DNA of 64,000 nucleotides from Owenweeksia hongkongensis DSM 17368 (lineage in GTDB: Bacteria > Bacteroidota > Bacteroidia > Flavobacteriales > Schleiferiaceae): positions 2,976,001-3,040,000 of the forward strand of contig NC_016599.1 of assembly GCF_000236705.1 (NCBI RefSeq), given 5' to 3'. Under the pieces are notes generated by a model that saw nothing but the letters and a program-made list of their open reading frames with translations, was not told the DNA's origin and did not search any database. This document shows, piece after piece, positions 1-64,000 of the stretch. Each line of letters begins with the position of its first letter. The first letter of the stretch is position 1. The translations under genes were made by a program, and so were the position numbers.

Positions 1-215
1 AGATAAAATGTGGAGTTGTGAAATACCTTTTACCATAAGATGCCTGAAAAATGGGATATTAGGTTGTTTTGGTAAATATTTAACATAGGCTCGTCTTGCT
101 TTCTCCTTCCCTAAAATGTATATTTGATTAATAATTAGGTGTTAGCGACATTTTCTAATTATTCCTAAATATAAACTCCGAAGTTTCTATTAGGTGTTAT
201 TTGGTTAGTAATCTT

Positions 216-240
216 GAAAAGGCTCCATTGGGGCCTTTTC
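216..240 (+). terminator. hairpin terminator of a gene left of the window
   Basis: Eleven-base arms (216-226 and 230-240) pair fully, with one G-U pair, around a three-base ATT loop. There is no long T run after the stem beyond the TTTT inside it. It lies 20 bases before the next start and probably ends a plus-strand transcript entering from the left. Positions 1-215 hold no convincing gene; a frame open from the left edge stops at position 88. An 11-base direct repeat (ATTAGGTGTTA) occurs at 134-144 and 189-199. Confidence 0.5.
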
Positions 241-259
241 TGCGTTTAGTCATTTTGTA

Positions 260-1036
260 ATGAATCAATTATCCATTAGCCTTGTTCAGGCAGATTTGGT
301 GTGGGAAAATAAAGAGGCCAATCTTGAAAAGCTGCAAGGCCTTATTGATGACACTTCCAACACAGACCTTATTATTCTACCTGAAATGTTTCCTACAGGT
401 TTTAGTATGAAACCAGAGGCACTTTATGAAGAAACTGGTGGTGAAGTATTGCAATGGATGCAGCAAGTGGCTAAGGAAAAAGATGCGGCCATTTGCGGAA
501 GTGTGATAGTGCGTGAGAATGCAAATTACTTCAATCGACTGTATTTTGTAGAGCCTTCTGGCAACGTGCACAAATATGATAAGCGCCACCTGTTTACCCT
601 TGCCGGTGAGGAGAAAGTCTATTCGGCAGGAAATGAGCACTTACTGGTGAATTTTAGAGGTTGGAAGATAATGCCACTTGTGTGCTATGATTTACGTTTT
701 CCTATTTGGTGCAGAAATACCGAGGAAGCCGACTTACAGATATTTGTAGCAAACTGGCCAGAGCGTAGAAGTGAGGCCTGGAAAGCTTTACTCAAAGCAC
801 GAGCCATTGAAAACATGTGCTATCTAGCGGGGCTCAATCGAGTGGGTGCTGACGGTAATGACGTGATGCATAGCGGTGACTCTGCAGTGTATGACGAGCT
901 CGGTGAGAAAATCGGGGCACCAGCACCATTTAAAGAAGAAGTGGTGAAAATTACACTAGATAGAAATAAAATGCTTGAATCCAGAAAGCGTTTTAACTTT
1001 TTAAATGACCGCGATAGTTTTACGATTTCAAAATAG
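260..1036 (+). CDS. nitrilase-family omega-amidase-like hydrolase (YafV type)
   Basis: A 258-residue carbon-nitrogen hydrolase of the nitrilase superfamily. The full catalytic triad is visible: Glu42 in LPEMF, Lys108 in YDKRHLF and Cys142 in VCYDLRFP. The GNVHKYDKRHLF and VCYDLRFP signatures are those of the YafV/omega-amidase group, which deaminates alpha-ketoglutaramate and alpha-ketosuccinamate and so works in metabolite repair linked to glutamine transamination. No signal peptide, so cytosolic. The gene ends 9 bases inside the convergent lipoprotein gene. Substrate assignment is inference from family; the fold and catalytic residues are seen directly. Confidence 0.85.
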   Translation: MNQLSISLVQADLVWENKEANLEKLQGLIDDTSNTDLIILPEMFPTGFSMKPEALYEETGGEVLQWMQQVAKEKDAAICGSVIVRENANYFNRLYFVEPSGNVHKYDKRHLFTLAGEEKVYSAGNEHLLVNFRGWKIMPLVCYDLRFPIWCRNTEEADLQIFVANWPERRSEAWKALLKARAIENMCYLAGLNRVGADGNDVMHSGDSAVYDELGEKIGAPAPFKEEVVKITLDRNKMLESRKRFNFLNDRDSFTISK

Positions 1037-2650
1037 CTTTTTATCGATTCGCCACTCTAATTCCAAATCCCAGTTGGCGCGTATTTCGATATCCTCGCTA
1101 TAGTAAAGAACCTTTTCAGGTTGTTTCCCTTCCAGGTAATTTCCAGTAGACCATTTTCCGTTTCCATCTTTATCCAAAATCAACTCGGCTTTGTAGAGCC
1201 CCGGTTTTTGGTTTCTGAATTTTACTGTGGTCCCTGCATTAAAACTAGACTCATGAATTACCTTTTTATCTTTTTCAGTAAATATGCGCAAGATGAGGGG
1301 GTAAGGAGTGCTGTCGGTTTTTACCACAAAGTCAAGATTTCCCAAATCATCTCGGCCTAGTGTTTTTAGCCTGGCCTCAGTGGTATCATTTACTTTTTCA
1401 AAGTAGTTGGTAATTGCACCCTGGGGTATTTTTATCGTAAAATCTTTAAAGCGTTTTTGCGGTATCAACTTTATCTGCTTTAGCATATAAATAGAATCCT
1501 CAATGCTTACGCCCGCTGTATCAGTTTCATTGTAAATAAAAATTAGCGAGGTGTCTACCTTGGTCACAGGAACCTCAGTTAATACAACTACTGGGTCTAT
1601 ATTTCTAATTTCATTCGAAGTTAACTTAGGCGTGAAATTTTCGGCTTTAAATTCTTTAAATAATAATGTGGCCGTGTCGGTAATAGTGCCTGCCTGGAAA
1701 ATTTGCAACGTAATAGAATCAGTATAATTGACTGGATTAAACCAATAGGTAGCTGAGTCCTTGGTTTTGTTTTGAACAAGCAGTCCACTAAGAGAGTCAT
1801 TATTTGGTAAAGCTTTCACCGTAAGTTCTGGAATGGGATAGCTGTAGGCAAACTGTATTTTGCCATACCCAGTGTGTTTGGCTCCATAAAAACGTTTCAC
1901 AGGCTCAGGTAAGAAAAGGTTGAGTTTTATGGATTCATTAGAAAGGGAAGTGGTAATTGTATCAGACAAAAAGCCCATAAGCTCTGCACCTGAGTTTAGC
2001 TTAAAATTTTGACGTACATCCTGAAATGCGACTACCACAAACTTTGAATATTTGAGGTTACTTAGTTCAAATTTTCCATTCTCGTCCGTATAATCATAGT
2101 ATGTGGGTAAATTCAGAAATGGAATGGAGTCTGCTTTCTCCAAGGTTTTTAAGTCATAAAGTCCCACCATAATATCTGGGGTTGGCTTTCCTTCCTTATC
2201 GTAAACATAACCATCTATTTCCAGGCTATCTATAAAGTTGCCAGTAGAAAAAACATACTTAATCTTTTCATTGGCATTACCTTCGGTAAAATCAGTGATG
2301 GCGTTTCCAAATGAAATAATATAAGTGGTGCTATCAAGTAGAGTATCTTTCCATGAAATATTTACCTCACGGGACATGCTGGTAATCTTAAGCTTTTCTG
2401 AGAGGGGCGGAGATATAGAAATTTGCTGTGAGGCGCTTTTCAAGGTAATGTATTCATCAAATACCAGAATGACTTCCGAAGCTTTGAAGTTGGTGCTAAA
2501 GTTGGGTGGGAAGGATGTATCCAACTGTGGGGCCAAGGTATCTCTAGGGCCACCTGTAGGCGAAGAAATACTTGCACATGATGTGCTGGAAAAATACACA
2601 AATGCTGAGGCCAGAATAAAAACTGGTAAAAAACGAAGAAGCTTATTCAA
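1028..2650 (-). CDS. Ig-like-domain (Big_5/SbsA type) lipoprotein
   Basis: A large lipoprotein of a common Bacteroidota type: a hydrophobic leader ending in STSC, then the typical SPTGGPRDT stretch, followed by an N-terminal SbsA-type Ig-like domain (roughly residues 40-140 of the mature part) and beta-rich repeats. Conserved text such as ITDFTEGN and YVYDKEGKP (carboxypeptidase-regulatory-like region) is visible. No ATG lies near the leader. I place the start at TTG 2650 because it gives a standard lipoprotein signal (MNKLLRFLPVF...), but the frame is open to another TTG at 2683. Outer-membrane lipoprotein of unknown function. It overlaps the convergent amidase gene by 9 bases. Confidence 0.8.
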   Translation of the reverse strand: MNKLLRFLPVFILASAFVYFSSTSCASISSPTGGPRDTLAPQLDTSFPPNFSTNFKASEVILVFDEYITLKSASQQISISPPLSEKLKITSMSREVNISWKDTLLDSTTYIISFGNAITDFTEGNANEKIKYVFSTGNFIDSLEIDGYVYDKEGKPTPDIMVGLYDLKTLEKADSIPFLNLPTYYDYTDENGKFELSNLKYSKFVVVAFQDVRQNFKLNSGAELMGFLSDTITTSLSNESIKLNLFLPEPVKRFYGAKHTGYGKIQFAYSYPIPELTVKALPNNDSLSGLLVQNKTKDSATYWFNPVNYTDSITLQIFQAGTITDTATLLFKEFKAENFTPKLTSNEIRNIDPVVVLTEVPVTKVDTSLIFIYNETDTAGVSIEDSIYMLKQIKLIPQKRFKDFTIKIPQGAITNYFEKVNDTTEARLKTLGRDDLGNLDFVVKTDSTPYPLILRIFTEKDKKVIHESSFNAGTTVKFRNQKPGLYKAELILDKDGNGKWSTGNYLEGKQPEKVLYYSEDIEIRANWDLELEWRIDKKLF

Positions 2651-2719
2651 AGGAATAATACTGTTGGTTATTAGCTGCTGCAAAAATGCAATTAATAGGC
2701 CGAAAAATGACAGCCTCTT

Positions 2720-3415
2720 TTATTGGGCTATAGCCAAAGTAAATAGTGAAATTTTTACTCCGGGGATGTGCTCCAGTTTTGTTACACATGCTTCTACCGT
2801 AGAGCCGGTGGTTACTACGTCATCAACCAGTAAAATGTGTTTCCCTTCTAATCTTTTGGGGTGGTCAACTGCAAAAACAGTTTTTACATTGAGCCACCTG
2901 GCAAAGCGCGATTTCTTAGTCTGCGTTTGGTTGTAATACTTCCTTAGTAGAATATCGGTTTTATAATCTATATGAGTATGGTCAGCAATCGTTTGTGCTA
3001 TCACTTCACTTTGGTTGTAGCCTCTTGTTCGCAGTTTTGCTGGATGCAAAGGAACAGGCAGAATAATGTCAATATCACTAAAAAAGGAAGTTTGACGCAA
3101 GTCAGAAATGGCAAGGTGTGTCATTCTTTCGCCAACTTCGGTTCTTCCTTTGTATTTAAAATGATGCATTAGAGATTGTACCATTCCATCTTTTACAAAA
3201 CGTAGGTAAGAAGTGGCTTTTTCTAAAAAGCAACGACCACTAAAGATTCGAAGCACAGGATTATCAAGGTCTGCCGCGAAATCTGTTTTGGGAAGTTCGT
3301 GCAGGCACTTTATGCAAACGATGTCTTCATTGCTCACCAAAGGCTCATCACAACCCAAGCAAGCGTTTGGATAAATGATATCAATAAAATCATGGAGCCA
3401 GGTATATTTTAGCAT
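2720..3415 (-). CDS. comF: ComF family phosphoribosyltransferase-like protein
   Basis: A 231-residue ComF/GntX homologue. An N-terminal zinc-ribbon carries two CxxC pairs (Cys19/22 and Cys34/37). The C-terminal half is a type I phosphoribosyltransferase fold with the PRPP loop ILLVDDVVTTGST at about 194-206 and an RGYNQSE segment near 131-137. The family acts in DNA uptake and recombination in naturally competent bacteria, but many carriers are not known to be competent. It sits 36 bases upstream of the Ig-like lipoprotein gene on the same strand and may be cotranscribed. Family is certain, role here is inferred. Confidence 0.88.
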   Translation of the reverse strand: MLKYTWLHDFIDIIYPNACLGCDEPLVSNEDIVCIKCLHELPKTDFAADLDNPVLRIFSGRCFLEKATSYLRFVKDGMVQSLMHHFKYKGRTEVGERMTHLAISDLRQTSFFSDIDIILPVPLHPAKLRTRGYNQSEVIAQTIADHTHIDYKTDILLRKYYNQTQTKKSRFARWLNVKTVFAVDHPKRLEGKHILLVDDVVTTGSTVEACVTKLEHIPGVKISLFTLAIAQ

Positions 3416-3450
3416 GAAGGTTTATTTTTGAACTTCAATAAAGATACTAA

Positions 3451-3723
3451 ATGACTGACAAGGCGAAACAAGCAAACAAAGGTTTGTTGTATGTAATTGT
3501 GTTATGCATGATTGGATTACTCATGACTGCCTATTTTTTGGTAGTTAGTCTCAATGAGGTAAAAGAATTAACTACACATAAGGATGTGCTTATTCGTAGG
3601 TTGGCCGAAGAAGTGATGGCTAAAAAGGAGCTTCAAAAGGAAGTGGACAGTTTGAAGAAAATATTGGAGGTGGATAAGATTCAGCCTATTTCCAGCGATG
3701 TGCAGACGATTGTGAAGCCTTAG
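3451..3723 (+). CDS. small membrane protein with coiled coil
   Basis: A 90-residue protein with a short basic N-terminus, one membrane helix at about 13-34 and a charged, heptad-like coiled coil at about 36-70, then a short polar tail. No recognised family. It is divergent from comF (35 bases between starts) and its stop overlaps the end of the convergent 1146-aa gene by 4 bases. The topology resembles small envelope or division-associated anchors, but nothing in the sequence fixes a role. Confidence 0.6.
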   Translation: MTDKAKQANKGLLYVIVLCMIGLLMTAYFLVVSLNEVKELTTHKDVLIRRLAEEVMAKKELQKEVDSLKKILEVDKIQPISSDVQTIVKP

Positions 3724-6700
3724 AAAAAAGCCTTAATCTCTACATTTCCTGTATGAATTGGGTTGGTACCTTCACTTACACGTCCGCTGTAGTTAAGGCT
3801 TATCAGAATGTTTTTCTTTAACGTACGCTGAAGAGTGACTGTCCAGGTTCCGTTTCTTCCCGGGCGAAGGCTTTGGAGCATTTCATATCCGGCAGGTCCA
3901 TTGGCATTCCCTTCAAAATCATTGATAATATAATTAAGGCTTAGAAGACCGGTAAATTTTTCCGCAGAATTGAAAGAGAGGTCTGCTCCGATGGTTTGCT
4001 CAAAAAGATTGTTTTCATCATCCCCGCTACTTTGCTGATTATCCCATTCATAACGGCCGGTGAGTACAAAGTAGCTGCCCGGTTGGTAAGAGAGCGCATA
4101 TTTATTGAGTACCTGATTGATTCCAAAATTTCGGGTTGCAAAGTTGGCTGATATGTTTTGCTTGTCAATTACGGAGCCTTGTATCTTAAAAAGCAAAACT
4201 TCAATTGGCTGATAGCGAAGATTTGCGGTGTTCTCATTTATCGCACGTTGCTCCACACCATAGCTTAATAAGTTTCTATTGTCTGTTTTTCGATAGGTAT
4301 AATCCATTCCAAACTTGGTGGCCGTGCGATTAAAAAATACGGTTGACCTGAAGTTGTTGTTCATGGCCACAATCAAGCTGTCATCGGCTACTTCTTTAAA
4401 TGGATTTAGTCGATTTGTATTTCCTGTGAGCAAAGTTTTTCTATCCAGTTGATAGTTGAACAAAAGTGAAAAACGTGATATAGTTTTTCTAATATCCTCG
4501 GCATTTTTCCAGGCCCCAGGAGTATTTATGTTTAAGTTTTCACCAAGTTTCAAAATATTGGTGCGGATGTAGGTGTTGGTGACCGAATACACACGAACAT
4601 ATTTCGCCAAATCGGGTGATGGTGCTATTTCAAATTCATCAAGCTCTTTTATGCCATTGTCGTTATAATCCGTCCAGGTATAAATTCCTGTTCCTGCAGG
4701 CACTTCTATGTAACTATAATTTCTGCGGGGCTCCGTACCTGAGCCTGTTTCGTAAAAAGTAGAACTTACGATTGAGTTTTTCCAAAGACGTTGAACATAA
4801 TTCAGCCTACTAGTAATGGTACGCTCCAGGTCTATCGGAGTGGGCTCATATATTTCAAGGTTTCTAATGTTGATGTTGGCGCCAATGGTGCTATTAAAAT
4901 TGGTTTGGTATTGTGAATGAAGTCCATAAGTGATGGCCCGGGAAAAGTTTTCGAAGCGTCCCATTAAAGCGGTGTCATCAAACCTTTCAAGAAAACTGAT
5001 TTCGGTAAAGTTGGCGGTGCTGTCACCAAAACCAGTGTAAAGCTCATATTCCAAAAAATTGTAGCTACTAGGCGAAAGCGTGTCCATTCCAAGAGCTTGT
5101 TTCTTGTTCCATTCACCTACAGATCGGATCCCTGCCCAAAACTTGGGCGTGATGAAATGTGTGAAAAAACCGTTTTCACGCAGAAATAAGGTAGTGCTTA
5201 CCGAGTCTTTGGTGTTTAGCAAACTTGTACTTATAGCGCCAATGTTTTCAGAGTTTCTCAATCGAAGGGTTAAAGTGTTTCGCAAACCATTGTAGCCATC
5301 AGCACTTAGTAGATCAGCTCGATATTCGGCCAAACTGCTATCGTTGGTGATTCCTAAACTTATTCCTCCAAGCTGCACACCTCCATCAAAGTTATTATCC
5401 AAGTTCCAATCCCGTGCAAACTCTACATTGCGAATGCGTTCTATAGTTCGGAAGTTATCCTGATTGAATTCATAATTGATACCTGTGTAGATGTCAAAGT
5501 TTTCTTTTTCCTTCAGCCACTTGTACTGAAAACCCCCAGCCGAGCCGTTGTCATTGTTTTTATCTACATCTGAAAATAGGTTAACGTCATTTTTGCTTGT
5601 CGCAAGGTTTACACTCAGCCAATGATTTTTGCCAATTTTCCCTTCGCTTTTCAAAGTAATAATCTGAAGGCGGTTTGGCGCAACCAATTGTTTTACCGGC
5701 TCGTAGCTTCCTTGCGGTTGCCCGTTTACAGGCGGTACCCACTGAAATACCCGTCCATTAGCATTACTTTGTACTTGCTCATAATTTCCCCGAAAAGGGC
5801 CGATGTAAGCAAAGGAAGCACTATACAATTGCTGCGTGCTGTCCACAGAATACACGAGGACAGAATCGGTTCCCAATGAATCAACCAGTTTATAAAGTAC
5901 TAGCTCATCGCTAAAGGCCTCTGGGTTTACCGTGCTCACTACGGCATTGTTTAAATTGTCACCCGCTTGCGCTAAAATTTCTTTTTCCTCATTGCTATTT
6001 TCCTGAAGTAGAGGTTGATTTTTGCTATCCTGCTCATTATAATATTGAACTGTGGTTTTGAAGTTTTGCGTTTCGTAACCCGTTTCGCCAAAAACTACCG
6101 TGCGCAAATAGTTTTGCTCTGTGTATTGAAATTCCACAACTATCCTTCTTTCTTTGGTGATGGGACGAAGGGCCGTGAACGAAATTTCACCTGCATTGTA
6201 ATCAATAACATAATCATACTGCTCACCACGTTTCATTAATACTCCATCAATGTACACCCGCTCCGAACCTGAAATAATAATAATGTACGGTTCACCAGAG
6301 TTTCCGGTAAGTTTATAAGGTCCTTGGTTACCTTCACTCCCTTGAATACGATTTCGAGCAAACTTACCACGGGCCACCCCGCCCTGGAGCTGAATTGGGA
6401 CATTACCTTTTTTTCCTGCTTTTACGTCAGTAAAAATTCCTGCTCCGCTTATCTTTTTATCAAAACGTAGGAATTGGTTACTCTGAGAAGTTACATTATA
6501 ATCACCCGCTCTTAGGAGTCCAAAGTCTAGGTTTTCCAGTTCGATATACACTTTGTCAAATTCTTGCAGTTGCTGGGTATAGCCATCCGCTTGCACGGGA
6601 ATACTATTGTCGGTAATACTTGCACGTATTTGGGTGCCCTGTCCCAAATCTCCGCTGAGCTGTAAGTTTAGGCTGCTGTTTAGCACGGCATCCTGATTGT

Positions 6701-7160
6701 TTCCTACCGTAATGCCGCGACTTATACTTCCGTTTGACGTAAGTCCTGCAAAAGGTGTAAAAGTGCTATTGGTGCTTTCGGGCCTATAGAGAGGGTCTTT
6801 TTCTCCCGCGAAAGCGGGCAAAATAAGACTGGTATCCTTATGCTGAAAACGCTGATTTAGCGGAAGCGGCAATACCTGAAAATTTAAAATTAGCGTGTCG
6901 CGAAGTGGTGTGTTGAACTTGATATAAGAAACCGGCTGCTGGTAAAGTGTATAATGGGGCTTGGCCGGAAAACCACTTTGGGTAGTGAAATCGATATGTT
7001 CTTGCAAAACGGGAAGCGAATCCAAAAAGAGTGAATCTTTAGCGGGAGCCACAGTTTTCGTTCGTTTAGAAGTCCAGCCCATAGGGTTTGTCTGCCCAAA
7101 AATGCTGGGCGCAACAAACAAGAAAAGGAAGCTTATCCGTAGGGCTAAATTCAAACTCAA
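3720..7160 (-). CDS. large outer-membrane/surface beta-rich protein, unknown function
   Basis: An 1146-residue exported protein. It opens with a signal peptide (hydrophobic run ending in SIFGQ at about residue 23) and then a beta-rich region with alternating aromatic and polar residues through to a terminal Phe-Phe, as in outer-membrane beta barrels. A conserved segment near residues 300-350 (SGSERVYIDG followed by GEQYDYVIDY) recurs in large uncharacterised Bacteroidota surface proteins. The C-terminal half looks like repeated barrel strands. The start is TTG at 7160; no ATG precedes the signal peptide. No T9SS sorting domain is seen. Divergent from the exonuclease III gene. Function unknown. 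Confidence 0.7.
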   Translation of the reverse strand: MSLNLALRISFLFLFVAPSIFGQTNPMGWTSKRTKTVAPAKDSLFLDSLPVLQEHIDFTTQSGFPAKPHYTLYQQPVSYIKFNTPLRDTLILNFQVLPLPLNQRFQHKDTSLILPAFAGEKDPLYRPESTNSTFTPFAGLTSNGSISRGITVGNNQDAVLNSSLNLQLSGDLGQGTQIRASITDNSIPVQADGYTQQLQEFDKVYIELENLDFGLLRAGDYNVTSQSNQFLRFDKKISGAGIFTDVKAGKKGNVPIQLQGGVARGKFARNRIQGSEGNQGPYKLTGNSGEPYIIIISGSERVYIDGVLMKRGEQYDYVIDYNAGEISFTALRPITKERRIVVEFQYTEQNYLRTVVFGETGYETQNFKTTVQYYNEQDSKNQPLLQENSNEEKEILAQAGDNLNNAVVSTVNPEAFSDELVLYKLVDSLGTDSVLVYSVDSTQQLYSASFAYIGPFRGNYEQVQSNANGRVFQWVPPVNGQPQGSYEPVKQLVAPNRLQIITLKSEGKIGKNHWLSVNLATSKNDVNLFSDVDKNNDNGSAGGFQYKWLKEKENFDIYTGINYEFNQDNFRTIERIRNVEFARDWNLDNNFDGGVQLGGISLGITNDSSLAEYRADLLSADGYNGLRNTLTLRLRNSENIGAISTSLLNTKDSVSTTLFLRENGFFTHFITPKFWAGIRSVGEWNKKQALGMDTLSPSSYNFLEYELYTGFGDSTANFTEISFLERFDDTALMGRFENFSRAITYGLHSQYQTNFNSTIGANINIRNLEIYEPTPIDLERTITSRLNYVQRLWKNSIVSSTFYETGSGTEPRRNYSYIEVPAGTGIYTWTDYNDNGIKELDEFEIAPSPDLAKYVRVYSVTNTYIRTNILKLGENLNINTPGAWKNAEDIRKTISRFSLLFNYQLDRKTLLTGNTNRLNPFKEVADDSLIVAMNNNFRSTVFFNRTATKFGMDYTYRKTDNRNLLSYGVEQRAINENTANLRYQPIEVLLFKIQGSVIDKQNISANFATRNFGINQVLNKYALSYQPGSYFVLTGRYEWDNQQSSGDDENNLFEQTIGADLSFNSAEKFTGLLSLNYIINDFEGNANGPAGYEMLQSLRPGRNGTWTVTLQRTLKKNILISLNYSGRVSEGTNPIHTGNVEIKAFF

Positions 7161-7256
7161 ATTAATTTTTCAATATTACCCACTTATTTCCATTTTTGCG
7201 GGCAATAGGTAAACGGTAATAATTCTAATATAGGATTGACAAAGCACGAAAAAACG

Positions 7257-8015
7257 ATGAAGGTAATTTCATATAATGTAAACGGAATACGAGCGGCAGT
7301 AAAAAAAGGTTTGATGGAATGGTTGCAAGCTGCCAATCCGGATGTGCTTTGCTTGCAAGAAACCAAGGCGCAGCCTGAGCAAATAGACCATGAGCTAATA
7401 AAAGAAAGTGGCTATCATGGCTATTATCACAGTGCTCAAAAGAAGGGATATAGCGGTGTAGCTATTTTAACTAAAACGCAGCCCGACCATGTGGAAATAG
7501 GCTGTGGTATTGAATACATCGACCTTGAAGGGCGTATCATTAGGGCAGATTATGGAAACCTTTCAATTATGAGTGTGTACATTCCATCGGGAACAAATAT
7601 GCTGCGCCAAGGACTGAAGATGCAGTTTTTGGCAGATTTTCAGAAGCATATTTCTGAGCTTCTCAAAGAACGTCCAAACCTGATTGTGTGTGGTGATTAC
7701 AATATTTGCCATAAGGCGATAGATATTCACAACCCTATTCAAAATGCAAACTCATCTGGGTTTTTACCCGAAGAAAGAGAATGGGTAAGCGGATTTATCG
7801 ACAGCGGATTTATTGACAGCTTTAGATATTTTAACCAAGAGCCGCATAATTACTCGTGGTGGAGCTATCGAGCCAATGCCAGGAATAATAACAAAGGCTG
7901 GCGTATAGATTACAACATGGCAAGCACTCCTTTGGAAGGCCGGTTGAAGCGTGCGGCTATTTTGCCCGAAGCCAAGCATTCTGACCATTGCCCCGTCTTG
8001 CTTGAGCTGGATTAA
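7257..8015 (+). CDS. xth: exodeoxyribonuclease III
   Basis: A 252-residue enzyme of the ExoIII/AP-endonuclease family, cleaving the backbone at abasic sites and trimming 3' ends in base-excision repair. Visible motifs: Asn7 (SYNVNGIR), Glu35 (CLQETK), the CGDYNICH motif with Asp147 and Asn149, and the C-terminal SDHCPV with catalytic Asp243-His244. The ATG at 7257 is chosen over an in-frame TTG at 7236 because family members begin directly with MKxISYNVNG. Length matches the family. Cytosolic, apparently monocistronic. Confidence 0.95.
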   Translation: MKVISYNVNGIRAAVKKGLMEWLQAANPDVLCLQETKAQPEQIDHELIKESGYHGYYHSAQKKGYSGVAILTKTQPDHVEIGCGIEYIDLEGRIIRADYGNLSIMSVYIPSGTNMLRQGLKMQFLADFQKHISELLKERPNLIVCGDYNICHKAIDIHNPIQNANSSGFLPEEREWVSGFIDSGFIDSFRYFNQEPHNYSWWSYRANARNNNKGWRIDYNMASTPLEGRLKRAAILPEAKHSDHCPVLLELD

Positions 8016-8110
8016 GGCAATTATCAATAACGCATTATTCATAACTTAAAGTAAAGGCTATCGCATGGTGTGGGTAGCCTTTCTACTTTCGTAGAATAAT
8101 CTTATTTTCT

Positions 8111-9094
8111 ATGAAACGAATTTTCATTTTAGCCCTTAGCGGTATTTTGTTTAGCTCTTGCGTGACTAGTAAAATCCACAAAGAACTACAAGCAAAGTAT
8201 AAGGATTTGGAAGGCACCAACCTCTCTCTTAGAGAAGAGAATGATGCTATGAAAGCTAATTTGGGCACCACCCAGGATGAGCTTGACGCTACCAAGAATT
8301 CAATGGCAAAATTGCAGGAGGAGCACGATGCTTTGAAGAAAAGCAATGACGAATTGCAAACGCGCTATAGAGATTTGAATAAGAATTATGAGTTTTTGTT
8401 AGAAAACAATAATGCCCTTTTGGCAAGCAATCAGGCAGAAAACAAGAAGTTGATTGAAAAGCTAAATGTGCTTCAGCAGGAGCTGCAGGCCAAGGAAGAT
8501 TCATTGACCAATGAGCAGCAAAAACTGGAATATTTGAGTCAGGAATTACAGAAGCGCGAAGCCCGTGTATACGAATTGGAGTCAATGATTGCTGAGCAAA
8601 ACAAGCAAGTGGATGCTATTCGTAATCGTTTGAAAGAAGCACTTTTCAACTTTGAAGGAAAAGGACTTACAGTGGAGCAGCGCGATGGTAAGGTGTATGT
8701 TTCTTTGGAAAATAGCCTTCTATTCCCGAGCGCCAGCTGGAATGTGGATGGAAAAGGAAAAGAGGCCTTGCAGGAATTAGCGAAGGTACTTGCTGAAAAC
8801 CCTGATCTTAATGTAATGGTAGAAGGTCATACAGATGCTGATGCTTTTAACGGAAAGACTGCTGTGAAAGACAACTGGGACCTTTCGGTAATGCGTGCTA
8901 CTTCTATTGTAAAAATATTGACCGCCAATGAGGGTGTGGACCCGGCCAAGATTACCGCTGCTGGTAGAAGCGAATATATCCCTGTGTCAGATAACGACAC
9001 TGTTGAAGGAAAAGCTAAAAACCGCAGAACAGAAATTATTATCACTCCGGATTTGGACGCTATCGTAAAGGTATTGTCTGAAGTAAAGGAGTAA
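8111..9094 (+). CDS. OmpA-family peptidoglycan-binding lipoprotein with coiled coil
   Basis: A 327-residue lipoprotein: hydrophobic leader with a Cys at position 17 (FSSC), a long alpha-helical coiled coil at about 20-180 rich in Lys/Glu heptads, and a C-terminal OmpA-like domain at about 205-325. The domain contains VMVEGHTDAD and KNRRTEIIITP, the usual meso-diaminopimelate-binding elements. The protein most likely spans from the outer membrane inner leaflet to the cell wall. The upstream sequence carries a near-consensus -7 box (TACTTTCG, one mismatch). A hairpin with T run follows the stop. Confidence 0.9.
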   Translation: MKRIFILALSGILFSSCVTSKIHKELQAKYKDLEGTNLSLREENDAMKANLGTTQDELDATKNSMAKLQEEHDALKKSNDELQTRYRDLNKNYEFLLENNNALLASNQAENKKLIEKLNVLQQELQAKEDSLTNEQQKLEYLSQELQKREARVYELESMIAEQNKQVDAIRNRLKEALFNFEGKGLTVEQRDGKVYVSLENSLLFPSASWNVDGKGKEALQELAKVLAENPDLNVMVEGHTDADAFNGKTAVKDNWDLSVMRATSIVKILTANEGVDPAKITAAGRSEYIPVSDNDTVEGKAKNRRTEIIITPDLDAIVKVLSEVKE

Positions 9095-9132
9095 ATAGTA
9101 AGAGTTTACATTTCTCTACTTGTTGATTTAAG

Positions 9133-9157
9133 ACGACCTTTCGGGGTCGTTTTTTTA
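9133..9157 (+). terminator. terminator of the OmpA-type gene
   Basis: ACGACC and GGTCGT arms are followed by seven or more T residues. The arms are the same GACC/GGTC sequence used in the palindromic repeats that begin 34 bases further on, so this may be a decayed or co-opted member of that repeat family. Confidence 0.75.
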
Positions 9158-9190
9158 TTGTTTTTTGTCGGAAATACTCAGTGGTTTATT

Positions 9191-9258
9191 CGACCCCGAT
9201 GGGGTCGTGATGATGAGGTGATTCTATTTTCTATTGACATCCGAACCCGCTGGGTTCG
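9191..9258 (+). repeat. two-palindrome repeat unit L1
   Basis: Outer palindrome CGACCCC-GAT-GGGGTCG (9191-9207), a 21-base spacer, the 12-mer TTCTATTGACAT (9229-9240) and inner palindrome CGAACCC-GCT-GGGTTCG (9242-9258). Confidence 0.85.
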
Positions 9259-9390
9259 TTTAGAGCTTTTTGTTTTGAGCGTGTTTGTTTAACACTAAGA
9301 GTCAAATGAAAAAGAGTGATGTTTGATTGGGCTAATGATAGATGAACGTTCAGCAAATGCGAGATGTATTCAGTATACTTTCAGGATTGG

Positions 9391-9462
9391 TTGACCTCAG
9401 GGAGGTCAAATGTCAATAGAAAGATTGATCAGTACACATCAGGTCGACCCCAGCGGGGTCGA
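9391..9462 (-). repeat. two-palindrome repeat unit L2 (inverted)
   Basis: Read on the plus strand: inner palindrome TTGACCTC-AGG-GAGGTCAA (9391-9409), ATGTCAATAGAA (9410-9421), a 22-base spacer, then outer palindrome TCGACCCC-AGC-GGGGTCGA (9444-9462). It is the same unit as L1 in reverse. The outer palindrome ends 69 bases before the transposase start. Confidence 0.85.
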
Positions 9463-9531
9463 ATATATATGCCAATTCGACCGGGATTTTTGATTTTGTC
9501 AAAATGACTATTTTCATAGTAAAACTAAGAA

Positions 9532-9996
9532 ATGGCAAATACCTATTCTCAACTATATGCACATGTGATTTTTGCAGTGAAAAATCGCGAAGCCTTAATT
9601 CGTGAAGAGTTTAAAGAAGAATTGTATAAATACATTTCAGGTATTGTAAACCACAAAGGGCAAAAGCTTTTCGCGATAAATGGTATGCCAGATCATATCC
9701 ACATCCTTTTAAGTCTATCTCCGGATTGTCCCTTGTCAGAATTGGTTAGAGAAATAAAAAAGTCTTCTAACGGCTTCATTAAAGAAAAAGGTTTATCCAA
9801 ATTTCCCTTTGCTTGGCAAGCAGGTTATGGGGCGTTTTCCATAGGTGCTTCTCAAATTTCGAAGGTTGTAAATTATATTGAAAATCAAGAAAAGCATCAT
9901 ACTAAGAAATCCTTTGAAGATGAATACAGAAGTTTTTTAGAAAATTATCAGGTGGATTTCAAGGATGAGTATTTGTTTGAATTTTTTGATAATTAA
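9532..9996 (+). CDS. IS200-like / REP-associated tyrosine transposase (Y1 HUH enzyme)
   Basis: A 154-residue Y1 transposase with the full HUH apparatus: His55-Ile-His57 in GMPDHIHILL and the nucleophile Tyr115 in KVVNYIENQEKHH, with the usual WQAGYGAFS segment before it. The family cuts and rejoins single-stranded DNA next to hairpins, using a 5' phosphotyrosine link. Length and C-terminal region (DEYLFEFF) match the short Bacteroidota IS200-like group. No TnpB accessory gene is present. The stop lies 4 bases before the R1 palindrome, so the transcript would end in a repeat hairpin. The gene appears intact. Confidence 0.9.
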   Translation: MANTYSQLYAHVIFAVKNREALIREEFKEELYKYISGIVNHKGQKLFAINGMPDHIHILLSLSPDCPLSELVREIKKSSNGFIKEKGLSKFPFAWQAGYGAFSIGASQISKVVNYIENQEKHHTKKSFEDEYRSFLENYQVDFKDEYLFEFFDN

Positions 9997-10000
9997 CATT

Positions 10001-10068
10001 CGACCCCGCTGGGGTCGCTCGCCCATGGCGACTTTATTTCTATTGACATTTGAACCCAGAGGGTTCAA
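10001..10068 (+). repeat. two-palindrome repeat unit R1
   Basis: Outer palindrome CGACCCC-GCT-GGGGTCG (10001-10017), a 20-base spacer, TTCTATTGACAT (10038-10049), and inner palindrome TTGAACCC-AGA-GGGTTCAA (10050-10068). Same orientation and length as L1. Confidence 0.85.
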
Positions 10069-10347
10069 TGTTTGAGGATGTAACCACATAGCTGTAATGT
10101 CCTTTTTACACTAGGTTGGTTGATTCCTATTTAATTTTCTGAAACATTAACACACCACTCCTCTTAAATCGATTCTAACTATGACGTTTGTTTTTACTGA
10201 TAAGTGAACTAGCTACGTTCGCTGTCACACCTGAGTATTATCAAAAAATCGTAGCAGAGTTTGTGGGGCTATACTGTCGAGCAAGGATTTCACCTAAGTG
10301 TTTATTCGTGATCACTGCGAAATATGGGCTTGTCCTAATGTGGGTGC

Positions 10348-10416
10348 GTGACCTCAGAGAGGTCACATATCAATAGAAATAAGAATGTTATACCAACACG
10401 ACCCCAGCGGGGTCGT
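10348..10416 (-). repeat. two-palindrome repeat unit R2 (inverted)
   Basis: Inner palindrome GTGACCTC-AGA-GAGGTCAC (10348-10366), ATATCAATAGAA (10367-10378; one change from the 12-mer), a 19-base spacer, and outer palindrome ACGACCCC-AGC-GGGGTCGT (10398-10416). It lies 13 bases past the stop of the minus-strand acyltransferase and may serve as its 3' hairpin. The 279 bases between R1 and R2 hold no supported gene. Confidence 0.85.
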
Positions 10417-10429
10417 ATGTTTATGTTAT

Positions 10430-11545
10430 TTATTTCTTCCCAAACCGATCCCGCAATTTGGTTGTAGGGATTTCAAAGTATTTATACAACAGAATAGAAC
10501 CAAAAAGAGAAACGAATAAGTACATGACAACTCTCAAAACATCTAAACCTAAAGTATGCTCAGCAAGCTCTCCGCGGAGGGTTAAAGGAATGATAAAGCC
10601 CTTCGTGAGGGTGAAATGAATCAAGTACATGGAGTACGAAACAAGACTGACCAATGTAATGCCCTTGGCTAATTTTCCTTTTCCTGTTTTTACAGAAGTA
10701 AGAATAGGTAAACACAGGAATACTCCGGTCGCAAATACCAAAAAGGAAAGTACTGTGTGGTAAAAGTAATTGCCTTCGAAAACTTCTTTAGCGTAATGAA
10801 AGCACACCTGATTAAAAATGATAAGAATGAGGCCTAACCACATTTTTAACTTGGGTTTAGATAACCAGCCCTTAGAAAAGTAGGTTGAAAGGTAGGCTCC
10901 CAAAACCCCCATCATTAGCGAGTCAAAACGTGTGATTACCTGCTTTCGGAAAAAATGATCGTAATCCTTTAGGCTGGCAATTTCCACCACATTAAAACGG
11001 TAAAATCGAACCCCGATGGACAGTGCTATAAATGCGAAGATTAACCATGGAAACCATTTTTTTAGTGAAGTTTCACTTTTGAACATAGCAAAGCTGGCCA
11101 AGGGAAAAAGAATGTAAAACCATTCTTCTACTGCTAGGCTCCACACTTCCTGAAAGAAGTGTGGATGAGGGCTGGCGAAGTTTTGTAGAAAAAGAACGTA
11201 AGGAAACATGTCCTTTATTTGAATATCCCAATAGTACCAGCCTAAAACCGTCACAACTATTAAAATCAAAAAGTAATTCGGAAGCGTACGAAACCATCGT
11301 CTTATCCAAAATTGACGAAGCTCGTTGAAGCCGCCACCATGGGATCTGATACGCTTCATAAGAATTCCACCTATCAAAAAGCCACTGAGGACAAAGAAGA
11401 TGGAAACGCCATCTAATACCAAAAAACTTAGTGGACGAATATTAAATTGATGCTTGAGCATAGGCAAGCCATGACCATAGATGACAAATAGAATGGCTAG
11501 GGCACGCAGAATGTCAAGCCCATAGATGCGCTTGCTTAGGTCCAT
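10430..11545 (-). CDS. acyltransferase 3 family membrane protein (OafA/YrhL-like)
   Basis: A 371-residue integral membrane acyltransferase of the Acyl_transf_3 family. It has about ten hydrophobic helices. The first carries the conserved Arg14 and His25 (DILRALAILFVIYGHG), FFVLSGFLIGG follows near residue 55, and SLAVEEWFYILFPL lies in the middle. Such enzymes acetylate or succinylate surface polysaccharides, lipids or peptidoglycan. The ATG at 11545 is chosen over an upstream frame extension to 11611 because homologues begin just before the R..ALA motif, and the extension overlaps the neighbour's terminator zone. The acceptor cannot be told from sequence. Confidence 0.88.
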   Translation of the reverse strand: MDLSKRIYGLDILRALAILFVIYGHGLPMLKHQFNIRPLSFLVLDGVSIFFVLSGFLIGGILMKRIRSHGGGFNELRQFWIRRWFRTLPNYFLILIVVTVLGWYYWDIQIKDMFPYVLFLQNFASPHPHFFQEVWSLAVEEWFYILFPLASFAMFKSETSLKKWFPWLIFAFIALSIGVRFYRFNVVEIASLKDYDHFFRKQVITRFDSLMMGVLGAYLSTYFSKGWLSKPKLKMWLGLILIIFNQVCFHYAKEVFEGNYFYHTVLSFLVFATGVFLCLPILTSVKTGKGKLAKGITLVSLVSYSMYLIHFTLTKGFIIPLTLRGELAEHTLGLDVLRVVMYLFVSLFGSILLYKYFEIPTTKLRDRFGKK

Positions 11546-11621
11546 GTCTATATGGAAAAGTTTCTTTAGGATATTACGCCTGTTTTTGAGTTTTGGTGAA
11601 AACCGACACAATAATACAAAA

Positions 11622-11657
11622 GGGAGGGCCGACTACCTTGCGGTAATCGACCCTCCC
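11622..11657 (-). terminator. strong terminator of the fasciclin lipoprotein gene
   Basis: On the minus strand, GGGAGGGTCGATTACC pairs with GGTAGTCGGCCCTCCC around a GCAA loop, followed by TTTTGTATT. It is a long GC-rich stem about 25 bases past the stop codon. Confidence 0.85.
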
Positions 11658-11680
11658 AGAAAAATATATAGTGAAGGGGA

Positions 11681-12853
11681 TTACATCTCTTCTACTTTAG
11701 CAATCGTATAGATTGAACCGTTTACACTATGAGCACTATTTTCTTCTAAGAAAATCTTATTTCCATCATCATCGGTCAATACAATTTGACCGCTGGTAGA
11801 AGTACTTACATCAAAATCAGCACCTGCATCAGATGAAATTGTTCCATTATTGGTAGCCTCATCTTTTAGGTTTAAATAACCGTTAAAAATAAAGGTGCTC
11901 ATTAGTTCAGCTTTATCATCAGCTTCCATCTCGGCATAGATATTTGCCATCGTCATTCCAGAAATACTTAATAAATCGGAGATGTTTAGCTCAAGTAAAA
12001 GTTCAGCAACAGTGCTTACTCCAAACTGTGTGAACAAAGAAGTCTGCGCACTGGCATCCAAAAGATTGTTAAGATCATCTACATCTAAAATGGCAGCTAG
12101 ATTGATACTCAACATACTTTGAAGTTCGTTTTCATCAGCTACAATCACTGTAGACATACTGGTTTCACTTTCCAATCTGTTTTTGATATCTACATCAGCA
12201 TCAGCAATTAACGTTAAGAAAAGTGAAGTCTCACCATTATCTTCTGCTTCCTCCGCATCTTCAAGGTTTTCATAATTGGTCTGTGCGCTTAATACCGCAT
12301 TAATTTCAATTACAGAACCATTAGTAGCAGAAATTGTGGTGCTACTTGCGGTGCTTGCACCGTTGTCATCACCACCATTAAAAATTAAACGGGTGTTGTT
12401 ATCATTCTCAATGAATACAGAAAGCTTACCGTTGTTGTCATTATCGGCATAAGTTTCGATGTATCCATCTTGAATCGCATCAATATCAAATTTACCGTTG
12501 ATAGCATGGTACATAATTAATTCGGCAAAAGCCTCATCTCCCAATTTGCCTTTCAACTCCGTCATGCTACTTACGTTCATCTCCACAAATAGATCATTGA
12601 ATGCATCATTGTTAGCAGCGAATACGGTGATATTTGCGCTACTGTTTGAAAAGAACGAAGATTGATCAGACTCTTCAATAGCCTCATTCATCATGCTATA
12701 CTGCTCTTCTTCCTCCATTACCTCTTTTACCGTGGCATCCTTTTGCGTGGGCTTCGTGGTGGTATCATTGTCATCATCTTTACTACAACTTGCCATAAAG
12801 ATCACTCCTCCGGCTAATAGTAGTTTTCCGAAATTTTGGGTTAGCATTTTCAT
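11681..12853 (-). CDS. fasciclin (FAS1) domain lipoprotein
   Basis: A 390-residue lipoprotein with leader ending FMASC followed by SKDDDND, then a FAS1 domain at roughly 45-200: NITVFAANNDAFNDLF is the H1-type motif and IMYHAINGKF resembles the H2 motif. A second, more diverged FAS1-like half (about 210-385) has LLLELNISDLL and ends HSVNGSIYTIAKV. FAS1 proteins mediate cell-surface adhesion. The protein is very acidic. The ATG at 12853 is preferred over TTG 12862. Monocistronic, followed by a strong terminator. Confidence 0.85.
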   Translation of the reverse strand: MKMLTQNFGKLLLAGGVIFMASCSKDDDNDTTTKPTQKDATVKEVMEEEEQYSMMNEAIEESDQSSFFSNSSANITVFAANNDAFNDLFVEMNVSSMTELKGKLGDEAFAELIMYHAINGKFDIDAIQDGYIETYADNDNNGKLSVFIENDNNTRLIFNGGDDNGASTASSTTISATNGSVIEINAVLSAQTNYENLEDAEEAEDNGETSLFLTLIADADVDIKNRLESETSMSTVIVADENELQSMLSINLAAILDVDDLNNLLDASAQTSLFTQFGVSTVAELLLELNISDLLSISGMTMANIYAEMEADDKAELMSTFIFNGYLNLKDEATNNGTISSDAGADFDVSTSTSGQIVLTDDDGNKIFLEENSAHSVNGSIYTIAKVEEM

Positions 12854-13095
12854 AAGTTTCAAATTTTAATTTTTAGTTAATAATGTGTGCTAGCTACGCC
12901 AATATATACGCAAGGGGTGGTCATAAAGTTCAAAATTTCTTTTGCTCACCCCATTTTGGGAAAGGGGTGAGCATCACTCCATGGCGGGACATCGCTGAAC
13001 TACAGTGGATTAATTTTTTTTGAAAAAAAGTCAGATTCCACAAGATTTTGGTGGGCTTTTAGGGGGTGATTGATAACTAAAAGTGGAAGAAATAC

Positions 13096-13821
13096 TTACT
13101 TCCGTAATAAGTCTAGGGTGTGCTGAAGTAAGTTGGTTTCACCAATCTTTCCATGTCCGGGAATTACACTCTTGAGGTTAGGATACTTGTCGATTACATT
13201 ATTTATTGCCTGTGGCCAATTTTCAAGATTGGCATCAGAAAGATTTCCCAAAGTTTTTGAATCGGCCGATTTTACCATACAGCCACCAAAAAGGACTTTT
13301 TCATTAGGAAGATAACATACAATATTGTCTGGACTGTGGGCTTCTCCTGGGTAAAAGGTTTGTATTGGTGAATCATCCAAAAGGAAAGTGGTGTCGCTGT
13401 GAAACACAAAATTGCAATATGGTTCTTCAGTATGGAGCTTACTGGTTTTGTAAAAGCAATACGAAGGAATGTTGTGTTCTTTCAAAATGTCCATACCCGC
13501 TGTACAATCATCATGAAAGTGGTTTGGTATAAACCCAATAATCTTTAACTGCATTTCCTGCTCCAGATGGTCAATCAGCTTAATGGTAAGAGAGTCATCC
13601 ATTGGGGTGTCTAGAAGCCATGCTTTAGAACCATTTATATAAATCAGCCCATTGGAAGGAAACTTTCCCCATTCCGCTAGTTTAGTTAGAGAAGTGTGTA
13701 CATAAACATGTTCCGTGAGTTTCTCCAAATAAAGGTTTGGCGAGATATTTACCTTTTGGCTATAAGCCGAAAAGCATAGTGTAAAAAGCACTAAGAGCAA
13801 TATGTGCTTAGCGTAGTTCAT
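13096..13821 (-). CDS. subclass B1 metallo-beta-lactamase
   Basis: A 241-residue secreted zinc hydrolase. A signal peptide (about residues 1-21, ending SAYS before Gln22) precedes a metallo-beta-lactamase fold with every B1 ligand: His101, His103 and Asp105 in HFHDDC, His162 in GEAHSPDN, Cys181 in FGGCMVKS and His223 in PGHGKIG. Lys184 and Asn193 (LGNLSDA), which hold substrate in B1 enzymes, are also present. The Cys zinc ligand and LGN signature separate true B1 lactamases from glyoxalase-type relatives. Its ATG overlaps the radA stop (TAATG), so translation is probably coupled. Predicted periplasmic, possibly carbapenem-hydrolysing; activity is inference. Confidence 0.88.
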   Translation of the reverse strand: MNYAKHILLLVLFTLCFSAYSQKVNISPNLYLEKLTEHVYVHTSLTKLAEWGKFPSNGLIYINGSKAWLLDTPMDDSLTIKLIDHLEQEMQLKIIGFIPNHFHDDCTAGMDILKEHNIPSYCFYKTSKLHTEEPYCNFVFHSDTTFLLDDSPIQTFYPGEAHSPDNIVCYLPNEKVLFGGCMVKSADSKTLGNLSDANLENWPQAINNVIDKYPNLKSVIPGHGKIGETNLLQHTLDLLRK

Positions 13822-15200
13822 TAGCCAAAAAGGTGTTGAAACACTTCCTCAATCTTTCCGCAACGAACCACTTTAATGCCAAATTTACCTTCCTGTAATT
13901 TGTTGTGGGAACTGATAAACACCTGATCAAAACCCATTTTTTCTGCTTCGCTGATGCGTTGCTCAATTCGCGATACAGGACGAATTTCACCGCTTAATCC
14001 AACTTCAGCTGCAAAGCAAATTTTAGGAGGCAAGGCAATATCTTCATTTGACGAAAGTATGGCAGCCACTACGGCCAAATCAATGGCTGGGTCATCCACT
14101 CGGATTCCTCCTGTGATGTTTAGGAAAACATCTTTGCTGCCTAAATGAAAACCACAACGTTTTTCGAGAACGGCCAAGAGCATGTTCAATCTGCGGGTAT
14201 CATAACCGGTGGTGCTGCGCTGAGGTGTACCATACACGGCTGTGCTCACCAAAGCCTGAATTTCAATAAGCATCGGGCGAATGCCTTCCAAAGTAGCAGC
14301 CACAGCATTTCCGCTAAGATCTGCATCACGCTTGGAAATTAGTATTTCACTCGGGTTGCTTACTTCACGTAGCCCTTCACCTACCATTTCATAAATGCCC
14401 AGCTCATGAGTAGAGCCAAAACGGTTTTTGTTGGCGCGAAGCAATCTGTATACATGGTGTCTATCGCCTTCAAACTGAAGAACGGTGTCCACCATGTGTT
14501 CCAATATTTTGGGCCCTGCAATGTTTCCATCTTTGGTAATATGGCCAATCAGGAAAAGGGGAGTGTCTGTTTCTTTAGCAAACTGAATCAGCTCAGCTGC
14601 GCATTGTCGGATTTGCGAAACACTTCCGGGAGAAGATTCTATGAGTTGTGAGTGTAGCGTTTGAATAGAGTCTACGATCACCACTTTCGGCTCATTGAGT
14701 TCTATTTGTCTAAAAATTTCTTGTGTAGACGTTGCGGTAAGAATGTAGCAGTCGTCATTTTTTATACCAATGCGCTTGGCACGAAGTTGCACTTGCTGCT
14801 CACTTTCTTCGCCACTTATATAAAGGCATTTTTGGTTGAGGCCCAAAACCACCTGAAGCATCAATGTACTTTTGCCAATACCCGGCTCGCCACCAATTAA
14901 TGTTACCGAGCCATCTACCATGCCGCCACCCATTACGCGATCTAACTCGTTGTCATTAGTGGTGGTGCGCACACTTTGCTGGGTTTCTATATCGCGAATA
15001 GATTTCACTTTGCTTGGTGCAATACTACTACTTCCACGCTGTGGACTGCTCTTCCAACTCACAGCTTTGCTGGCAGTGGTTTCCAGTACTTCCTCTACAA
15101 TTGTATTCCATTCGCCACAGCTGTTACATTGCCCCATCCACTTGCTGTGCTGGGTGCCGCAATTCTGGCAATAGTAAGTTGTTTTGGGTTTTTTAGCCAT
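13821..15200 (-). CDS. radA: DNA repair protein RadA
   Basis: A 459-residue RadA/Sms protein, a RecA-like branch-migration helicase in recombinational repair. Visible parts: N-terminal zinc finger with Cys11, Cys14, Cys25 and Cys28; Walker A GGEPGIGKST at 103-112; Walker B VVIVDSIQ near 173-180; the RadA-specific KNRFGS motif at 258-263; and a C-terminal Lon-like domain (about 280-455) with AEVGLSGEIRP. Full family length. It lies 46 bases downstream of the type B T9SS gene and is start-stop overlapped by the beta-lactamase gene. Confidence 0.96.
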   Translation of the reverse strand: MAKKPKTTYYCQNCGTQHSKWMGQCNSCGEWNTIVEEVLETTASKAVSWKSSPQRGSSSIAPSKVKSIRDIETQQSVRTTTNDNELDRVMGGGMVDGSVTLIGGEPGIGKSTLMLQVVLGLNQKCLYISGEESEQQVQLRAKRIGIKNDDCYILTATSTQEIFRQIELNEPKVVIVDSIQTLHSQLIESSPGSVSQIRQCAAELIQFAKETDTPLFLIGHITKDGNIAGPKILEHMVDTVLQFEGDRHHVYRLLRANKNRFGSTHELGIYEMVGEGLREVSNPSEILISKRDADLSGNAVAATLEGIRPMLIEIQALVSTAVYGTPQRSTTGYDTRRLNMLLAVLEKRCGFHLGSKDVFLNITGGIRVDDPAIDLAVVAAILSSNEDIALPPKICFAAEVGLSGEIRPVSRIEQRISEAEKMGFDQVFISSHNKLQEGKFGIKVVRCGKIEEVFQHLFG

Positions 15201-15246
15201 GTGGCAATTTTACGGAAAAAGGGGGAGGTAAGTACGCTTATCTGCA

Positions 15247-16680
15247 CTATCTGATAATGGTAACCGTACCCTTTTTTTTAGAATGAGAGGAACCTTTAGA
15301 ATTAGTATAATCTACAACCCAGAAATAGACCCCGTCAGCAACATTACCTCCATCCCATCTAAAGTCATTATTCGTTGTTTCAAAAACGAGCATTCCCCAG
15401 CGATTAAAAATGGAAAGATTAATCACACATTCGGTGCTTATTTCCAGCGCTTTAAAGTAATCATTAGTGCCATCATTATTGGGGGTGAAAACATTTGGTA
15501 ATGAGATATCACACGTGCAGTTTTTAAAATCTACAAATGCTTCTTCATAAATAGTGTCACATACATTGGTCACCTCTACCCAATAAAGCCCATTTTGAGT
15601 TGGATAGATGGTAGAAGAGGTTTCTCCCGTACTCCAGAGAAGAGACACGTCAGAAGCTCGATACGAAAGAAAAGCAGCCTCATCGTTGCAAAAAGTAATA
15701 TCCTCCAGTTGATTTGTTAATGCAGGCTTGCCAATAATTTCTATGGTATCTGAAATTTCTAAGCAACCATTGGAAATCCGAACATAGTATGTCCCTGCTT
15801 TATTAATGGAAATAATTGAATCCATACTCCCGGTACTCCATAGGTAATTTAGCTGTGAACCCATTCCAGCGTTCAAAACAATGCTGTCTCCGGCACAAAT
15901 CTGGGTGTCTTTTGGTAAACTAAGACTTGCCCTTGAAGGCATGGGGTCGTGCCATTTTATACACACATTGTCTAAAGTACCTGTTAATTCTCTTCGCAAT
16001 TCTCCATTTATAGTATTACCGTGCTGTACATGAGTTAGGCCATCTATATTACCAGGGTAAGTTAGCATAACAGGCGACCCAAGTAAATGATTTGTATAGC
16101 CACTATCAGAATATACACTTAATTGCACCTGATTCTTTTGCGCCTTTGCTAGCGTAATAAAGTATGTAGCTCCTAAGGAATTGGCAATAATGCGCTGTGA
16201 GGGGTGCAAGTTAATAGAATCGCGCGCAATAATATGAAAGAATAAATCACCATTGGGTGGGTTTTGTGCGGAATAGTTTAGCAAAAAACCATCTTGATTT
16301 CCTTTTTTGCGTCCCGTGCATGGTGGATCTGGGCAATCACAGTTAAAGCTGTTTGTGCCTGCGGTTAAGCCTAAAATTACATGACCAGAATAAGGCAGAT
16401 TGTTTTTGGAACCAACCGAACTAGGCTTAAATTCGAATTTCACTTCCCAGCAATCATTTTCATCAATTGTCCTTCCTAGGGGTCTATGAAGTCTTTTCTG
16501 AAATTCCCTGCATTTTGCCCCATTTATAAAATGAACTTTTCCATTTATAATTTCAACCTCACTACCAACTTGAGTCCATCCCGTGCTGGTTGTATAGTCG
16601 TCAAAAAAGTTGCATTGTGCTTTTACATTGCTGTAAACAAAGTTAGTAGCTATAACAACAAACAAGTAAAGGGGTTTCAT
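15247..16680 (-). CDS. T9SS type B sorting-domain (gliding-motility C-terminal) protein
   Basis: A 477-residue secreted protein. A signal peptide (to about NVKAQ, residue 22) is followed by a concanavalin-like jelly-roll region at roughly 25-245 with several cysteines (CDCPDPPC segment), two Ig-like beta domains (about 255-390), and the C-terminal type B sorting domain at about 390-477. That domain starts with LPNVFTPNNDGTND and contains LSIFNRWGMLVFE and WDGGNVADGVYFWVV. Type B domains direct export by the type IX system and retention at or release from the cell surface. The binding target of the N-terminal region is unknown. Confidence 0.9.
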   Translation of the reverse strand: MKPLYLFVVIATNFVYSNVKAQCNFFDDYTTSTGWTQVGSEVEIINGKVHFINGAKCREFQKRLHRPLGRTIDENDCWEVKFEFKPSSVGSKNNLPYSGHVILGLTAGTNSFNCDCPDPPCTGRKKGNQDGFLLNYSAQNPPNGDLFFHIIARDSINLHPSQRIIANSLGATYFITLAKAQKNQVQLSVYSDSGYTNHLLGSPVMLTYPGNIDGLTHVQHGNTINGELRRELTGTLDNVCIKWHDPMPSRASLSLPKDTQICAGDSIVLNAGMGSQLNYLWSTGSMDSIISINKAGTYYVRISNGCLEISDTIEIIGKPALTNQLEDITFCNDEAAFLSYRASDVSLLWSTGETSSTIYPTQNGLYWVEVTNVCDTIYEEAFVDFKNCTCDISLPNVFTPNNDGTNDYFKALEISTECVINLSIFNRWGMLVFETTNNDFRWDGGNVADGVYFWVVDYTNSKGSSHSKKKGTVTIIR

Positions 16681-16955
16681 ACATAATGCAAAATAGATTT
16701 TTTTTAAATCATTTTAGACAACCGTTCAGTTCAATGAGTAAAAGATTATTTACAATTATTAATGGCTATGATTTTTGAGAGCGGGGAATAATATGCACAC
16801 ATTTGGTTCAAAACGAGGAGTGCTTGAAGGCGATTTTTACTTTGTTGCCAGTAGGCAATTGCATGAAAAATGAGGAGATAATCACAGTTTGCAAACTTGT
16901 GTGTGCCTTGGGGTTTTTTAAGCTTGTGAAATGGAGCTCTTAGAGATATCCTAAT

Positions 16956-18104
16956 TTACTCCCCCGGAAAGTATTGCTTATATAGTTCATCAATAAAACC
17001 AAAAGCAAAAATTCTAAGATTGGCTTCGGTGGACAACAATAGGACAACATCATTTTTTTCTACTTCCTTCATGGTGTTTACATCTTTTACCAATAAAAGT
17101 TCTTGGTAGCTCTCGGGGTAAATGGTGACGTTGTAAAACCAAAATTGCCCATTGTCAAATGCCCGCTCTGAAAGTTTCCAGTTATACATATCCCAATAAA
17201 AACTATCTGCAATTGTCAGTACTTTTGGGTTATTATCCCCGGTTGTTATTTCCACTTCAGGGTAACCCATTTCTAAATCTGGAATATTGATAAGTAGATT
17301 CATTCCTTTTTCGATGTCATCAGCAGGATGTCTCATTTTACGAGTACGAACGATATCTGTTATTTGCAGAGGGGGAATGTATTTTTCTTCTTGAATGGAA
17401 TTGATATACTTAATAGTTGAGTCGGCCACAAGTACATTTCCATAGTTGCTCCAATGGGTTCCGGTTTTTGGGAATAGTGGATAAGGAGATATTTCTTTTT
17501 GCTCCTCAAACCATTTCTTAAAATCAAGTAGATGAATGTCAGTTTTGGCAAGCTCTTCAATGTATACATCGTAATTTGTGGTGGTTCGGTTTTTAATATC
17601 AAACCTATCTGGAACAAACTCTGGGTAAAAACTAGCTTTTCCGGGAGCCAGCATTACGATGAGGTCAACTCCCTTTTTGGATAAGGTGTCGGACACCCGT
17701 TGCAGTTTCTCCACTTTAAGCTTGATGCTATCAACTCCAATAAAATCTTCGCCCTTATAGGCGTTGATGTATTGTACTTCATAAAGATAGTTGTCTTTGC
17801 CTATCACGGCATTTGCAAGGTGAGCTTGGTTGTAAAGTGAAAATGAAATTTGATTATAAACCCTCACAAAGAAAGGCTTGAAGCCAATATTAAAATTAAG
17901 AAATTCCTCTTGTGCTGATTGATAGTCACCTTCAAACCAATTAGACCATGTAGCTTCAGGTGTGGGCGGAGCAGTAAATGCTCCATCCAGAGGAATTACA
18001 TATGAAAAGTGTGTGAAACGCTGAATCATTGGGACAAACAACGCTAGTAGGAGTAGCGAAAACAAAATTCGTTTTATAATAATATGGACCCCTGATTTAT
18101 TCAT
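16956..18104 (-). CDS. AlgX/AlgJ-like O-acetyltransferase (SGNH fold)
   Basis: A 382-residue protein anchored by an N-terminal helix (about 11-30), with a periplasmic SGNH-like domain. GTHWS at 215-219 corresponds to the DxHW block of AlgX/AlgJ, and TIADSFYWDM near 298-306 supplies the Asp-Ser pair. These enzymes transfer acetyl groups delivered by an MBOAT partner to exopolysaccharide. The gene starts 2 bases after the MBOAT gene stop, so the two form a tight operon. The polysaccharide substrate is not evident, since no alginate or cellulose synthesis genes are nearby. Confidence 0.82.
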   Translation of the reverse strand: MNKSGVHIIIKRILFSLLLLALFVPMIQRFTHFSYVIPLDGAFTAPPTPEATWSNWFEGDYQSAQEEFLNFNIGFKPFFVRVYNQISFSLYNQAHLANAVIGKDNYLYEVQYINAYKGEDFIGVDSIKLKVEKLQRVSDTLSKKGVDLIVMLAPGKASFYPEFVPDRFDIKNRTTTNYDVYIEELAKTDIHLLDFKKWFEEQKEISPYPLFPKTGTHWSNYGNVLVADSTIKYINSIQEEKYIPPLQITDIVRTRKMRHPADDIEKGMNLLINIPDLEMGYPEVEITTGDNNPKVLTIADSFYWDMYNWKLSERAFDNGQFWFYNVTIYPESYQELLLVKDVNTMKEVEKNDVVLLLSTEANLRIFAFGFIDELYKQYFPGE

Positions 18105-18106
18105 AT

Positions 18107-19528
18107 CTAAAACCTGAAATAAATAAACGGATTAAAACCAGAAGTGGAGATAGAGCTGTACGAAAGCAGTAGCAAAGCGGAACTGATTATAATAAGTAGG
18201 AGGTGCTGCCACAATGCATATCTATTAGTAAAAAAGAATGCTTGCACCAGTTGCTTTCCTTTTTTGAAACCTGCTAAAAATGAAAAGAAAATGGCAAAAA
18301 TCACCACGAAGCTAAAACCTGGTGTCAGATTGAAGGTAGAAGAAAAGTCAAAGGAAAAAAGGCTTTTTAGGTAGCGCTGAATTTCTTCTAAGGTTTCTAA
18401 TCGAAATATAACCCAGCCAATCATAACAACAAAAAAGGTGAAGAGAATTGAAGCGAATTTGCCAACCTTGTTTAAAAAATTTAGAAGGAACAGCCTATCT
18501 AAAATAAGGAATACACCGTGGTAGGCTCCCCAAATAACAAAATTCCAAGAAGCGCCATGCCAAAGGCCCGAAAGCACAAATACAATCCAAAGATTTAAAA
18601 AGTGGCGATATTTGGATGAAACGCGGTTGCCACCTAGGGGAATGTATAAGTAGTCACGCATAAAGTTTCCTAGGGTGATATGCCATCTTCGCCAAAATTC
18701 TGAAATACTCTTGGATACATAAGGTGAGTCAAAGTTCTCTGGAAATCTAAAACCCATCATTCTTCCTAGTCCAATAGCCATATCGGAGTAGCCGGAGAAA
18801 TCAAAATATATCTGGAAGGTGTAGGCTAAGATTCCCAACCAGGCATTGGCGAAGCTCAAGTTTGTTAGATTGCTATTAAAAATCAAATCTGCCTGCTCGG
18901 CCATTACGTTAGCTATTAAAACTTTTTTGGCTAAACCAATGCAGAACCTATAAAAACCGATGAGCTTGTCATCGATGAGGTCTTTCCTACTTGTAATCTG
19001 GTCAGCAATATCATGAAAACGAACAATAGGGCCGGCAATCATTTGTGGGAAGGACATTATATACACTAAGTAATCGGTCACTTTTTGAAGTGGGGCGTGC
19101 ACTTTTCGGTATACATCTATGGAATATGTAAGTGTCTGGAAAGTGTAAAAGGATATCCCAATGGGTAGGATTACCGAGGTCCAACTGATGGATTCTATGC
19201 CAGATGATAGAAGCAGTTGATTTACATTTTCTACAAAAAAGTTGGCGTACTTAAAGTAAATTAATAGCCCAAGGTTGATTGAAATAGATAGTGATAGTAG
19301 GAGCTTTCTATGCAATTTTACTTCGCTGCGATGAAGACGGGATACTATATAAAAGTCGATGATAGTGGAAGCGAGAATTACAAAAACAAACTTTGGAGCT
19401 CCCCAACTGTAGAAGAAAATACTCGCAATTAAAAGTGTGTAGTTTTTGAATTTTGCTGGAACAAGGTTATAAGCCAGCAAGAATATTGGCAAAAAGTACA
19501 GTAAAAAGATAGTGCTGCTAAAAACCAA
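18107..19528 (-). CDS. MBOAT family O-acyltransferase (AlgI-like)
   Basis: A 473-residue polytopic membrane protein of the MBOAT/AlgI family, which passes acetyl groups across the membrane for polysaccharide O-acetylation. The conserved block EFWRRWHITLGNFMRDYLYIPLGG (about residues 277-300, with His283) and the catalytic His324 in SGLWHGASWNF are intact. About ten to twelve hydrophobic helices. The start is TTG at 19528: homologues begin MVFSS..FL, as here, and there is no nearby ATG. First gene of a two-gene operon with the AlgX-like partner. Confidence 0.92.
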   Translation of the reverse strand: MVFSSTIFLLYFLPIFLLAYNLVPAKFKNYTLLIASIFFYSWGAPKFVFVILASTIIDFYIVSRLHRSEVKLHRKLLLSLSISINLGLLIYFKYANFFVENVNQLLLSSGIESISWTSVILPIGISFYTFQTLTYSIDVYRKVHAPLQKVTDYLVYIMSFPQMIAGPIVRFHDIADQITSRKDLIDDKLIGFYRFCIGLAKKVLIANVMAEQADLIFNSNLTNLSFANAWLGILAYTFQIYFDFSGYSDMAIGLGRMMGFRFPENFDSPYVSKSISEFWRRWHITLGNFMRDYLYIPLGGNRVSSKYRHFLNLWIVFVLSGLWHGASWNFVIWGAYHGVFLILDRLFLLNFLNKVGKFASILFTFFVVMIGWVIFRLETLEEIQRYLKSLFSFDFSSTFNLTPGFSFVVIFAIFFSFLAGFKKGKQLVQAFFFTNRYALWQHLLLIIISSALLLLSYSSISTSGFNPFIYFRF

Positions 19529-19899
19529 TTCGTAAGTCGAGTTAATCGGGGTAGCTGGTTATTTCCTCTTGGAATACTAAAGTTTTATTACTCGGCCTCA
19601 AACCTACCAAAAATATCAATCTAAAAGCTTTTGAAAATTGGGTGTTGCTTTCAATTTTGCAATCATCAATCACTTTGCCTTTTTTCAGATGCCGCTTAAT
19701 ACATTCTCTAAAAGTCATAGGAGAGAGCTAGGTATCTACTCAGTAATTAATCAATGGAGGTGTACTTACAAGCGTAGGAAGCAAATCGGGCTATCATGGT
19801 AAATTGATAGGGTAAACACCTGAATTTCAGTAAAATTATTGGGTTACTGTTTTCCTTTAAGTGGGCATCAAGTATATTAGTCTATCTAAACCAATCATT
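19529..19899. other. divergent intergenic region, no gene seen
   Basis: 371 bases between the divergent MBOAT and LamG genes. A -7-like box for the minus strand (CAAACCTA on the plus strand, 19599-19606) is present without a well-spaced -33 partner. I see no ORF, RNA gene or strong hairpin. Confidence 0.4.
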
Positions 19900-21432
19900 A
19901 TGAAAATCAAATACTACTTTTTTCTTGTAAGCTTTTTTTTGCAACTATCCCTTAATGCCCAAGTTCCTGGCTATGTGCCAACTCAAAACTTGAGAGCATG
20001 GTGGTCTTTCTCAGGGAATACTAATGATCTTTCAGGCAATGGAAACAACCTGACAAACAATGGGGCAACTTTGTCCACTGATCGAAACTCAAATTCAAAT
20101 AACGCTTATTTATTTGATGGAACGGATGACTTTATGGCTTTAACAAATCCTTCTTTTGCCTTTGGGCAAGACTCATCTTTTACTATATCATTTTGGTCAT
20201 ATTATAATCAAGTTGGAGGCTGGATATTTGGGCATGGTTTAACGCAAGGTGCAGGTGGCGGCACTGGTAAATTTTGCCACTTTGTTGCTGGCACAAGTTC
20301 TGGCGACATTCAGTGGAGAGCAAATAAACAAGGTTCTCCATGGCTAAATGCAATATCTCCGTACGCCCTTAATACTTGGGATCATTGGGTGTGTGTTTAT
20401 GATAATAAGGTGATGACTCTTTATAAAAATGCCGTTGCTGTAGCTACTCAAAATTTTACTTACACGGGAACGCAAACAGCTACCATGCCTTTGCATATTG
20501 GAACCCAACTTACGGGAGGTGGTACTTTCCTTTCAGGAAAAGTGGATGATTTTGGAGTGTGGAACAGAGCTTTGACACAGGCAGAAATCACCGATTTATA
20601 CAATGGTTGCTCGGCTACAGTTGCAGTTCAGCCCAAGGATGTAAAAGATATACTTGGGGGTAATGTGAAATTTGGAGTATCAGCACCCAATGCTGGTCTA
20701 ACTTTTCAATGGCAAAAAAAGTCAGGATCTAATTTTCAGAATATTACTAATGGAGGGCAATATTCTGGTGTCACAACTGATACATTAGAAGTTACGTCTT
20801 TGACTATAAGTAATAATGGTGAAGAGTACCGCTGTGTGGTAAATGCATCGGGTTGTTCTGATACTTCAGCTGCAGCTGTGATTGAAATATGTGGATTTTT
20901 GCAGATGCCAGTGGATCAGACAATAGCAGTGGGTGCTACTGGTGCTTTTTCAACAAAAGTGGCAGATCCTTCCTCCACATTTCAATGGCAGGTGGATAAA
21001 GGAACTGGATTTGCAAATGTATACCCGAATGCTCAATACGTGAATCCTACTAATGATACACTCGTAATTACGGGAGTTACAAATGCTCTTAATGGTTATA
21101 AATACCAGTGTGTAATAACCAGCGGGGCCTGCACAGGCACATCAGACCCAGCAACGCTTACTGTTAGTAACGTCACGGGAATAGAAGAGCTTATGGATTT
21201 ATATGATATAAAAATGTACCCCAATCCAGTTCAGGAAAAACTGCATATTACGCACAAAGAGCAGTCAGTAAATATGAGTGTTGCTGTAATTAATGCAGTT
21301 GGACAAAAAGTGTATTCTGGCCATTTACAAGAAGGAAATGAGACAGTACTAAATCTGGACTTTTTGCAGACAGGTAACTACTTTGTGAAAATTGGTGATG
21401 TATTTTCTATTCCTTTTGTGGTGAAGAAATAA
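19900..21432 (+). CDS. LamG-domain protein with T9SS type A sorting domain
   Basis: A 510-residue secreted protein. Signal peptide ends near LNAQ (about residue 20). Residues about 30-225 form a LamG/concanavalin-like domain (ARAWW-type start LRAWWSFSGN, later GKVDDFGVWNRALTQAEI). Two Ig-like domains follow (about 230-410), each with FQWQ and Y.C. patterns and paired Cys. The C-terminus (about 430-510) is a type A sorting domain beginning MYPNPVQEKLHI and ending in a short basic tail. Likely exported by T9SS for carbohydrate or surface binding. ATG 19900 replaces an upstream GTG at 19861 because it directly precedes the signal peptide. Confidence 0.9.
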   Translation: MKIKYYFFLVSFFLQLSLNAQVPGYVPTQNLRAWWSFSGNTNDLSGNGNNLTNNGATLSTDRNSNSNNAYLFDGTDDFMALTNPSFAFGQDSSFTISFWSYYNQVGGWIFGHGLTQGAGGGTGKFCHFVAGTSSGDIQWRANKQGSPWLNAISPYALNTWDHWVCVYDNKVMTLYKNAVAVATQNFTYTGTQTATMPLHIGTQLTGGGTFLSGKVDDFGVWNRALTQAEITDLYNGCSATVAVQPKDVKDILGGNVKFGVSAPNAGLTFQWQKKSGSNFQNITNGGQYSGVTTDTLEVTSLTISNNGEEYRCVVNASGCSDTSAAAVIEICGFLQMPVDQTIAVGATGAFSTKVADPSSTFQWQVDKGTGFANVYPNAQYVNPTNDTLVITGVTNALNGYKYQCVITSGACTGTSDPATLTVSNVTGIEELMDLYDIKMYPNPVQEKLHITHKEQSVNMSVAVINAVGQKVYSGHLQEGNETVLNLDFLQTGNYFVKIGDVFSIPFVVKK

Positions 21433-21458
21433 ACCAGCCAAAAGTTTTTGAAGTAAAG

Positions 21459-21484
21459 GGCTGCCAGAAATGGCGGTCTTTTTT
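21459..21484 (+). terminator. terminator of the LamG gene
   Basis: Eight-base stem (GGCTGCCA with TGGCGGTC, two G-U pairs) capped by a GAAA loop, then TTTTTT. Confidence 0.8.
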
Positions 21485-21551
21485 GTTTATAGTACAGATA
21501 ATCGGAATAAAACCTGTCGGGCGATAAAACTCGCTCAAGGTTATATCTTGC

Positions 21552-22394
21552 ATGGAAGAATTAATGATGAATATGGAAGGAAATGACCTGATTTGGCACT
21601 ATTGTTCGCCAGAAACTTTTATGTCAATCATAGAGAGTAAGGCTATTCGCTTTTCTAGCGTTTATCACACCAATGACTATGGTGAGATGGATTGGGGGTT
21701 GTCGTTGGCAGATAGGTTAGTTGAGACTAACTTTTCTAAGGAGGCCTTTTTTCAGGAATATCATAAAAGCAGGCGTACCTGGTTTAAGGATAATGCATTT
21801 TTGATTTCATGTTTTTCTTTTAAGATGGATTTATTGAGTCAATGGCGGGGTTATGCTAATAATGGTTTAGGCTTCGCTATCGGTTTTGAAAAGGAGGAGT
21901 TGGATAAAGTCTTTGATAACTGTGTAAAGGGTGAAGTTGAGTACAACTTCGAAAGTAAAGTCTTGGATGACTACATTAAGGCCTTAAGGGATGATTTTGT
22001 GCAGCCTAATAATGAAAAGGATCTTACCTACGAATTGCTTACTAAAATTGGACATCACTTTAGTTTGTTAAAAGCCCCTGCTTTTAAAGAGGAAGGTGAA
22101 TATAGATATGTAATGGAAGTAAAAAGTTGGGATCAGGGATCAGGCTTCACAACTTTGGCTACTAAGTTCGATCAATATGGAAAGGGAGCGAACCAAATCA
22201 GATTTATCTTAAAAAATGGAATTCCTGTTCCTTACTATGATTGGTCTTTTGGAGATAAATCATTTACTAAAATCATTAAGCAGGTAATCATAGGTCCCAG
22301 GAATCCTAGTTCTGTAAAAAATATCGAATTATTTCTTAATATGACACAACATAAGGGAGTAGGAGTTAGCAAATCCAAAATTTCCTACCGATAA
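21552..22394 (+). CDS. DUF2971 domain protein
   Basis: A 280-residue soluble protein of the DUF2971 family, recognised from the N-terminal WHYCSPETFMSII, RFSSVYHTNDYGEM and CFSFKMDLLSQWRGYA blocks and the central FAIGFEKEEL. The family is patchily distributed, often in accessory positions, and has no established reaction. There is no signal peptide or membrane helix. The gene stands alone between a LamG gene with its own terminator and the convergent purL. Several Met codons crowd the start; 21552 is the first. Function unknown. Confidence 0.75.
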   Translation: MEELMMNMEGNDLIWHYCSPETFMSIIESKAIRFSSVYHTNDYGEMDWGLSLADRLVETNFSKEAFFQEYHKSRRTWFKDNAFLISCFSFKMDLLSQWRGYANNGLGFAIGFEKEELDKVFDNCVKGEVEYNFESKVLDDYIKALRDDFVQPNNEKDLTYELLTKIGHHFSLLKAPAFKEEGEYRYVMEVKSWDQGSGFTTLATKFDQYGKGANQIRFILKNGIPVPYYDWSFGDKSFTKIIKQVIIGPRNPSSVKNIELFLNMTQHKGVGVSKSKISYR

Positions 22395-22459
22395 GTTATG
22401 CAAGAGGTAACCTTATTGATTCTAAGCCTTTCCGTAGTATTCTACATGAAAGGCAACAA

Positions 22460-22487
22460 AAAAAGGAACCCTCTCGGATTCCTTTTT
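22460..22487. terminator. bidirectional terminator between DUF2971 gene and purL
   Basis: AAAAAGGAA pairs with TTCCTTTTT around a short GC-containing interior (CCC..CGG). A-rich on the left and T-rich on the right, so it can work for both converging genes. Confidence 0.75.
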
Positions 22488-22510
22488 GTCTAATATCTAA
22501 AGTCTAAAAT

Positions 22511-25500
22511 CTAGTTTCTGGATTCCACCCACTCCTTCGCATTTCTGAAAGCCAAGATCCAAGGAGAAAGTACTTCTTGTTTTTTCTCTGCTGGATAATA
22601 TCCCCAGTTGTGCGGGAAGATAGAACGTTCAAAGTGTGGCATAATCGCCAGGTGACGACCATCTTTACTGGCAATACCAGCTACGTTATAGTCAGAGCCA
22701 TTTGGGTTCCCTGGGTAACCTTCGTGGGTGTATTTTGCAATTACGTTGTATTCGCCTTCCGCTTCAGGTAAGTTGAATTTTCCTTCTCCGTGTGCAGCCC
22801 AAATTCCCAAAGTACAACCTGATAAAGAACCCAACATTACGGAGTCATTTTCAGGAACGGTTACGTTGATGAATCCACTTTCGAATTTACCTGACTCGTT
22901 GTGCAACAGTTTTGGATGAACATCGTGCTCAGGGTATAAAAGTCCCAATTCGCCCATTAATTGGCAACCGTTGCAGATACCTAAACTTGCGGTGTTTTCT
23001 CTGGCGTAGAAAGCATCCAAAGCCGCTTTTGCTTTTTCGTTGTACAAGAATGCTCCTGCCCAACCTTTGGCAGAACCCAATACATCACTGTTTGAGAATC
23101 CTCCAACAAAGGCGATAAAGTTCACATCAGATAAATCTTCACGACCCGAAATCAAATCGGTCATGTGAACGTCTTTTACGTCAAATCCAGCCAAGTGCAT
23201 AGCGTAGGCCATTTCACGGTCCCCGTTTACCCCTTTCTCACGAATGATAGCCGCCTTAACGCCCGTAGCGTTTTTGCGATTTGGATCCAATCCTAATTCT
23301 GCGTAAGCGCCTTTAAAGTCTTTTGGGAAAACGTAGCTCAGCGCTTGGTTTTTATAATTGTCAAAACGCTCTTTCGCTTTGCCTTTTGCGGTTTGTTTCG
23401 CGTCAAGCAAATACGAAGTTTTGTACCATGTATCGCGCAAAGAGTCGATATCTAAAACGTAAGTGTTGTTTGCGGTAAGCACTTTCGCTTCGCGCTTATC
23501 GGTTACATTTCCAATCACTTTTGCTCCGGCTACAGCCGAAGTTACTTTGTCCACATTCTCATTCGCCACCTGAATCAAGATTCCGGCTTTTTCAGAGAAT
23601 AATAATTTAATATCGTCTTCGGCTTCAATGCCCGAAAGGTCGATGTTGATACCCACTTTTGGCTCAGCAAAAGTCATTTCCAACAAAGCGGTAATCATAC
23701 CTCCGGCAGAAATATCATGACCAGCTAAAATCATTCGGTCTTCAATCAATTGCTGAACTGCAGCAAAGTTGGCGGCAAATTGCTTGGCGTCTTTTATGCT
23801 TGGCGCAGAAGTTCCAATCTTATTCACAACCTGAGCAAAGCTCGATCCACCTAATTTGAAATCATCGCCACTCAAGTCGATGTACATCAAACTAGAGTTG
23901 GTATTGGGCTGCAAAACAGGCTCCACCGTTTTGTTGATTTCGCTCACTTCGCCAACGGCAGTAATGATTACCGTTCCCGGAGAATACACTACATCGTCTT
24001 TGTATTTTTGGGTCATGCTCAGGCTATCTTTCCCTGTGGGGATGTTGATGCCTAGCTCGCACGCAAAATCTGAAATACCTTTTACAGCATCGTACAAACG
24101 AGCATTTTCCCCTTCGTTCTTAGCTGGCCACATCCAGTTGGCTGAAAGCGAAATTCCGCCCAAACCATCAGCGATTGGTGCCCAGATAATGTTGGTCAAT
24201 GCTTCGGCAATTGAAGCTTGCGAACCCGCTACAGGATCGATCAACGCAGAAACAGGTGCATGTCCCACAGAAGTTGCAATACCTTTAACTCCACGGTAAT
24301 CCAAAGCCATAATACCTAAGTTGTTCAATGGCAATTGTACCGGACCAGCGGTTTGCTGTTTGGCCACACGACCGGTTACGCAGCGGTCAACTTTGTTGGT
24401 CAGCCAGTCTTTACAAGCCACAGCTTCAAGCTGAAGAACAGCGTTTAAATATTCTTGCATTTTGCTGGCATCGTAGGCCACTTCTGCAAAATTGCTTGGT
24501 GTTCTTTTATCTTCTAAAATGGTTTTTGGTGATGAACCAAACATGTGTCCAAGTTCCCAATCCATTGGGTTTTGACCCGATTTTTTGTTTTCAAAAACAA
24601 ACTTGTGATCGCCCGTAGTTTCACCAACCACATAAATTGGAGCGCGCTCTCTGTCTGCAATTCTCGTTAAAAGGTCGATGTCTTTTTCTTTCAACACCAA
24701 GCCCATGCGCTCCTGGCTCTCGTTGCCAATAATTTCTTTGTCAGAAAGAGTTGGGTCGCCAACAGGTAATTTATTTACATCAATCACACCACCGGTTTCC
24801 TCCACCAATTCTGACAAGCAGTTTAAGTGTCCACCAGCACCATGATCGTGAATGGAAACAATCGGGTTAATATCTAATTCGGCCATAGCGCGCACTGCGT
24901 TGTAGGCTCTTTTTTGCATTTCTGGATTTGAACGCTGAATGGCATTCAGTTCAATTCCGCTGCTAAATTCTCCGGTGGCAACCGAAGAAACAGCGCCACC
25001 ACCCATACCGATGCGGTAGTTATCACCACCCATCACCACGATTTTGTCGCCAACTTCAGGGGTGTCTTTTAATGCGTCTTTTTCTTTTCCATAACCGATT
25101 CCACCGGCTTGCATGATTACTTTGTCGTAACCATATTTTTTGCCGCCTTCTTCGTGTTCAAAAGTTAGAACAGAACCGTTGATGAGCGGCTGTCCAAATT
25201 TGTTTCCAAAATCAGAAGCACCGATAGAAGCTTTGATCAAAATGTCCATTGGCGTTTGGTACAACCAATCTCTTTCGGCCATGCCATTTTCCCATTCACG
25301 TCCTTCTTCCAAACGAGAATAAGCAGTCATGTAAACGGCAGTTCCAGCCAAAGGCATCGAACCTTTTCCACCCGCCATACGATCTCTGATCTCTCCACCA
25401 GAACCGGTTGCAGCACCGTTAAAAGGCTCAACAGTAGTTGGAAAATTGTGCGTTTCTGCTTTAAGCGAGATTACAGAATCAAAATCTTTGGTCTCGAAGA

Positions 25501-26197
25501 AATCAGATTCATCCTGGCGCTTAGGCGCGAATTGCTCTACGCGACTTCCTTTGATAAAAGCAACGTTGTCTTTGTAGGCAGAAACTATTTTTCCTGGATG
25601 GTCAGCAGAAGTTTTCTTGATCAATTTAAAAAGAGAAGTAGGCATCTCTTCGCCATCAATAATAAACTGGCCGTTAAATATTTTGTGACGACAGTGCTCT
25701 GAGTTTACTTGCGAAAAACCGAAGATTTCTGAGTCGGTTAATTTTCTGCCCAAGTCTTTCGCCACACTTTCTAGATATTCTATTTCTTCACCGCTAAGGG
25801 CCAAACCTTCTTGCTGGTTGTAGGCCGCGATGTCGTCTATGTGTTCTACTTTTTCAGGCGTATGCTCAATGGTGTAAATATCTTGATTCAAACCATTGTA
25901 CAATACCTGAAGCATAGGGTCATGATCTGCTTTTTCGGAATCTACCATGAAGTATTCCTCAATTCTGTAGATACCTTCAATGCCCATATTTTGGGTGATT
26001 TCTACCGCATTGGTTGCCCATGGGGTAATCATCTCTTTGCGAGGGCCAACAAAAAAGCCCTCCAAAGTATCGCTGTTCTGTAATTCAGCGCCCCCGAAGA
26101 GCCACGTTAATTTTGGTAAATCTGTTGAATTGATTTCCTGTGAAAGTCCAACTGCGTAAACCTTATTGGCTTCTTTGGACGAGAAAAATTTGATCAT
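22511..26197 (-). CDS. purL: phosphoribosylformylglycinamidine synthase (single-chain)
   Basis: A 1228-residue large-type PurL catalysing the ATP- and glutamine-dependent fourth step of purine synthesis (FGAR to FGAM). It has an N-terminal PurS-like region, two AIRS-type halves (ETHNFPTTVEPFNGAATGSGGEIRD near residues 250-275; IHDHGAGG near 455), and a C-terminal class I glutaminase with nucleophile Cys1075 in GICNGCQ plus His1188 and Glu1190 in PHFERS. Full length for the proteobacterial/eukaryotic single-chain type. A -7 box lies about 35 bases upstream. Monocistronic; cytosolic. Confidence 0.97.
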   Translation of the reverse strand: MIKFFSSKEANKVYAVGLSQEINSTDLPKLTWLFGGAELQNSDTLEGFFVGPRKEMITPWATNAVEITQNMGIEGIYRIEEYFMVDSEKADHDPMLQVLYNGLNQDIYTIEHTPEKVEHIDDIAAYNQQEGLALSGEEIEYLESVAKDLGRKLTDSEIFGFSQVNSEHCRHKIFNGQFIIDGEEMPTSLFKLIKKTSADHPGKIVSAYKDNVAFIKGSRVEQFAPKRQDESDFFETKDFDSVISLKAETHNFPTTVEPFNGAATGSGGEIRDRMAGGKGSMPLAGTAVYMTAYSRLEEGREWENGMAERDWLYQTPMDILIKASIGASDFGNKFGQPLINGSVLTFEHEEGGKKYGYDKVIMQAGGIGYGKEKDALKDTPEVGDKIVVMGGDNYRIGMGGGAVSSVATGEFSSGIELNAIQRSNPEMQKRAYNAVRAMAELDINPIVSIHDHGAGGHLNCLSELVEETGGVIDVNKLPVGDPTLSDKEIIGNESQERMGLVLKEKDIDLLTRIADRERAPIYVVGETTGDHKFVFENKKSGQNPMDWELGHMFGSSPKTILEDKRTPSNFAEVAYDASKMQEYLNAVLQLEAVACKDWLTNKVDRCVTGRVAKQQTAGPVQLPLNNLGIMALDYRGVKGIATSVGHAPVSALIDPVAGSQASIAEALTNIIWAPIADGLGGISLSANWMWPAKNEGENARLYDAVKGISDFACELGINIPTGKDSLSMTQKYKDDVVYSPGTVIITAVGEVSEINKTVEPVLQPNTNSSLMYIDLSGDDFKLGGSSFAQVVNKIGTSAPSIKDAKQFAANFAAVQQLIEDRMILAGHDISAGGMITALLEMTFAEPKVGINIDLSGIEAEDDIKLLFSEKAGILIQVANENVDKVTSAVAGAKVIGNVTDKREAKVLTANNTYVLDIDSLRDTWYKTSYLLDAKQTAKGKAKERFDNYKNQALSYVFPKDFKGAYAELGLDPNRKNATGVKAAIIREKGVNGDREMAYAMHLAGFDVKDVHMTDLISGREDLSDVNFIAFVGGFSNSDVLGSAKGWAGAFLYNEKAKAALDAFYARENTASLGICNGCQLMGELGLLYPEHDVHPKLLHNESGKFESGFINVTVPENDSVMLGSLSGCTLGIWAAHGEGKFNLPEAEGEYNVIAKYTHEGYPGNPNGSDYNVAGIASKDGRHLAIMPHFERSIFPHNWGYYPAEKKQEVLSPWILAFRNAKEWVESRN

Positions 26198-26232
26198 TCT
26201 AAGCGTGTTAAAACCCTACAATTTCTGAGCGG

Positions 26233-26240
26233 CAAAAGTA
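26233..26240 (-). promoter_or_regulatory. candidate -7 box of purL
   Basis: TACTTTTG on the minus strand matches the Bacteroidota -7 consensus TAnnTTTG. No clear TTG is found at the expected 19-21 base distance. Confidence 0.5.
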
Positions 26241-26329
26241 CGAAAGGTTTTGGGTTATTCACAGCTTCTTATAGTTGCATAACTGCGGCTTATCATACTT
26301 ATTTCGCGAGGCTGGTGCATAAAAATCAA

Positions 26330-26361
26330 AAAGCTCCGAAACCTAATAGAATCGGAGCTTT
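26330..26361 (-). terminator. terminator of the cold-shock-domain gene
   Basis: AAAGCTCCGA pairs with TCGGAGCTTT around a 12-base loop; on the minus strand it runs into a T-rich tract. Confidence 0.8.
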
Positions 26362-26385
26362 TGAAAACTTTAAATAAAAGCTGTT

Positions 26386-26838
26386 TTAAAAACTAGCTTT
26401 CTTTACGTCTACTGCATTCATGCCTTTGGGGCCTTTTTCAAGCTCAAAAGAAACTTTGTCACCTTCATTAATTTCTTCTACAGTACCATTAATGTGTACA
26501 AAGAATTTTTCGTTGGTGTCTTTTTCTTTAATAAAACCATAGCCTTTTGAGTCGTTGAAAAAATCAACTCTACCAAAACGTGTAGTAATTACTTCTTCGC
26601 CTTCTGGTCTTTTTGGAACACCAATTTCGATGTCTTCGGCTTCAATTACGATTTTCTTTGAGGGATCGGGCGGGGTGTCTGTTAATTGACCATGTTCATC
26701 AACATAGGAAAACATTTCCTCTGCTGATCTTTTGGGAGCCGCTTTACGCTCTTCGCGTTTCTTTTCCTTTTCCTGACGTTTTTTCAAACGCTTCTTTTCT
26801 TTCTCCTTCTTGTTGTAAGTTTCTTGGGATTTAGCCAA
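26386..26838 (-). CDS. cold-shock-domain protein with long basic N-terminal extension
   Basis: A 150-residue protein. Residues 1-40 are almost entirely Lys/Arg/Glu, 41-84 form an acidic linker, and about 85-148 is a cold-shock domain with RNP1 KGYGFI and RNP2-like KFFVHI. Cold-shock domains bind single-stranded RNA or DNA and act as RNA chaperones. The basic helix may add RNA or ribosome contacts (inference). The start is TTG at 26838: the N-terminus MAKSQETYNKKEKEKKRLKKR resembles what I recall of Bacteroidota homologues, and no ATG is available. Confidence 0.85.
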   Translation of the reverse strand: MAKSQETYNKKEKEKKRLKKRQEKEKKREERKAAPKRSAEEMFSYVDEHGQLTDTPPDPSKKIVIEAEDIEIGVPKRPEGEEVITTRFGRVDFFNDSKGYGFIKEKDTNEKFFVHINGTVEEINEGDKVSFELEKGPKGMNAVDVKKASF

Positions 26839-26995
26839 ACTTTAGTATAATTTAAATTTTATCAAGCCTACCAGAGTGGCCGGCCGGAATTTCCCGCAAG
26901 GTAGTGAGAACAAGGCTGATAATAACCATATATTGTATTAAGCTTCTAAAAATCGTTTGGATTTGCTAAAAGCCTGGCACTAAAATACAACCGGT

Positions 26996-28633
26996 TTACC
27001 CCACCAATTCCATCTGTTTCAAGCTTTCTACTTTGTTTCTTTCCAAAAACTCATCTACAGTTTCAAAGTGCTCAATCACGCGTTTGTTTTTAAACTCAAA
27101 CACTTTTTGTGATAAACCAAGCAGGAAGTCTCTATCGTGAGAAACTAAAATCAAAGTGCCGTCAAATGCTTTCAAAGCTTGCTTCAACACATCTTTTGAT
27201 TTTAAATCTAAGTGATTGGTGGGCTCATCCAGTATAAGAACATTCACTGGTTCCAAAAGCAACTTTACCATGGCCAGGCGAGTTTTTTCTCCTCCTGAAA
27301 GGAAACTAACTTTTTTGTCCAGCACGTCACCGGAAAACATAAAACCTCCCAAAATATTCTTGATTTGGGTGCGAATGTCGCCTTGAGCAATTTGGTCTAC
27401 AGTTTGAAAAACGGTTAAATCCGGATCCAAAAGTGCGGCTTGGTTTTGCGCAAAGTAACCCACTTTGGCATTGTGGCCTAAGTCGCATTGTCCTTCAAAG
27501 TCAATCTCGCCCATGATGGCTTTTATCATGGTAGATTTTCCTTCTCCGTTTCTACCTACAAAACTTACTTTTTCCCCTCTGGAAATGGTCATGTTGGCAT
27601 CATTGAATACTACATGATCTCCATAAGATTTGCTCAATCCTTTTGCAATTACAGGATAATCACCGGAGCGCTGACAAGGTGGGAATCGAAGGTTTAAGGC
27701 TGAGTTGTCTATTTCGTCAATCTCAATGATGTCCAGCTTTTCGAGCATGCGCTCGCGGGAGTTCACCTGATTGGTTTTAGAATACGTTCCCTTAAAACGC
27801 TCAATAAAAGCCATGTTGTCGGCAATAAATTTTTGCTGCTCGTTGTAGGCTTTTATTTGGTGGGCACGCCTTTCTTCACGTAAAGTGAGGTAGTGCGAGT
27901 AGTTTGCTTTGTAGTCGTAAATGCGGCCCATTGTCACCTCGATGGTTCTGTTGGTGATGTTATCAATAAAGGTTTTATCGTGCGAAATCACCATTACCCC
28001 TTTGGCTTTGTTTACCAAAAAGTCTTCCAGCCACACTACGGATTCAATATCAATATGGTTAGTCGGCTCATCCAAAAGTACCAAGTCTGGCTTTTGCAAA
28101 AGGATTTTGGCTAGCTCGATTCGCATACGCCAACCACCACTAAACTCACTGGTTTGGCGATTAAAATCTTCTCGCTTAAAACCAAGGCCCATCAAAGCTT
28201 TTTCAACTTCAGCTTCAAAGTTGGTGTCTTCAATAGAGTAGTATTTTTCGCCTAGTTCAGAAACTCTTTCAATAAGCTTCATGTACTCCTTCGATTCGTA
28301 ATCGGTGCGTGTTTCGAGCTCCTTGTTGATGTACTCCATTTCGTCACGCATCTCAAATATCGCCTGAAAAGCTTTGGAGGCTTCTTCTTTTACAGTGCAG
28401 TTATCTTCAGTTAAAAGGTGCTGAGGCAGGTAGGCAATCACGGCATCTTTTGGGCAATGCACATTTCCTTTGTTGGCTTTTTGAACCCCTGCAATAATTT
28501 TCATCATTGTAGATTTTCCTGCGCCATTTTTACCCATCAGGGCAATCTTGTCATTTTCATTGATTACAAATGAAACATCCTGAAACAGAGCTTCTCCGTT
28601 AAACTCAACACCCAATGCATTAACTGATATCAT
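26996..28633 (-). CDS. ABC-F family ATPase (translation factor type)
   Basis: A 545-residue soluble protein with two ABC domains and no membrane segments. First Walker A GKNGAGKST at 34-42 with signature SGGWRMR; second Walker A GRNGEGKST in the C-terminal half with signature LSGGEKTRLAM; both LDEPTNH Walker B motifs are present. The long charged linker between the domains matches ABC-F proteins of the YbiT/EttA kind, which bind the ribosomal E site. It could be a housekeeping factor or, less likely, an antibiotic-protection protein. An imperfect -7 box (TACCTTCG on the minus strand) precedes it. Confidence 0.9.
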   Translation of the reverse strand: MISVNALGVEFNGEALFQDVSFVINENDKIALMGKNGAGKSTMMKIIAGVQKANKGNVHCPKDAVIAYLPQHLLTEDNCTVKEEASKAFQAIFEMRDEMEYINKELETRTDYESKEYMKLIERVSELGEKYYSIEDTNFEAEVEKALMGLGFKREDFNRQTSEFSGGWRMRIELAKILLQKPDLVLLDEPTNHIDIESVVWLEDFLVNKAKGVMVISHDKTFIDNITNRTIEVTMGRIYDYKANYSHYLTLREERRAHQIKAYNEQQKFIADNMAFIERFKGTYSKTNQVNSRERMLEKLDIIEIDEIDNSALNLRFPPCQRSGDYPVIAKGLSKSYGDHVVFNDANMTISRGEKVSFVGRNGEGKSTMIKAIMGEIDFEGQCDLGHNAKVGYFAQNQAALLDPDLTVFQTVDQIAQGDIRTQIKNILGGFMFSGDVLDKKVSFLSGGEKTRLAMVKLLLEPVNVLILDEPTNHLDLKSKDVLKQALKAFDGTLILVSHDRDFLLGLSQKVFEFKNKRVIEHFETVDEFLERNKVESLKQMELVG

Positions 28634-28773
28634 ACCTATACTTTTTGCGGCCGCGAAGGTATGAAAAGAAGTAGTGCATCAGGTTGAAGTGCTTAATGTT
28701 AACCGTGAAATATTGCTTTGGAAAAAGTAAATGTTTTAACAACTTGCAAGACCGATCACTCAACTAGAACTAA

Positions 28774-29490
28774 ATGAAAAACTACTTAACTCTATTTTTC
28801 TTTTTATCAACCATTACTATTCTTTTAAGTCAACCTCAGGTAGGAATAAGAGCTGGCGTATATGGCTTTAATGAGGAAGTTCTATTCCCAAATGGTGCGA
28901 TTTCCTGGTTAGAAAACGAATTAGATCCTTCGGTTTCAGGGGAGCTGTTTTTTGCACAACACTTTACAAAAAGTAATTGGTTGTGGACGGGGAGTGTTTC
29001 GTATCAAAGATTTAGCTGTGAGGCTGAAATACCATTTATGTACACATATGAATCTCAAGGTCGGGAAATACCTGTTTTTACAACCGGAATGAGAACAGAG
29101 TTTGATAATGTTGTCGGCTTTAGCTTGGGTATTGGTTATGAGTTTCGAAATAGAAATGAATCGCAGAGTTTCAAGATGGAGATTGGGGGGAGATTGCTGG
29201 GGTCTGTACAGAGCGGGATGAGGATAGAAATAGAAGAAAACCCCGACTTAGACTTTGAAGATAACAGTGATAGAGAATTTTCAGAAAGAATAATCTCTGG
29301 TTGTTTTTTTAGACCTAGTTATCAATTTAGAATTGGAGACAAGAATTCTCCATGGACAGCAGTTTTATTTATGGAAGGGAATATGTTGTGGAGAAATAAG
29401 GCGCCAGTTACAAATCCTGTGTTTACCTATGGTGGAGGCTTGGGGATTAGTTTTGCCTTAGAAAGCAAAGGAAGGAATGGTTTAATTTGA
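28774..29490 (+). CDS. exported protein, probable small outer-membrane barrel
   Basis: A 238-residue protein with a signal peptide (hydrophobic 3-18, cleavage near LLSQ) followed by beta-strand-like alternation: VGIRAGVYGF, WTGSVSYQRF, VGFSLGIGYEF and a final strand GGGLGISFAL. The length and pattern suit an 8- to 10-strand outer-membrane barrel, but no named family is recognised. Its last 9 bases overlap the end of the convergent flippase gene. Confidence 0.6.
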   Translation: MKNYLTLFFFLSTITILLSQPQVGIRAGVYGFNEEVLFPNGAISWLENELDPSVSGELFFAQHFTKSNWLWTGSVSYQRFSCEAEIPFMYTYESQGREIPVFTTGMRTEFDNVVGFSLGIGYEFRNRNESQSFKMEIGGRLLGSVQSGMRIEIEENPDLDFEDNSDREFSERIISGCFFRPSYQFRIGDKNSPWTAVLFMEGNMLWRNKAPVTNPVFTYGGGLGISFALESKGRNGLI

Positions 29491-30492
29491 GGCAGCCAAC
29501 TTTTTTCTCCTTCTCGCTCTCCACAAAAATCCGGCAGCAATGGTTCCCGTGATAACCGTCATTACCAACTGACCCGTGTGTACCAAAGTGGCAAAACTCA
29601 CACCATCATCAGAAGCTACACCTAATACGCCAAGACCTAGCATAACCAGGTAATGATAGGCGCCAATTCCACCTGGGGTGGGTACTACCATTCCAAATCC
29701 TGCAGCAATCATTACCAATAATCCGCTGGAAGGGCTTAGATCTTTGGTGGCATCCAAAGAGAATACACATATGTATACCATTAGGTAATACATTAACCAG
29801 ATAAAAATGGTGTGTAGTATAAATGGTGTTTTGGATTTTAGCTGTGAAATAGATTTTAAGCCTTCTTTTATACCATCCCAAAAGTCCCGCACTTTTTGGT
29901 AAACCGGGTGTAGCATAAATTTTTCACGAAGTAGATAAAGTGTAATTCCACCAATAATAATTACTCCTCCAATGGCAATCTTAATATATAAACCTGTGTT
30001 GCTGTCTCCTGTGCCTTGGGTTGCAGAGAAAGCGGTATCAATAAGTTCCATCAGTAAATCAAACTCCAAAATTAAAGTTAGAAGCACCAAAAAGAGGAGC
30101 ATTAAAAAGTCAATGACTCTTTCTAAAATCACCGTTCCAAAAAGTCTGTTTACTGGGATGTCATCGGTTTGGTAAAGAGCAGTACAGCGCGCTAATTCAC
30201 CTGCACGCGGTACGAGCATATTTGCAAAATAACCTACCGTTACCGAATGTATAGCATTCCAGGTATTTGGCTTTTTGCCAAGCGGCTCCAACAAAAGCAC
30301 CCAACGCATTCCACGGCTTATAAAAGCCAGGTAACCCATAATAATGGAAAGAATAACGTAGGTATAATCAGCTTTACGGAAATCGTTTGCCAATTTTTCA
30401 AATTCGGTATTGCGAAAAGCGAGGTAGAAAAGACCCGCTCCCACAGCCATGAATAGAATATACTTTGCTATTTGTTTGAGCTTATCGTTCAA
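29482..30492 (-). CDS. LPG-synthase-TM / flippase-like membrane protein (UPF0104, YbhN type)
   Basis: A 336-residue polytopic membrane protein with about eight helices. FISRGMRWVLLLEPL near 58-72 and the PRAGELARC segment near 95-103 are typical of the lysylphosphatidylglycerol-synthase transmembrane family, and VPTPGGIGAYHYLVMLGLG near 275-293 is the conserved GG.G block. Only the membrane half is present, with no aminoacyl-transferase domain, so it is a lipid-handling or flippase-like protein of unknown substrate. The start is TTG at 30492, 2 bases after the panD stop, implying coupled translation in the panC-panD operon. Confidence 0.85.
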   Translation of the reverse strand: MNDKLKQIAKYILFMAVGAGLFYLAFRNTEFEKLANDFRKADYTYVILSIIMGYLAFISRGMRWVLLLEPLGKKPNTWNAIHSVTVGYFANMLVPRAGELARCTALYQTDDIPVNRLFGTVILERVIDFLMLLFLVLLTLILEFDLLMELIDTAFSATQGTGDSNTGLYIKIAIGGVIIIGGITLYLLREKFMLHPVYQKVRDFWDGIKEGLKSISQLKSKTPFILHTIFIWLMYYLMVYICVFSLDATKDLSPSSGLLVMIAAGFGMVVPTPGGIGAYHYLVMLGLGVLGVASDDGVSFATLVHTGQLVMTVITGTIAAGFLWRARRRKKLAASN

Positions 30493-30494
30493 GC

Positions 30495-30845
30495 TTAGTT
30501 GAGGGTGTTAGTTACCTCATTAGGGAATATAACCGATGGTTTGAAAGTTTTAGCTTCTTCAAAATCCATGTGGGCGTATGAAATGATGATGATGATATCT
30601 CCCGGCTGAACTTTGCGAGCAGCTGGCCCGTTCATGGTAATTTCACCACTTCCACGCTTACCAGTGATAACGTAAGTTTCTAAACGCTCCCCGTTGTTTA
30701 CGTTTACAATAGCAACTTTCTCACCTTCAATGATGTTGGCTGCCTCCATTAAGTCTTCATCCACCGTAATGCTGCCAATATAATTAAGGTCAGCTCCGGT
30801 AATTTTTACCCGGTGAATCTTAGATTTTAATACCTCTATTTGCAT
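30495..30845 (-). CDS. panD: aspartate 1-decarboxylase
   Basis: A 116-residue pyruvoyl enzyme making beta-alanine for pantothenate. The self-cleavage site Gly24-Ser25 (YIGSIT) that produces the pyruvoyl group is intact, as are [12 protein letters not shown] and the [15 protein letters not shown] block. Second gene of panC-panD-flippase, 13 bases after panC. A perfect -7 box overlaps that gap, so it may also have its own promoter. Confidence 0.97.
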
Positions 30846-30849
30846 GGCG

Positions 30850-30857
30850 CAAAAGTA
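30850..30857 (-). promoter_or_regulatory. candidate -7 box immediately before panD
   Basis: TACTTTTG on the minus strand, separated from the panD ATG by only four bases (CGCC). A start at the usual distance would give an essentially leaderless panD mRNA inside the panC-panD gap. No well-placed -33 TTG is seen. Confidence 0.45.
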
Positions 30858-30858
30858 C

Positions 30859-31701
30859 TTAAATTAATTGCAAATTATCTATAAGTCTCACTCCTGAAAT
30901 GTAGGCGGCAATAAAGGCGCGAGCGGGGTCGGTGTTTGACCATGAATCTAAGGGAAGGAGAGTGTTTTCGTTCACTATTTGGGCATATTCAAGTTCTAAT
31001 TCACTGCCCTCAAAACGTTGAGAAACCAAATTTATTAGCTCTTGCGGAGAATGATCCTTGTAGTTTTCCTTCATCCAGTTTAAGCTTTGCCAAATGATAA
31101 GAGACTTTTCCTGGTCTTCGGCAGAAAGAAGTTGATTGCGACTACTAAGGGCCAGTCCTTTTTGACTGCGCTCAATTGGGTGAGGGATAATTTCTACATC
31201 AAACCCCATTACTTTGGTAAGTTGACGAATAATGAGAAGTTGCTGAAAATCCTTCTCCCCAAAGTAGGCCTTCGTGGGATTTACTATTTCAAAAAAGCGA
31301 CCAACAATAGTTGCAACACCATCAAAATGCCCTGGGCGATGCGCGCCTTCCATTACGGTGTCCAGCCCGTTCAAGTTAATTTTTACAGATTCTGTTTTCT
31401 CGGGGTACATCTCCTCTTCACTCGGAAGAAAAATTATATCGCAGCCCGTTTTCTCCAGTTTGGCAATGTCAGAGTCCACTTCCCGAGGATATTTTGCCAA
31501 ATCCGTTTTGTTGTTAAACTGTGTAGGGTTTACAAAAATGCTAATTATGCTGATGTCGTTTTCGCGTGAAGCGTGATCGATCAAAGCAAGGTGTCCGCTA
31601 TGTAGGGCGCCCATTGTAGGTACAAAACCGATAGACAATCCTTGTCCCCTAAGTTGGGAAAGGTGATTTTGCAAATCGGAAACCTTGGTGAAAATCTGCA
31701 T
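30859..31701 (-). CDS. panC: pantothenate synthetase
   Basis: A 280-residue enzyme joining pantoate and beta-alanine with ATP. The nucleotidyl-transferase HxGH motif is His34-Ser-Gly-His37 in [32 protein letters not shown] and GEKDFQQL are the usual substrate-binding blocks, and [12 protein letters not shown] is the KMSKS-like loop. Family length. First gene of panC-panD-flippase, divergent from the glgA-like operon (99 bases between starts). Confidence 0.97.
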
Positions 31702-31739
31702 TTAATGGCTGTTAAAGCGGACAAAGCTATATATATAAG

Positions 31740-31770
31740 TTGAAAAATTGCGATTAAAATAGTACTTTTG
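31740..31770 (+). promoter_or_regulatory. promoter of the glgA-like/DUF4270/glmS operon
   Basis: A TTG at 31740-31742, 20 bases, then TACTTTTG at 31763-31770 match the Bacteroidota TTG-N19-21-TAnnTTTG promoter. The start codon follows 30 bases after the -7 box. Confidence 0.75.
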
Positions 31771-31800
31771 CAGCTTATTTACCCAAAGTAACAAGCTCTG

Positions 31801-32619
31801 ATGGATAGTAAAAGAATTCTGTATGTAAGTCAGGAAATTCACCCTTATCTCCCCGAAAACGAAATATCAAAACCTTCGCTCGCTTTGCCTAAAAAGATGA
31901 ATGAGCGTGGGCATCAGGTACGTGTTTTTATGCCAAGATATGGGTTGATTAATGAAAGGAGACATCAGCTTCATGAAGTGATTCGCTTAAGCGGGATCAA
32001 CATTATTGTAAATGATATGGACCAGCCTTTGATTATAAAGGTGGCATCTGTGCCTCAGGCACGTATGCAGGTTTACTTTATTGATAATGAAGAGTATTTT
32101 AAAAGAAAGGCCACCTTTTATGATGAGGATGACAATTTCTTTGAGGATAATGACCAACGTGCCATTTTCTTTTGTCGTGGCGTAGTAGAAACGGTGAAAA
32201 AACTGGGTTGGTCGCCTGATATTATTCACTGCCACGGATGGATGGCAAGCTTCCTTCCTATGTATCTTAAGAAGTTTCATTACGATGATCCATTATTTGC
32301 TGAAAGTAAATTGGTGCTATCCGTATACGATCATAAAGAACACAAGATGGGAGATTCTTTAAAGAAAAACCTTGAGTTTGATGGTATAGATGGTGAAGAT
32401 TTAGCGAGATATGAAGACGCTGATTTGAACAAACTTTATGCTGCTGCTGCGCATTATTGCGATGGTGCTGTAGTAGGAAGCGAAAATGTTTCGCAGGAAG
32501 TAAAAGATATGATCGCAAAAAACGTTGATACCTTGGTTGACTATTCTGGAGAGGATGATCAAGCCGATAAAATCCAGGAGCTATATGAAACTATAGTGGT
32601 GGAAGAATCTGTGGCATAA
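31801..32619 (+). CDS. stand-alone GT5 starch/glycogen synthase catalytic domain
   Basis: A 272-residue protein equal to only the N-terminal GT5 half of glycogen synthase: ILYVSQEIHPYLPE at the start replaces the usual KTGGLADV segment, with later IIHCHGWMASFLPMYLKK and YDHKEHKMGDSL. The C-terminal GT1 half that carries the nucleotide-sugar site in full-length synthases is absent, and the frame ends cleanly, so this is the short Bacteroidota form rather than a visible truncation. It opens an operon with a DUF4270 lipoprotein and glmS, which hints at a role in cell-surface sugar chemistry. Activity is uncertain. Confidence 0.8.
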   Translation: MDSKRILYVSQEIHPYLPENEISKPSLALPKKMNERGHQVRVFMPRYGLINERRHQLHEVIRLSGINIIVNDMDQPLIIKVASVPQARMQVYFIDNEEYFKRKATFYDEDDNFFEDNDQRAIFFCRGVVETVKKLGWSPDIIHCHGWMASFLPMYLKKFHYDDPLFAESKLVLSVYDHKEHKMGDSLKKNLEFDGIDGEDLARYEDADLNKLYAAAAHYCDGAVVGSENVSQEVKDMIAKNVDTLVDYSGEDDQADKIQELYETIVVEESVA

Positions 32620-32628
32620 AGAAGGTAT

Positions 32629-34020
32629 ATGACATTATTGAATAATTTTTTTAGAAAGACAGCCATTCTTGCAATGGCTTCTTTGCTTTTTATAGGTTGC
32701 GAAAAACCGAATGATGAGCTTGGTTTTAATCAGGTGATTGATGGTGTGCCCGGTGTGGCAGACTTGGTTTTTGACAGTCTTATAAGCTATACTCATAATC
32801 AAGATAGTATTTTGGTGGCATTGGCTCGCGAAAGTCAGTCAGCGCTTGGTGGGTATGCTGGTAATAGGCTTTTGGGGTCTATGACTGATGGAAGTTTTGG
32901 CAGAGCTGAAGCTTCGGTGATAGCTCAAGTAGCACTCGAAGAAAACAATATTGACTTTGGTACTCAACCTCGGATTGATTCTGTATTTCTCTACATGGAA
33001 TATAATGGTTTTTATGGAGATACATTCAAACCAATGAATTATGAGGTGTATCAACTCAGTGGAGGTGTTTTTCCGAATGGAGTTTTACTTGATGCTGAGG
33101 GTGTGACGGTAGATAGCGCTTATTATTCTGATTATATACCAAATTATGCAACAAAGCTAGGCGAGTTACTGAATCATAAGCCAAAACCAAGTTCACCAAT
33201 GGTGTTGAATGGGGATGTGGTAAAGGCTGGTTTGAAAATTCCTTTGGATACCAGTTTCTTTAAAACAAACATTATAGAGGCACCATCAAGTGCTTTTGAA
33301 AATGATGCAGCATTTATTGAGTATTTTAAAGGTCTTTATATAAGGACGGTAAATACGGATGGTAGTATTGTTTATTTGAATTTAAATACTGCGAATTCTG
33401 GTATTCATGTATACTTCTCGGATAGAGCAGACACCACCAATGAAGCCCAAAGAGTTGGCTTCAACTTTTTGCAAAGTAATAGCCCTTTACCTATAAATCT
33501 TTCAATTTTCGAGCAAGATTACTTAGGTGCTCCTACAGCCTTTAACCTGAGTATGCAGGATACAATCATAGGCGAAAATGTGAGCTATGCTCAGGCAATG
33601 GGCGGAGTATATACAGTGTTTGAAATTCCAGGATTGGATAGTATTGCTAATAAAGGATACTTGATAAATCAAGCCATATTGGAAGTATATAAGGCTGCAG
33701 GAACAGGTAGTGGACTCACTCCAAATAGTAGGCTGGAGATCCGTTCATTTGAAGGCGGTGAAATGCAGGGAACCATAAAGGATTTTGATGCTGGCAATAC
33801 CTTAACTGGAGGAGGAAATTTAGTTTCTGAGCCTCTGAGAGCAGGAAAGTATACATTTGATATTACTAGATATGTATTTGAAATAGCAAATGGTGAAAAG
33901 CTTACAAAGCTTGCCATTACACCATATTTGAAAAGCTCTTTAGCTAATAGAGTTATTTTGGCGGGCGGTAGTAATTCGCAGACGCCTATGAGTTTAAAAA
34001 TATATTTAACCAAGCCGTAA
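32629..34020 (+). CDS. DUF4270 lipoprotein
   Basis: A 463-residue lipoprotein with leader ending LLFIGC (Cys near 24) followed by EKPNDELG, then DUF4270 features: NRLLGSMTDGSFGRAEAS, PRIDSVFLYMEYNGFYGD, and a C-terminal FDITRYVFEIANGEK with a beta-rich end. The family is restricted to Bacteroidota, is outer-membrane anchored and uncharacterised. The gene lies 9 bases after the GT5 gene and 4 bases before glmS; as far as I recall this three-gene order recurs in Flavobacteriia. Confidence 0.9.
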   Translation: MTLLNNFFRKTAILAMASLLFIGCEKPNDELGFNQVIDGVPGVADLVFDSLISYTHNQDSILVALARESQSALGGYAGNRLLGSMTDGSFGRAEASVIAQVALEENNIDFGTQPRIDSVFLYMEYNGFYGDTFKPMNYEVYQLSGGVFPNGVLLDAEGVTVDSAYYSDYIPNYATKLGELLNHKPKPSSPMVLNGDVVKAGLKIPLDTSFFKTNIIEAPSSAFENDAAFIEYFKGLYIRTVNTDGSIVYLNLNTANSGIHVYFSDRADTTNEAQRVGFNFLQSNSPLPINLSIFEQDYLGAPTAFNLSMQDTIIGENVSYAQAMGGVYTVFEIPGLDSIANKGYLINQAILEVYKAAGTGSGLTPNSRLEIRSFEGGEMQGTIKDFDAGNTLTGGGNLVSEPLRAGKYTFDITRYVFEIANGEKLTKLAITPYLKSSLANRVILAGGSNSQTPMSLKIYLTKP

Positions 34021-34024
34021 GATT

Positions 34025-35869
34025 ATGTGTGGTATAGTAGGTTACATTGGGCATAGAAATGCAGTGCCTGTAGTTTTAAATGGACTTAGAAGGTTGGAAT
34101 ACCGTGGGTACGACAGTGCAGGTATTGCCGTGATGAATGAAGATGGGCTAAGTCTTATTAAGTGTAAAGGAAAGGTTTCAGATCTTGAGGAAAAGATAAA
34201 CGGAACATTAAAAGAGAGTGGGATTGGAATAGGGCATACCAGATGGGCTACACATGGTGTGCCTAATGATGTAAATGCGCACCCACATGCGTCAAACTCT
34301 GGCAAGATTGTTCTTATCCATAATGGAATTATAGAAAACTATGCGTCTATAAAGGAGGCATTGGCTGGTAGAGGTGTGGCTTTTAAAAGTGATACCGATA
34401 CTGAAGTTTTGGTGAACCTCATTGAGGACATCAAAAATGCCGAAGGAATAAGTTTGGCGAAAGCCGTGCGTAGCGCACTTAACCAAGTGGTGGGCGCGTA
34501 TGCTATTGCGGTATTTGAAGTTGATAATCCCAAGAAAGTGGTGGTTGCCAAAAAAGGTAGCCCGCTAGTTTTGGGTATTGGTGAGAATGAATTTTTCATT
34601 GCTAGCGATGCCACTCCATTTTTAGAGTATACTAAGACAGCTGTATACTTAGAAGATGATGAAATGGCCGTTGTAGAAATTGGCAAAGAAGTAGAAGTTC
34701 GCTCTATTCCTAGCAATAAGGCTATTGATCCTTATGTACACCAATTAAAAATGGACATTGAAGCTATTGAAAAAGGTGGCTATGATCATTTTATGCTTAA
34801 GGAAATTTATGAGCAGCCAAAGTCTATTCGCGATACTTTGCGTGGACGATTGTTACCAGAGCAAGGCCTTATAAAAATGGGCGGTGTATTTGAGTACCGC
34901 GAAAAGATTGTAAATGCTGAGCGTATCATTATTATAGGATGTGGTACCTCATGGCACGCTGGCTTGGTAGCCGAATATCTTTTTGAAGACTTAGCACGTA
35001 TTCCTGTGGAAGTGGAGTACGCTTCTGAGTTTAGATACCGTAACCCGGTTATTACCGAAAAGGATGTGGTAATCGCTATTAGTCAGTCAGGAGAAACTGC
35101 AGATACTTTAGCCGCGATTAAGTTGGCAAAGGAAAAAGGAGCTACCATTTTTGGTATTTGTAATGTCGTAGGATCTTCTATTGCTAGAGAAACCCATGCT
35201 GGTGCTTACACCCACGCAGGTCCAGAAATAGGTGTTGCTTCTACCAAGGCATTTACTGCACAGGTAGCTGTATTGGCGCTTATGGCATTGAGAATTGCTC
35301 ATGATAGAGGTGTGCTCAAGCAATCCTACTATCACCAACTTTTGACTGAGTTGGATAGCATTCCAGAGAAAATAGAAAAGATGCTAGAGAGCGATGCTCA
35401 GGCAAGACATATTTCTGAACTATATAAGGATGCTCAAAACTTCCTTTACTTAGGTAGAGGATTCAACTTCCCCGTAGCACTGGAAGGGGCTTTGAAGCTT
35501 AAAGAAATCAGTTACATACATGCAGAAGGATACCCAGCTGCAGAGATGAAGCACGGTCCTATTGCGCTTATTGATGAAAATATGCCAGTGGTGGTCATTG
35601 CTCCAAAGAGCGGACAATACGAGAAAATTGTAAGTAATATTCAGGAGGTAAAGGCTAGAAACGGTAAAGTAATAGCTGTGGTTAGCAATGGTGATTCTGA
35701 GATAGCCCGGATGGCCGATCACGTAATTGAAATTGAAGAAACCGCGGAAGTATTTTCTCCATTATTGACTACTATTCCTTTGCAATTATTGTCTTACCAT
35801 ATCGCGGTAATGCGCGGGTGTAATGTAGATCAGCCCCGTAACTTGGCGAAGTCTGTTACCGTGGAATAG
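34025..35869 (+). CDS. glmS: glutamine-fructose-6-phosphate aminotransferase (isomerizing)
   Basis: A 614-residue enzyme making glucosamine-6-phosphate, the entry to peptidoglycan and lipid A precursors. The glutaminase domain begins with Cys2 (MCGIVGYIG), with RWATHG and HNGIIENY; two SIS isomerase domains follow (GCGTSWHAG near 305, SQSGETADT near 348) and the C-terminus ends with DQPRNLAKSVTVE, the conserved sugar-phosphate tail. Length is normal. Last gene of a three-gene operon; no glmS ribozyme is seen upstream, as expected outside Firmicutes. Confidence 0.97.
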   Translation: MCGIVGYIGHRNAVPVVLNGLRRLEYRGYDSAGIAVMNEDGLSLIKCKGKVSDLEEKINGTLKESGIGIGHTRWATHGVPNDVNAHPHASNSGKIVLIHNGIIENYASIKEALAGRGVAFKSDTDTEVLVNLIEDIKNAEGISLAKAVRSALNQVVGAYAIAVFEVDNPKKVVVAKKGSPLVLGIGENEFFIASDATPFLEYTKTAVYLEDDEMAVVEIGKEVEVRSIPSNKAIDPYVHQLKMDIEAIEKGGYDHFMLKEIYEQPKSIRDTLRGRLLPEQGLIKMGGVFEYREKIVNAERIIIIGCGTSWHAGLVAEYLFEDLARIPVEVEYASEFRYRNPVITEKDVVIAISQSGETADTLAAIKLAKEKGATIFGICNVVGSSIARETHAGAYTHAGPEIGVASTKAFTAQVAVLALMALRIAHDRGVLKQSYYHQLLTELDSIPEKIEKMLESDAQARHISELYKDAQNFLYLGRGFNFPVALEGALKLKEISYIHAEGYPAAEMKHGPIALIDENMPVVVIAPKSGQYEKIVSNIQEVKARNGKVIAVVSNGDSEIARMADHVIEIEETAEVFSPLLTTIPLQLLSYHIAVMRGCNVDQPRNLAKSVTVE

Positions 35870-35894
35870 GACTAAGTTGAGTTTGAAATATTAT

Positions 35895-35922
35895 AAACCT
35901 GTCAGCGAAAGTTGACGGGTTT
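35895..35922 (+). terminator. terminator of the glmS operon
   Basis: AAACCTGTCA pairs with TGACGGGTTT (one G-U) around an eight-base loop and runs into a T tract. Confidence 0.85.
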
Positions 35923-35966
35923 TTTTATGTCAAGAAATTATTATTGGAAAAGCAGTAAAGAAGTGA

Positions 35967-36533
35967 TTACTTCTTGTTGTACTCATTCATAGCGGTATTT
36001 AAACCTGCTAAGGCGAAGGTTTCTATAGCTCCGCAGGAAAGCTCAATTCGTGGTTTTAGATCCGTGATCTCCTGAGCTTCCCACTCCCCAAGTACATAAT
36101 TTACCTGGCCTCCTTTTGGGTAGTCATTACCAATACCAAAACGAAGACGAGGATAATCCTGCCTTCCAAGAATTTGATTTATGCTTTTCAAACCATTGTG
36201 GCCTCCATCGCTTCCTTTTCCCTTTAGGCGTATAGCGCCAAAGGGAAGGGCGATTTCATCAACCACTACCAGTAAGTTCTGTAAAGGAATTTTTTCGTGC
36301 TGTAGCCAATAATTGATGGCCTTGCCGCTAAGGTTCATATAGGTGGAAGGTTTGATAAGAACCAGCTCTTTATTCTTCACCTTAAGATAGGCAACATCAG
36401 CGTAACGATCGGTCTTAAAACTAATATTGGACGCACCGGCAAGTGCGTCCAATATTTTAAAACCTATATTATGACGGGTTTCAGCGTAATCTTCACCGAT
36501 ATTTCCTAATCCGGCTATGAGATACTTTTTCAC
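35967..36533 (-). CDS. pth: peptidyl-tRNA hydrolase
   Basis: A 188-residue Pth that releases tRNA from stalled peptidyl-tRNA. Catalytic His21 (ETRHNIGF), Asn67 in MNLSGKAIN and Asp92 (VVVDEIALPFG) are present. It starts with GTG at 36533. Third gene of prs-rplY-pth, 17 bases after rplY, an arrangement common in bacteria. Confidence 0.96.
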   Translation of the reverse strand: MKKYLIAGLGNIGEDYAETRHNIGFKILDALAGASNISFKTDRYADVAYLKVKNKELVLIKPSTYMNLSGKAINYWLQHEKIPLQNLLVVVDEIALPFGAIRLKGKGSDGGHNGLKSINQILGRQDYPRLRFGIGNDYPKGGQVNYVLGEWEAQEITDLKPRIELSCGAIETFALAGLNTAMNEYNKK

Positions 36534-36550
36534 CCTAAATAGTGTTTAGA

Positions 36551-37183
36551 CTATGCTTCAGCAGCAGCTTCAGTAGCTTCGCCACCTTCAGCAGTTGCCT
36601 CTTCTTCCCCATCTCCCTCCTCATCGCTATCATCAACAGCGTTACGAGAAGTTTGAACAGTAAGAATAGTTCTTTGTGGCTCGTGAGAAATTTCGTAACC
36701 ATCAGTGTTTACATCGCTTACGCGTACTGACTGACCAATTCTCACTTCAGTAATATCGATATCGATATGTCCTGGAAGGTGCTCTTCAGTAGCTGTTACT
36801 TTAAGCTTACGCAAGTTTACTTTCAAACGACCACCATTACGCACACCACGAGAGTTACCAACTAGGTTGATAGGCACTTGAATGGTGATAGCTTTGTCAG
36901 CTGAAGTTTGGAAGAAATCTACATGCTCGATAGCATCAGATACTGGGTGATATTGTACATCACGGATTACAGTTCTGTAAGTCTTTCCGTCAAGATTGAT
37001 CTCTACAAGATGCGCTTCCGGGGTGTATAGCAATTCCTTGAAGCTTGGCTCAGGAGTATAGAAATGGATATTCTCTTCGCCTCCGTAAATTACGCATGGT
37101 ACGTTTCCTTCTCTTCTGATTAGCTTGGCGGTTTTGCTGCCTAGCTCAGTTCTCAAGGTACCTTCGATGGCTATGGTTTTCAT
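36551..37183 (-). CDS. rplY: 50S ribosomal protein L25 (CTC form)
   Basis: A 210-residue L25 of the long general-stress/CTC type that binds 5S rRNA: an N-terminal L25 beta barrel (about 1-95, RTVIRDVQYHPVSD) and a C-terminal TL5-like domain (about 96-185). The last 30 residues are an acidic Glu/Ala tail, variable in this family. 15 bases after prs and 17 before pth. Confidence 0.95.
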   Translation of the reverse strand: MKTIAIEGTLRTELGSKTAKLIRREGNVPCVIYGGEENIHFYTPEPSFKELLYTPEAHLVEINLDGKTYRTVIRDVQYHPVSDAIEHVDFFQTSADKAITIQVPINLVGNSRGVRNGGRLKVNLRKLKVTATEEHLPGHIDIDITEVRIGQSVRVSDVNTDGYEISHEPQRTILTVQTSRNAVDDSDEEGDGEEEATAEGGEATEAAAEA

Positions 37184-37198
37184 CTTTACTTGTTTTTA

Positions 37199-38131
37199 TT
37201 ACTCTAAAAAATGGGAACTTATTGATTCGTGATGGTGAACTTTGTGCATGATATTCGCAAAAAGTTCGGCAATAGATATCACTTTTATCTTCTCGGGTAG
37301 ATTATCATGAGGAATAGTATCCGTGATAACCAACTCTTCTAATTTCGAATTGGTGATGCGCTCCATGGCTTTGCCACTAAGTACACCGTGAGTACAATAA
37401 GCTCTTACGCTCAAAGCACCTTGCTCTATAAGCATATCGGCAGCTTTGGTAAGCGTGCCAGCAGTATCAATCATGTCATCAATCAATACTACGTTTCTAC
37501 CTTCTACATTACCAATTACCGTCATCTTGTCGATCACGTTGGCTTTTTTGCGCTGCTTGTAGCAAATCACTACTTCGCTTTCCAGCCACTTGGCGTAGTT
37601 GTTAGCTCTTTTTGAACCTCCCATGTCTGGAGATGCAATGGTCAAATCGCTTAAGCCTAAATTCTTGATGTGTGGTACAAAAAGAGAAGAGGCGAACACG
37701 TGGTCAACAGGAATTTCAAAGAAACCTTGTATTTGATCTGCATGCAAATCCATCGTCATAACACGAGTTGCACCAGCTGTTTCCAGCATTTTAGCAATCA
37801 TCTTAGCACCTACTGGTACACGAGGTTTGTCTTTTCTGTCCTGACGAGCCCAACCAAAATAAGGCATGATGGCCGTAATATGCTTGGCTGATGCGCGCTT
37901 CGCTGCGTCAATCATCAACAAAAGCTCCATAAGGTTTTCAGTGGGAGGATTGGTGCTTCCTATAAGGAATACACGACCACCACGAACCGTTTCTTCAAAT
38001 GATGGTTGAAATTCTCCATCGCTGAATTCAGAAACCTCCATTACACCCATAGGCTGACCGTAGGCTTTCGCCATCTTTTCAGCTATGCGCTGGGAACTTC
38101 TTACTGCAAAAATTTTTGCGCTCGGTACCAC
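37199..38131 (-). CDS. prs: ribose-phosphate pyrophosphokinase
   Basis: A 310-residue class I PRPP synthetase feeding purine, pyrimidine, NAD and histidine synthesis. FSDGEFQPSFEE, the FGWARQDRKDKPR flexible-loop region, the MDLHADQIQGFF block and the PRPP-binding VVLIDDMIDTAGT loop are all intact. The start is GTG at 38131 (MVPSAKIFAV), since no ATG precedes the first conserved strand. Head of the prs-rplY-pth operon. Confidence 0.96.
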   Translation of the reverse strand: MVPSAKIFAVRSSQRIAEKMAKAYGQPMGVMEVSEFSDGEFQPSFEETVRGGRVFLIGSTNPPTENLMELLLMIDAAKRASAKHITAIMPYFGWARQDRKDKPRVPVGAKMIAKMLETAGATRVMTMDLHADQIQGFFEIPVDHVFASSLFVPHIKNLGLSDLTIASPDMGGSKRANNYAKWLESEVVICYKQRKKANVIDKMTVIGNVEGRNVVLIDDMIDTAGTLTKAADMLIEQGALSVRAYCTHGVLSGKAMERITNSKLEELVITDTIPHDNLPEKIKVISIAELFANIMHKVHHHESISSHFLE

Positions 38132-38182
38132 TTGCTTAATCCTTTGGTATTGTTGATTTTATATGACCCTCAAAAAGGGCTG

Positions 38183-38210
38183 CAAATGTAAATAATTATT
38201 CGTGAACAAA
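38183..38210 (-). promoter_or_regulatory. possible promoter of prs-rplY-pth
   Basis: On the minus strand TTTG (38207-38210) is followed by 16 bases and TACATTTG (38183-38190). The -7 box is perfect but the spacing is shorter than usual. Confidence 0.4.
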
Positions 38211-38252
38211 TAAAATATATTTACCCGAGATTGAAAAAAAGAGCAAATTCTT

Positions 38253-38284
38253 TTTGAGAATCAAAAATACTTAACCTACTTTTG
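38253..38284 (+). promoter_or_regulatory. promoter of tRNA-Leu
   Basis: TTTG at 38253-38256, 20 bases, then TACTTTTG at 38277-38284: a complete match to the Bacteroidota consensus. The leader before the tRNA holds a 15-base palindrome (CCGTTTT-G-AAAACGG, 38289-38303). Confidence 0.8.
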
Positions 38285-38340
38285 CCAACCGTTTTGAAAA
38301 CGGGATCAAATTTACAGCTACCAGTAAGTTTAAATGATTT

Positions 38341-38422
38341 GCCCAGGTGGCGGAATTGGTAGACGCGTTGGTCTCAAACACCAATATCGAAAGATGTGCC
38401 GGTTCGAGCCCGGCCCTGGGTA
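38341..38422 (+). tRNA. tRNA-Leu (anticodon CAA)
   Basis: An 82-base tRNA with acceptor arms GCCCAGG and CCTGGGT (one G-U), anticodon stem TTGGT/ACCAA enclosing loop CTCAAAC (anticodon CAA), a variable arm typical of leucine tRNAs, and T arm GCCGG-TTCGAGC-CCGGC. The discriminator is A, as needed for Leu. CCA is not encoded. Confidence 0.95.
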
Positions 38423-38430
38423 CAAAGAGT

Positions 38431-38463
38431 AAAGCCTCAGCAGAAATGTTGAGGCTTTTTTTA
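38431..38463 (+). terminator. terminator of tRNA-Leu
   Basis: AAGCCTCA pairs with TGAGGCTT around a loop of about ten bases, followed by a run of T. Confidence 0.85.
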
Positions 38464-38543
38464 TTTCCACTTCCCTCATAGCCAAATTCTAATTTCCTCG
38501 TTTATATTTAAAGAGTCTTTTCAGCATCTTTGCTAGCCTTATT

Positions 38544-38984
38544 ATGAAGAAAGAAAAACAACTACGATACGACATTGCTTACTTACGTATGGCGCGCGAG
38601 TGGGCAGAGCTTAGTCACTGCAAGAGAAGAAAAGTTGGCGCGCTGATTGTAAAGGATAGAATGATTATTTCTGATGGTTACAATGGAACGCCAAGTGGGT
38701 TCGAGAATTTTTGTGAAGACGAGGAAGGTTATACCAAGTGGTATGTACTTCACGCGGAAGCGAATGCCATATTAAAGGTGGCGGGCTCAACACACAGTTG
38801 TAATGGCGCAACATTATATATCACCATGTCGCCTTGCAAGGATTGTAGTAAGTTGGTGCATCAGGCGGGTATAAAAAGAGTGGTGTACGTAGAAGGCTAT
38901 AAAGATGATAGTGGATTGAAATTTTTGGAAAAGGCCGGAGTAGAGGTATTACATTTAGACGACATAGATAGTGAAGTACAGTAG
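38544..38984 (+). CDS. deoxycytidylate (dCMP) deaminase family protein
   Basis: A 146-residue zinc deaminase converting dCMP to dUMP for thymidylate synthesis. Zinc ligand His70 and proton shuttle Glu72 lie in HAEANAI, and Cys98/Cys101 in SPCKDC. RKVGALIVKD and ISDGYNGTPSGFEN are diagnostic of the dCMP (ComEB-like) branch. It overlaps the next gene by 14 bases, so the two are cotranscribed. Confidence 0.93.
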   Translation: MKKEKQLRYDIAYLRMAREWAELSHCKRRKVGALIVKDRMIISDGYNGTPSGFENFCEDEEGYTKWYVLHAEANAILKVAGSTHSCNGATLYITMSPCKDCSKLVHQAGIKRVVYVEGYKDDSGLKFLEKAGVEVLHLDDIDSEVQ

Positions 38985-40587
38985 AATTATATTTCCCATA
39001 TTTCTGAGTATCGCAATGCTTGCGGGTATTGTGATAGGTGTATTTTTTGACTTTCCTGCGAAAAGCGTGGCACTTACTGAATCTACTCAAAGGGAAAATA
39101 AACTACGTCAAATACTGAACTACATTGACTTTGAATATGTGGATAACCTGAATACGGATAGTATTTTGGATATTACCATTTCTGATCTTTTGCGAAAGCT
39201 TGATCCGCATAGCGCTTATATTCCACAAGATCAGGTTGCGGCTACGGAAGAAACTATTAAAGGAAGTTTTGAGGGTATAGGTATAGAGTTTCGCATTTTT
39301 AAAGATACCCTTACCGTAATCAGAGCTATAGAAGGGGGGCCTAGTGAAAAGGTAGGGATTCGTGCTGGCGATAGAATATTGATGGCAGCCGATAGGCAAA
39401 TGTTTGGCGAGGAGCTAAGGAATAAGGATGTGATCGAAACCTTAAAAGGTGAATCGGGTACACGTGTTTCGCTGGCAATGTATCACCCTTTGGATGGCAC
39501 TAAAGAAGTGGTAACGGTAAAACGTGGAGAAGTGCCTATCAATAGTGTACAGACGGTTTTTATGGTGGATGATAGCACAGGTTACGTAAAGCTCGTTCGC
39601 TTTTCTGCAACCACTGGTAAAGAGTTTAATAAAGCATTGAAGCAGCTAAGAAAAGCTGGCGCTGAGCGTATAATTTTTGATTTGCGTGATAATCCTGGAG
39701 GGTTGCTGTCCGCTGCCCGCGAAGTTTCAGATGAACTTTTGGGGAATGATGAAATGATTGTTTTTACCAAAAACAGGGAAGGCGATAAAAATGTGGTAAA
39801 AGCTGGTTCCAGCGGTTTGTTTCAGGATGGTCCATTGGTTCTCCTTATCAATGAAGGATCTGCTTCGGCCAGCGAAATTGTGGCAGGGGCCATTCAAGAT
39901 AATGATAGAGGCTGGGTAATTGGGCGTAAGTCTTTTGGAAAAGGCCTTGTGCAAGAAGAAATGACTTTGAACGATGGTTCAAAAATAAGACTGACCACCC
40001 GGAGATATTATACACCAAGTGGACGCAGTATTCAAAAGCCATTTGAAGATTATGATCAAAGCTATCTGCAAAGAAAGGGCTATCATGATGGGGACAGTCA
40101 AGCGCTAAACGACACCTTGCCGGCAAATAAAATTTATAGAACACTCAATGGGCGTCCTGTGTTTGGTGGCGGTGGTATAGAGCCAGATGTAAAAGTAAAT
40201 TTAGATACCAGTCGGGCTGGTGTTATTTTGTATCACTTGGCTGCTTTAGGTAATATTGATAATAAGGCTTTTGCCTACGTAGATGATCACCGTGCTGAAT
40301 TTGAAAGCTTAAATCGAAAAGATTTTATGCAGGCCTTTGAGGTGACCGATACGGTGATGCACTACTTTTTTAGCAATAATGCTGATGAGCTAAAGAAGTA
40401 TGATGAAAATATAAATACTCTGCTGAGGGCACGAGTAAAGGCTTATTTGGGCTACTATCTTTATGGAAATTCAGCTTTTCAGGAAGCCTATGGACAGTAT
40501 GATCCTTTTATAAAAGAGGCTTTAAGAATCTTAAATGAAAATGGTGAATCTCCAGAGTTGAAAGAGCTGGAGAGTATGGTGGAATAA
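38971..40587 (+). CDS. S41 family C-terminal processing protease (first copy)
   Basis: A 538-residue periplasmic serine protease anchored by an N-terminal helix (about 5-27). It has a PDZ domain (about 90-185), then the S41 core with DLRDNPGGLL, the nucleophile region EGSASASEIVAG near 295-305 and the catalytic Lys in SFGKG (Lys324). Tail-specific proteases trim exported or lipoproteins. The GTG start at 38971 lies inside the deaminase gene. A second S41 gene lies at 61477 with a different length and context. Confidence 0.93.
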   Translation: MKYSRIIFPIFLSIAMLAGIVIGVFFDFPAKSVALTESTQRENKLRQILNYIDFEYVDNLNTDSILDITISDLLRKLDPHSAYIPQDQVAATEETIKGSFEGIGIEFRIFKDTLTVIRAIEGGPSEKVGIRAGDRILMAADRQMFGEELRNKDVIETLKGESGTRVSLAMYHPLDGTKEVVTVKRGEVPINSVQTVFMVDDSTGYVKLVRFSATTGKEFNKALKQLRKAGAERIIFDLRDNPGGLLSAAREVSDELLGNDEMIVFTKNREGDKNVVKAGSSGLFQDGPLVLLINEGSASASEIVAGAIQDNDRGWVIGRKSFGKGLVQEEMTLNDGSKIRLTTRRYYTPSGRSIQKPFEDYDQSYLQRKGYHDGDSQALNDTLPANKIYRTLNGRPVFGGGGIEPDVKVNLDTSRAGVILYHLAALGNIDNKAFAYVDDHRAEFESLNRKDFMQAFEVTDTVMHYFFSNNADELKKYDENINTLLRARVKAYLGYYLYGNSAFQEAYGQYDPFIKEALRILNENGESPELKELESMVE

Positions 40588-40589
40588 AA

Positions 40590-40618
40590 AAATCCCGAAA
40601 GCTAAGCCTTCGGGATTT
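40590..40618. terminator. bidirectional terminator
   Basis: AAATCCCGAA pairs with TTCGGGATTT, extended by GC/GC past an A-C mismatch, loop TAA. The stronger T tract is on the minus strand, for the small acidic lipoprotein gene; it can also end the S41 transcript. Confidence 0.8.
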
Positions 40619-40642
40619 CAATGATATCAATAAGTCTATGAC

Positions 40643-40918
40643 TTATTTGTGATCGTGACCTTCGTGAGCGTCTTCTACAGACTCTTCAACATCTTCAGCA
40701 CCATCTTCGATGGCTTCACCGGTTTCTTCAGCCGCATCTTCTACAGCGTCAGCACCTTCTTCCATAGCGTCACCAGCTTCGTCAGCTGCATCTTCCATGT
40801 TGTCACCCATTTCTTCTACTTGGTCTTCTACTTTTTCTTCAGTAGAGGCTTGATTGTTGCAAGCTGACATAAAACCTACGAAAGTCAATGCCATTGCGAA
40901 TAAGCTAACTTTTTTCAT
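40643..40918 (-). CDS. small acidic repeat lipoprotein
   Basis: A 91-residue lipoprotein: leader ending MSAC (Cys20), then about 60 residues of Glu/Asp/Ala repeats in an 11-residue rhythm (forms such as DAAEETGEAIEDG and DAADEAGDAMEEG) that should form a long amphipathic helix, and a His-containing end HEGHDHK. The pattern resembles late-embryogenesis or apolipoprotein-like helices. No family name is certain. Likely abundant and outer-membrane attached. Confidence 0.75.
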   Translation of the reverse strand: MKKVSLFAMALTFVGFMSACNNQASTEEKVEDQVEEMGDNMEDAADEAGDAMEEGADAVEDAAEETGEAIEDGAEDVEESVEDAHEGHDHK

Positions 40919-40988
40919 TTGTAACAGATATTTGGTTATTTAAATAAGTGAGCGAATGTAGTTATTTTCTTAACATCCTACTAAAGCA

Positions 40989-42524
40989 CTATTTTTTTAA
41001 TAACGTCTTGATACTTACAATTGTTTGCAGCCTATTTCCGAGTTCGCTGATCGAAATGCGTTCTTGCTCCATGGTGTCTCTGTTTCTTATGGTAACAGTC
41101 TGGTCTTCTTTTGTTTGATGATCCACGGTAACACAAAGTGGAGTTCCGATGGCGTCATGTCTGCGGTAGCGTTTTCCGATAGCATCTTTCTCATCATATT
41201 GGCAATTGAAGTCCAATTGAAGCTCGCTGATAATCGCGCGCGCGATTTCAGGTAGTCCGTCTTTTTTCAAAAGAGGAAGTACCGCAACTTTTATAGGGGC
41301 CAAAGCCATTGGAATTTTCAAAACAGTACGCTCGCTTCCGTCTTCCAGTTTTTCTTCGGTGTAAGCCGCAGAAAGCATAGCCAGGAACATACGATCTAAA
41401 CCAATGGAAGTTTCCACTACGTAAGGCGTGTAATTCTTGTTGATCTCCGGATCAAAATATTGAAGCTTCTTTCCGCTGTGTTCTTCGTGTGCCTTAAGGT
41501 CAAAGTCAGTGCGGCTGTGGATTCCTTCCAATTCTTTAAATCCAAATGGGAAGTTAAACTCAATATCTGCGGCAGCATTGGCATAATGGGCCAATTTATC
41601 GTGATCGTGAAAACGGTAATTTTCTTCACCCAATCCAAGTGAACTGTGCCACTTCATACGTTGCTCTTTCCAGTATTCGTACCACTTCATTTCTTCACCA
41701 GGGCGAACGAAAAATTGCATTTCCATTTGTTCAAACTCCCTCATGCGGAAGATAAACTGACGTGCAACGATCTCATTACGGAAGGCTTTTCCTGTTTGGG
41801 CAATCCCAAATGGAATCTTCATTCTTCCGGTTTTTTGCACATTAAGGAAGTTTACAAAAATACCCTGAGCTGTTTCCGGACGCAGATAAACGGTGGTAGC
41901 ACCATCAGCAGTAGAGCCCATTTGGGTGCCAAACATCAGGTTGAACTGACGAACCTCTGTCCAGTTTTTTGAACCAGAAATTGGGCATGCAATTCCCTTT
42001 TCCTCTATCAGTGCTTTTACATCTTCAAGATTGCCATCTTCCAAACCTTTGGCCATGCGAGCCATTGTTTCATTGGCTTCGTCAAGGTATCCTTTTACAC
42101 GAGGGTTGGTTTCACGGTACATGGCTTCGTCAAAGCTTTCACCAAATCTTTTGGCTGCTTTGGCACATTCCTTATCTGCTTTTTGGCGAAGTTTTTCGGC
42201 ATAGTCTTCCAGTAACACATCCGCACGGTAGCGCTTTTTACTATCCTTATTATCTATCATTGGGTCGTTGAACGCGTCAACGTGCCCACTGGCTTTCCAA
42301 GTGGTAGGGTGCATAAATATGGAGGCATCAAGGCCCACAATGTTTTCATGCATTTGCACCATAGATTTCCACCAATAGTCGCGAATGTTTTTCTTTAGCT
42401 CCACACCATTTTGACCGTAGTCATAAATAGCCTGCATACCATCGTATATCTCACTGGAAGGGAAGATAAACCCATACTCCTTGGCGTGAGAAATTACCTT
42501 CTTAAATAGTTCGTCCTGATTCAT
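40989..42524 (-). CDS. glyS: glycyl-tRNA synthetase (homodimeric class II)
   Basis: A 511-residue class IIa synthetase of the alpha2 type. The WWKSMVQMHENIVGLD segment, motif 2 (GKAFRNEIVARQFIFRMREFEQMEMQFF) and motif 3 (IGLDRMFLAML) are visible, followed by the anticodon-binding domain from about 400. ATG 42524 (MNQDELFKKV) is chosen over a 61-residue open extension to 42707, because homologues begin here and a -7 box sits directly before it. Confidence 0.96.
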   Translation of the reverse strand: MNQDELFKKVISHAKEYGFIFPSSEIYDGMQAIYDYGQNGVELKKNIRDYWWKSMVQMHENIVGLDASIFMHPTTWKASGHVDAFNDPMIDNKDSKKRYRADVLLEDYAEKLRQKADKECAKAAKRFGESFDEAMYRETNPRVKGYLDEANETMARMAKGLEDGNLEDVKALIEEKGIACPISGSKNWTEVRQFNLMFGTQMGSTADGATTVYLRPETAQGIFVNFLNVQKTGRMKIPFGIAQTGKAFRNEIVARQFIFRMREFEQMEMQFFVRPGEEMKWYEYWKEQRMKWHSSLGLGEENYRFHDHDKLAHYANAAADIEFNFPFGFKELEGIHSRTDFDLKAHEEHSGKKLQYFDPEINKNYTPYVVETSIGLDRMFLAMLSAAYTEEKLEDGSERTVLKIPMALAPIKVAVLPLLKKDGLPEIARAIISELQLDFNCQYDEKDAIGKRYRRHDAIGTPLCVTVDHQTKEDQTVTIRNRDTMEQERISISELGNRLQTIVSIKTLLKK

Positions 42525-42529
42525 GGGCG

Positions 42530-42537
42530 CAAAAGTA
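42530..42537 (-). promoter_or_regulatory. candidate -7 box of glyS
   Basis: TACTTTTG on the minus strand, with only five bases (CGCCC) before the ATG. It supports the 42524 start and suggests a leaderless or near-leaderless mRNA. Confidence 0.5.
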
Positions 42538-42638
42538 TTTATTCTTTTGAGAGGGGAGAATAGGAAAACAGAATTTAGTTGGATTTGAACATGTAAAGAA
42601 ATTCTGTAATTTTCGGTTTCAACTAAACTAATATTTCT

Positions 42639-44078
42639 ATGATTTATCGATTCAGTTTGCCTCTCGTATTCTTTGTTGTTTCTTTTTTCAGTTTGAATGC
42701 TCAGCAATTAACTTTTGAAGGCGATACAGTTTCTACAAATGATCAGCTTGGTTTTGACGTAGCGATGACAGAAAACTTTGGGGTAAGTGCTGCCTGGCAA
42801 AAGAATATATGGTATCAAGGTGAACTAAAAGAAGAAGCGGGTTGCGTGTATTTGCATAAGAAGGAAAAAGGTGAATGGGTTTATCAAGAAAGAATAACCT
42901 GTCCTGAACCTAGGAAAGATGATTCTTTTGGAAGGTCAATTGCGATATCAGAGGATTATTTGGTGGTTGGAGCTGCATCTAGAAATCAAGTGGCTGCTGT
43001 TGGGCATTGGGCTCGCGAGGGGGCTGTATATATTTATGAGTATTCAGATGAAGGCTATGTTTTTAAGCATGAGCTAAAATCAGATAAGCTGGAAGGAGAT
43101 GCTCGTTTTGGAGAAAAGGTCGCATTGGGAGGAGATTATCTTGCAGTTGTTTGCAATTACCCTGAAATTGGTTTGAATTCAAATAAGTATGTAGGAGCAG
43201 TGTTGGTTTATAAACTTTCAAAAGAGCTGGCCCCAATAAAAATAGGCGCGTTTGTTTCTGCAAGTAATGCGGGTCTTTTTGATTATTCCGTTGAAATTTA
43301 TGGAAATACCATGGTTTTAGGGGAAGAGGGTAAGCGAATTTCTATTTATAACTTGGAAGGTGAATCGGTTGATTTGAAGCAAGAATTGTTGCCTCAAGAA
43401 GGTTTTGAATCTGATTTCGGGCATGATGTAGCTGCGAGTGATGATTATATTGTGGTAGGGGCGTCAGGTGGTGATTATGATTTTTATGGGGTTGAATTTG
43501 ACTCAAGCATTGATTCGCTGTACTCATTGATGATGATTGATGATGAAACGGGCCGATTTGCCATGAAGTATATTCAAAACAATAAGGCAGATATGGAGAA
43601 GTATGGGGTCTCTAGCGAGGTGTTTAAGAAAGGTGCAAAGCCTTACGAAACCTGGGAAGAATACTCCGCCAGAAAGGGTGGAGCAGGAGCTGTTTATGTT
43701 TATAAAAAGGAAAAAGATGGATATAAGCTTTCACAAACTTTAATGGCTTCGGATAGGAAGGCTGATGATAACTTTGGTATGTGTGTGGAAATTGAAGGAG
43801 ATTTAATAGTGGTAGGGGCTTTTGGTAAAGCAAGTAGCCAAGGTGGTAAAGACGAAGATCGTTTTGCAGGTGCGGCCTACGCGTTTAAACTTAACAAAGG
43901 AAAATGGAAGGAAGTGAAAAAATATCAGGAACAAAACCCCAAGGGCTGGGATAAGTTTGGTTTTTCGGTTGCGTGTTGCAAAGATGATATAATGATTGGG
44001 TGCAGGTTAAAGGATGTGGAGAAAGATGGTACTTTGATTGAGGATGCCGGAACGGTTTATTTTTATAAAAAGCCTTGA
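42639..44078 (+). CDS. exported FG-GAP repeat protein
   Basis: A 479-residue protein with a signal peptide (hydrophobic 4-20, ending LNAQ) and repeated FG-GAP-type blades throughout: DDSFGRSIAISEDYLVVGAA, DARFGEKVALGGDYLAV, SDFGHDVAASDDYIVVGAS, DDNFGMCVEIEGDLIVVGA and DKFGFSVACCKDDIMIG. About seven blades suggest an integrin-alpha-like beta propeller. There is no sorting domain at the C-terminus. Probably periplasmic or surface exposed; ligand unknown. Confidence 0.85.
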   Translation: MIYRFSLPLVFFVVSFFSLNAQQLTFEGDTVSTNDQLGFDVAMTENFGVSAAWQKNIWYQGELKEEAGCVYLHKKEKGEWVYQERITCPEPRKDDSFGRSIAISEDYLVVGAASRNQVAAVGHWAREGAVYIYEYSDEGYVFKHELKSDKLEGDARFGEKVALGGDYLAVVCNYPEIGLNSNKYVGAVLVYKLSKELAPIKIGAFVSASNAGLFDYSVEIYGNTMVLGEEGKRISIYNLEGESVDLKQELLPQEGFESDFGHDVAASDDYIVVGASGGDYDFYGVEFDSSIDSLYSLMMIDDETGRFAMKYIQNNKADMEKYGVSSEVFKKGAKPYETWEEYSARKGGAGAVYVYKKEKDGYKLSQTLMASDRKADDNFGMCVEIEGDLIVVGAFGKASSQGGKDEDRFAGAAYAFKLNKGKWKEVKKYQEQNPKGWDKFGFSVACCKDDIMIGCRLKDVEKDGTLIEDAGTVYFYKKP

Positions 44079-44202
44079 TGCAAATTACTAAGTCATTTAT
44101 GCCAACTAATTGAAAAATGATAAGGTTGAGGTAATGTGGTATGTGCGTGAAAAAGTGTTTGTACACCTTTGTGCTACCGTTATAAAAATCAAAACCTTAA
44201 CT

Positions 44203-44538
44203 ATGAATTTTTCCAAAATCACCCTTCCGGTATTCGGGATATCCTTACTTGTATTTTCTGGCTGCAGCAAAGATGATGACGGCCCTCTCGGTTTGGGCGG
44301 GGCTTGCGGCTTTACCTGGTCAGTTCGCATTGCTGACGAAATTACTGCACTTTCTCAGGCAGCATCAGAATATAGTCAAGATTCAAGTCAAGCGAAATGC
44401 CTCGATTATAAAAAGGCCTATAATGATTACTTGGACGAAGCCGAAGATATCAAGTCATGTGTGCCAGCAGGAGATAAAGATGACTTTCAAAAAGACATAG
44501 ACAAAGCCCGTGATGAGCTGGATAAGCTTCCTTGTTAA
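44203..44538 (+). CDS. small cysteine-containing lipoprotein
   Basis: A 111-residue lipoprotein: leader ending VFSGC (Cys21) then SKDDDG, followed by a helical domain with four further cysteines (GGACG, AKCLD, KSCVP and the terminal Cys), enough for two disulphides. No family recognised. ATG 44203 is chosen over an open upstream extension to 44110 because it begins the lipoprotein signal. Confidence 0.7.
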   Translation: MNFSKITLPVFGISLLVFSGCSKDDDGPLGLGGACGFTWSVRIADEITALSQAASEYSQDSSQAKCLDYKKAYNDYLDEAEDIKSCVPAGDKDDFQKDIDKARDELDKLPC

Positions 44539-44557
44539 TATTAATTGTCCATAAAAG

Positions 44558-44586
44558 AAGCTCCACTTTATTATAGAGCGGGGCTT
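44558..44586. terminator. bidirectional terminator between small lipoprotein gene and marC
   Basis: AAGCTCC pairs with GGGGCTT (one G-U), flanked by A-rich sequence on the left and TTTTCTT on the right, between two converging genes. Confidence 0.6.
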
Positions 44587-44589
44587 TTC

Positions 44590-45165
44590 TTATTTAAAAA
44601 GTTGCTGCACATTTTCTGAAAATAGCTTTACGGCAATAGCCAAAAGGATTATTCCAAACACCTTACGAAGAATGTCTAGTCCCGATGAGCCAAGCTTACG
44701 TTCTAGCCAGGCAGCACTTTTTAATACAGTAAATACCAAAAGGCAGTTAATCAAAATTGCTACAATTATATTGGCCATTTCGTATTCAGCACGCAGCGAA
44801 ACCAGCGTGGTCATGGTGCCGGCTCCTGCAATTAGCGGAAATGCAATGGGAACAATAGAAGCCGATTTAGCCTCTTCATTTTTGATAATGTCAACACCCA
44901 GAATCATTTCCATTGCCAAAATAAGTAGTACCAAGGCACCTGCCACGGCAAATGAGTTTACATCCACACCAAGATATTTTAGCAGGGTTTCACCCAAAAA
45001 CAAAAAGGCAATCATAATGCCTGCAGCTACAATGGTGGCTTTTTCACTTTGAATGTGTCCCACTTTTTTTCTCAAGGAAATAACAAGAGGAATACTACCG
45101 ATGATATCAATTACTGCAAACAAGATCATGGTGGCAGATATGATTTCTTTGATGCTGAAATTCAT
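44590..45165 (-). CDS. MarC family membrane protein
   Basis: A 191-residue, six-helix membrane protein of the MarC/UPF0056 family. IDIIGSIPLVISL near 20-32 and PIAFPLIAGAGTMTTLVSL near 105-123 are the two family signatures. The physiological role is not established; the old link to multiple antibiotic resistance was not upheld for E. coli MarC. ATG 45165 is chosen, and a well-formed promoter lies 28 bases upstream. Confidence 0.9.
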   Translation of the reverse strand: MNFSIKEIISATMILFAVIDIIGSIPLVISLRKKVGHIQSEKATIVAAGIMIAFLFLGETLLKYLGVDVNSFAVAGALVLLILAMEMILGVDIIKNEEAKSASIVPIAFPLIAGAGTMTTLVSLRAEYEMANIIVAILINCLLVFTVLKSAAWLERKLGSSGLDILRKVFGIILLAIAVKLFSENVQQLFK

Positions 45166-45192
45166 GGCTTTGGGGCGTTTTGAAATTTTCGG

Positions 45193-45222
45193 CAAAAGTA
45201 TATTCTTAATATAAGATGGCAA
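45193..45222 (-). promoter_or_regulatory. promoter of marC
   Basis: On the minus strand TTG (45220-45222), 19 bases, then TACTTTTG (45193-45200), a full match to the Bacteroidota consensus. Confidence 0.75.
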
Positions 45223-45320
45223 TGTAGATGTAGCTTTTTGTGCAAACTGCTCATCGATATAATTGCTTTGAGAAGAGACTTGCTATCTTTAAGATAATTA
45301 AACCTTAAATCTAAATTATT

Positions 45321-45704
45321 ATGAAGCATCAATCTGAAGCGAAAACCCTGGAGCCAGGCAGGGAGGGTTTTATATATTTAACAGTAAACTGTGCTTATGG
45401 GCAAAGTTCGTACACAGTAGTTTCGTGGCTTAGTAGGGGGAAAGTCGCTAATCAAATCACCTCTTTTCAGGGTAATGTGGTAAACCTAAAGCTGGGCAGC
45501 GTAGCGGACTTTATGGGCAAGGAGTTTAGGGTATACTCTATGGTAAAAGATGTGATTGACAAAAGTGATGGTCGCCCTGATTTGGATATTCAGCATACCA
45601 TATTGGTGAGTGGTCAATCAGACAAAGTGGCTAAAACCTGGGAGGAAGGTACTCAGGGGGTAGGTGCTGAGTTTAGTTTTTCACTGGATGTGCAAGTAAT
45701 ATAA
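45321..45704 (+). CDS. hypothetical protein, 127 aa
   Basis: A soluble-looking 127-residue protein without signal peptide or membrane helix; beta-rich with VNCAYGQSSYTVVSWLS and an RPDLDIQHTILVSGQ segment. No family recognised. It lies 6 bases before the next gene and so is probably cotranscribed with that exported protein. Confidence 0.6.
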   Translation: MKHQSEAKTLEPGREGFIYLTVNCAYGQSSYTVVSWLSRGKVANQITSFQGNVVNLKLGSVADFMGKEFRVYSMVKDVIDKSDGRPDLDIQHTILVSGQSDKVAKTWEEGTQGVGAEFSFSLDVQVI

Positions 45705-45710
45705 TCCGAC

Positions 45711-46985
45711 ATGAAAAAGTTAATCTTGATAGTTGGAATTTCTGCATTGACCTTCCCCTTTGCCGCCAAGGCACAAATAGACACTTTGCGTGAAGTGAAT
45801 TTGGATGCGATGGGGACACCTACAACTCCTGCTTTTCAGGTGATGGGAACTAGTCCGAGTGAAATTGAAAAGCCCGCCACTGCTGCAGAGTTTGTAATCG
45901 CTATTCAAAATGCTTCAGATAATTTTTCCACTTTTCCTACCAATTTTGGAATAGCATTCACTCCTTTTTGGTGGACCAATGGTAAAGAGTTGGATTTTGA
46001 AGTGGAGTTTAGCACCGAAAATAAAATGCGGCTTTGGAGGCATTTACAGGTTTCTTTAGGTACGGTAGGTGGAGCTGGTGGCATTGAAGATAATTGGCGC
46101 TACGCTCTGGGTTTACGAACCAACTTGTTGGAAGGAAAAATAAACCCCGACTCGCGAAAGGCTTATGACGCTCTTTTGAAAAAATCAGCAAACGCTTATA
46201 ATAAGGCATTGGACGAGCGTAATTCCGGTGATGCAGTATTGCAAAATCTATATTTAAAGAAGGAGGAGTACTTAACAGAGAAAAAGGAAATTAGCAATCA
46301 ATATCCACCAGATAGTGCGATGGAGGCTGAGGTGAGAATACGATATGAGGTGGTGAAGGCTTTGATAAAGGAAACTCAGGATGCTATTGCAGAAAGGCAA
46401 AAAGAGCTTGATGACACTCCCTTGCCGGAAGACCCTCTATTGACACAAGAGCTGAATGCGGCAATGCAAAAACTGTATGTGCGCTATGGCTGGAAGTGGG
46501 ACTTGGGTGCTGGTGGTGCTTATGATTTTGTAGATAATAAGTTGGATTCTTCAAAGTTGTACCGTGCTGGTGTATGGACAAATTTTGGCTATAGCCTAAA
46601 AGGAAATGAAAAGCACCAATGGACGTTTTTGAGTGCTGCTCGATACTATTATTATGACCAGGTGATTTATGCTTTAGAAAATCAAACCGTGTTGATTGAT
46701 AATATGGGAGCAATTGACGCGGGTGTAAGAGCGGTGTTAGATGTCAAAAAGTTGAGCATATCATTGGAGGCTTTATATAGGATGGGGTTGAATGATAATT
46801 TTGAGAATACCTATAAAATTAATGCTCTGGCCAATTATCGATTTTCTGAAAACCGCTCGGTGTACGTGTCGGCTGGTAATGATTTTAATGATACATCTGT
46901 GGGTGGGCCTAAGCAGTTGCGGGTGTATATAGGTCTTAATCTTGGCTTAGGTGAAGGAAAGGATATTCTGTATCGCGCGAGGTAA
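45711..46985 (+). CDS. exported protein with central coiled coil and barrel-like ends
   Basis: A 424-residue protein with a signal peptide (ending AAKAQ, about residue 22). The first third (FPTNFGIAFTPFWW) and last third (NFGYSLKGN, ALANYRFSENRSVYVSAGNDF, RVYIGLNLGLGEG) look like outer-membrane strands; about residues 150-245 form a Lys/Glu-rich helical insert. No named family. It forms a pair with the 127-residue gene upstream. Location in the outer membrane is inferred from the strand pattern. Confidence 0.65.
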   Translation: MKKLILIVGISALTFPFAAKAQIDTLREVNLDAMGTPTTPAFQVMGTSPSEIEKPATAAEFVIAIQNASDNFSTFPTNFGIAFTPFWWTNGKELDFEVEFSTENKMRLWRHLQVSLGTVGGAGGIEDNWRYALGLRTNLLEGKINPDSRKAYDALLKKSANAYNKALDERNSGDAVLQNLYLKKEEYLTEKKEISNQYPPDSAMEAEVRIRYEVVKALIKETQDAIAERQKELDDTPLPEDPLLTQELNAAMQKLYVRYGWKWDLGAGGAYDFVDNKLDSSKLYRAGVWTNFGYSLKGNEKHQWTFLSAARYYYYDQVIYALENQTVLIDNMGAIDAGVRAVLDVKKLSISLEALYRMGLNDNFENTYKINALANYRFSENRSVYVSAGNDFNDTSVGGPKQLRVYIGLNLGLGEGKDILYRAR

Positions 46986-47035
46986 TTTTGGATGAATCCA
47001 AATTCAATTGAGTGCTTAACTATAAAAGTACTCAC

Positions 47036-47043
47036 TACCTTTG
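47036..47043 (+). promoter_or_regulatory. candidate -7 box of the DUF3109 gene
   Basis: TACCTTTG is followed by only four bases (CGGC) before the ATG at 47048. No TTG at ideal spacing. Confidence 0.5.
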
Positions 47044-47047
47044 CGGC

Positions 47048-47626
47048 ATGATAGCCATTGATAAAACTCTTATTTCTGAAGATATTCTTGAAAAAGCCTT
47101 TGTGTGCGACCTTTCTAAATGTAAAGGAGCCTGCTGCGTAGAAGGTGATGCTGGTGCTCCGCTAGAAGATAGTGAGGTTCTAAAGCTGGAAGAAATATAT
47201 GAAGATGTAAAACCTTATCTCCGTAAAGAAGGTGTAGCGGCTATTGAAGCGCAGGGAACTTCTATTGAAGATCCTGAGGATGGCGAATGGGTGACTCCGC
47301 TTGTAAGTGGGGCTGAGTGTGCCTATGTTATTTTTGATGAAAAAGGCACGACCAAGTGCGGAATTGAAAAGGCCTGGGAAGAAGGTAAAGTAGATTGGCG
47401 CAAACCTGTTTCATGCCATCTGTATCCAATTCGTATTACAAACTATCCCGCCTATGATGCGGTAAATTACCATAAGTGGGAAATCTGCAGTCCTGCTTGC
47501 GATTTGGGCGCTCAGCTAAAAGTGCCAGTGTATAAGTTTACTAAAGATGCGCTTGTGCGTAAGTATGGTGAAGATTGGTATAAAGAGCTTGAGGAAGTTG
47601 CCGAGCACTGGCCCGGGAAGATTTAG
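47048..47626 (+). CDS. DUF3109 family cysteine-rich protein
   Basis: A 192-residue cytosolic protein. The N-terminal cysteine group (Cys20, Cys25, Cys29, Cys30 in FVCDLSKCKGACC) and later cysteines in AECAYVIF, TTKCGIEKA, VSCHLYPIRI and EICSPACDLG suggest a metal cluster or zinc site, similar to YkgJ-type proteins. The family is conserved in Bacteroidota and of unknown function. ATG 47048 fits both the family start and the -7 box. Confidence 0.85.
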   Translation: MIAIDKTLISEDILEKAFVCDLSKCKGACCVEGDAGAPLEDSEVLKLEEIYEDVKPYLRKEGVAAIEAQGTSIEDPEDGEWVTPLVSGAECAYVIFDEKGTTKCGIEKAWEEGKVDWRKPVSCHLYPIRITNYPAYDAVNYHKWEICSPACDLGAQLKVPVYKFTKDALVRKYGEDWYKELEEVAEHWPGKI

Positions 47627-47635
47627 TTTTCCATT

Positions 47636-47663
47636 GTCCATAGTCCATAGTCCATAGTCCATA
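47636..47663 (+). repeat. heptanucleotide tandem repeat (GTCCATA x4)
   Basis: Four perfect copies of GTCCATA just after the DUF3109 stop, preceded by a related CCATT. The unit length is not a multiple of three, but the repeat is outside any coding frame. Confidence 0.85.
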
Positions 47664-48085
47664 GGTTTTGGCTGGTCTTCTTTTTTGGAGGCTAGTTATT
47701 TTCTTGTGCCTTGCAGTGATGTCAATCAGGATTGAAATTCGATTACCGTGTACTCCCTATTCAACTTTATCAACAATTCGTGTGGATTAAATGTGAGTAA
47801 TCCACGTAATTTCTATTTGGAAATTTTCCAGCTTAGGTAAACAGTGAACTTCCAGCATTCTAACTTTTTCACGGTGTTAATAAAAGCGAATAATTGTTAA
47901 GAACTACCTCTTGTTTCCAGCCTGCACATACTTGAGCTTTGTGGAGCAAGCTGATAGATTGGAAGAGTGACCTCTATCAATTCGTAAATAAATTTATTGA
48001 TTATCAATAAGTTAAGATAGAAAAGCTGAGGCTAACTATCAGTAAATGAAAAGAGTTAAGCAAACGATATAAAGCAGAACCTAGA
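47664..48085 (+). promoter_or_regulatory. long nrdBA leader with dyad symmetries
   Basis: About 420 bases without a gene before nrdB. Visible dyads: TGATAGA/TCTATCA arms at 47952-47958 and 47973-47979; a 17-base palindrome TTATTGAT-T-ATCAATAA at 47994-48010; and GATAG/CTATC at 48016-48020 and 48036-48040. The last lie close to the start and could be operator or RNA structure. I do not see a known riboswitch or a clear NrdR box, nor an exact TAnnTTTG. Confidence 0.4.
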
Positions 48086-49060
48086 ATGAGTCAACAGGAA
48101 CCAATTTTACAAGAGAACAAAAACCGCTATGTCCTATTTCCTATCGAGCACCATGATATATGGGAGTGGTATAAGAAACAAGAGGCAAGTTTTTGGACGG
48201 CTGAAGAAATTGACTTGCACCAGGATTTAACGGATTGGGAAAACAAGCTAAATGACGATGAGCGTTATTTTATAAAGCACGTTTTGGCATTTTTTGCGGC
48301 CAGCGATGGTATCGTAAATGAAAACCTTGCCGAAAACTTTGTAAACGAAGTTCAATATACTGAGGCTAAGTTTTTCTATGGTTTCCAGATTATGATGGAA
48401 AACATCCACAGCGAAACTTATTCCCTGCTTATCGATACCTATATTAAAGACAAGGAAGATCGTAACAGACTTTTCACAGCTTTGGAAAACTTCCCGGCTA
48501 TTAAGAAGAAAGCGGACTGGGCTATTAAGTGGATTGAGTCTGACTCATTTGCTGAAAGACTTATCGCCTTTGCTGCGGTTGAGGGCATTTTCTTTAGCGG
48601 ATCATTCTGCTCTATCTTTTGGTTGAAGAAGCGTGGCCTTATGCCAGGACTTACTTTTAGCAATGAGCTTATCTCTCGTGATGAAGGCCTGCACTGTGAT
48701 TTTGCTGTGCATTTGCATAATAAGCACTTGATAAATAAAGTGCCAAAAGAGCGTATTAGACAAATACTGATGGAAGCTTTGGATATTGAGCGTGAGTTTA
48801 TCACCGAGTCTCTTCCGGTAAACCTTATCGGAATGAACTCTAAGCTGATGACCGAATATTTGGAGTTTGTAACCGACCGACTTTTGGTAGAGCTAGAGTG
48901 CGAGAAGGAATACAATGTGAGCAATCCATTTGATTTTATGGATATGATTAGCCTTCAAGGAAAAACAAACTTCTTTGAAAAGCGTGTGGCTGAATACCAA
49001 AAAAGTGGTGTGGTGCAAGGGCAAGACTCACAGCAAATTTCGTTTGACGCAGATTTTTAA
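48086..49060 (+). CDS. nrdB: class Ia ribonucleotide reductase, beta subunit
   Basis: A 324-residue small subunit carrying the di-iron tyrosyl-radical cofactor. Likely ligands Asp43 (TAEEIDL), Glu105 and His108 (MENIHSE), radical Tyr112, and the second-half Glu and His ligands ([10 protein letters not shown]) are all visible. It resembles the eukaryote-like group of class I enzymes ([13 protein letters not shown]). It lies 87 bases before nrdA in the same operon. Cytosolic, oxygen-dependent dNTP synthesis. Confidence 0.96.
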
Positions 49061-49147
49061 AAATAAGAACCAAATAATCAAGGTGGCTAGTTGAGGCTGA
49101 GCCATCATATAATTTCTACTTTATTAACGATTAACCTACTACAAGGC

Positions 49148-51613
49148 ATGTATGTACTAAAAAGAGACGGCAGAAAAGAATCAATAAAATTTGACAAGAT
49201 TACCGCGAGAATCCAAAAGCTATGCTATGGATTGAGCGAACTTGTAGATCCTACTACGGTAGCCATGAAGGTGATTGAGGGGATTTATGAAGGAGTAACT
49301 ACCTCTGAGTTGGATAGCCTTGCGGCAGAAGTTTCTGCTAGTATGACTACCCGTCATCCTGATTATGCTCAGCTTGCTGCGCGTATTGCCGTATCTAACT
49401 TGCATAAAAATACAACCAAGTCTTTCAGTGAAACCATGAAAGATTTGAAGGAATATGTGAACCCAAAAACGGGATTGCATTCTCCACTTATCGCTGATGA
49501 TGTGTATGAAATTATTGAGAAAAATGCCGCTCACCTAGATTCTACATTGATTTACGATCGTGATTTTGGATATGATTATTTTGGTTTCAAAACTTTGGAG
49601 CGCTCCTATCTTTTACGTGTAAATGGACAGATTGCTGAGCGTCCGCAGCACATGCTTATGCGTGTAGCTATTGGTATTCACAAAGAAGATTTGGAAGCAG
49701 CTGTGGAGACTTATGACTTGATGTCTAAAAAGTACTTTACTCATGCTACTCCAACCTTGTTTAATGCCGGTACTCCTAAGCCTCAAATGTCTTCTTGTTT
49801 CCTTCTTACCATGAAGGATGATAGTATTGATGGAATTTATGATACGCTTAAGCAGTGTTCTAAAATTTCTCAATCGGCCGGAGGTATCGGTCTTTCTATT
49901 CATAATGTGCGCGCTACCGGTTCCTACATTCGCGGTACCAACGGTACTAGCAACGGTATTGTACCAATGCTTCGCGTGTTTAATGATACCGCTCGATATG
50001 TAGATCAAGGTGGTGGTAAGCGTAAAGGTTCTTTCGCTATTTATCTAGAGCCTTGGCATGCTGATATCTTCGATTTTCTTGATTTGAAAAAGAATCACGG
50101 TAAGGAAGAAATGCGCGCTCGTGATTTATTCTACGCTCTTTGGACACCAGATTTGTTTATGAAGCGCGTGAAGGAAGGTGGTGACTGGACTTTGATGGAT
50201 CCTAATGAGTGCCCGGGACTTTGTGATGTGTACGGTGAGAAGTTTGAAGAACTTTACACCAAATATGAGCAAGAAGGAAAAGGAAGAAAAACGGTAAAAG
50301 CTCGTGACCTTTGGGGTAAAATCACTGAGTCACAAATTGAAACTGGTACTCCTTATATGCTTTATAAGGATGCTGCAAACGAAAAGAGTAACCAGAAAAA
50401 CTTGGGAACTATCCGTTCTTCAAACTTGTGTACCGAAATCATGGAGTATACTGCTCCCGATGAGGTGGCGGTTTGTAACCTGGCCTCTATCGCACTTCCG
50501 ATGTACATCGAAGAAGGTAAGTTTGATCACCAAAAGCTTTATGATGTTACCTATAAGGTGACCAAAAACTTGAACCGCATTATTGACCGTAACTACTACC
50601 CTGTAGCTGAAGCTCGAAATAGTAATATGCGTCACCGTCCGGTTGGGCTTGGAGTTCAGGGTTTGGCAGATACATTTATTAAGTTGCGTTTGTCATTTAC
50701 ATCTGATGAAGCAAAACAGCTTAACAAGGATATTTTCGAAACCATTTATTACGCTGCGCTTTGTGCTTCAAAAGACGAAGCAATTCAGGATGGTGCTTAC
50801 GAAACTTTTGAAGGTTCACCAATTAGTAAAGGTGAGTTCCAGTTTAACATGTGGGGCATCAGCGAAGATGACCTTAGTGGAAACTGGGATTGGAAAGCAC
50901 TTCGTAAGGAGGTGATGGAAAAAGGAGTGCGTAACTCACTTCTTTTGGCGCCAATGCCTACGGCTTCTACTTCTCAGATTTTGGGTAACAACGAATGTTT
51001 TGAGCCTTACACAAGTAACATTTATACCCGTAGAGTACTTTCAGGTGAATTCATCGTGGTAAATAAGCACTTGCTTATTGACTTGGTAGATCTTGGTCTT
51101 TGGAGTGAAGATCTGAAGAATGACATTATACGTGCAAACGGTTCTATTCAGAATATTGATATCATTCCTGATAACCTGAAGGAGATTTACAAAACCGTAT
51201 GGGAGATGAGTATGAAAGATATCATCGACATGAGTGCGGATAGAGGTTGGTTTATTGATCAGTCTCAATCTCTTAACCTGTTTATGGAAAATGCAAATAT
51301 TGGTAAACTTACCTCAATGCACTTTTATGCATGGGAAAAAGGTTTGAAAACGGGTATGTATTACCTCCGTACTAAAGCGGCAAGTGATGCTATTAAGTTT
51401 ACCGTGCAAAAGCAAAGTAAAGCTGAGGTAACTCCGGTAACCGATAGCAAGCAAACTGAGAAGATTCAGGAAAAAGAAAGTGTACAAAAGGCAAATAGCC
51501 TTGGTGAAAAGCGTGTGGCTGAAATGGCTGAGCGTGTAAACAACTTTTCGGATGAAGAAGTGATTGCTTGTTCTATCGACAATCCTGATGATTGCGAGGC
51601 TTGCGGATCATAA
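49148..51613 (+). CDS. nrdA: class Ia ribonucleotide reductase, alpha subunit
   Basis: An 821-residue catalytic subunit. It opens with an ATP-cone ([18 protein letters not shown]), so dATP feedback is expected. Active-site cysteines are visible in SSCFLL (C225 equivalent), NLCTEI (thiyl radical site) and EVAVCNLAS (C462 equivalent), and the redox pair CEAC sits in the C-terminal tail. [15 protein letters not shown] is the conserved nucleotide-site block. ATG 49148 is chosen over an upstream extension to 49091, because the ATP-cone starts directly after it. Confidence 0.96.
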
Positions 51614-51635
51614 AATTTATAGTAAGATGATTGCA

Positions 51636-51667
51636 GAAAGCCGTTACATAATTATGTAGCGGCTTTC
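51636..51667 (+). terminator. terminator of nrdBA
   Basis: GAAAGCCG pairs with CGGCTTTC, continued by TACAT/ATGTA across one mismatch, loop AATT, followed by a run of T. Confidence 0.9.
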
Positions 51668-51674
51668 TTTTTTT

Positions 51675-52075
51675 AAAATATTATAAAAAATGGAAGAATG
51701 CAGTTTCCTCATTGCGAGCACATCTAGTTTTTTGCGTGTTTACTGCAAATGTTAAAGTGGAAAAATCGGGCGTTAAAAAGGAGGGTTGTAAGAGGAGTTT
51801 GACATATATTCGCATTGCTTTCAGGGTAGGAGGTATATTTTGCACAGAGGAAAGCCTTTGCCAGAGCGCAATGAAAGAGATGAAACATGAAGACGGCTTT
51901 ACGCTATCATTTTTAAAACTATACTGGCAGCATTATTGCTTCCCGACAAATATAGAGTAGAGAGTTTCATGACGAGGGCCATCACGTGGAGACGGGGTGG
52001 CCTGTTTCATTTTAGGGTGTTTCAAATCGGTGAACTCACTTTTTCTTTTCACTAAAAGACTTACATTCGTTAGTA
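51675..52075. other. intergenic region, no supported gene
   Basis: About 400 bases between the nrdA terminator and the next exported protein. An 82-codon open frame at 51712-51960 lacks a family, a sensible start or codon pattern. A weak dyad GGCCA/TGGCC sits near 51980-52005. Just before the next gene is TACATTCG, one base off the -7 consensus. Confidence 0.4.
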
Positions 52076-52552
52076 ATGAAGACTACTCTATTAGCTTTTT
52101 TTTCCTTTGCAGGTATATTATTACACGGCCAGTCTGACGCTGCAACTAAGGCTCGTGAGCATATGTTTAGAGCACTTACGGTTGCTGATGGTGTTTTTAT
52201 CAAAGATTTAGAAACAAACATTTCACATTCCCCGTGGGAGGCTCTCGCTTATATGGAAGAGGGAAGTATGCTTTCTATGGATGATTTGAATGAAGCGGTG
52301 CCAGATTACTATTATTTTCAAAGTAACAATTTGCTTCAGTTAAAATTAATTGACGCAAAGAACCCTGAAGGATTTGGCACCGATCTGACCATTCCTTACC
52401 GAATAGATGGTGGTGAAACCATTTTATTAATAAATCCCAAGGCTAATAAAGTAGAAGACAGCTGGGATATTTTGTACTTGGATAAAAATTATTTGGCTCT
52501 TGATATGGGAGATATCAGAGTGTTCTTTATTCATACTATTATAAAAGAATAG
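52076..52552 (+). CDS. exported hypothetical protein, 158 aa
   Basis: A 158-residue protein with a signal peptide (hydrophobic 3-16, ending LLHGQS) and a mixed alpha/beta mature part with VPDYYYFQSNNLLQLKL and SWDILYLDKNYLALDM. No family recognised. Followed 10 bases later by another unknown gene on the same strand, probably an operon. Confidence 0.6.
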   Translation: MKTTLLAFFSFAGILLHGQSDAATKAREHMFRALTVADGVFIKDLETNISHSPWEALAYMEEGSMLSMDDLNEAVPDYYYFQSNNLLQLKLIDAKNPEGFGTDLTIPYRIDGGETILLINPKANKVEDSWDILYLDKNYLALDMGDIRVFFIHTIIKE

Positions 52553-52562
52553 AAGCGTATAT

Positions 52563-52967
52563 ATGAGTGGCGACAAGCAAAATCTTGAAATATCAAAGAT
52601 TCAAAAGGAAATTGAGAAGTACCTAAGTTTGGGAAGTACTTCTATCATTTTTGATTATCAATCATCAAACCACGGAACGCGGTTGGATGTAATCACCGTA
52701 AACCCAAGGCACAATCAATCCTTTTTGTTTCACTCTGTAGAGGGCTATAGTAAGATTGATACGCTGAAGAGTATGCTGGAGTACGTCCGGGATTATCGAG
52801 ACAAAAAGAATAGTTATACAATACAATGGTCGGTAAAAGGAGTTAACGAATTGCACACCTCTTACTTTAGAGCCAAAGATATCCCAGAGGCGATAGATAA
52901 ACTTCATTATGGTAGAGATCCAAATGGAATTACCATCTTTAGTGTAGTTTTAAACCCGGTATCCTGA
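52563..52967 (+). CDS. hypothetical protein, 134 aa
   Basis: A 134-residue soluble protein with an amphipathic N-terminal helix (NLEISKIQKEIEKYLSLG), a beta region and a final VVLNPVS. No cysteine cluster, signal or membrane segment. No family recognised; likely cotranscribed with the exported 158-residue protein. Confidence 0.55.
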   Translation: MSGDKQNLEISKIQKEIEKYLSLGSTSIIFDYQSSNHGTRLDVITVNPRHNQSFLFHSVEGYSKIDTLKSMLEYVRDYRDKKNSYTIQWSVKGVNELHTSYFRAKDIPEAIDKLHYGRDPNGITIFSVVLNPVS

Positions 52968-53055
52968 TAAGTTCCTACATTCACAGCTAGAGCTTGTTTA
53001 TATTTTTGTTACCTTAATCATTAAAGTAACATCACACCTAAATTAATTCGCACAT

Positions 53056-53217
53056 ATGCCAAGAGAAAGAAGAAGAATAGTGAGGCAAAGAGCCAAACGG
53101 ATTCAAAAAATCTCTAAGCCAAAGCCTACAACAAAAGATTATCTGCAAAGGGCGTTGGTTATTCTTATAATAGTAGGAATATTAGCTACAGCCCTTATTG
53201 TTACTTACGATTGGTAA
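53056..53217 (+). CDS. 53-aa single-span membrane protein
   Basis: A short frame starting at ATG 53056: an Arg/Lys-rich N-terminus (MPRERRRIVRQRAKRIQK), a KPKPTTKDY linker and one membrane helix (ALVILIIVGILATALIV) ending TYDW. The positive-inside pattern fits a real small membrane protein with its N-terminus in the cytosol. No family recognised. Confidence 0.5.
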   Translation: MPRERRRIVRQRAKRIQKISKPKPTTKDYLQRALVILIIVGILATALIVTYDW

Positions 53218-53370
53218 CATAAGATAACGTTCATATGTAGTTAACTCGGTAGGCTTTTGATAGCTTTAATTTTGTAGTGGAAATACGTCAGTAAATACTC
53301 GTAAGAAACGTATTACCAGATAGTTAAGTAAATTTTTTTACATTTAACCAAATACAAAATTATAATTGTC

Positions 53371-53472
53371 ATGAGTATAGCTAAAAATCAAGGAAACCTA
53401 AAGGTAGAAATAGTAGGAGTAGTAGTTCTAATTACAACAATAGTTGGTGGTGCATTATACTTCGCATTATAG
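53371..53472 (+). CDS. 33-aa single-span membrane peptide
   Basis: A very short frame from ATG 53371: a polar start MSIAKNQGNLKVE followed by one helix of about 18 hydrophobic residues to ALYFAL. It lies 153 bases after the 53-residue frame and has the same short-tail-plus-helix plan. Real translation is unproven. Confidence 0.35.
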   Translation: MSIAKNQGNLKVEIVGVVVLITTIVGGALYFAL

Positions 53473-53602
53473 TATCTAATTTCGACTAAGTTTTTTCTTT
53501 TTATCTGGGGAGGTTTATAGCCACCTTATATTTCATATCACTAGCTGATATTATTCGAGTATGGATTGAAAATTCAACAGTGCTTTGAATTATATTAGTT
53601 GA

Positions 53603-55048
53603 ATGAAAAAAACTATTCTAATTATCGTGCTGGGGGTAGTCATTTTGGTGACTATCGTTCTGCTTAGAACTTTCAGTTTCACAGCTCCTCAGTTTTCAAA
53701 TACATTATCTCCTGTCAGTGTAAAATCAGATGGGAGTTTATTGTCTCAAGCTATTAGTTATGAGACCATTTCACACAAGCGCGAAATGCGGGATGATAGT
53801 GTGTTTTTGGCTTTTCACAGTTTTTTGCAAAAATCCTTTCCGAAACTTCATCGACAGTTGACGAGGGAGCTTGTCAATGAGCACTCATTACTATATACGT
53901 GGGAAGGTGCTGATCTTTCAAAAAAACCACTGATTTTGGCGGCACACATGGATGTCGTACCCGTGGATTATGCTTCTAGAAATGATTGGGATGTGGCTCC
54001 CTTTTCAGGAGAAATATTAGAAGGAAATATTTACGGAAGAGGAACCATTGACGACAAGGGTAGTCTTATTGCAATTATGGAGTCCATCGAAAATCTAATA
54101 AATCAAGGTTTTAAACCTGATAGAACTATAATACTTGCATTCGGACATGATGAGGAAATAGGAGGAAATGAAGGGGCAAAAGCAATGGCGGTAATTTTGG
54201 AGAAGCGCGGTACTCGAGCTTGGATGGTAATAGATGAAGGAGGGACGCTAGCTAATGGAATTGTACCGGGAATTGAGGGTACTGTAGCATTAATAGGTAC
54301 AAGTGAAAAAGGTTACGTTAGTTTGGAGGTTAGTGCAGATATGGCTGGCGGTCACAGTTCTATGCCAGAGCCAATGAATGCACTGGAAGCCGTGAATAGA
54401 GCTGTCCATATTTTAAAGGAAAACCCTCTTCCAGATAGATTTTCCGAGCCAATTCAAGGTTTTATTGATCACATAGGTCCTAATTTGCCTTTTGTGCAAA
54501 AAATGGCCTTTGCAAATACATGGCTGTTTAAGCCTGTAATTTACAACACTTATAACAAGTCCGCTTCTGGTGCGGCATTGGTGCACACCACACAGGTAGT
54601 TACAATGTTTAATAGTGGGTTAAAGGATAATGTGGTGCCAACACGAGCTCGGGCTGTAGTAAACTATCGCTTACTCCCTGGTGATAATCCGCAAGATATA
54701 TTGAGTCGTGCTAAGGACTTAATCAATGATACAATTGTTAAAGTAACTGTATATGATGATTTTGCGGTTGCTGCATCACCGATATCAGATCATTCAAGTT
54801 TAGAATTCGAGTTTTTGGCTAATGCAATAATTGCAGTAAACCCCAATGCGATAGTAAGTCCTTATTTGGTGCTTGGAGCGACCGATGGTCGTTACTATTA
54901 TAATATTACTGATAAGGTGTTTCGTTTTAGTCCTATTCCTTTAGAGAAAGAAGATTTGAATCGTATTCACGGTGTAAATGAGCGAGTTTCAGTAAAGGGC
55001 TATGAGAAGAGTGTTTCATTTTATGCCACACTAATTAAAAACAGTTAA
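53603..55048 (+). CDS. M20 family metallopeptidase (carboxypeptidase S type)
   Basis: A 481-residue enzyme with an N-terminal membrane helix (5-23) anchoring a catalytic domain outside the cytosol. Zinc site: His115 and Asp117 (AAHMDVVPV), Asp150 (RGTIDDKGS), Glu184/Glu185 (GHDEEIGG), and a later His in the dimerisation-catalytic region (INRIHGVNE). GGHSSMPEPMNALE marks the lid domain. Similar to yeast carboxypeptidase S and human PM20D1 groups. Substrate probably peptides or N-acyl amino acids (inference). Confidence 0.9.
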   Translation: MKKTILIIVLGVVILVTIVLLRTFSFTAPQFSNTLSPVSVKSDGSLLSQAISYETISHKREMRDDSVFLAFHSFLQKSFPKLHRQLTRELVNEHSLLYTWEGADLSKKPLILAAHMDVVPVDYASRNDWDVAPFSGEILEGNIYGRGTIDDKGSLIAIMESIENLINQGFKPDRTIILAFGHDEEIGGNEGAKAMAVILEKRGTRAWMVIDEGGTLANGIVPGIEGTVALIGTSEKGYVSLEVSADMAGGHSSMPEPMNALEAVNRAVHILKENPLPDRFSEPIQGFIDHIGPNLPFVQKMAFANTWLFKPVIYNTYNKSASGAALVHTTQVVTMFNSGLKDNVVPTRARAVVNYRLLPGDNPQDILSRAKDLINDTIVKVTVYDDFAVAASPISDHSSLEFEFLANAIIAVNPNAIVSPYLVLGATDGRYYYNITDKVFRFSPIPLEKEDLNRIHGVNERVSVKGYEKSVSFYATLIKNS

Positions 55049-55398
55049 GCATTAAAATCACTGAAAGTCAATTCTGTCAACGAAGTTTCTAATGACTTGA
55101 TTTTTATTGGCTTAATGTTAATTAGTTTGTCGTTAATCCTTAAGGTTTGATTTTGTGTAAGTTATGCTGTTTCTATTTTAGTAAATTTATTGGTAATTCC
55201 TTCTGTGTTGCCCGCTATCAAAGGATTTATTTAGGTTCTGGGTTGAAAAACCAGTAACTTGCAGCAGGTTTTAATGTTGTGCAAATAGTACTACAGTAAA
55301 CCTACAGCGATGAAATATTGCAATTGGTCGAATTCTTTAATTCGGTGTCGATAGCTGATGTACTTTCGCTCATGAAACTTTAATTACTCACGATAATT
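55049..55398. other. intergenic region, no gene seen
   Basis: 350 AT-rich bases upstream of the LruC gene. I see no ORF, strong hairpin or exact TAnnTTTG box, although the promoter of the LruC gene must lie here or close by. Confidence 0.4.
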
Positions 55399-57585
55399 AT
55401 GAAATTAATGAAGCTCTCACTTGCAACTCTAACTCTAGCAGTTGCATTTTCTTCTTGTAAAAAAGACGATCCGGAAACTGTTTCGGTAAATAATAATGTA
55501 GCCCATACTGATGAAATGGTTGTTCCTGCAAATTTTGATTATCAAAATTCGCGAGGAGTGGATTATAGTTTTTCTAATATTAGCCAATGGGGAAAAGAAA
55601 AACTAAGATTAGATATCTATGATTTTTCACCTTATGGTGGAGGTGGTCTTTTAGAGTCGAAATTTTTGGAGGCAAATGGAACGCTTACAGGTTCTGTGGT
55701 TCTGGCTAATACGGTAAAAACGGTATACGCTGTGTTGAACTTTCCTGATGGAAGCTCTGTGATGACGGTGATTGAAGCACAAGGAAATAGCTTTAATTAT
55801 GACTTTTCTGCTCAAAAAAGCCTCAGGAAAACTGCCCCCGTTAGTACTAACTGTACTTCAGGATGTGATCAAACTTTCAATAATCATTCTAGCAATGTAA
55901 GTGTAAACAGTAATGATCCTGGGTTGGTTTATTGTTTTACAGGAAATACAACTGGAAATATCAACATTAACAAGGGTGGTGTAACTGTGCGTATATGTGG
56001 TACAGCTGATATCAACCAGATAAGTCTAAATAATGGCTCTTTCTTGGAAATCACGGATGGTGCGGATGTTACTATTAAAAACCTTTCGGTAAATTCAAAT
56101 GGTACGCTTACAGTTTATAATGCTGACTTGTCAATAGAGAATAGCTTTTCTCCTTCAGGTGTAGTTACTAACTATGGAACACTTGAAATTGAAAAAGGCC
56201 TTAACCTGAACAGTAATGCTGATTTAGATAATTATGGTACAGTGACCGTTGGACAAAACATGAATGTTAGTTCAACACTGAACAACTACGGAACTTTAGA
56301 TATAGAAGGGAATGTGGCTCTTAACGGAGGCTCAACTACACTGAATACATGTAAAATGATGGTAGGTGGTAAGATGGATTTCAATGCTCCAATTACAATT
56401 GAAGGATATATCGGTGTAGACGGTAAATTGACCGTAAATGGAGGCGGAGTAGTGACACTAAAAGACGGTGGTATGTTAGAAGGTGCGGAAGCAACGATAA
56501 ACAACTCAATTACTGGAACGGGTGCAGCTACTTCGTTGATGAAGGTGAGTGGTAAAACAACTATTAATGGCGGTGGATCGCTAAACGGAAGTTTGGAGTA
56601 TTGTGACTTAGATGGTGTAGAAACAAATACAGGAGCAATAAATGCTCCAGCAACTTTGGCATGTAACGTATACATTGCTACGAATGCTTGTAATCCTGTA
56701 GGCAATGGAAGCCCACAAATAGCAGATGATGATAATGATGGTGTTGGTAATGATGTTGATCTTTATCCAAATGACCCTGCTGCTAGTGGAGCCATATATT
56801 ACCCATCTGCTAATAATTTTGCAACTATAGCTTTTGAAGATTTATGGCCACACGCTGGTGATTATGATTTTAATGACTTAGTGGTAGGTTATAATTACAC
56901 TATGGTAACCAACGCTAATAATGAGGTTGTAAGAGTTGAAGGTAGGTTTGTTACTAAGGCAATAGGAGCAGGTTTTACTAATGGCTTTGGTGTTCAATTA
57001 GGTTGTGCGTCATCGGCTGTAGCATCTGTAAGTGGTAATCTTTTGACTCAAGGATTTGTCAACGAATCTTCTAATGGAACTGAGCAAGGGCAAACTAAGG
57101 CTACCATAATAGTTTTTGACAATGCTTTTAAAACAATTAAGGATGTAGGTGGAACTAGTTTTGTTAACACAGTAAAAACGGAGGCTATTAAAACCCCGGA
57201 TACCCTGAATATTCAAATAGCTTTTAATACAGCTATTTCTCAGGGTCAATTAGGTATGGCTCCTTTCAATCCATTTATTTTTATTAATGGAGAAAGGGGC
57301 AAAGAGGTTCACTTAGCTGGCCACCAGCCAACTGACTTGGTGGACAACAGCTTTTTTGGTGTGGGAGCGGATGATACGCAAGTATCTAATGGTAAATTTT
57401 ACAAGACTGAGAAAAACCATCCTTGGGCGATAAACGTTGCTGGTGATTTTGACTACCCCGTGGAGAAAGAGGATATTGTAACAGCATATAGTTACTTTGC
57501 TACTTGGGCACAGTCAGGAGGAAGTCAAAGTGCAGATTGGTATGCTGATCTTTCTGGATACAGAAATAGCACAAAGGTTTACTAA
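55399..57585 (+). CDS. LruC-domain lipoprotein
   Basis: A 728-residue lipoprotein: leader ending FSSC (Cys20) then KKDDPE, a beta-rich middle (about 190-400) with repeated NYGTLEIE / NYGTLDIE steps suggestive of a beta solenoid, a calcium-binding-like loop DDDNDGVGNDVDLYPNDP near 448-465, and a C-terminal LruC domain (about 475-725, FEDLWPHAGDYDFNDLVVGY). LruC proteins are surface proteins of Bacteroidota and some gammaproteobacteria with unknown ligand. The gene has its own strong terminator. Confidence 0.88.
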   Translation: MKLMKLSLATLTLAVAFSSCKKDDPETVSVNNNVAHTDEMVVPANFDYQNSRGVDYSFSNISQWGKEKLRLDIYDFSPYGGGGLLESKFLEANGTLTGSVVLANTVKTVYAVLNFPDGSSVMTVIEAQGNSFNYDFSAQKSLRKTAPVSTNCTSGCDQTFNNHSSNVSVNSNDPGLVYCFTGNTTGNININKGGVTVRICGTADINQISLNNGSFLEITDGADVTIKNLSVNSNGTLTVYNADLSIENSFSPSGVVTNYGTLEIEKGLNLNSNADLDNYGTVTVGQNMNVSSTLNNYGTLDIEGNVALNGGSTTLNTCKMMVGGKMDFNAPITIEGYIGVDGKLTVNGGGVVTLKDGGMLEGAEATINNSITGTGAATSLMKVSGKTTINGGGSLNGSLEYCDLDGVETNTGAINAPATLACNVYIATNACNPVGNGSPQIADDDNDGVGNDVDLYPNDPAASGAIYYPSANNFATIAFEDLWPHAGDYDFNDLVVGYNYTMVTNANNEVVRVEGRFVTKAIGAGFTNGFGVQLGCASSAVASVSGNLLTQGFVNESSNGTEQGQTKATIIVFDNAFKTIKDVGGTSFVNTVKTEAIKTPDTLNIQIAFNTAISQGQLGMAPFNPFIFINGERGKEVHLAGHQPTDLVDNSFFGVGADDTQVSNGKFYKTEKNHPWAINVAGDFDYPVEKEDIVTAYSYFATWAQSGGSQSADWYADLSGYRNSTKVY

Positions 57586-57608
57586 AACCGGAGTGTTAGG
57601 GAATATAA

Positions 57609-57642
57609 AAAAGCCGGCTCGAAGCAATTCGAGCCGGCTTTT
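57609..57642. terminator. strong bidirectional terminator
   Basis: A perfect 15-base stem (AAAAGCCGGCTCGAA with its complement) and a GCAA loop, with A-rich and T-rich flanks. It separates the converging LruC and apt genes. Confidence 0.92.
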
Positions 57643-57664
57643 GCTTTTTGCATGCTTCGTTTAC

Positions 57665-58189
57665 TTAGTACGAAACTAGGCTGTGCTTTTCTAATTTCTG
57701 AGCAAAGGATGTGTCGCCATTAAGAAAAGATAGCTCAACCAAAAACTGGGCAGCTATTACTTCAGCTCCAGCGCTTTCAATTAATTTGATAGCCGCACTT
57801 ACAGTGCCACCTGTGGCAAGTAAGTCATCGTGTACAATTACTCTTGCATCAGGCTTGATGTCTTCTTTGTGAAGCTCCAAAGTTGCTGACCCATATTCCA
57901 GATCGTAACTGCAGGAAAACACTTCTCTAGGAAGCTTTCCTGGTTTTCTAATGGGTACAAAGGGTATGTTTAACTTTTGTGCCAAAGCAAAGCCAAACAT
58001 AAAACCTCTTGACTCCACACCTGCAATTATATCCGGATTCAGCCTTTTTGCCCATTCAGCCATGGCTTCTACACACTTGTGGCATAATGCGGGGTTTGAC
58101 AAAATCGGGGTTATGTCCTTAAAAGAAATTCCCGGCTTTGGGAAGTCGGGAATTTCTTTAATACAATCTCTTAATTCTTGTTCTAACAT
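57665..58189 (-). CDS. apt: adenine phosphoribosyltransferase
   Basis: A 174-residue purine salvage enzyme making AMP from adenine and PRPP. GVESRGFMFGFALA near 58-71, PIRKPGKLP near 80-88 and the PRPP loop VIVHDDLLATGGT near 116-128 are diagnostic. Its ATG overlaps the stop of the acyl-CoA dehydrogenase gene (TAATG), so translation is probably coupled. Confidence 0.96.
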   Translation of the reverse strand: MLEQELRDCIKEIPDFPKPGISFKDITPILSNPALCHKCVEAMAEWAKRLNPDIIAGVESRGFMFGFALAQKLNIPFVPIRKPGKLPREVFSCSYDLEYGSATLELHKEDIKPDARVIVHDDLLATGGTVSAAIKLIESAGAEVIAAQFLVELSFLNGDTSFAQKLEKHSLVSY

Positions 58190-59367
58190 TATTTGAATGC
58201 ATTGAGTCCAGTTACATCCATACCAGTAATTAGTAGGTGAATGTCATGTGTTCCTTCGTAAGTCACCACAGACTCTAGGTTCATCATATGGCGCATAATA
58301 GAGTACTCTCCAGTGATGCCCATTCCACCAAGCATTTGGCGTGCTTCGCGGCAAATGTTTAGTGCAATCTCTACACTATTTCGTTTTGCCATAGAAATTT
58401 GAGCCGAGGTTGCTTTCTTCTCGTTTTTAAGAACACCAAGTCTCCAAACCATAAGTTGAGCTTTGGTGATTTCAGTAATCATTTCAGCAAGCTTCTTTTG
58501 CTGTAGCTGAAATCCACCAATTGGTTTACCGAACTGGATGCGTTCTTTTGAATATCTCAGTGCGGTATCATAGCAATCCATAGCTGCACCAAGTGCTCCC
58601 CAGGCAATGCCATAGCGAGCGCTATCCAGGCAACCTAATGGTGCGCCAAGCCCAGATTTATTAGGTAATAGGTTTTCCTTTGGGACTTTCACATTGTCAA
58701 AAACAAGTTCACCGGTAGCGCTTGCTCTAAGGCTCCATTTGTTGTGAGTTTCGGGGGTTGTAAAACCTTCCATTCCGCGCTCTACGATTAACCCATGAAT
58801 ACGGCCTGTTTCATCCTTAGCCCAAACTACAGCAACATCGCAAAACGGTGCATTGGAAATCCACATTTTAGCACCATTCAAAAGATAGTGGTCGCCCATA
58901 TCTTTAAAGTTGGTAATCATTCCTCCAGGGTTGGATCCAAAGTTAGGTTCTGTAAGTCCAAAGCTTCCAAGAAATTTTCCGGAAGCTAATTTTGGAAGGT
59001 ATTTTTTTCGCTGTTCCTCATTTCCGTAAGTATAAATAGGATACATCACCAACGATGATTGTACCGAGCAAGTAGATCGAACTCCTGAGTCTCCACGTTC
59101 TATTTCTTGCATCATCAATCCATAGGAGATTTGATCAAGGCCAGCACCTCCATATTCTTCAGGTATGTAAGGTCCAAAAGCACCAACCTCTGCTAAGCCG
59201 TTAAGGAGTTGCTTTGGAAATTCAGCACGTTGTGCATAGTCCTCAATAATTGGCGAAACACTCTTCTTTACCCAATCACGAGTGGCGTTTCTTACTAATA
59301 TGTGTTCCTCACTTAGAAGCTCGTCTAGGTTGTAATAATCCGGAGATTGAAATAAATCACTTGCCAT
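58189..59367 (-). CDS. acyl-CoA dehydrogenase, glutaryl-CoA dehydrogenase-like
   Basis: A 392-residue flavoprotein. The catalytic Glu lies in TYEGTHDIH, the FAD-binding block in KMWISNAPFCDVAVVWA, and GVRSTCSVQSSLVMYPIYTYG closely matches glutaryl-CoA dehydrogenases, where the Arg of this block binds the substrate carboxylate. It probably oxidises and decarboxylates glutaryl-CoA in lysine/tryptophan breakdown. ATG 59367 (MASDLFQSPDYY) is chosen over an open extension to 59418. Confidence 0.9.
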   Translation of the reverse strand: MASDLFQSPDYYNLDELLSEEHILVRNATRDWVKKSVSPIIEDYAQRAEFPKQLLNGLAEVGAFGPYIPEEYGGAGLDQISYGLMMQEIERGDSGVRSTCSVQSSLVMYPIYTYGNEEQRKKYLPKLASGKFLGSFGLTEPNFGSNPGGMITNFKDMGDHYLLNGAKMWISNAPFCDVAVVWAKDETGRIHGLIVERGMEGFTTPETHNKWSLRASATGELVFDNVKVPKENLLPNKSGLGAPLGCLDSARYGIAWGALGAAMDCYDTALRYSKERIQFGKPIGGFQLQQKKLAEMITEITKAQLMVWRLGVLKNEKKATSAQISMAKRNSVEIALNICREARQMLGGMGITGEYSIMRHMMNLESVVTYEGTHDIHLLITGMDVTGLNAFK

Positions 59368-59467
59368 GAATCTGAAAAATTTTTCACAAATGTAAACAAA
59401 CAGGCCTTGTTTCATCATCGTATTTAGATTGTGTAAGACGGATGATGCTTTGCAATTAAAAGTCGGT

Positions 59468-59475
59468 TAAATTTG
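59468..59475 (+). promoter_or_regulatory. candidate -7 box of DUF4271-hemD
   Basis: TAAATTTG followed by six bases and the ATG at 59482; no well-spaced TTG found. Confidence 0.45.
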
Positions 59476-59481
59476 CGGCCA

Positions 59482-60150
59482 ATGGAACAGGTTCTTCCTT
59501 TACATCATACGGATTGGTTACTGTGGCTGTCATTAGGTGTTTTTAGCCTATTGTTGGCGGCCAGGTTGTATAATCCTATTCGTTTCAAGGCCTTTTGTAT
59601 ACTTCCTTTTCATGCCAATAGATCCGAGCTAGAAGGTAGTTTTCGCCCTGTAGTAGGTCGTGGACTTTTTGATGTAAGCCTGGGCTTAAGTTCCTTCGCT
59701 ATTTTAGGCCTTGCCGTGTTTTTGATTCTGCATCCATACCACCATGAACTTCCAGTACTGGGAGAGTGGCGAATGTACCTTCGGTTAATAATGATTCTGC
59801 TGTTGTTCTTTGTTTTTAAGAATTTCATGGGGCTTTTAGTAGGGTGGGTGTTCAATAAAACTGACTTTATAGCCAGCGCTCAAAATGTGTCTTTTGCATA
59901 TAGAGCTTGGCTGGGGGTGGTACTGTTCCCAGTATGCATTGCCATGGTGTATGGAGGTGAAGCTTATCAGGTGCTCTATTATCTGCTCCTCATAGTGTTA
60001 TGTGGAGGTTATTATTTCTCGGTTCAGTTTTTCACAATTAGGATTTGGCGTATAGATGCTTTCTTGTACTATAAAATTTTCTACCTTTGCGCGCTGGAAA
60101 TCACTCCCTTGATCTTTCTTGTGAGTTGGCTTCAAAGCCTTTACAGATAA
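59482..60150 (+). CDS. DUF4271 membrane protein
   Basis: A 222-residue polytopic membrane protein with about seven hydrophobic helices, of the DUF4271 family of Bacteroidota. RPVVGRGLFDVSLGLSSF near 54-71 and FKNFMGLLVGWVFNK near 114-128 are its recognisable blocks. It precedes hemD by 40 bases, an arrangement I recall as recurrent in the phylum; its function is unknown. ATG 59482 is preferred over TTG 59473. Confidence 0.85.
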   Translation: MEQVLPLHHTDWLLWLSLGVFSLLLAARLYNPIRFKAFCILPFHANRSELEGSFRPVVGRGLFDVSLGLSSFAILGLAVFLILHPYHHELPVLGEWRMYLRLIMILLLFFVFKNFMGLLVGWVFNKTDFIASAQNVSFAYRAWLGVVLFPVCIAMVYGGEAYQVLYYLLLIVLCGGYYFSVQFFTIRIWRIDAFLYYKIFYLCALEITPLIFLVSWLQSLYR

Positions 60151-60190
60151 GAGATTGTGATTTCGATAACTAACCCAAAACGGCATTATT

Positions 60191-60937
60191 TTGAAGGTAA
60201 AAACCATTTTAGTTTCTCAGCCTGAGCCTCAGACGGAGAATTCACCATACTTTGATTTAGCAGAAAAGAATAAAGTGAAGGTTGACTTCATTCCTTTTAT
60301 TCATGTGGAGGGTGTAGACTCAGCGGAGGTGAGAAAGCAGAAAATTAATGTACAGAGCTATGGAGCGGTAATTCTTACCAGTCGTAACGCTGTAGATCAT
60401 TATTTTAGAATTTGTGAAGAAATGCGTTTCACAGTGCCAAATGAGATGAAGTACTTCTGTACCTCTGAGGCGATTGCATATTACCTTCAGAAATATGTAG
60501 TGTATCGTAAGCGTAAAATTTATTTTGGTAATAATACCTTTAAAGATCTTGTGCCTCTTATGAAAAAGCACAAGGATGAAAAGTTCCTTTTGCCATCTTC
60601 CGATACTTTAAAGGCTGAGATTCCTAAACTTTTGAAGGAAGCTAAGATTGATTACACTCGTGCAATTATGTACAACACTGTTGCAAGTGATTTATCTCAT
60701 TTGGCAGATGTATATTATGATATACTTGTTTTCTTTAGCCCAAGTGGAATAAAGTCTTTGATGGAAAACTTCCCTGACTTTAAGCAAAATGATACTAAGA
60801 TTGCGGCTTTTGGATCCAGCACACATAAGGCTGTGAAAGATGCTGGTTTGAGGCTGGATATAAAAGTACCTACTCCTAAAGCACCTAGTATGACTATGGC
60901 TTTGGAGGCACATATTAAGAGCGTAAATAAGAAGTAG
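60191..60937 (+). CDS. hemD: uroporphyrinogen-III synthase
   Basis: A 248-residue HemD that closes hydroxymethylbilane to uroporphyrinogen III in haem synthesis. The family is weakly conserved; here KTILVSQPEP at the start, AVILTSRNAVDHYF near 56-69, MYNTVASDL and VFFSPSGIKSLMENF near 178-192 support it. The start is TTG at 60191: the N-terminus fits the family exactly, and no ATG or GTG lies upstream in frame nearby. Confidence 0.9.
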   Translation: MKVKTILVSQPEPQTENSPYFDLAEKNKVKVDFIPFIHVEGVDSAEVRKQKINVQSYGAVILTSRNAVDHYFRICEEMRFTVPNEMKYFCTSEAIAYYLQKYVVYRKRKIYFGNNTFKDLVPLMKKHKDEKFLLPSSDTLKAEIPKLLKEAKIDYTRAIMYNTVASDLSHLADVYYDILVFFSPSGIKSLMENFPDFKQNDTKIAAFGSSTHKAVKDAGLRLDIKVPTPKAPSMTMALEAHIKSVNKK

Positions 60938-60966
60938 ATTTACTTTGACATACTATTTCCAATATT

Positions 60967-60994
60967 AAATGAAGCCCTCTCAAGGGCTTCATTT
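60967..60994 (+). terminator. terminator of hemD
   Basis: A perfect 12-base stem (AAATGAAGCCCT with its complement) around loop CTCA, then a T-rich stretch; it lies 14 bases before the rnpA start. Confidence 0.8.
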
Positions 60995-61008
60995 CGTTTA
61001 TTTGTAGG

Positions 61009-61383
61009 ATGAAGCAAACACTCGGTAAAGCTGAAAAACTAAAAAGTCGCAAATTGATTGCGGAGCTATTTAGTGCAGGAAAGTCTGTAAAGGCTTATCC
61101 GTTGGTGGCTGTGTATCTTCCTTTAGCTGAAGCTGAGAAGAACACATTAATGGGGGTGTCGGTTGCTAAAAAAAGAATAAAGAAAGCGGTAGACCGAAAT
61201 CAAGTAAAAAGGAGACTGCGCGAGGCTTTCAGATTACAAAAAGCTGCTTTGCTAGAGGAGGATGGCCCAGAGTTGGCAGTTATGATTATTTACCTTAAGG
61301 GCGAAATTGCACCTTATTCTGAGGTGGAGAAAAGCATGAAGAAACTCCTGGTAAAACTACAGGAGGCTAAAAAAGCTATTTGA
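61009..61383 (+). CDS. rnpA: ribonuclease P protein component
   Basis: A 124-residue basic protein that supports the RNase P RNA in 5' tRNA processing. The signature KKRIKKAVDRNQVKRRLREAFR lies near 53-74, with the family beta-sheet before it. Usually next to rpmH, but no rpmH is present here; an S41 protease gene follows 93 bases later. Confidence 0.95.
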   Translation: MKQTLGKAEKLKSRKLIAELFSAGKSVKAYPLVAVYLPLAEAEKNTLMGVSVAKKRIKKAVDRNQVKRRLREAFRLQKAALLEEDGPELAVMIIYLKGEIAPYSEVEKSMKKLLVKLQEAKKAI

Positions 61384-61476
61384 GGGCAATCATTTGAAGG
61401 AAACCTCGTTTTTATCTTACCTTCGTTTTTCCCTATTTTGCTACTCAGAGCTTCAATCTATAATTTACGAAAGCAC

Positions 61477-63129
61477 ATGAAGAAGATCACAAAACTAAGC
61501 CTGGCATCTTTAGCGGGTGTCCTATTGATATTTTCAGTAGCCTTTAAACCGGACTACTTCGAGATAAGCAAGCAGCTCGATATTTTCACCAATGTATTTA
61601 AGGAAGTTAGCCTTTACTACGTAGACGAAACGCAGCCGGGCGAACTTATGACTGAGGCTATGGAGTCAATGCTAGAATCTCTAGACCCTTACACTACGTA
61701 CATTCCTGAAGAACGAGTGGAAGATTTTAAAATCCAAACCACAGGTAACTATGGTGGTATTGGAGCTTCCATAAGAAAGCGAGGAGATGAAATTGTACTT
61801 ACCACACCTTATGAAGGTTTTGCGGCAGATAAGGCTGGCTTTAAAGCAGGTGATAGAATTTTGGAGGTTGATGGAAAACCAATAACAGGAAAATCAACAA
61901 GTGATGTAAGCACTGCTTTGAAAGGTGCTGCTGGAACAGAAGTTACCCTAAAAGTAGAACGTGCGGGGAAAATAATTACTAAGACCTTTGAACGTGAGGA
62001 TGTACATGTGAAGAGCGTACCATACTATGGAATGCTCGATGAGAATGTGGGCTACATTGTGCTTACAAGCTTTACCGATAAGGCAAGTAAAGAAGTGAAG
62101 GCTGCATTGAAGGAGTTAAAAAAGGAAAACGAATTACAAGGTTTGGTTTTAGACTTAAGGGGTAACCCAGGAGGGTTGCTGAATGAGGCGGTAAACATCA
62201 CCAACATTTTCATTGAAAAAGGAAAAGAGGTAGTAGATACCAAAGGGAAAATGGAAGAGTGGGAGAAAACCTATAAAACACTTAACAGCCCCGAGGATTT
62301 GGAGATTCCAGTAGCCGTATTGATTAATAGAGGAAGTGCCTCCGCCTCTGAGATTGTATCTGGAACTCTTCAGGATTATGATAGAGCCGTAATTATTGGT
62401 CAACGTAGTTATGGTAAAGGCCTGGTGCAGCAAACTCGCCAATTAAGTTATGGTGCACAATTAAAGGTAACTATAGCCAAATATTACACCCCAAGTGGAA
62501 GATGTATTCAAGCTATTAATTACGCTGAGCGTGATGAAGAAGGTAGTGTAGTTAAAATTCCGGATTCACTGCGTACGCAGTTTACCACGGCTAATGGTCG
62601 CCCTGTGTTTGATGGTGGAGGAATTGATCCTGATATAGAAATGGAGCCGGAAGATTTGAGCCCAATTATTATTTCACTCTATAAAGAAATGCTGCTGTTT
62701 GACTGGGTTACTGAGTATGCCCGTTCGCATGAAAGCATTGCTCCCGCAAAGGAATTTGAGCTTAGTGATGCCGAATATGCATCATTTGTAAAATGGGTGG
62801 AAGACAAGGATTTTCACTACGATACCGAAACAGAAAAGGCTCTTGAGAAGCTGGAGACTGCAGCAAAGGATGAGGCTTATTTTGCCGATTTACAATCGGA
62901 AATTGAAGGGTTGAGAAAGAGATATGAGTCGAGACATAACAATGACTTGGAAGCAAATAAAGCTCAAATAAAGCGATTGCTGGAAGAGGAAATTGCTTCA
63001 AGGTATTATTATGATAGTGGAAGAATTGCCAACGCACTTCATTCTGATAAAGAAATAGCCAAAGCGCTGGAAGTACTTCAAGACAAGCAAACCTACCAAG
63101 GCGTGCTCACGGCTTCTGCTAAACAATAA
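61477..63129 (+). CDS. S41 family C-terminal processing protease (second copy)
   Basis: A 550-residue exported serine protease with an N-terminal signal-anchor, a PDZ domain at about 75-170 (GNYGGIGASI, GFKAGDRILEVDG), and the S41 core with DLRGNPGGLL, nucleophile region NRGSASASEIVSG and Lys in SYGKG. The last 150 residues form a charged helical tail. Diverged from the first S41 copy but same architecture. ATG 61477 is chosen over TTG 61438, since it precedes the signal-anchor. Confidence 0.93.
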   Translation: MKKITKLSLASLAGVLLIFSVAFKPDYFEISKQLDIFTNVFKEVSLYYVDETQPGELMTEAMESMLESLDPYTTYIPEERVEDFKIQTTGNYGGIGASIRKRGDEIVLTTPYEGFAADKAGFKAGDRILEVDGKPITGKSTSDVSTALKGAAGTEVTLKVERAGKIITKTFEREDVHVKSVPYYGMLDENVGYIVLTSFTDKASKEVKAALKELKKENELQGLVLDLRGNPGGLLNEAVNITNIFIEKGKEVVDTKGKMEEWEKTYKTLNSPEDLEIPVAVLINRGSASASEIVSGTLQDYDRAVIIGQRSYGKGLVQQTRQLSYGAQLKVTIAKYYTPSGRCIQAINYAERDEEGSVVKIPDSLRTQFTTANGRPVFDGGGIDPDIEMEPEDLSPIIISLYKEMLLFDWVTEYARSHESIAPAKEFELSDAEYASFVKWVEDKDFHYDTETEKALEKLETAAKDEAYFADLQSEIEGLRKRYESRHNNDLEANKAQIKRLLEEEIASRYYYDSGRIANALHSDKEIAKALEVLQDKQTYQGVLTASAKQ

Positions 63130-63149
63130 TTCAGAGTTACTAAATAACG

Positions 63150-64000
63150 TTAAGAGAGCTTGCTAAATGCAGGCTCTTCTTTTTTGAAAGCTACTTTTTC
63201 GCCCATGGCTAAGGCCAAAATATAAGTGCACCAAAAGGTAATAGCCAATTGTCGCTCAAACATGGCCTCGGTGAGCATACTGAGAAATATAAAAGTAGTA
63301 AGGATAAACAGGTGTGTGTCTTTTCTTTTAATGGCGATCCAAACGACTACTCCAAACATAGCCAAAAGAAAAAACGTTCCCGGAATTCCGGCTACTAGCT
63401 GAGTTTCCAGCAGTTGATTATGACTGTTAAACTTTTGGCTATGGCCAATTTTAAAACCATTTTCACGATATACTTCTAGCCTCTTTTTTCTTAGATCTCC
63501 ATAACCTACCCCAACTACAGGGTGTTCTTTGATTAGTTCTAAGCTATTTTCCCAAATAGCAAAGCGAATGGTGCTTCCTGTAAAGTCATTCGAGTCACCT
63601 GATAGCTCGTAATCTTCCACCGCAACTTTATTAAATCTGTTATACGGTGAATCCTTAAAAAAGAAAGCTAATACACCTAAAGAAAGGATTCCCAAACCTA
63701 AATAGATGGCCCAAGTAATAGATCTTGATTGTATGATTTTTAAGACTAAGTAAAGAAAGGCACAAAATACAAATGCGATTAGTATCATGCGGGATTGTAA
63801 TAGAAAGAGAACCCCTAAAAGCAGCACAATAGCTAAATAAAAGAAGAAACGCTTGGCCGAATGAATGGGTGCCACAAAAGGACTAGAGAATAAGGCAGCT
63901 CCAATAAGAAGTCCAAAATAACTGCGATGCATATACCCGTGAGTAAGAAAAGAAGCGTAATAATGATTAAATGCACGTAACTCCTCAATTCGGTTATGCT
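63150..64000 (-). CDS. O-antigen ligase-like membrane protein, cut by window edge
   Basis: C-terminal part of a polytopic membrane protein of the Wzy/WaaL family. An internal Met at 63932 could be mistaken for the start, but the frame stays open to position 64000 and reads NHYYASFLTHGYMHRSYFG, which is typical of the middle of this family. The large periplasmic loop with GVGYGDLRKK and SHNQLLETQLVAGIPG is present. These enzymes join or polymerise surface glycans. The stop at 63150 lies beside the convergent S41 terminator. The true start is outside the window. Confidence 0.8.
   Translation of the reverse strand, partial: HNRIEELRAFNHYYASFLTHGYMHRSYFGLLIGAALFSSPFVAPIHSAKRFFFYLAIVLLLGVLFLLQSRMILIAFVFCAFLYLVLKIIQSRSITWAIYLGLGILSLGVLAFFFKDSPYNRFNKVAVEDYELSGDSNDFTGSTIRFAIWENSLELIKEHPVVGVGYGDLRKKRLEVYRENGFKIGHSQKFNSHNQLLETQLVAGIPGTFFLLAMFGVVVWIAIKRKDTHLFILTTFIFLSMLTEAMFERQLAITFWCTYILALAMGEKVAFKKEEPAFSKLS
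63155..63177 (+). terminator. terminator of the second S41 gene, inside the neighbour's coding end
   Basis: AGAGCTTGC pairs with GCAGGCTCT (one G-U) around loop TAAAT, followed by TCTTTTTTT. The whole hairpin lies within the last ten codons of the convergent ligase-like gene. Confidence 0.75.

Follow-up and report, generated by a model that had tools for sequence, protein, structure and literature searches.

The DNA analysed here, referred to as the window, is a stretch of 64,000 nt from the single-contig, 4.0 Mb genome of Owenweeksia hongkongensis DSM 17368 (NC_016599.1, positions 2,976,001-3,040,000, forward strand), and it contains a Y1 (HUH) transposase gene set among four short units, U1 to U4 (Table 1). 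These lie in the order U1 (forward, F), U2 (reverse, R), gene, U3 (F), U4 (R), and their arrangement agrees with an earlier sequence-only reading, which had described four two-palindrome units, each with an outer palindrome and an inner variant, ordered F-R-gene-F-R. Along its own strand, every unit comprises an outer hairpin (P1), some 20 bases of variable spacer, then the conserved tag, and lastly an inner hairpin (P2) with a variable stem. P1 has the form CGACCCC-NNN-GGGGTCG in all four window units, and the tag 5' of P2 is TTTCTATTGACAT, with TTTCTATTGATAT in U4.

Table 1. Features of the transposase locus and related genes of the same genome (window positions unless a genome coordinate is given)
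Feature	Position	Component parts	Strand	Basis
Unit U1, F	9191-9258	P1 9191-9207, tag 9228-9240, P2 9242-9258	+	model 65.6 bits, folding
Unit U2, R	9391-9462	P2 9391-9409, tag (complement) 9410-9422, P1 9444-9462	-	model 66.6 bits, folding
Y1 (HUH) transposase gene, 154 aa	9532-9996		+	ORF, Y1_Tnp domain, motifs, fold
Unit U3, F	9999-10068	P1 10001-10017, tag 10037-10049, P2 10050-10068	+	model 61.7 bits, folding
Unit U4, R	10348-10416	P2 10348-10366, tag (complement) 10367-10379, P1 10398-10416	-	model 72.9 bits, folding
Block more alike to genus-mate locus L004 than adjoining DNA	9208-10068			identity counts
RAYT-type Y1 gene, same genome	G000:C1:2830094-2830309 (L002/L003 pair)			Y1_Tnp search, over RAYT cut-off
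RAYT-type Y1 gene, same genome	G000:C1:2155892-2156080 (L002/L003 pair)			Y1_Tnp search, over RAYT cut-off

When folded as single-stranded DNA, all four units form both hairpins (z -3.8 to -6.0), and none of 200 shuffled sequences was as stable for any of them; the folds of U2 and U3 include an extra small hairpin, and the lowest-energy fold of U4 lengthens P1. Chance palindromes are rejected by these shuffled folds together with the counts of near and far pairs at 80 related loci given below. A known RNA family as the identity of the units is also rejected, as an Rfam search of positions 8900-10700 gave no match at E values up to 1. Behind an OmpA-like gene, a separate hairpin at 9134-9154 (stretch 9134-9160) ends in GGGGTCG followed by a run of T; it is terminator-like and resembles P1, and may be a P1 that has taken on a terminator's role.

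The transposase matches Y1_Tnp (PF01797) with 101.4 bits against a cut-off of 23. The enzyme is intact, as the sequence-only reading had it. When the window protein is aligned with 34 of its best 80 relatives, D54-H55-I56-H57 and Y115 are invariant, so that the earlier numbering of the HIH motif (55-57) and the tyrosine is right; W95, Q96, Q119 and H123 are likewise invariant in all 35 rows, and H122 is found in at least 90%. An AlphaFold model of the protein (pLDDT 88) has as its closest solved structures the IS200-type TnpA proteins, those of ISDra2 and IS608 first, several of which hold bound end hairpins. The RAYT structure 4er8 comes only at rank 30, and a second comparison gives Z scores of 12.7 for IS200-type and 11.0 for RAYT structures. 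Because the protein passes the NCBIfam IS200/IS605 transposase model (NF033573; 76.4 bits, cut-off 55) and falls far below the REP-associated transposase model (NF047646; 30.7 bits, cut-off 80), the enzyme is of IS200 type and no RAYT in the narrow sense. Its DHIH, WQ and Y---Q--HH motifs agree with the set published for TnpA-Y1 subclass 1.2 (Y---Q--HH, DH[IV]H and WQ; PMC6006769), to which we assign it by motif. That subclass is characterized in the 2018 survey of Quentin et al., as far as its subclass descriptions go, as lying near the IS200 transposases, without the properties of an IS and generally without terminal IS200 structures, occurring in Bacteroidetes and Cyanobacteria at low genomic copy number, and its entry in the survey's REP column is 'no' (PMC6006769). 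Close relatives of the gene also occur in records titled Bacillota, Melioribacteraceae, Anaerolineales, Omnitrophota, Balneolales and Acidobacteria (L009, L018, L020, L032, L041 and L058); these are metagenome bins, so that transfer and contamination are not separable.

The association between gene and units extends well beyond this locus, as is seen in the best 80 of 513 related stretches found in a scan of the collection. A scan blind to the tag finds 71 palindrome pairs spaced 46-56 nt apart in the 108.8 kb lying no more than 700 nt from the gene at these loci, and 2 in 199 kb of far DNA at 1.5-3 kb, shuffled sequences giving 0.2 each; 32 of the 80 loci have a pair near the gene, and two have one in the far DNA. 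Of 88 units, 38 match the tag TTTCTATAAACAT at no fewer than 11 of its 13 positions, compared with 0.06% of shuffled spacers, the consensus for this count being derived from those same units. A covariance model, R1, was built from 44 units, 36 of them taken from 26 of these loci. With the threshold set at E 1e-3 it identifies 264 units in 64 of the 80 loci; a unit lies within 700 nt of the gene in 63 of the 80 and none lies wholly inside it, a count that includes the 26 loci that fed the model.

Among the best 150 of 242 model matches, the tag is nearly constant at three positions (T at -10 in 97%, A at -9 in 98% and T at -2 in 99%), and the loops have a direction. In 149 three-base loops of P2 the last two bases are pyrimidines 144 times and the first two are purines twice, while in 141 loops of P1 the corresponding counts are 97 and 25; after removal of repeats per source they are 68 and 2 for P2, and 45 and 18 for P1. 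From the loop counts of 144:2 and 97:25 we conclude that P2 has a strand sense and P1 has less of one. Neighbouring units mostly alternate in orientation (72 R-F and 69 F-R, against 22 R-R and 13 F-F), and in 54 of the 72 R-F pairs a single P1 is common to both units, producing a symmetric three-hairpin arrangement, P2'-tag'-P1-tag-P2. The lineages differ in this respect, with F-R pairs in the Owenweeksia genome and R-F pairs, often with a common P1, in relatives. Where units stand on both sides of the gene, the arrangement is R-gene-F at 14 of 18 loci, F-gene-R at two and R-gene-R at two. Stem covariation is also pronounced (82 double-changed cells compared with 14.3 in shuffled alignments, alignment A2), although we do not use it as main evidence, because the A2 units were preselected for palindromy and tag match. 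Free of this selection problem is a compensated pair in P1 of U1, where A-T is replaced by C-G at the genus-mate locus L004.

Several further arrangements were observed at related loci. Tandem arrays of units with periods of about 50 to 390 nt are present at L045 (3504-3815), L030, L063 (2250-2799) and L013 (3462-5746), pointing to local amplification. Upstream of the gene, the related species represented by L042 and L051 differ by whole modules of about 220 nt that contain units. In Flavobacterium (L031, L049, L050, L055, L056, L059, L060, L063, L064, L066, L069, L072, L076, L079, L080 and L082) the gene lies at loci that can be aligned over many species, with unit matches weak or absent, which is perhaps a domesticated or fading state.

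The units are also dispersed away from the gene. Using a model of the host's own genus (R2, built from ten own-genome units and three from L004), with 79 of 1060 candidates scored, we find at least 14 units in the Owenweeksia genome, four at the gene and ten elsewhere, so that the further copies sought on the strength of the sequence-only reading do exist. Eight of the ten make up four F-R pairs and the other two are lone F units; the six places that the ten occupy are intergenic, two of them overlapping the end of the preceding reading frame by a few bases. There is a single match to this transposase gene in the genome, and a whole-genome Y1_Tnp search finds three Y1 places, none of them at the six other unit places. 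The presence of copies far from the gene, and of units lying to either side of it and on either strand, is difficult to reconcile with the units being structured RNA that regulates the transposase gene and no DNA substrate; the nearness of a unit to the gene at most related loci is what such a role would predict, and the Rfam result is a further point against it. We consider this explanation very improbable.

A stronger competitor is that this is an ordinary IS200/IS605-type insertion sequence that ends in these hairpins, the scattered units being what is left of dead copies, or MITE-like elements derived from them. The NCBIfam assignment, the top ranking of the IS608 and ISDra2 structures, the prevailing R-gene-F flanking and the occurrence of at least nine gene matches in some genomes are all as this would have it. 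In the Owenweeksia genome, however, one gene copy stands against at least 14 unit matches, the other unit places lack any Y1 gene, and across many Flavobacterium species the gene can be aligned together with its surroundings, unlike a freely jumping IS. On balance we regard an ordinary insertion sequence as unlikely.

Across genomes the gene and the units occur together. We surveyed 396 genomes of the host's class, taken as Bacteroidia, scoring the gene with profile A3 and the unit with R1, each at E 1e-3, under strict filters and with at most 11 unit and nine gene candidates scored per genome. The gene is present in 207 genomes and the unit in 123; both are found in 112, the gene only in 95, the unit only in 11 and neither in 178. 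Units thus occur in 112 of 207 gene-positive and 11 of 189 gene-negative genomes (odds ratio 19, p 9e-28, with genomes that share ancestry treated as independent), R1 itself having been derived from units that lie beside genes of this kind. The palindromes are accordingly not equally common in genomes that lack the transposase, and the part of the earlier suggestion that ties the palindromes to the enzyme in one system is supported. The unit rate is graded with the strength of the gene match, being 83/125 at gene E 1e-55 or better and 29/82 for weaker matches, a division made by hand, and 11/189 where there is none. The 95 gene-positive genomes without a unit at E 1e-3 result in part from the strict filters and the ceiling of 11 scored candidates. 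When the gene was sought again in the 11 unit-only genomes, with the threshold relaxed to E 10, ten had no match and one had a match at E 1.55. Among the 60 nearest genomes, nine have R2 units and six of these nine have a gene match; one of the other three (G008) has 22 units, with only a gene remnant containing a stop (E 0.003), as if units outlive the gene. The system of gene and units is real and widespread.

These data also bear on the idea that another enzyme, such as the resident RAYTs, moves or keeps the units, or that they are host elements such as terminators, and that the gene merely landed among them. RAYTs are common, being strong in 141 of the 396 genomes by our reading of RAYT scores, there are the 11 genomes with units and no gene, and hairpins of such kind can serve as terminators, as the one at 9134-9154 with its T run may illustrate. 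Once the gene is fixed, however, RAYTs show no association with units, either in gene-negative genomes (units in 3/43 with and 8/146 without a strong RAYT, p 0.72) or in gene-positive ones (55/98 and 57/109, p 0.68), while the odds ratio for the gene is 17-19 in both RAYT strata. Two of the three Y1 places in the Owenweeksia genome are themselves RAYTs, scoring 87.7 and 104.4 bits with NF047646 (cut-off 80), carrying NHVH, YVHNNP and YIHQNP, and resembling subclass 2.6 by motif, and the R2 search of this genome, with 79 of 1060 candidates scored, gives no unit match near either. RAYTs as the partner of the units are rejected on these two grounds. In addition, terminators would not be expected to have a tag and a P2 loop with strand polarity, and the distal flanks of related loci, two pairs in 199 kb apart, are without pairs. 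We therefore think it improbable, and more so than an ordinary insertion sequence, that another enzyme or a host function accounts for the units.

The number of R1 matches per genome ranges from 0 to 71 in 15 genomes, 11 of which were picked for high scores; the Owenweeksia genome has 12. The 71 matches are in G267 and include both strands of one place. Seven copies in this genome, on six stretches, are closely alike over three hairpins and slightly beyond. Outside the hairpins, TTAATGACATT or TTAATGATATT is found at L175 and L178 (G267) and at L186 and L188 (G341). In G267 this motif flanks the hairpins in inverted form, resembling either terminal inverted repeats or a favoured target, and the elements adjoin another repeat family. 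As a general terminal motif TTAATGACATT or a near form of it is rejected, since it was seen in the G267 and G341 families only.

Comparison with the genus-mate offers a view of how the locus has changed. Its locus, L004, is syntenic with that of the window, and a block comprising the gene and the inner units (Table 1) is more alike between the two species than the DNA on either side. Third codon positions are identical at 145 of 154 sites in the transposase gene, compared with 467 of 586 for a pair of genes upstream (261/327 and 206/259 separately; p 7e-6), and non-coding identity is 314/324 at 9208-9531 and 235/278 at 10069-10346 (p 7e-8). To the left, identity is 75/96 at 9095-9190 and 13/17 in P1 of U1. 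The level of identity shifts at P1 of U1 at the left end of the block and around P2 of U3 at its right end. This suggests that the block moves or is exchanged as a single piece, and the simplest reading would be that the gene and inner units were exchanged or re-inserted together after the species split, an alternative being selection on silent and non-coding sites; the argument is weakened by intergenic positions 8013-8110, which are also much alike (91/98).

Since no empty insertion site was found in the comparisons of the Owenweeksia locus, G001, G267 and G421, insertion itself is something that we infer. That enzyme and palindromes make up a domesticated or self-spreading unit, as the sequence-only reading proposed, may be so: a single gene copy accompanies at least 14 unit matches in the Owenweeksia genome, but none of the comparisons captured an insertion event. 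The gene upstream of the Owenweeksia locus was sought in eight genomes, and has the downstream neighbour within 1.5 kb in the genus-mate, G001, only. The six other Owenweeksia places were compared with seven G001 stretches that had been chosen for holding units, a comparison that could reveal shared places and not empty ones. Four places (L085, L086, L164 and L166) have a unit-bearing counterpart in G001, with turnover between the hairpins; L084 has a unit-to-unit match only, and L165 has no match. With four of the six occupied likewise in the genus-mate, movement there has not been recent. A G267 element, taken together with 3.9 kb of flanking DNA and sought in ten genomes of its genus, has its left side kept and its right side rearranged, with no empty site, and for a 551-base G421 stretch sought in 19 genomes of its genus no other genome matches across. 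Within one draft genome, L034 and L043 differ by 342 nt of units, starting at P1, a difference that may come from recombination between repeats or from the assembly; the Lacihabitans loci L034, L038 and L043 are near-identical and may themselves be assembly variants.

The explanation that we favour, with a probability of roughly two in three, is a REP-like (REPtron-like) system in which a low-copy transposase of IS200 type acts in trans on directional, single-stranded two-hairpin units. The cognate DNA would be P1, about 20 nt, the tag and P2, present at the gene and as scattered non-autonomous copies. For binding, the position of cleavage, strand joining, timing at the fork and the role of P1 we infer a scheme in which the hairpins would fold when a strand is exposed, for example at a replication fork, the enzyme would recognize the tag and P2 on one strand, and Tyr115 would cleave the DNA and the ends be joined, so that pairs of units would be spread or rearranged in trans. 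The spreading step might be strand joining, copying or recombination between repeats, and the gene would travel between an R unit and an F unit. P1 might offer a dimer a further place to bind, or might serve as the axis of the symmetric P2'-P1-P2 form, and as the two hairpins lie about five helical turns apart, a dimer holding both is our guess. In IS608 and ISDra2 the subterminal hairpins are recognized as single strands. By analogy with these and with TnpA-REP, the tag and P2 are likely to be the recognized half of the unit, read on one strand. For TnpA-REP, the published account consulted places cleavage beside the hairpin, with a guide or foot 5' of it (PMC8266576).

The system has points in common with several known ones and coincides with none. 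With REP/RAYT systems (REPtrons, BIMEs and REPINs) it shares a Y1 enzyme, dispersed intergenic palindromes that alternate in orientation, a short 5' foot and loop polarity; in the account of the Stenotrophomonas maltophilia REP system consulted, reversal of a GCT loop severely affects cleavage (PMC8266576). It differs in its IS200-type enzyme, in a foot that is ATN inside the extended TTTCTATAAACAT tag whereas REPs have GT[AG]G, and in having two hairpins per unit at near-fixed spacing, often in the symmetric three-hairpin form. The sequence-only reading had already set these units apart from the classical one-palindrome REP, correctly; its proposal of a Bacteroidota counterpart to RAYT/REP pairs stands as regards linked, dispersed palindromes and falls as regards the enzyme, which scores far below the RAYT cut-off, and the foot, which is not GT[AG]G. 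IS200/IS605 elements such as IS608 and ISDra2 share the enzyme family and fold and the subterminal hairpins, and are different in that here there is a single gene copy with many gene-less units, and paired inverted units in place of a left and a right end. The TnpA-REP subclass 2.6 (RAYT group 5) is also of Bacteroidetes and, in the survey's description, is flanked by atypical secondary structures (PMC6006769), but its proteins are others and the two such genes of the Owenweeksia genome have no units nearby. With TnpA-Y1 subclass 1.2 the enzyme shares the motifs, a length of about 150 aa, a low copy number (a single copy here) and a place in the Bacteroidetes; the subclass listing of that paper gives no REP (PMC6006769), whereas here and at 63 of the 80 related loci two-hairpin units adjoin the gene. 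Among titles and the opening parts of abstracts, with RepRanger (PMC12306157) and the CGTC repeats (PMC3733652) left uncompared, we found no description of two-hairpin units with subclass 1.2.

A fuller proposal, which we advance tentatively and at somewhat less than even odds, is that this is a REP-like system, widespread in Bacteroidia, whose origin lies in the IS200 branch of Y1 enzymes and is separate from that of the RAYTs, with a new unit architecture, either P2'-tag'-P1-tag-P2 or the convergent P1-tag-P2...P2'-tag'-P1'. P1 would be the axis or synapsis site and the tag and P2 the half that is read, and the gene would move by virtue of sitting at the P1 axis.

In summary, the units are likely to give a little-studied enzyme of the Bacteroidota its target, and the subclass 1.2 enzymes, listed without a REP partner in the survey's subclass descriptions (PMC6006769), gain a specific DNA partner that can be tested. 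The findings suggest that single-strand transposases have been turned to dispersed hairpins more than once, and the units may explain many of the intergenic palindromes in Bacteroidia genomes.
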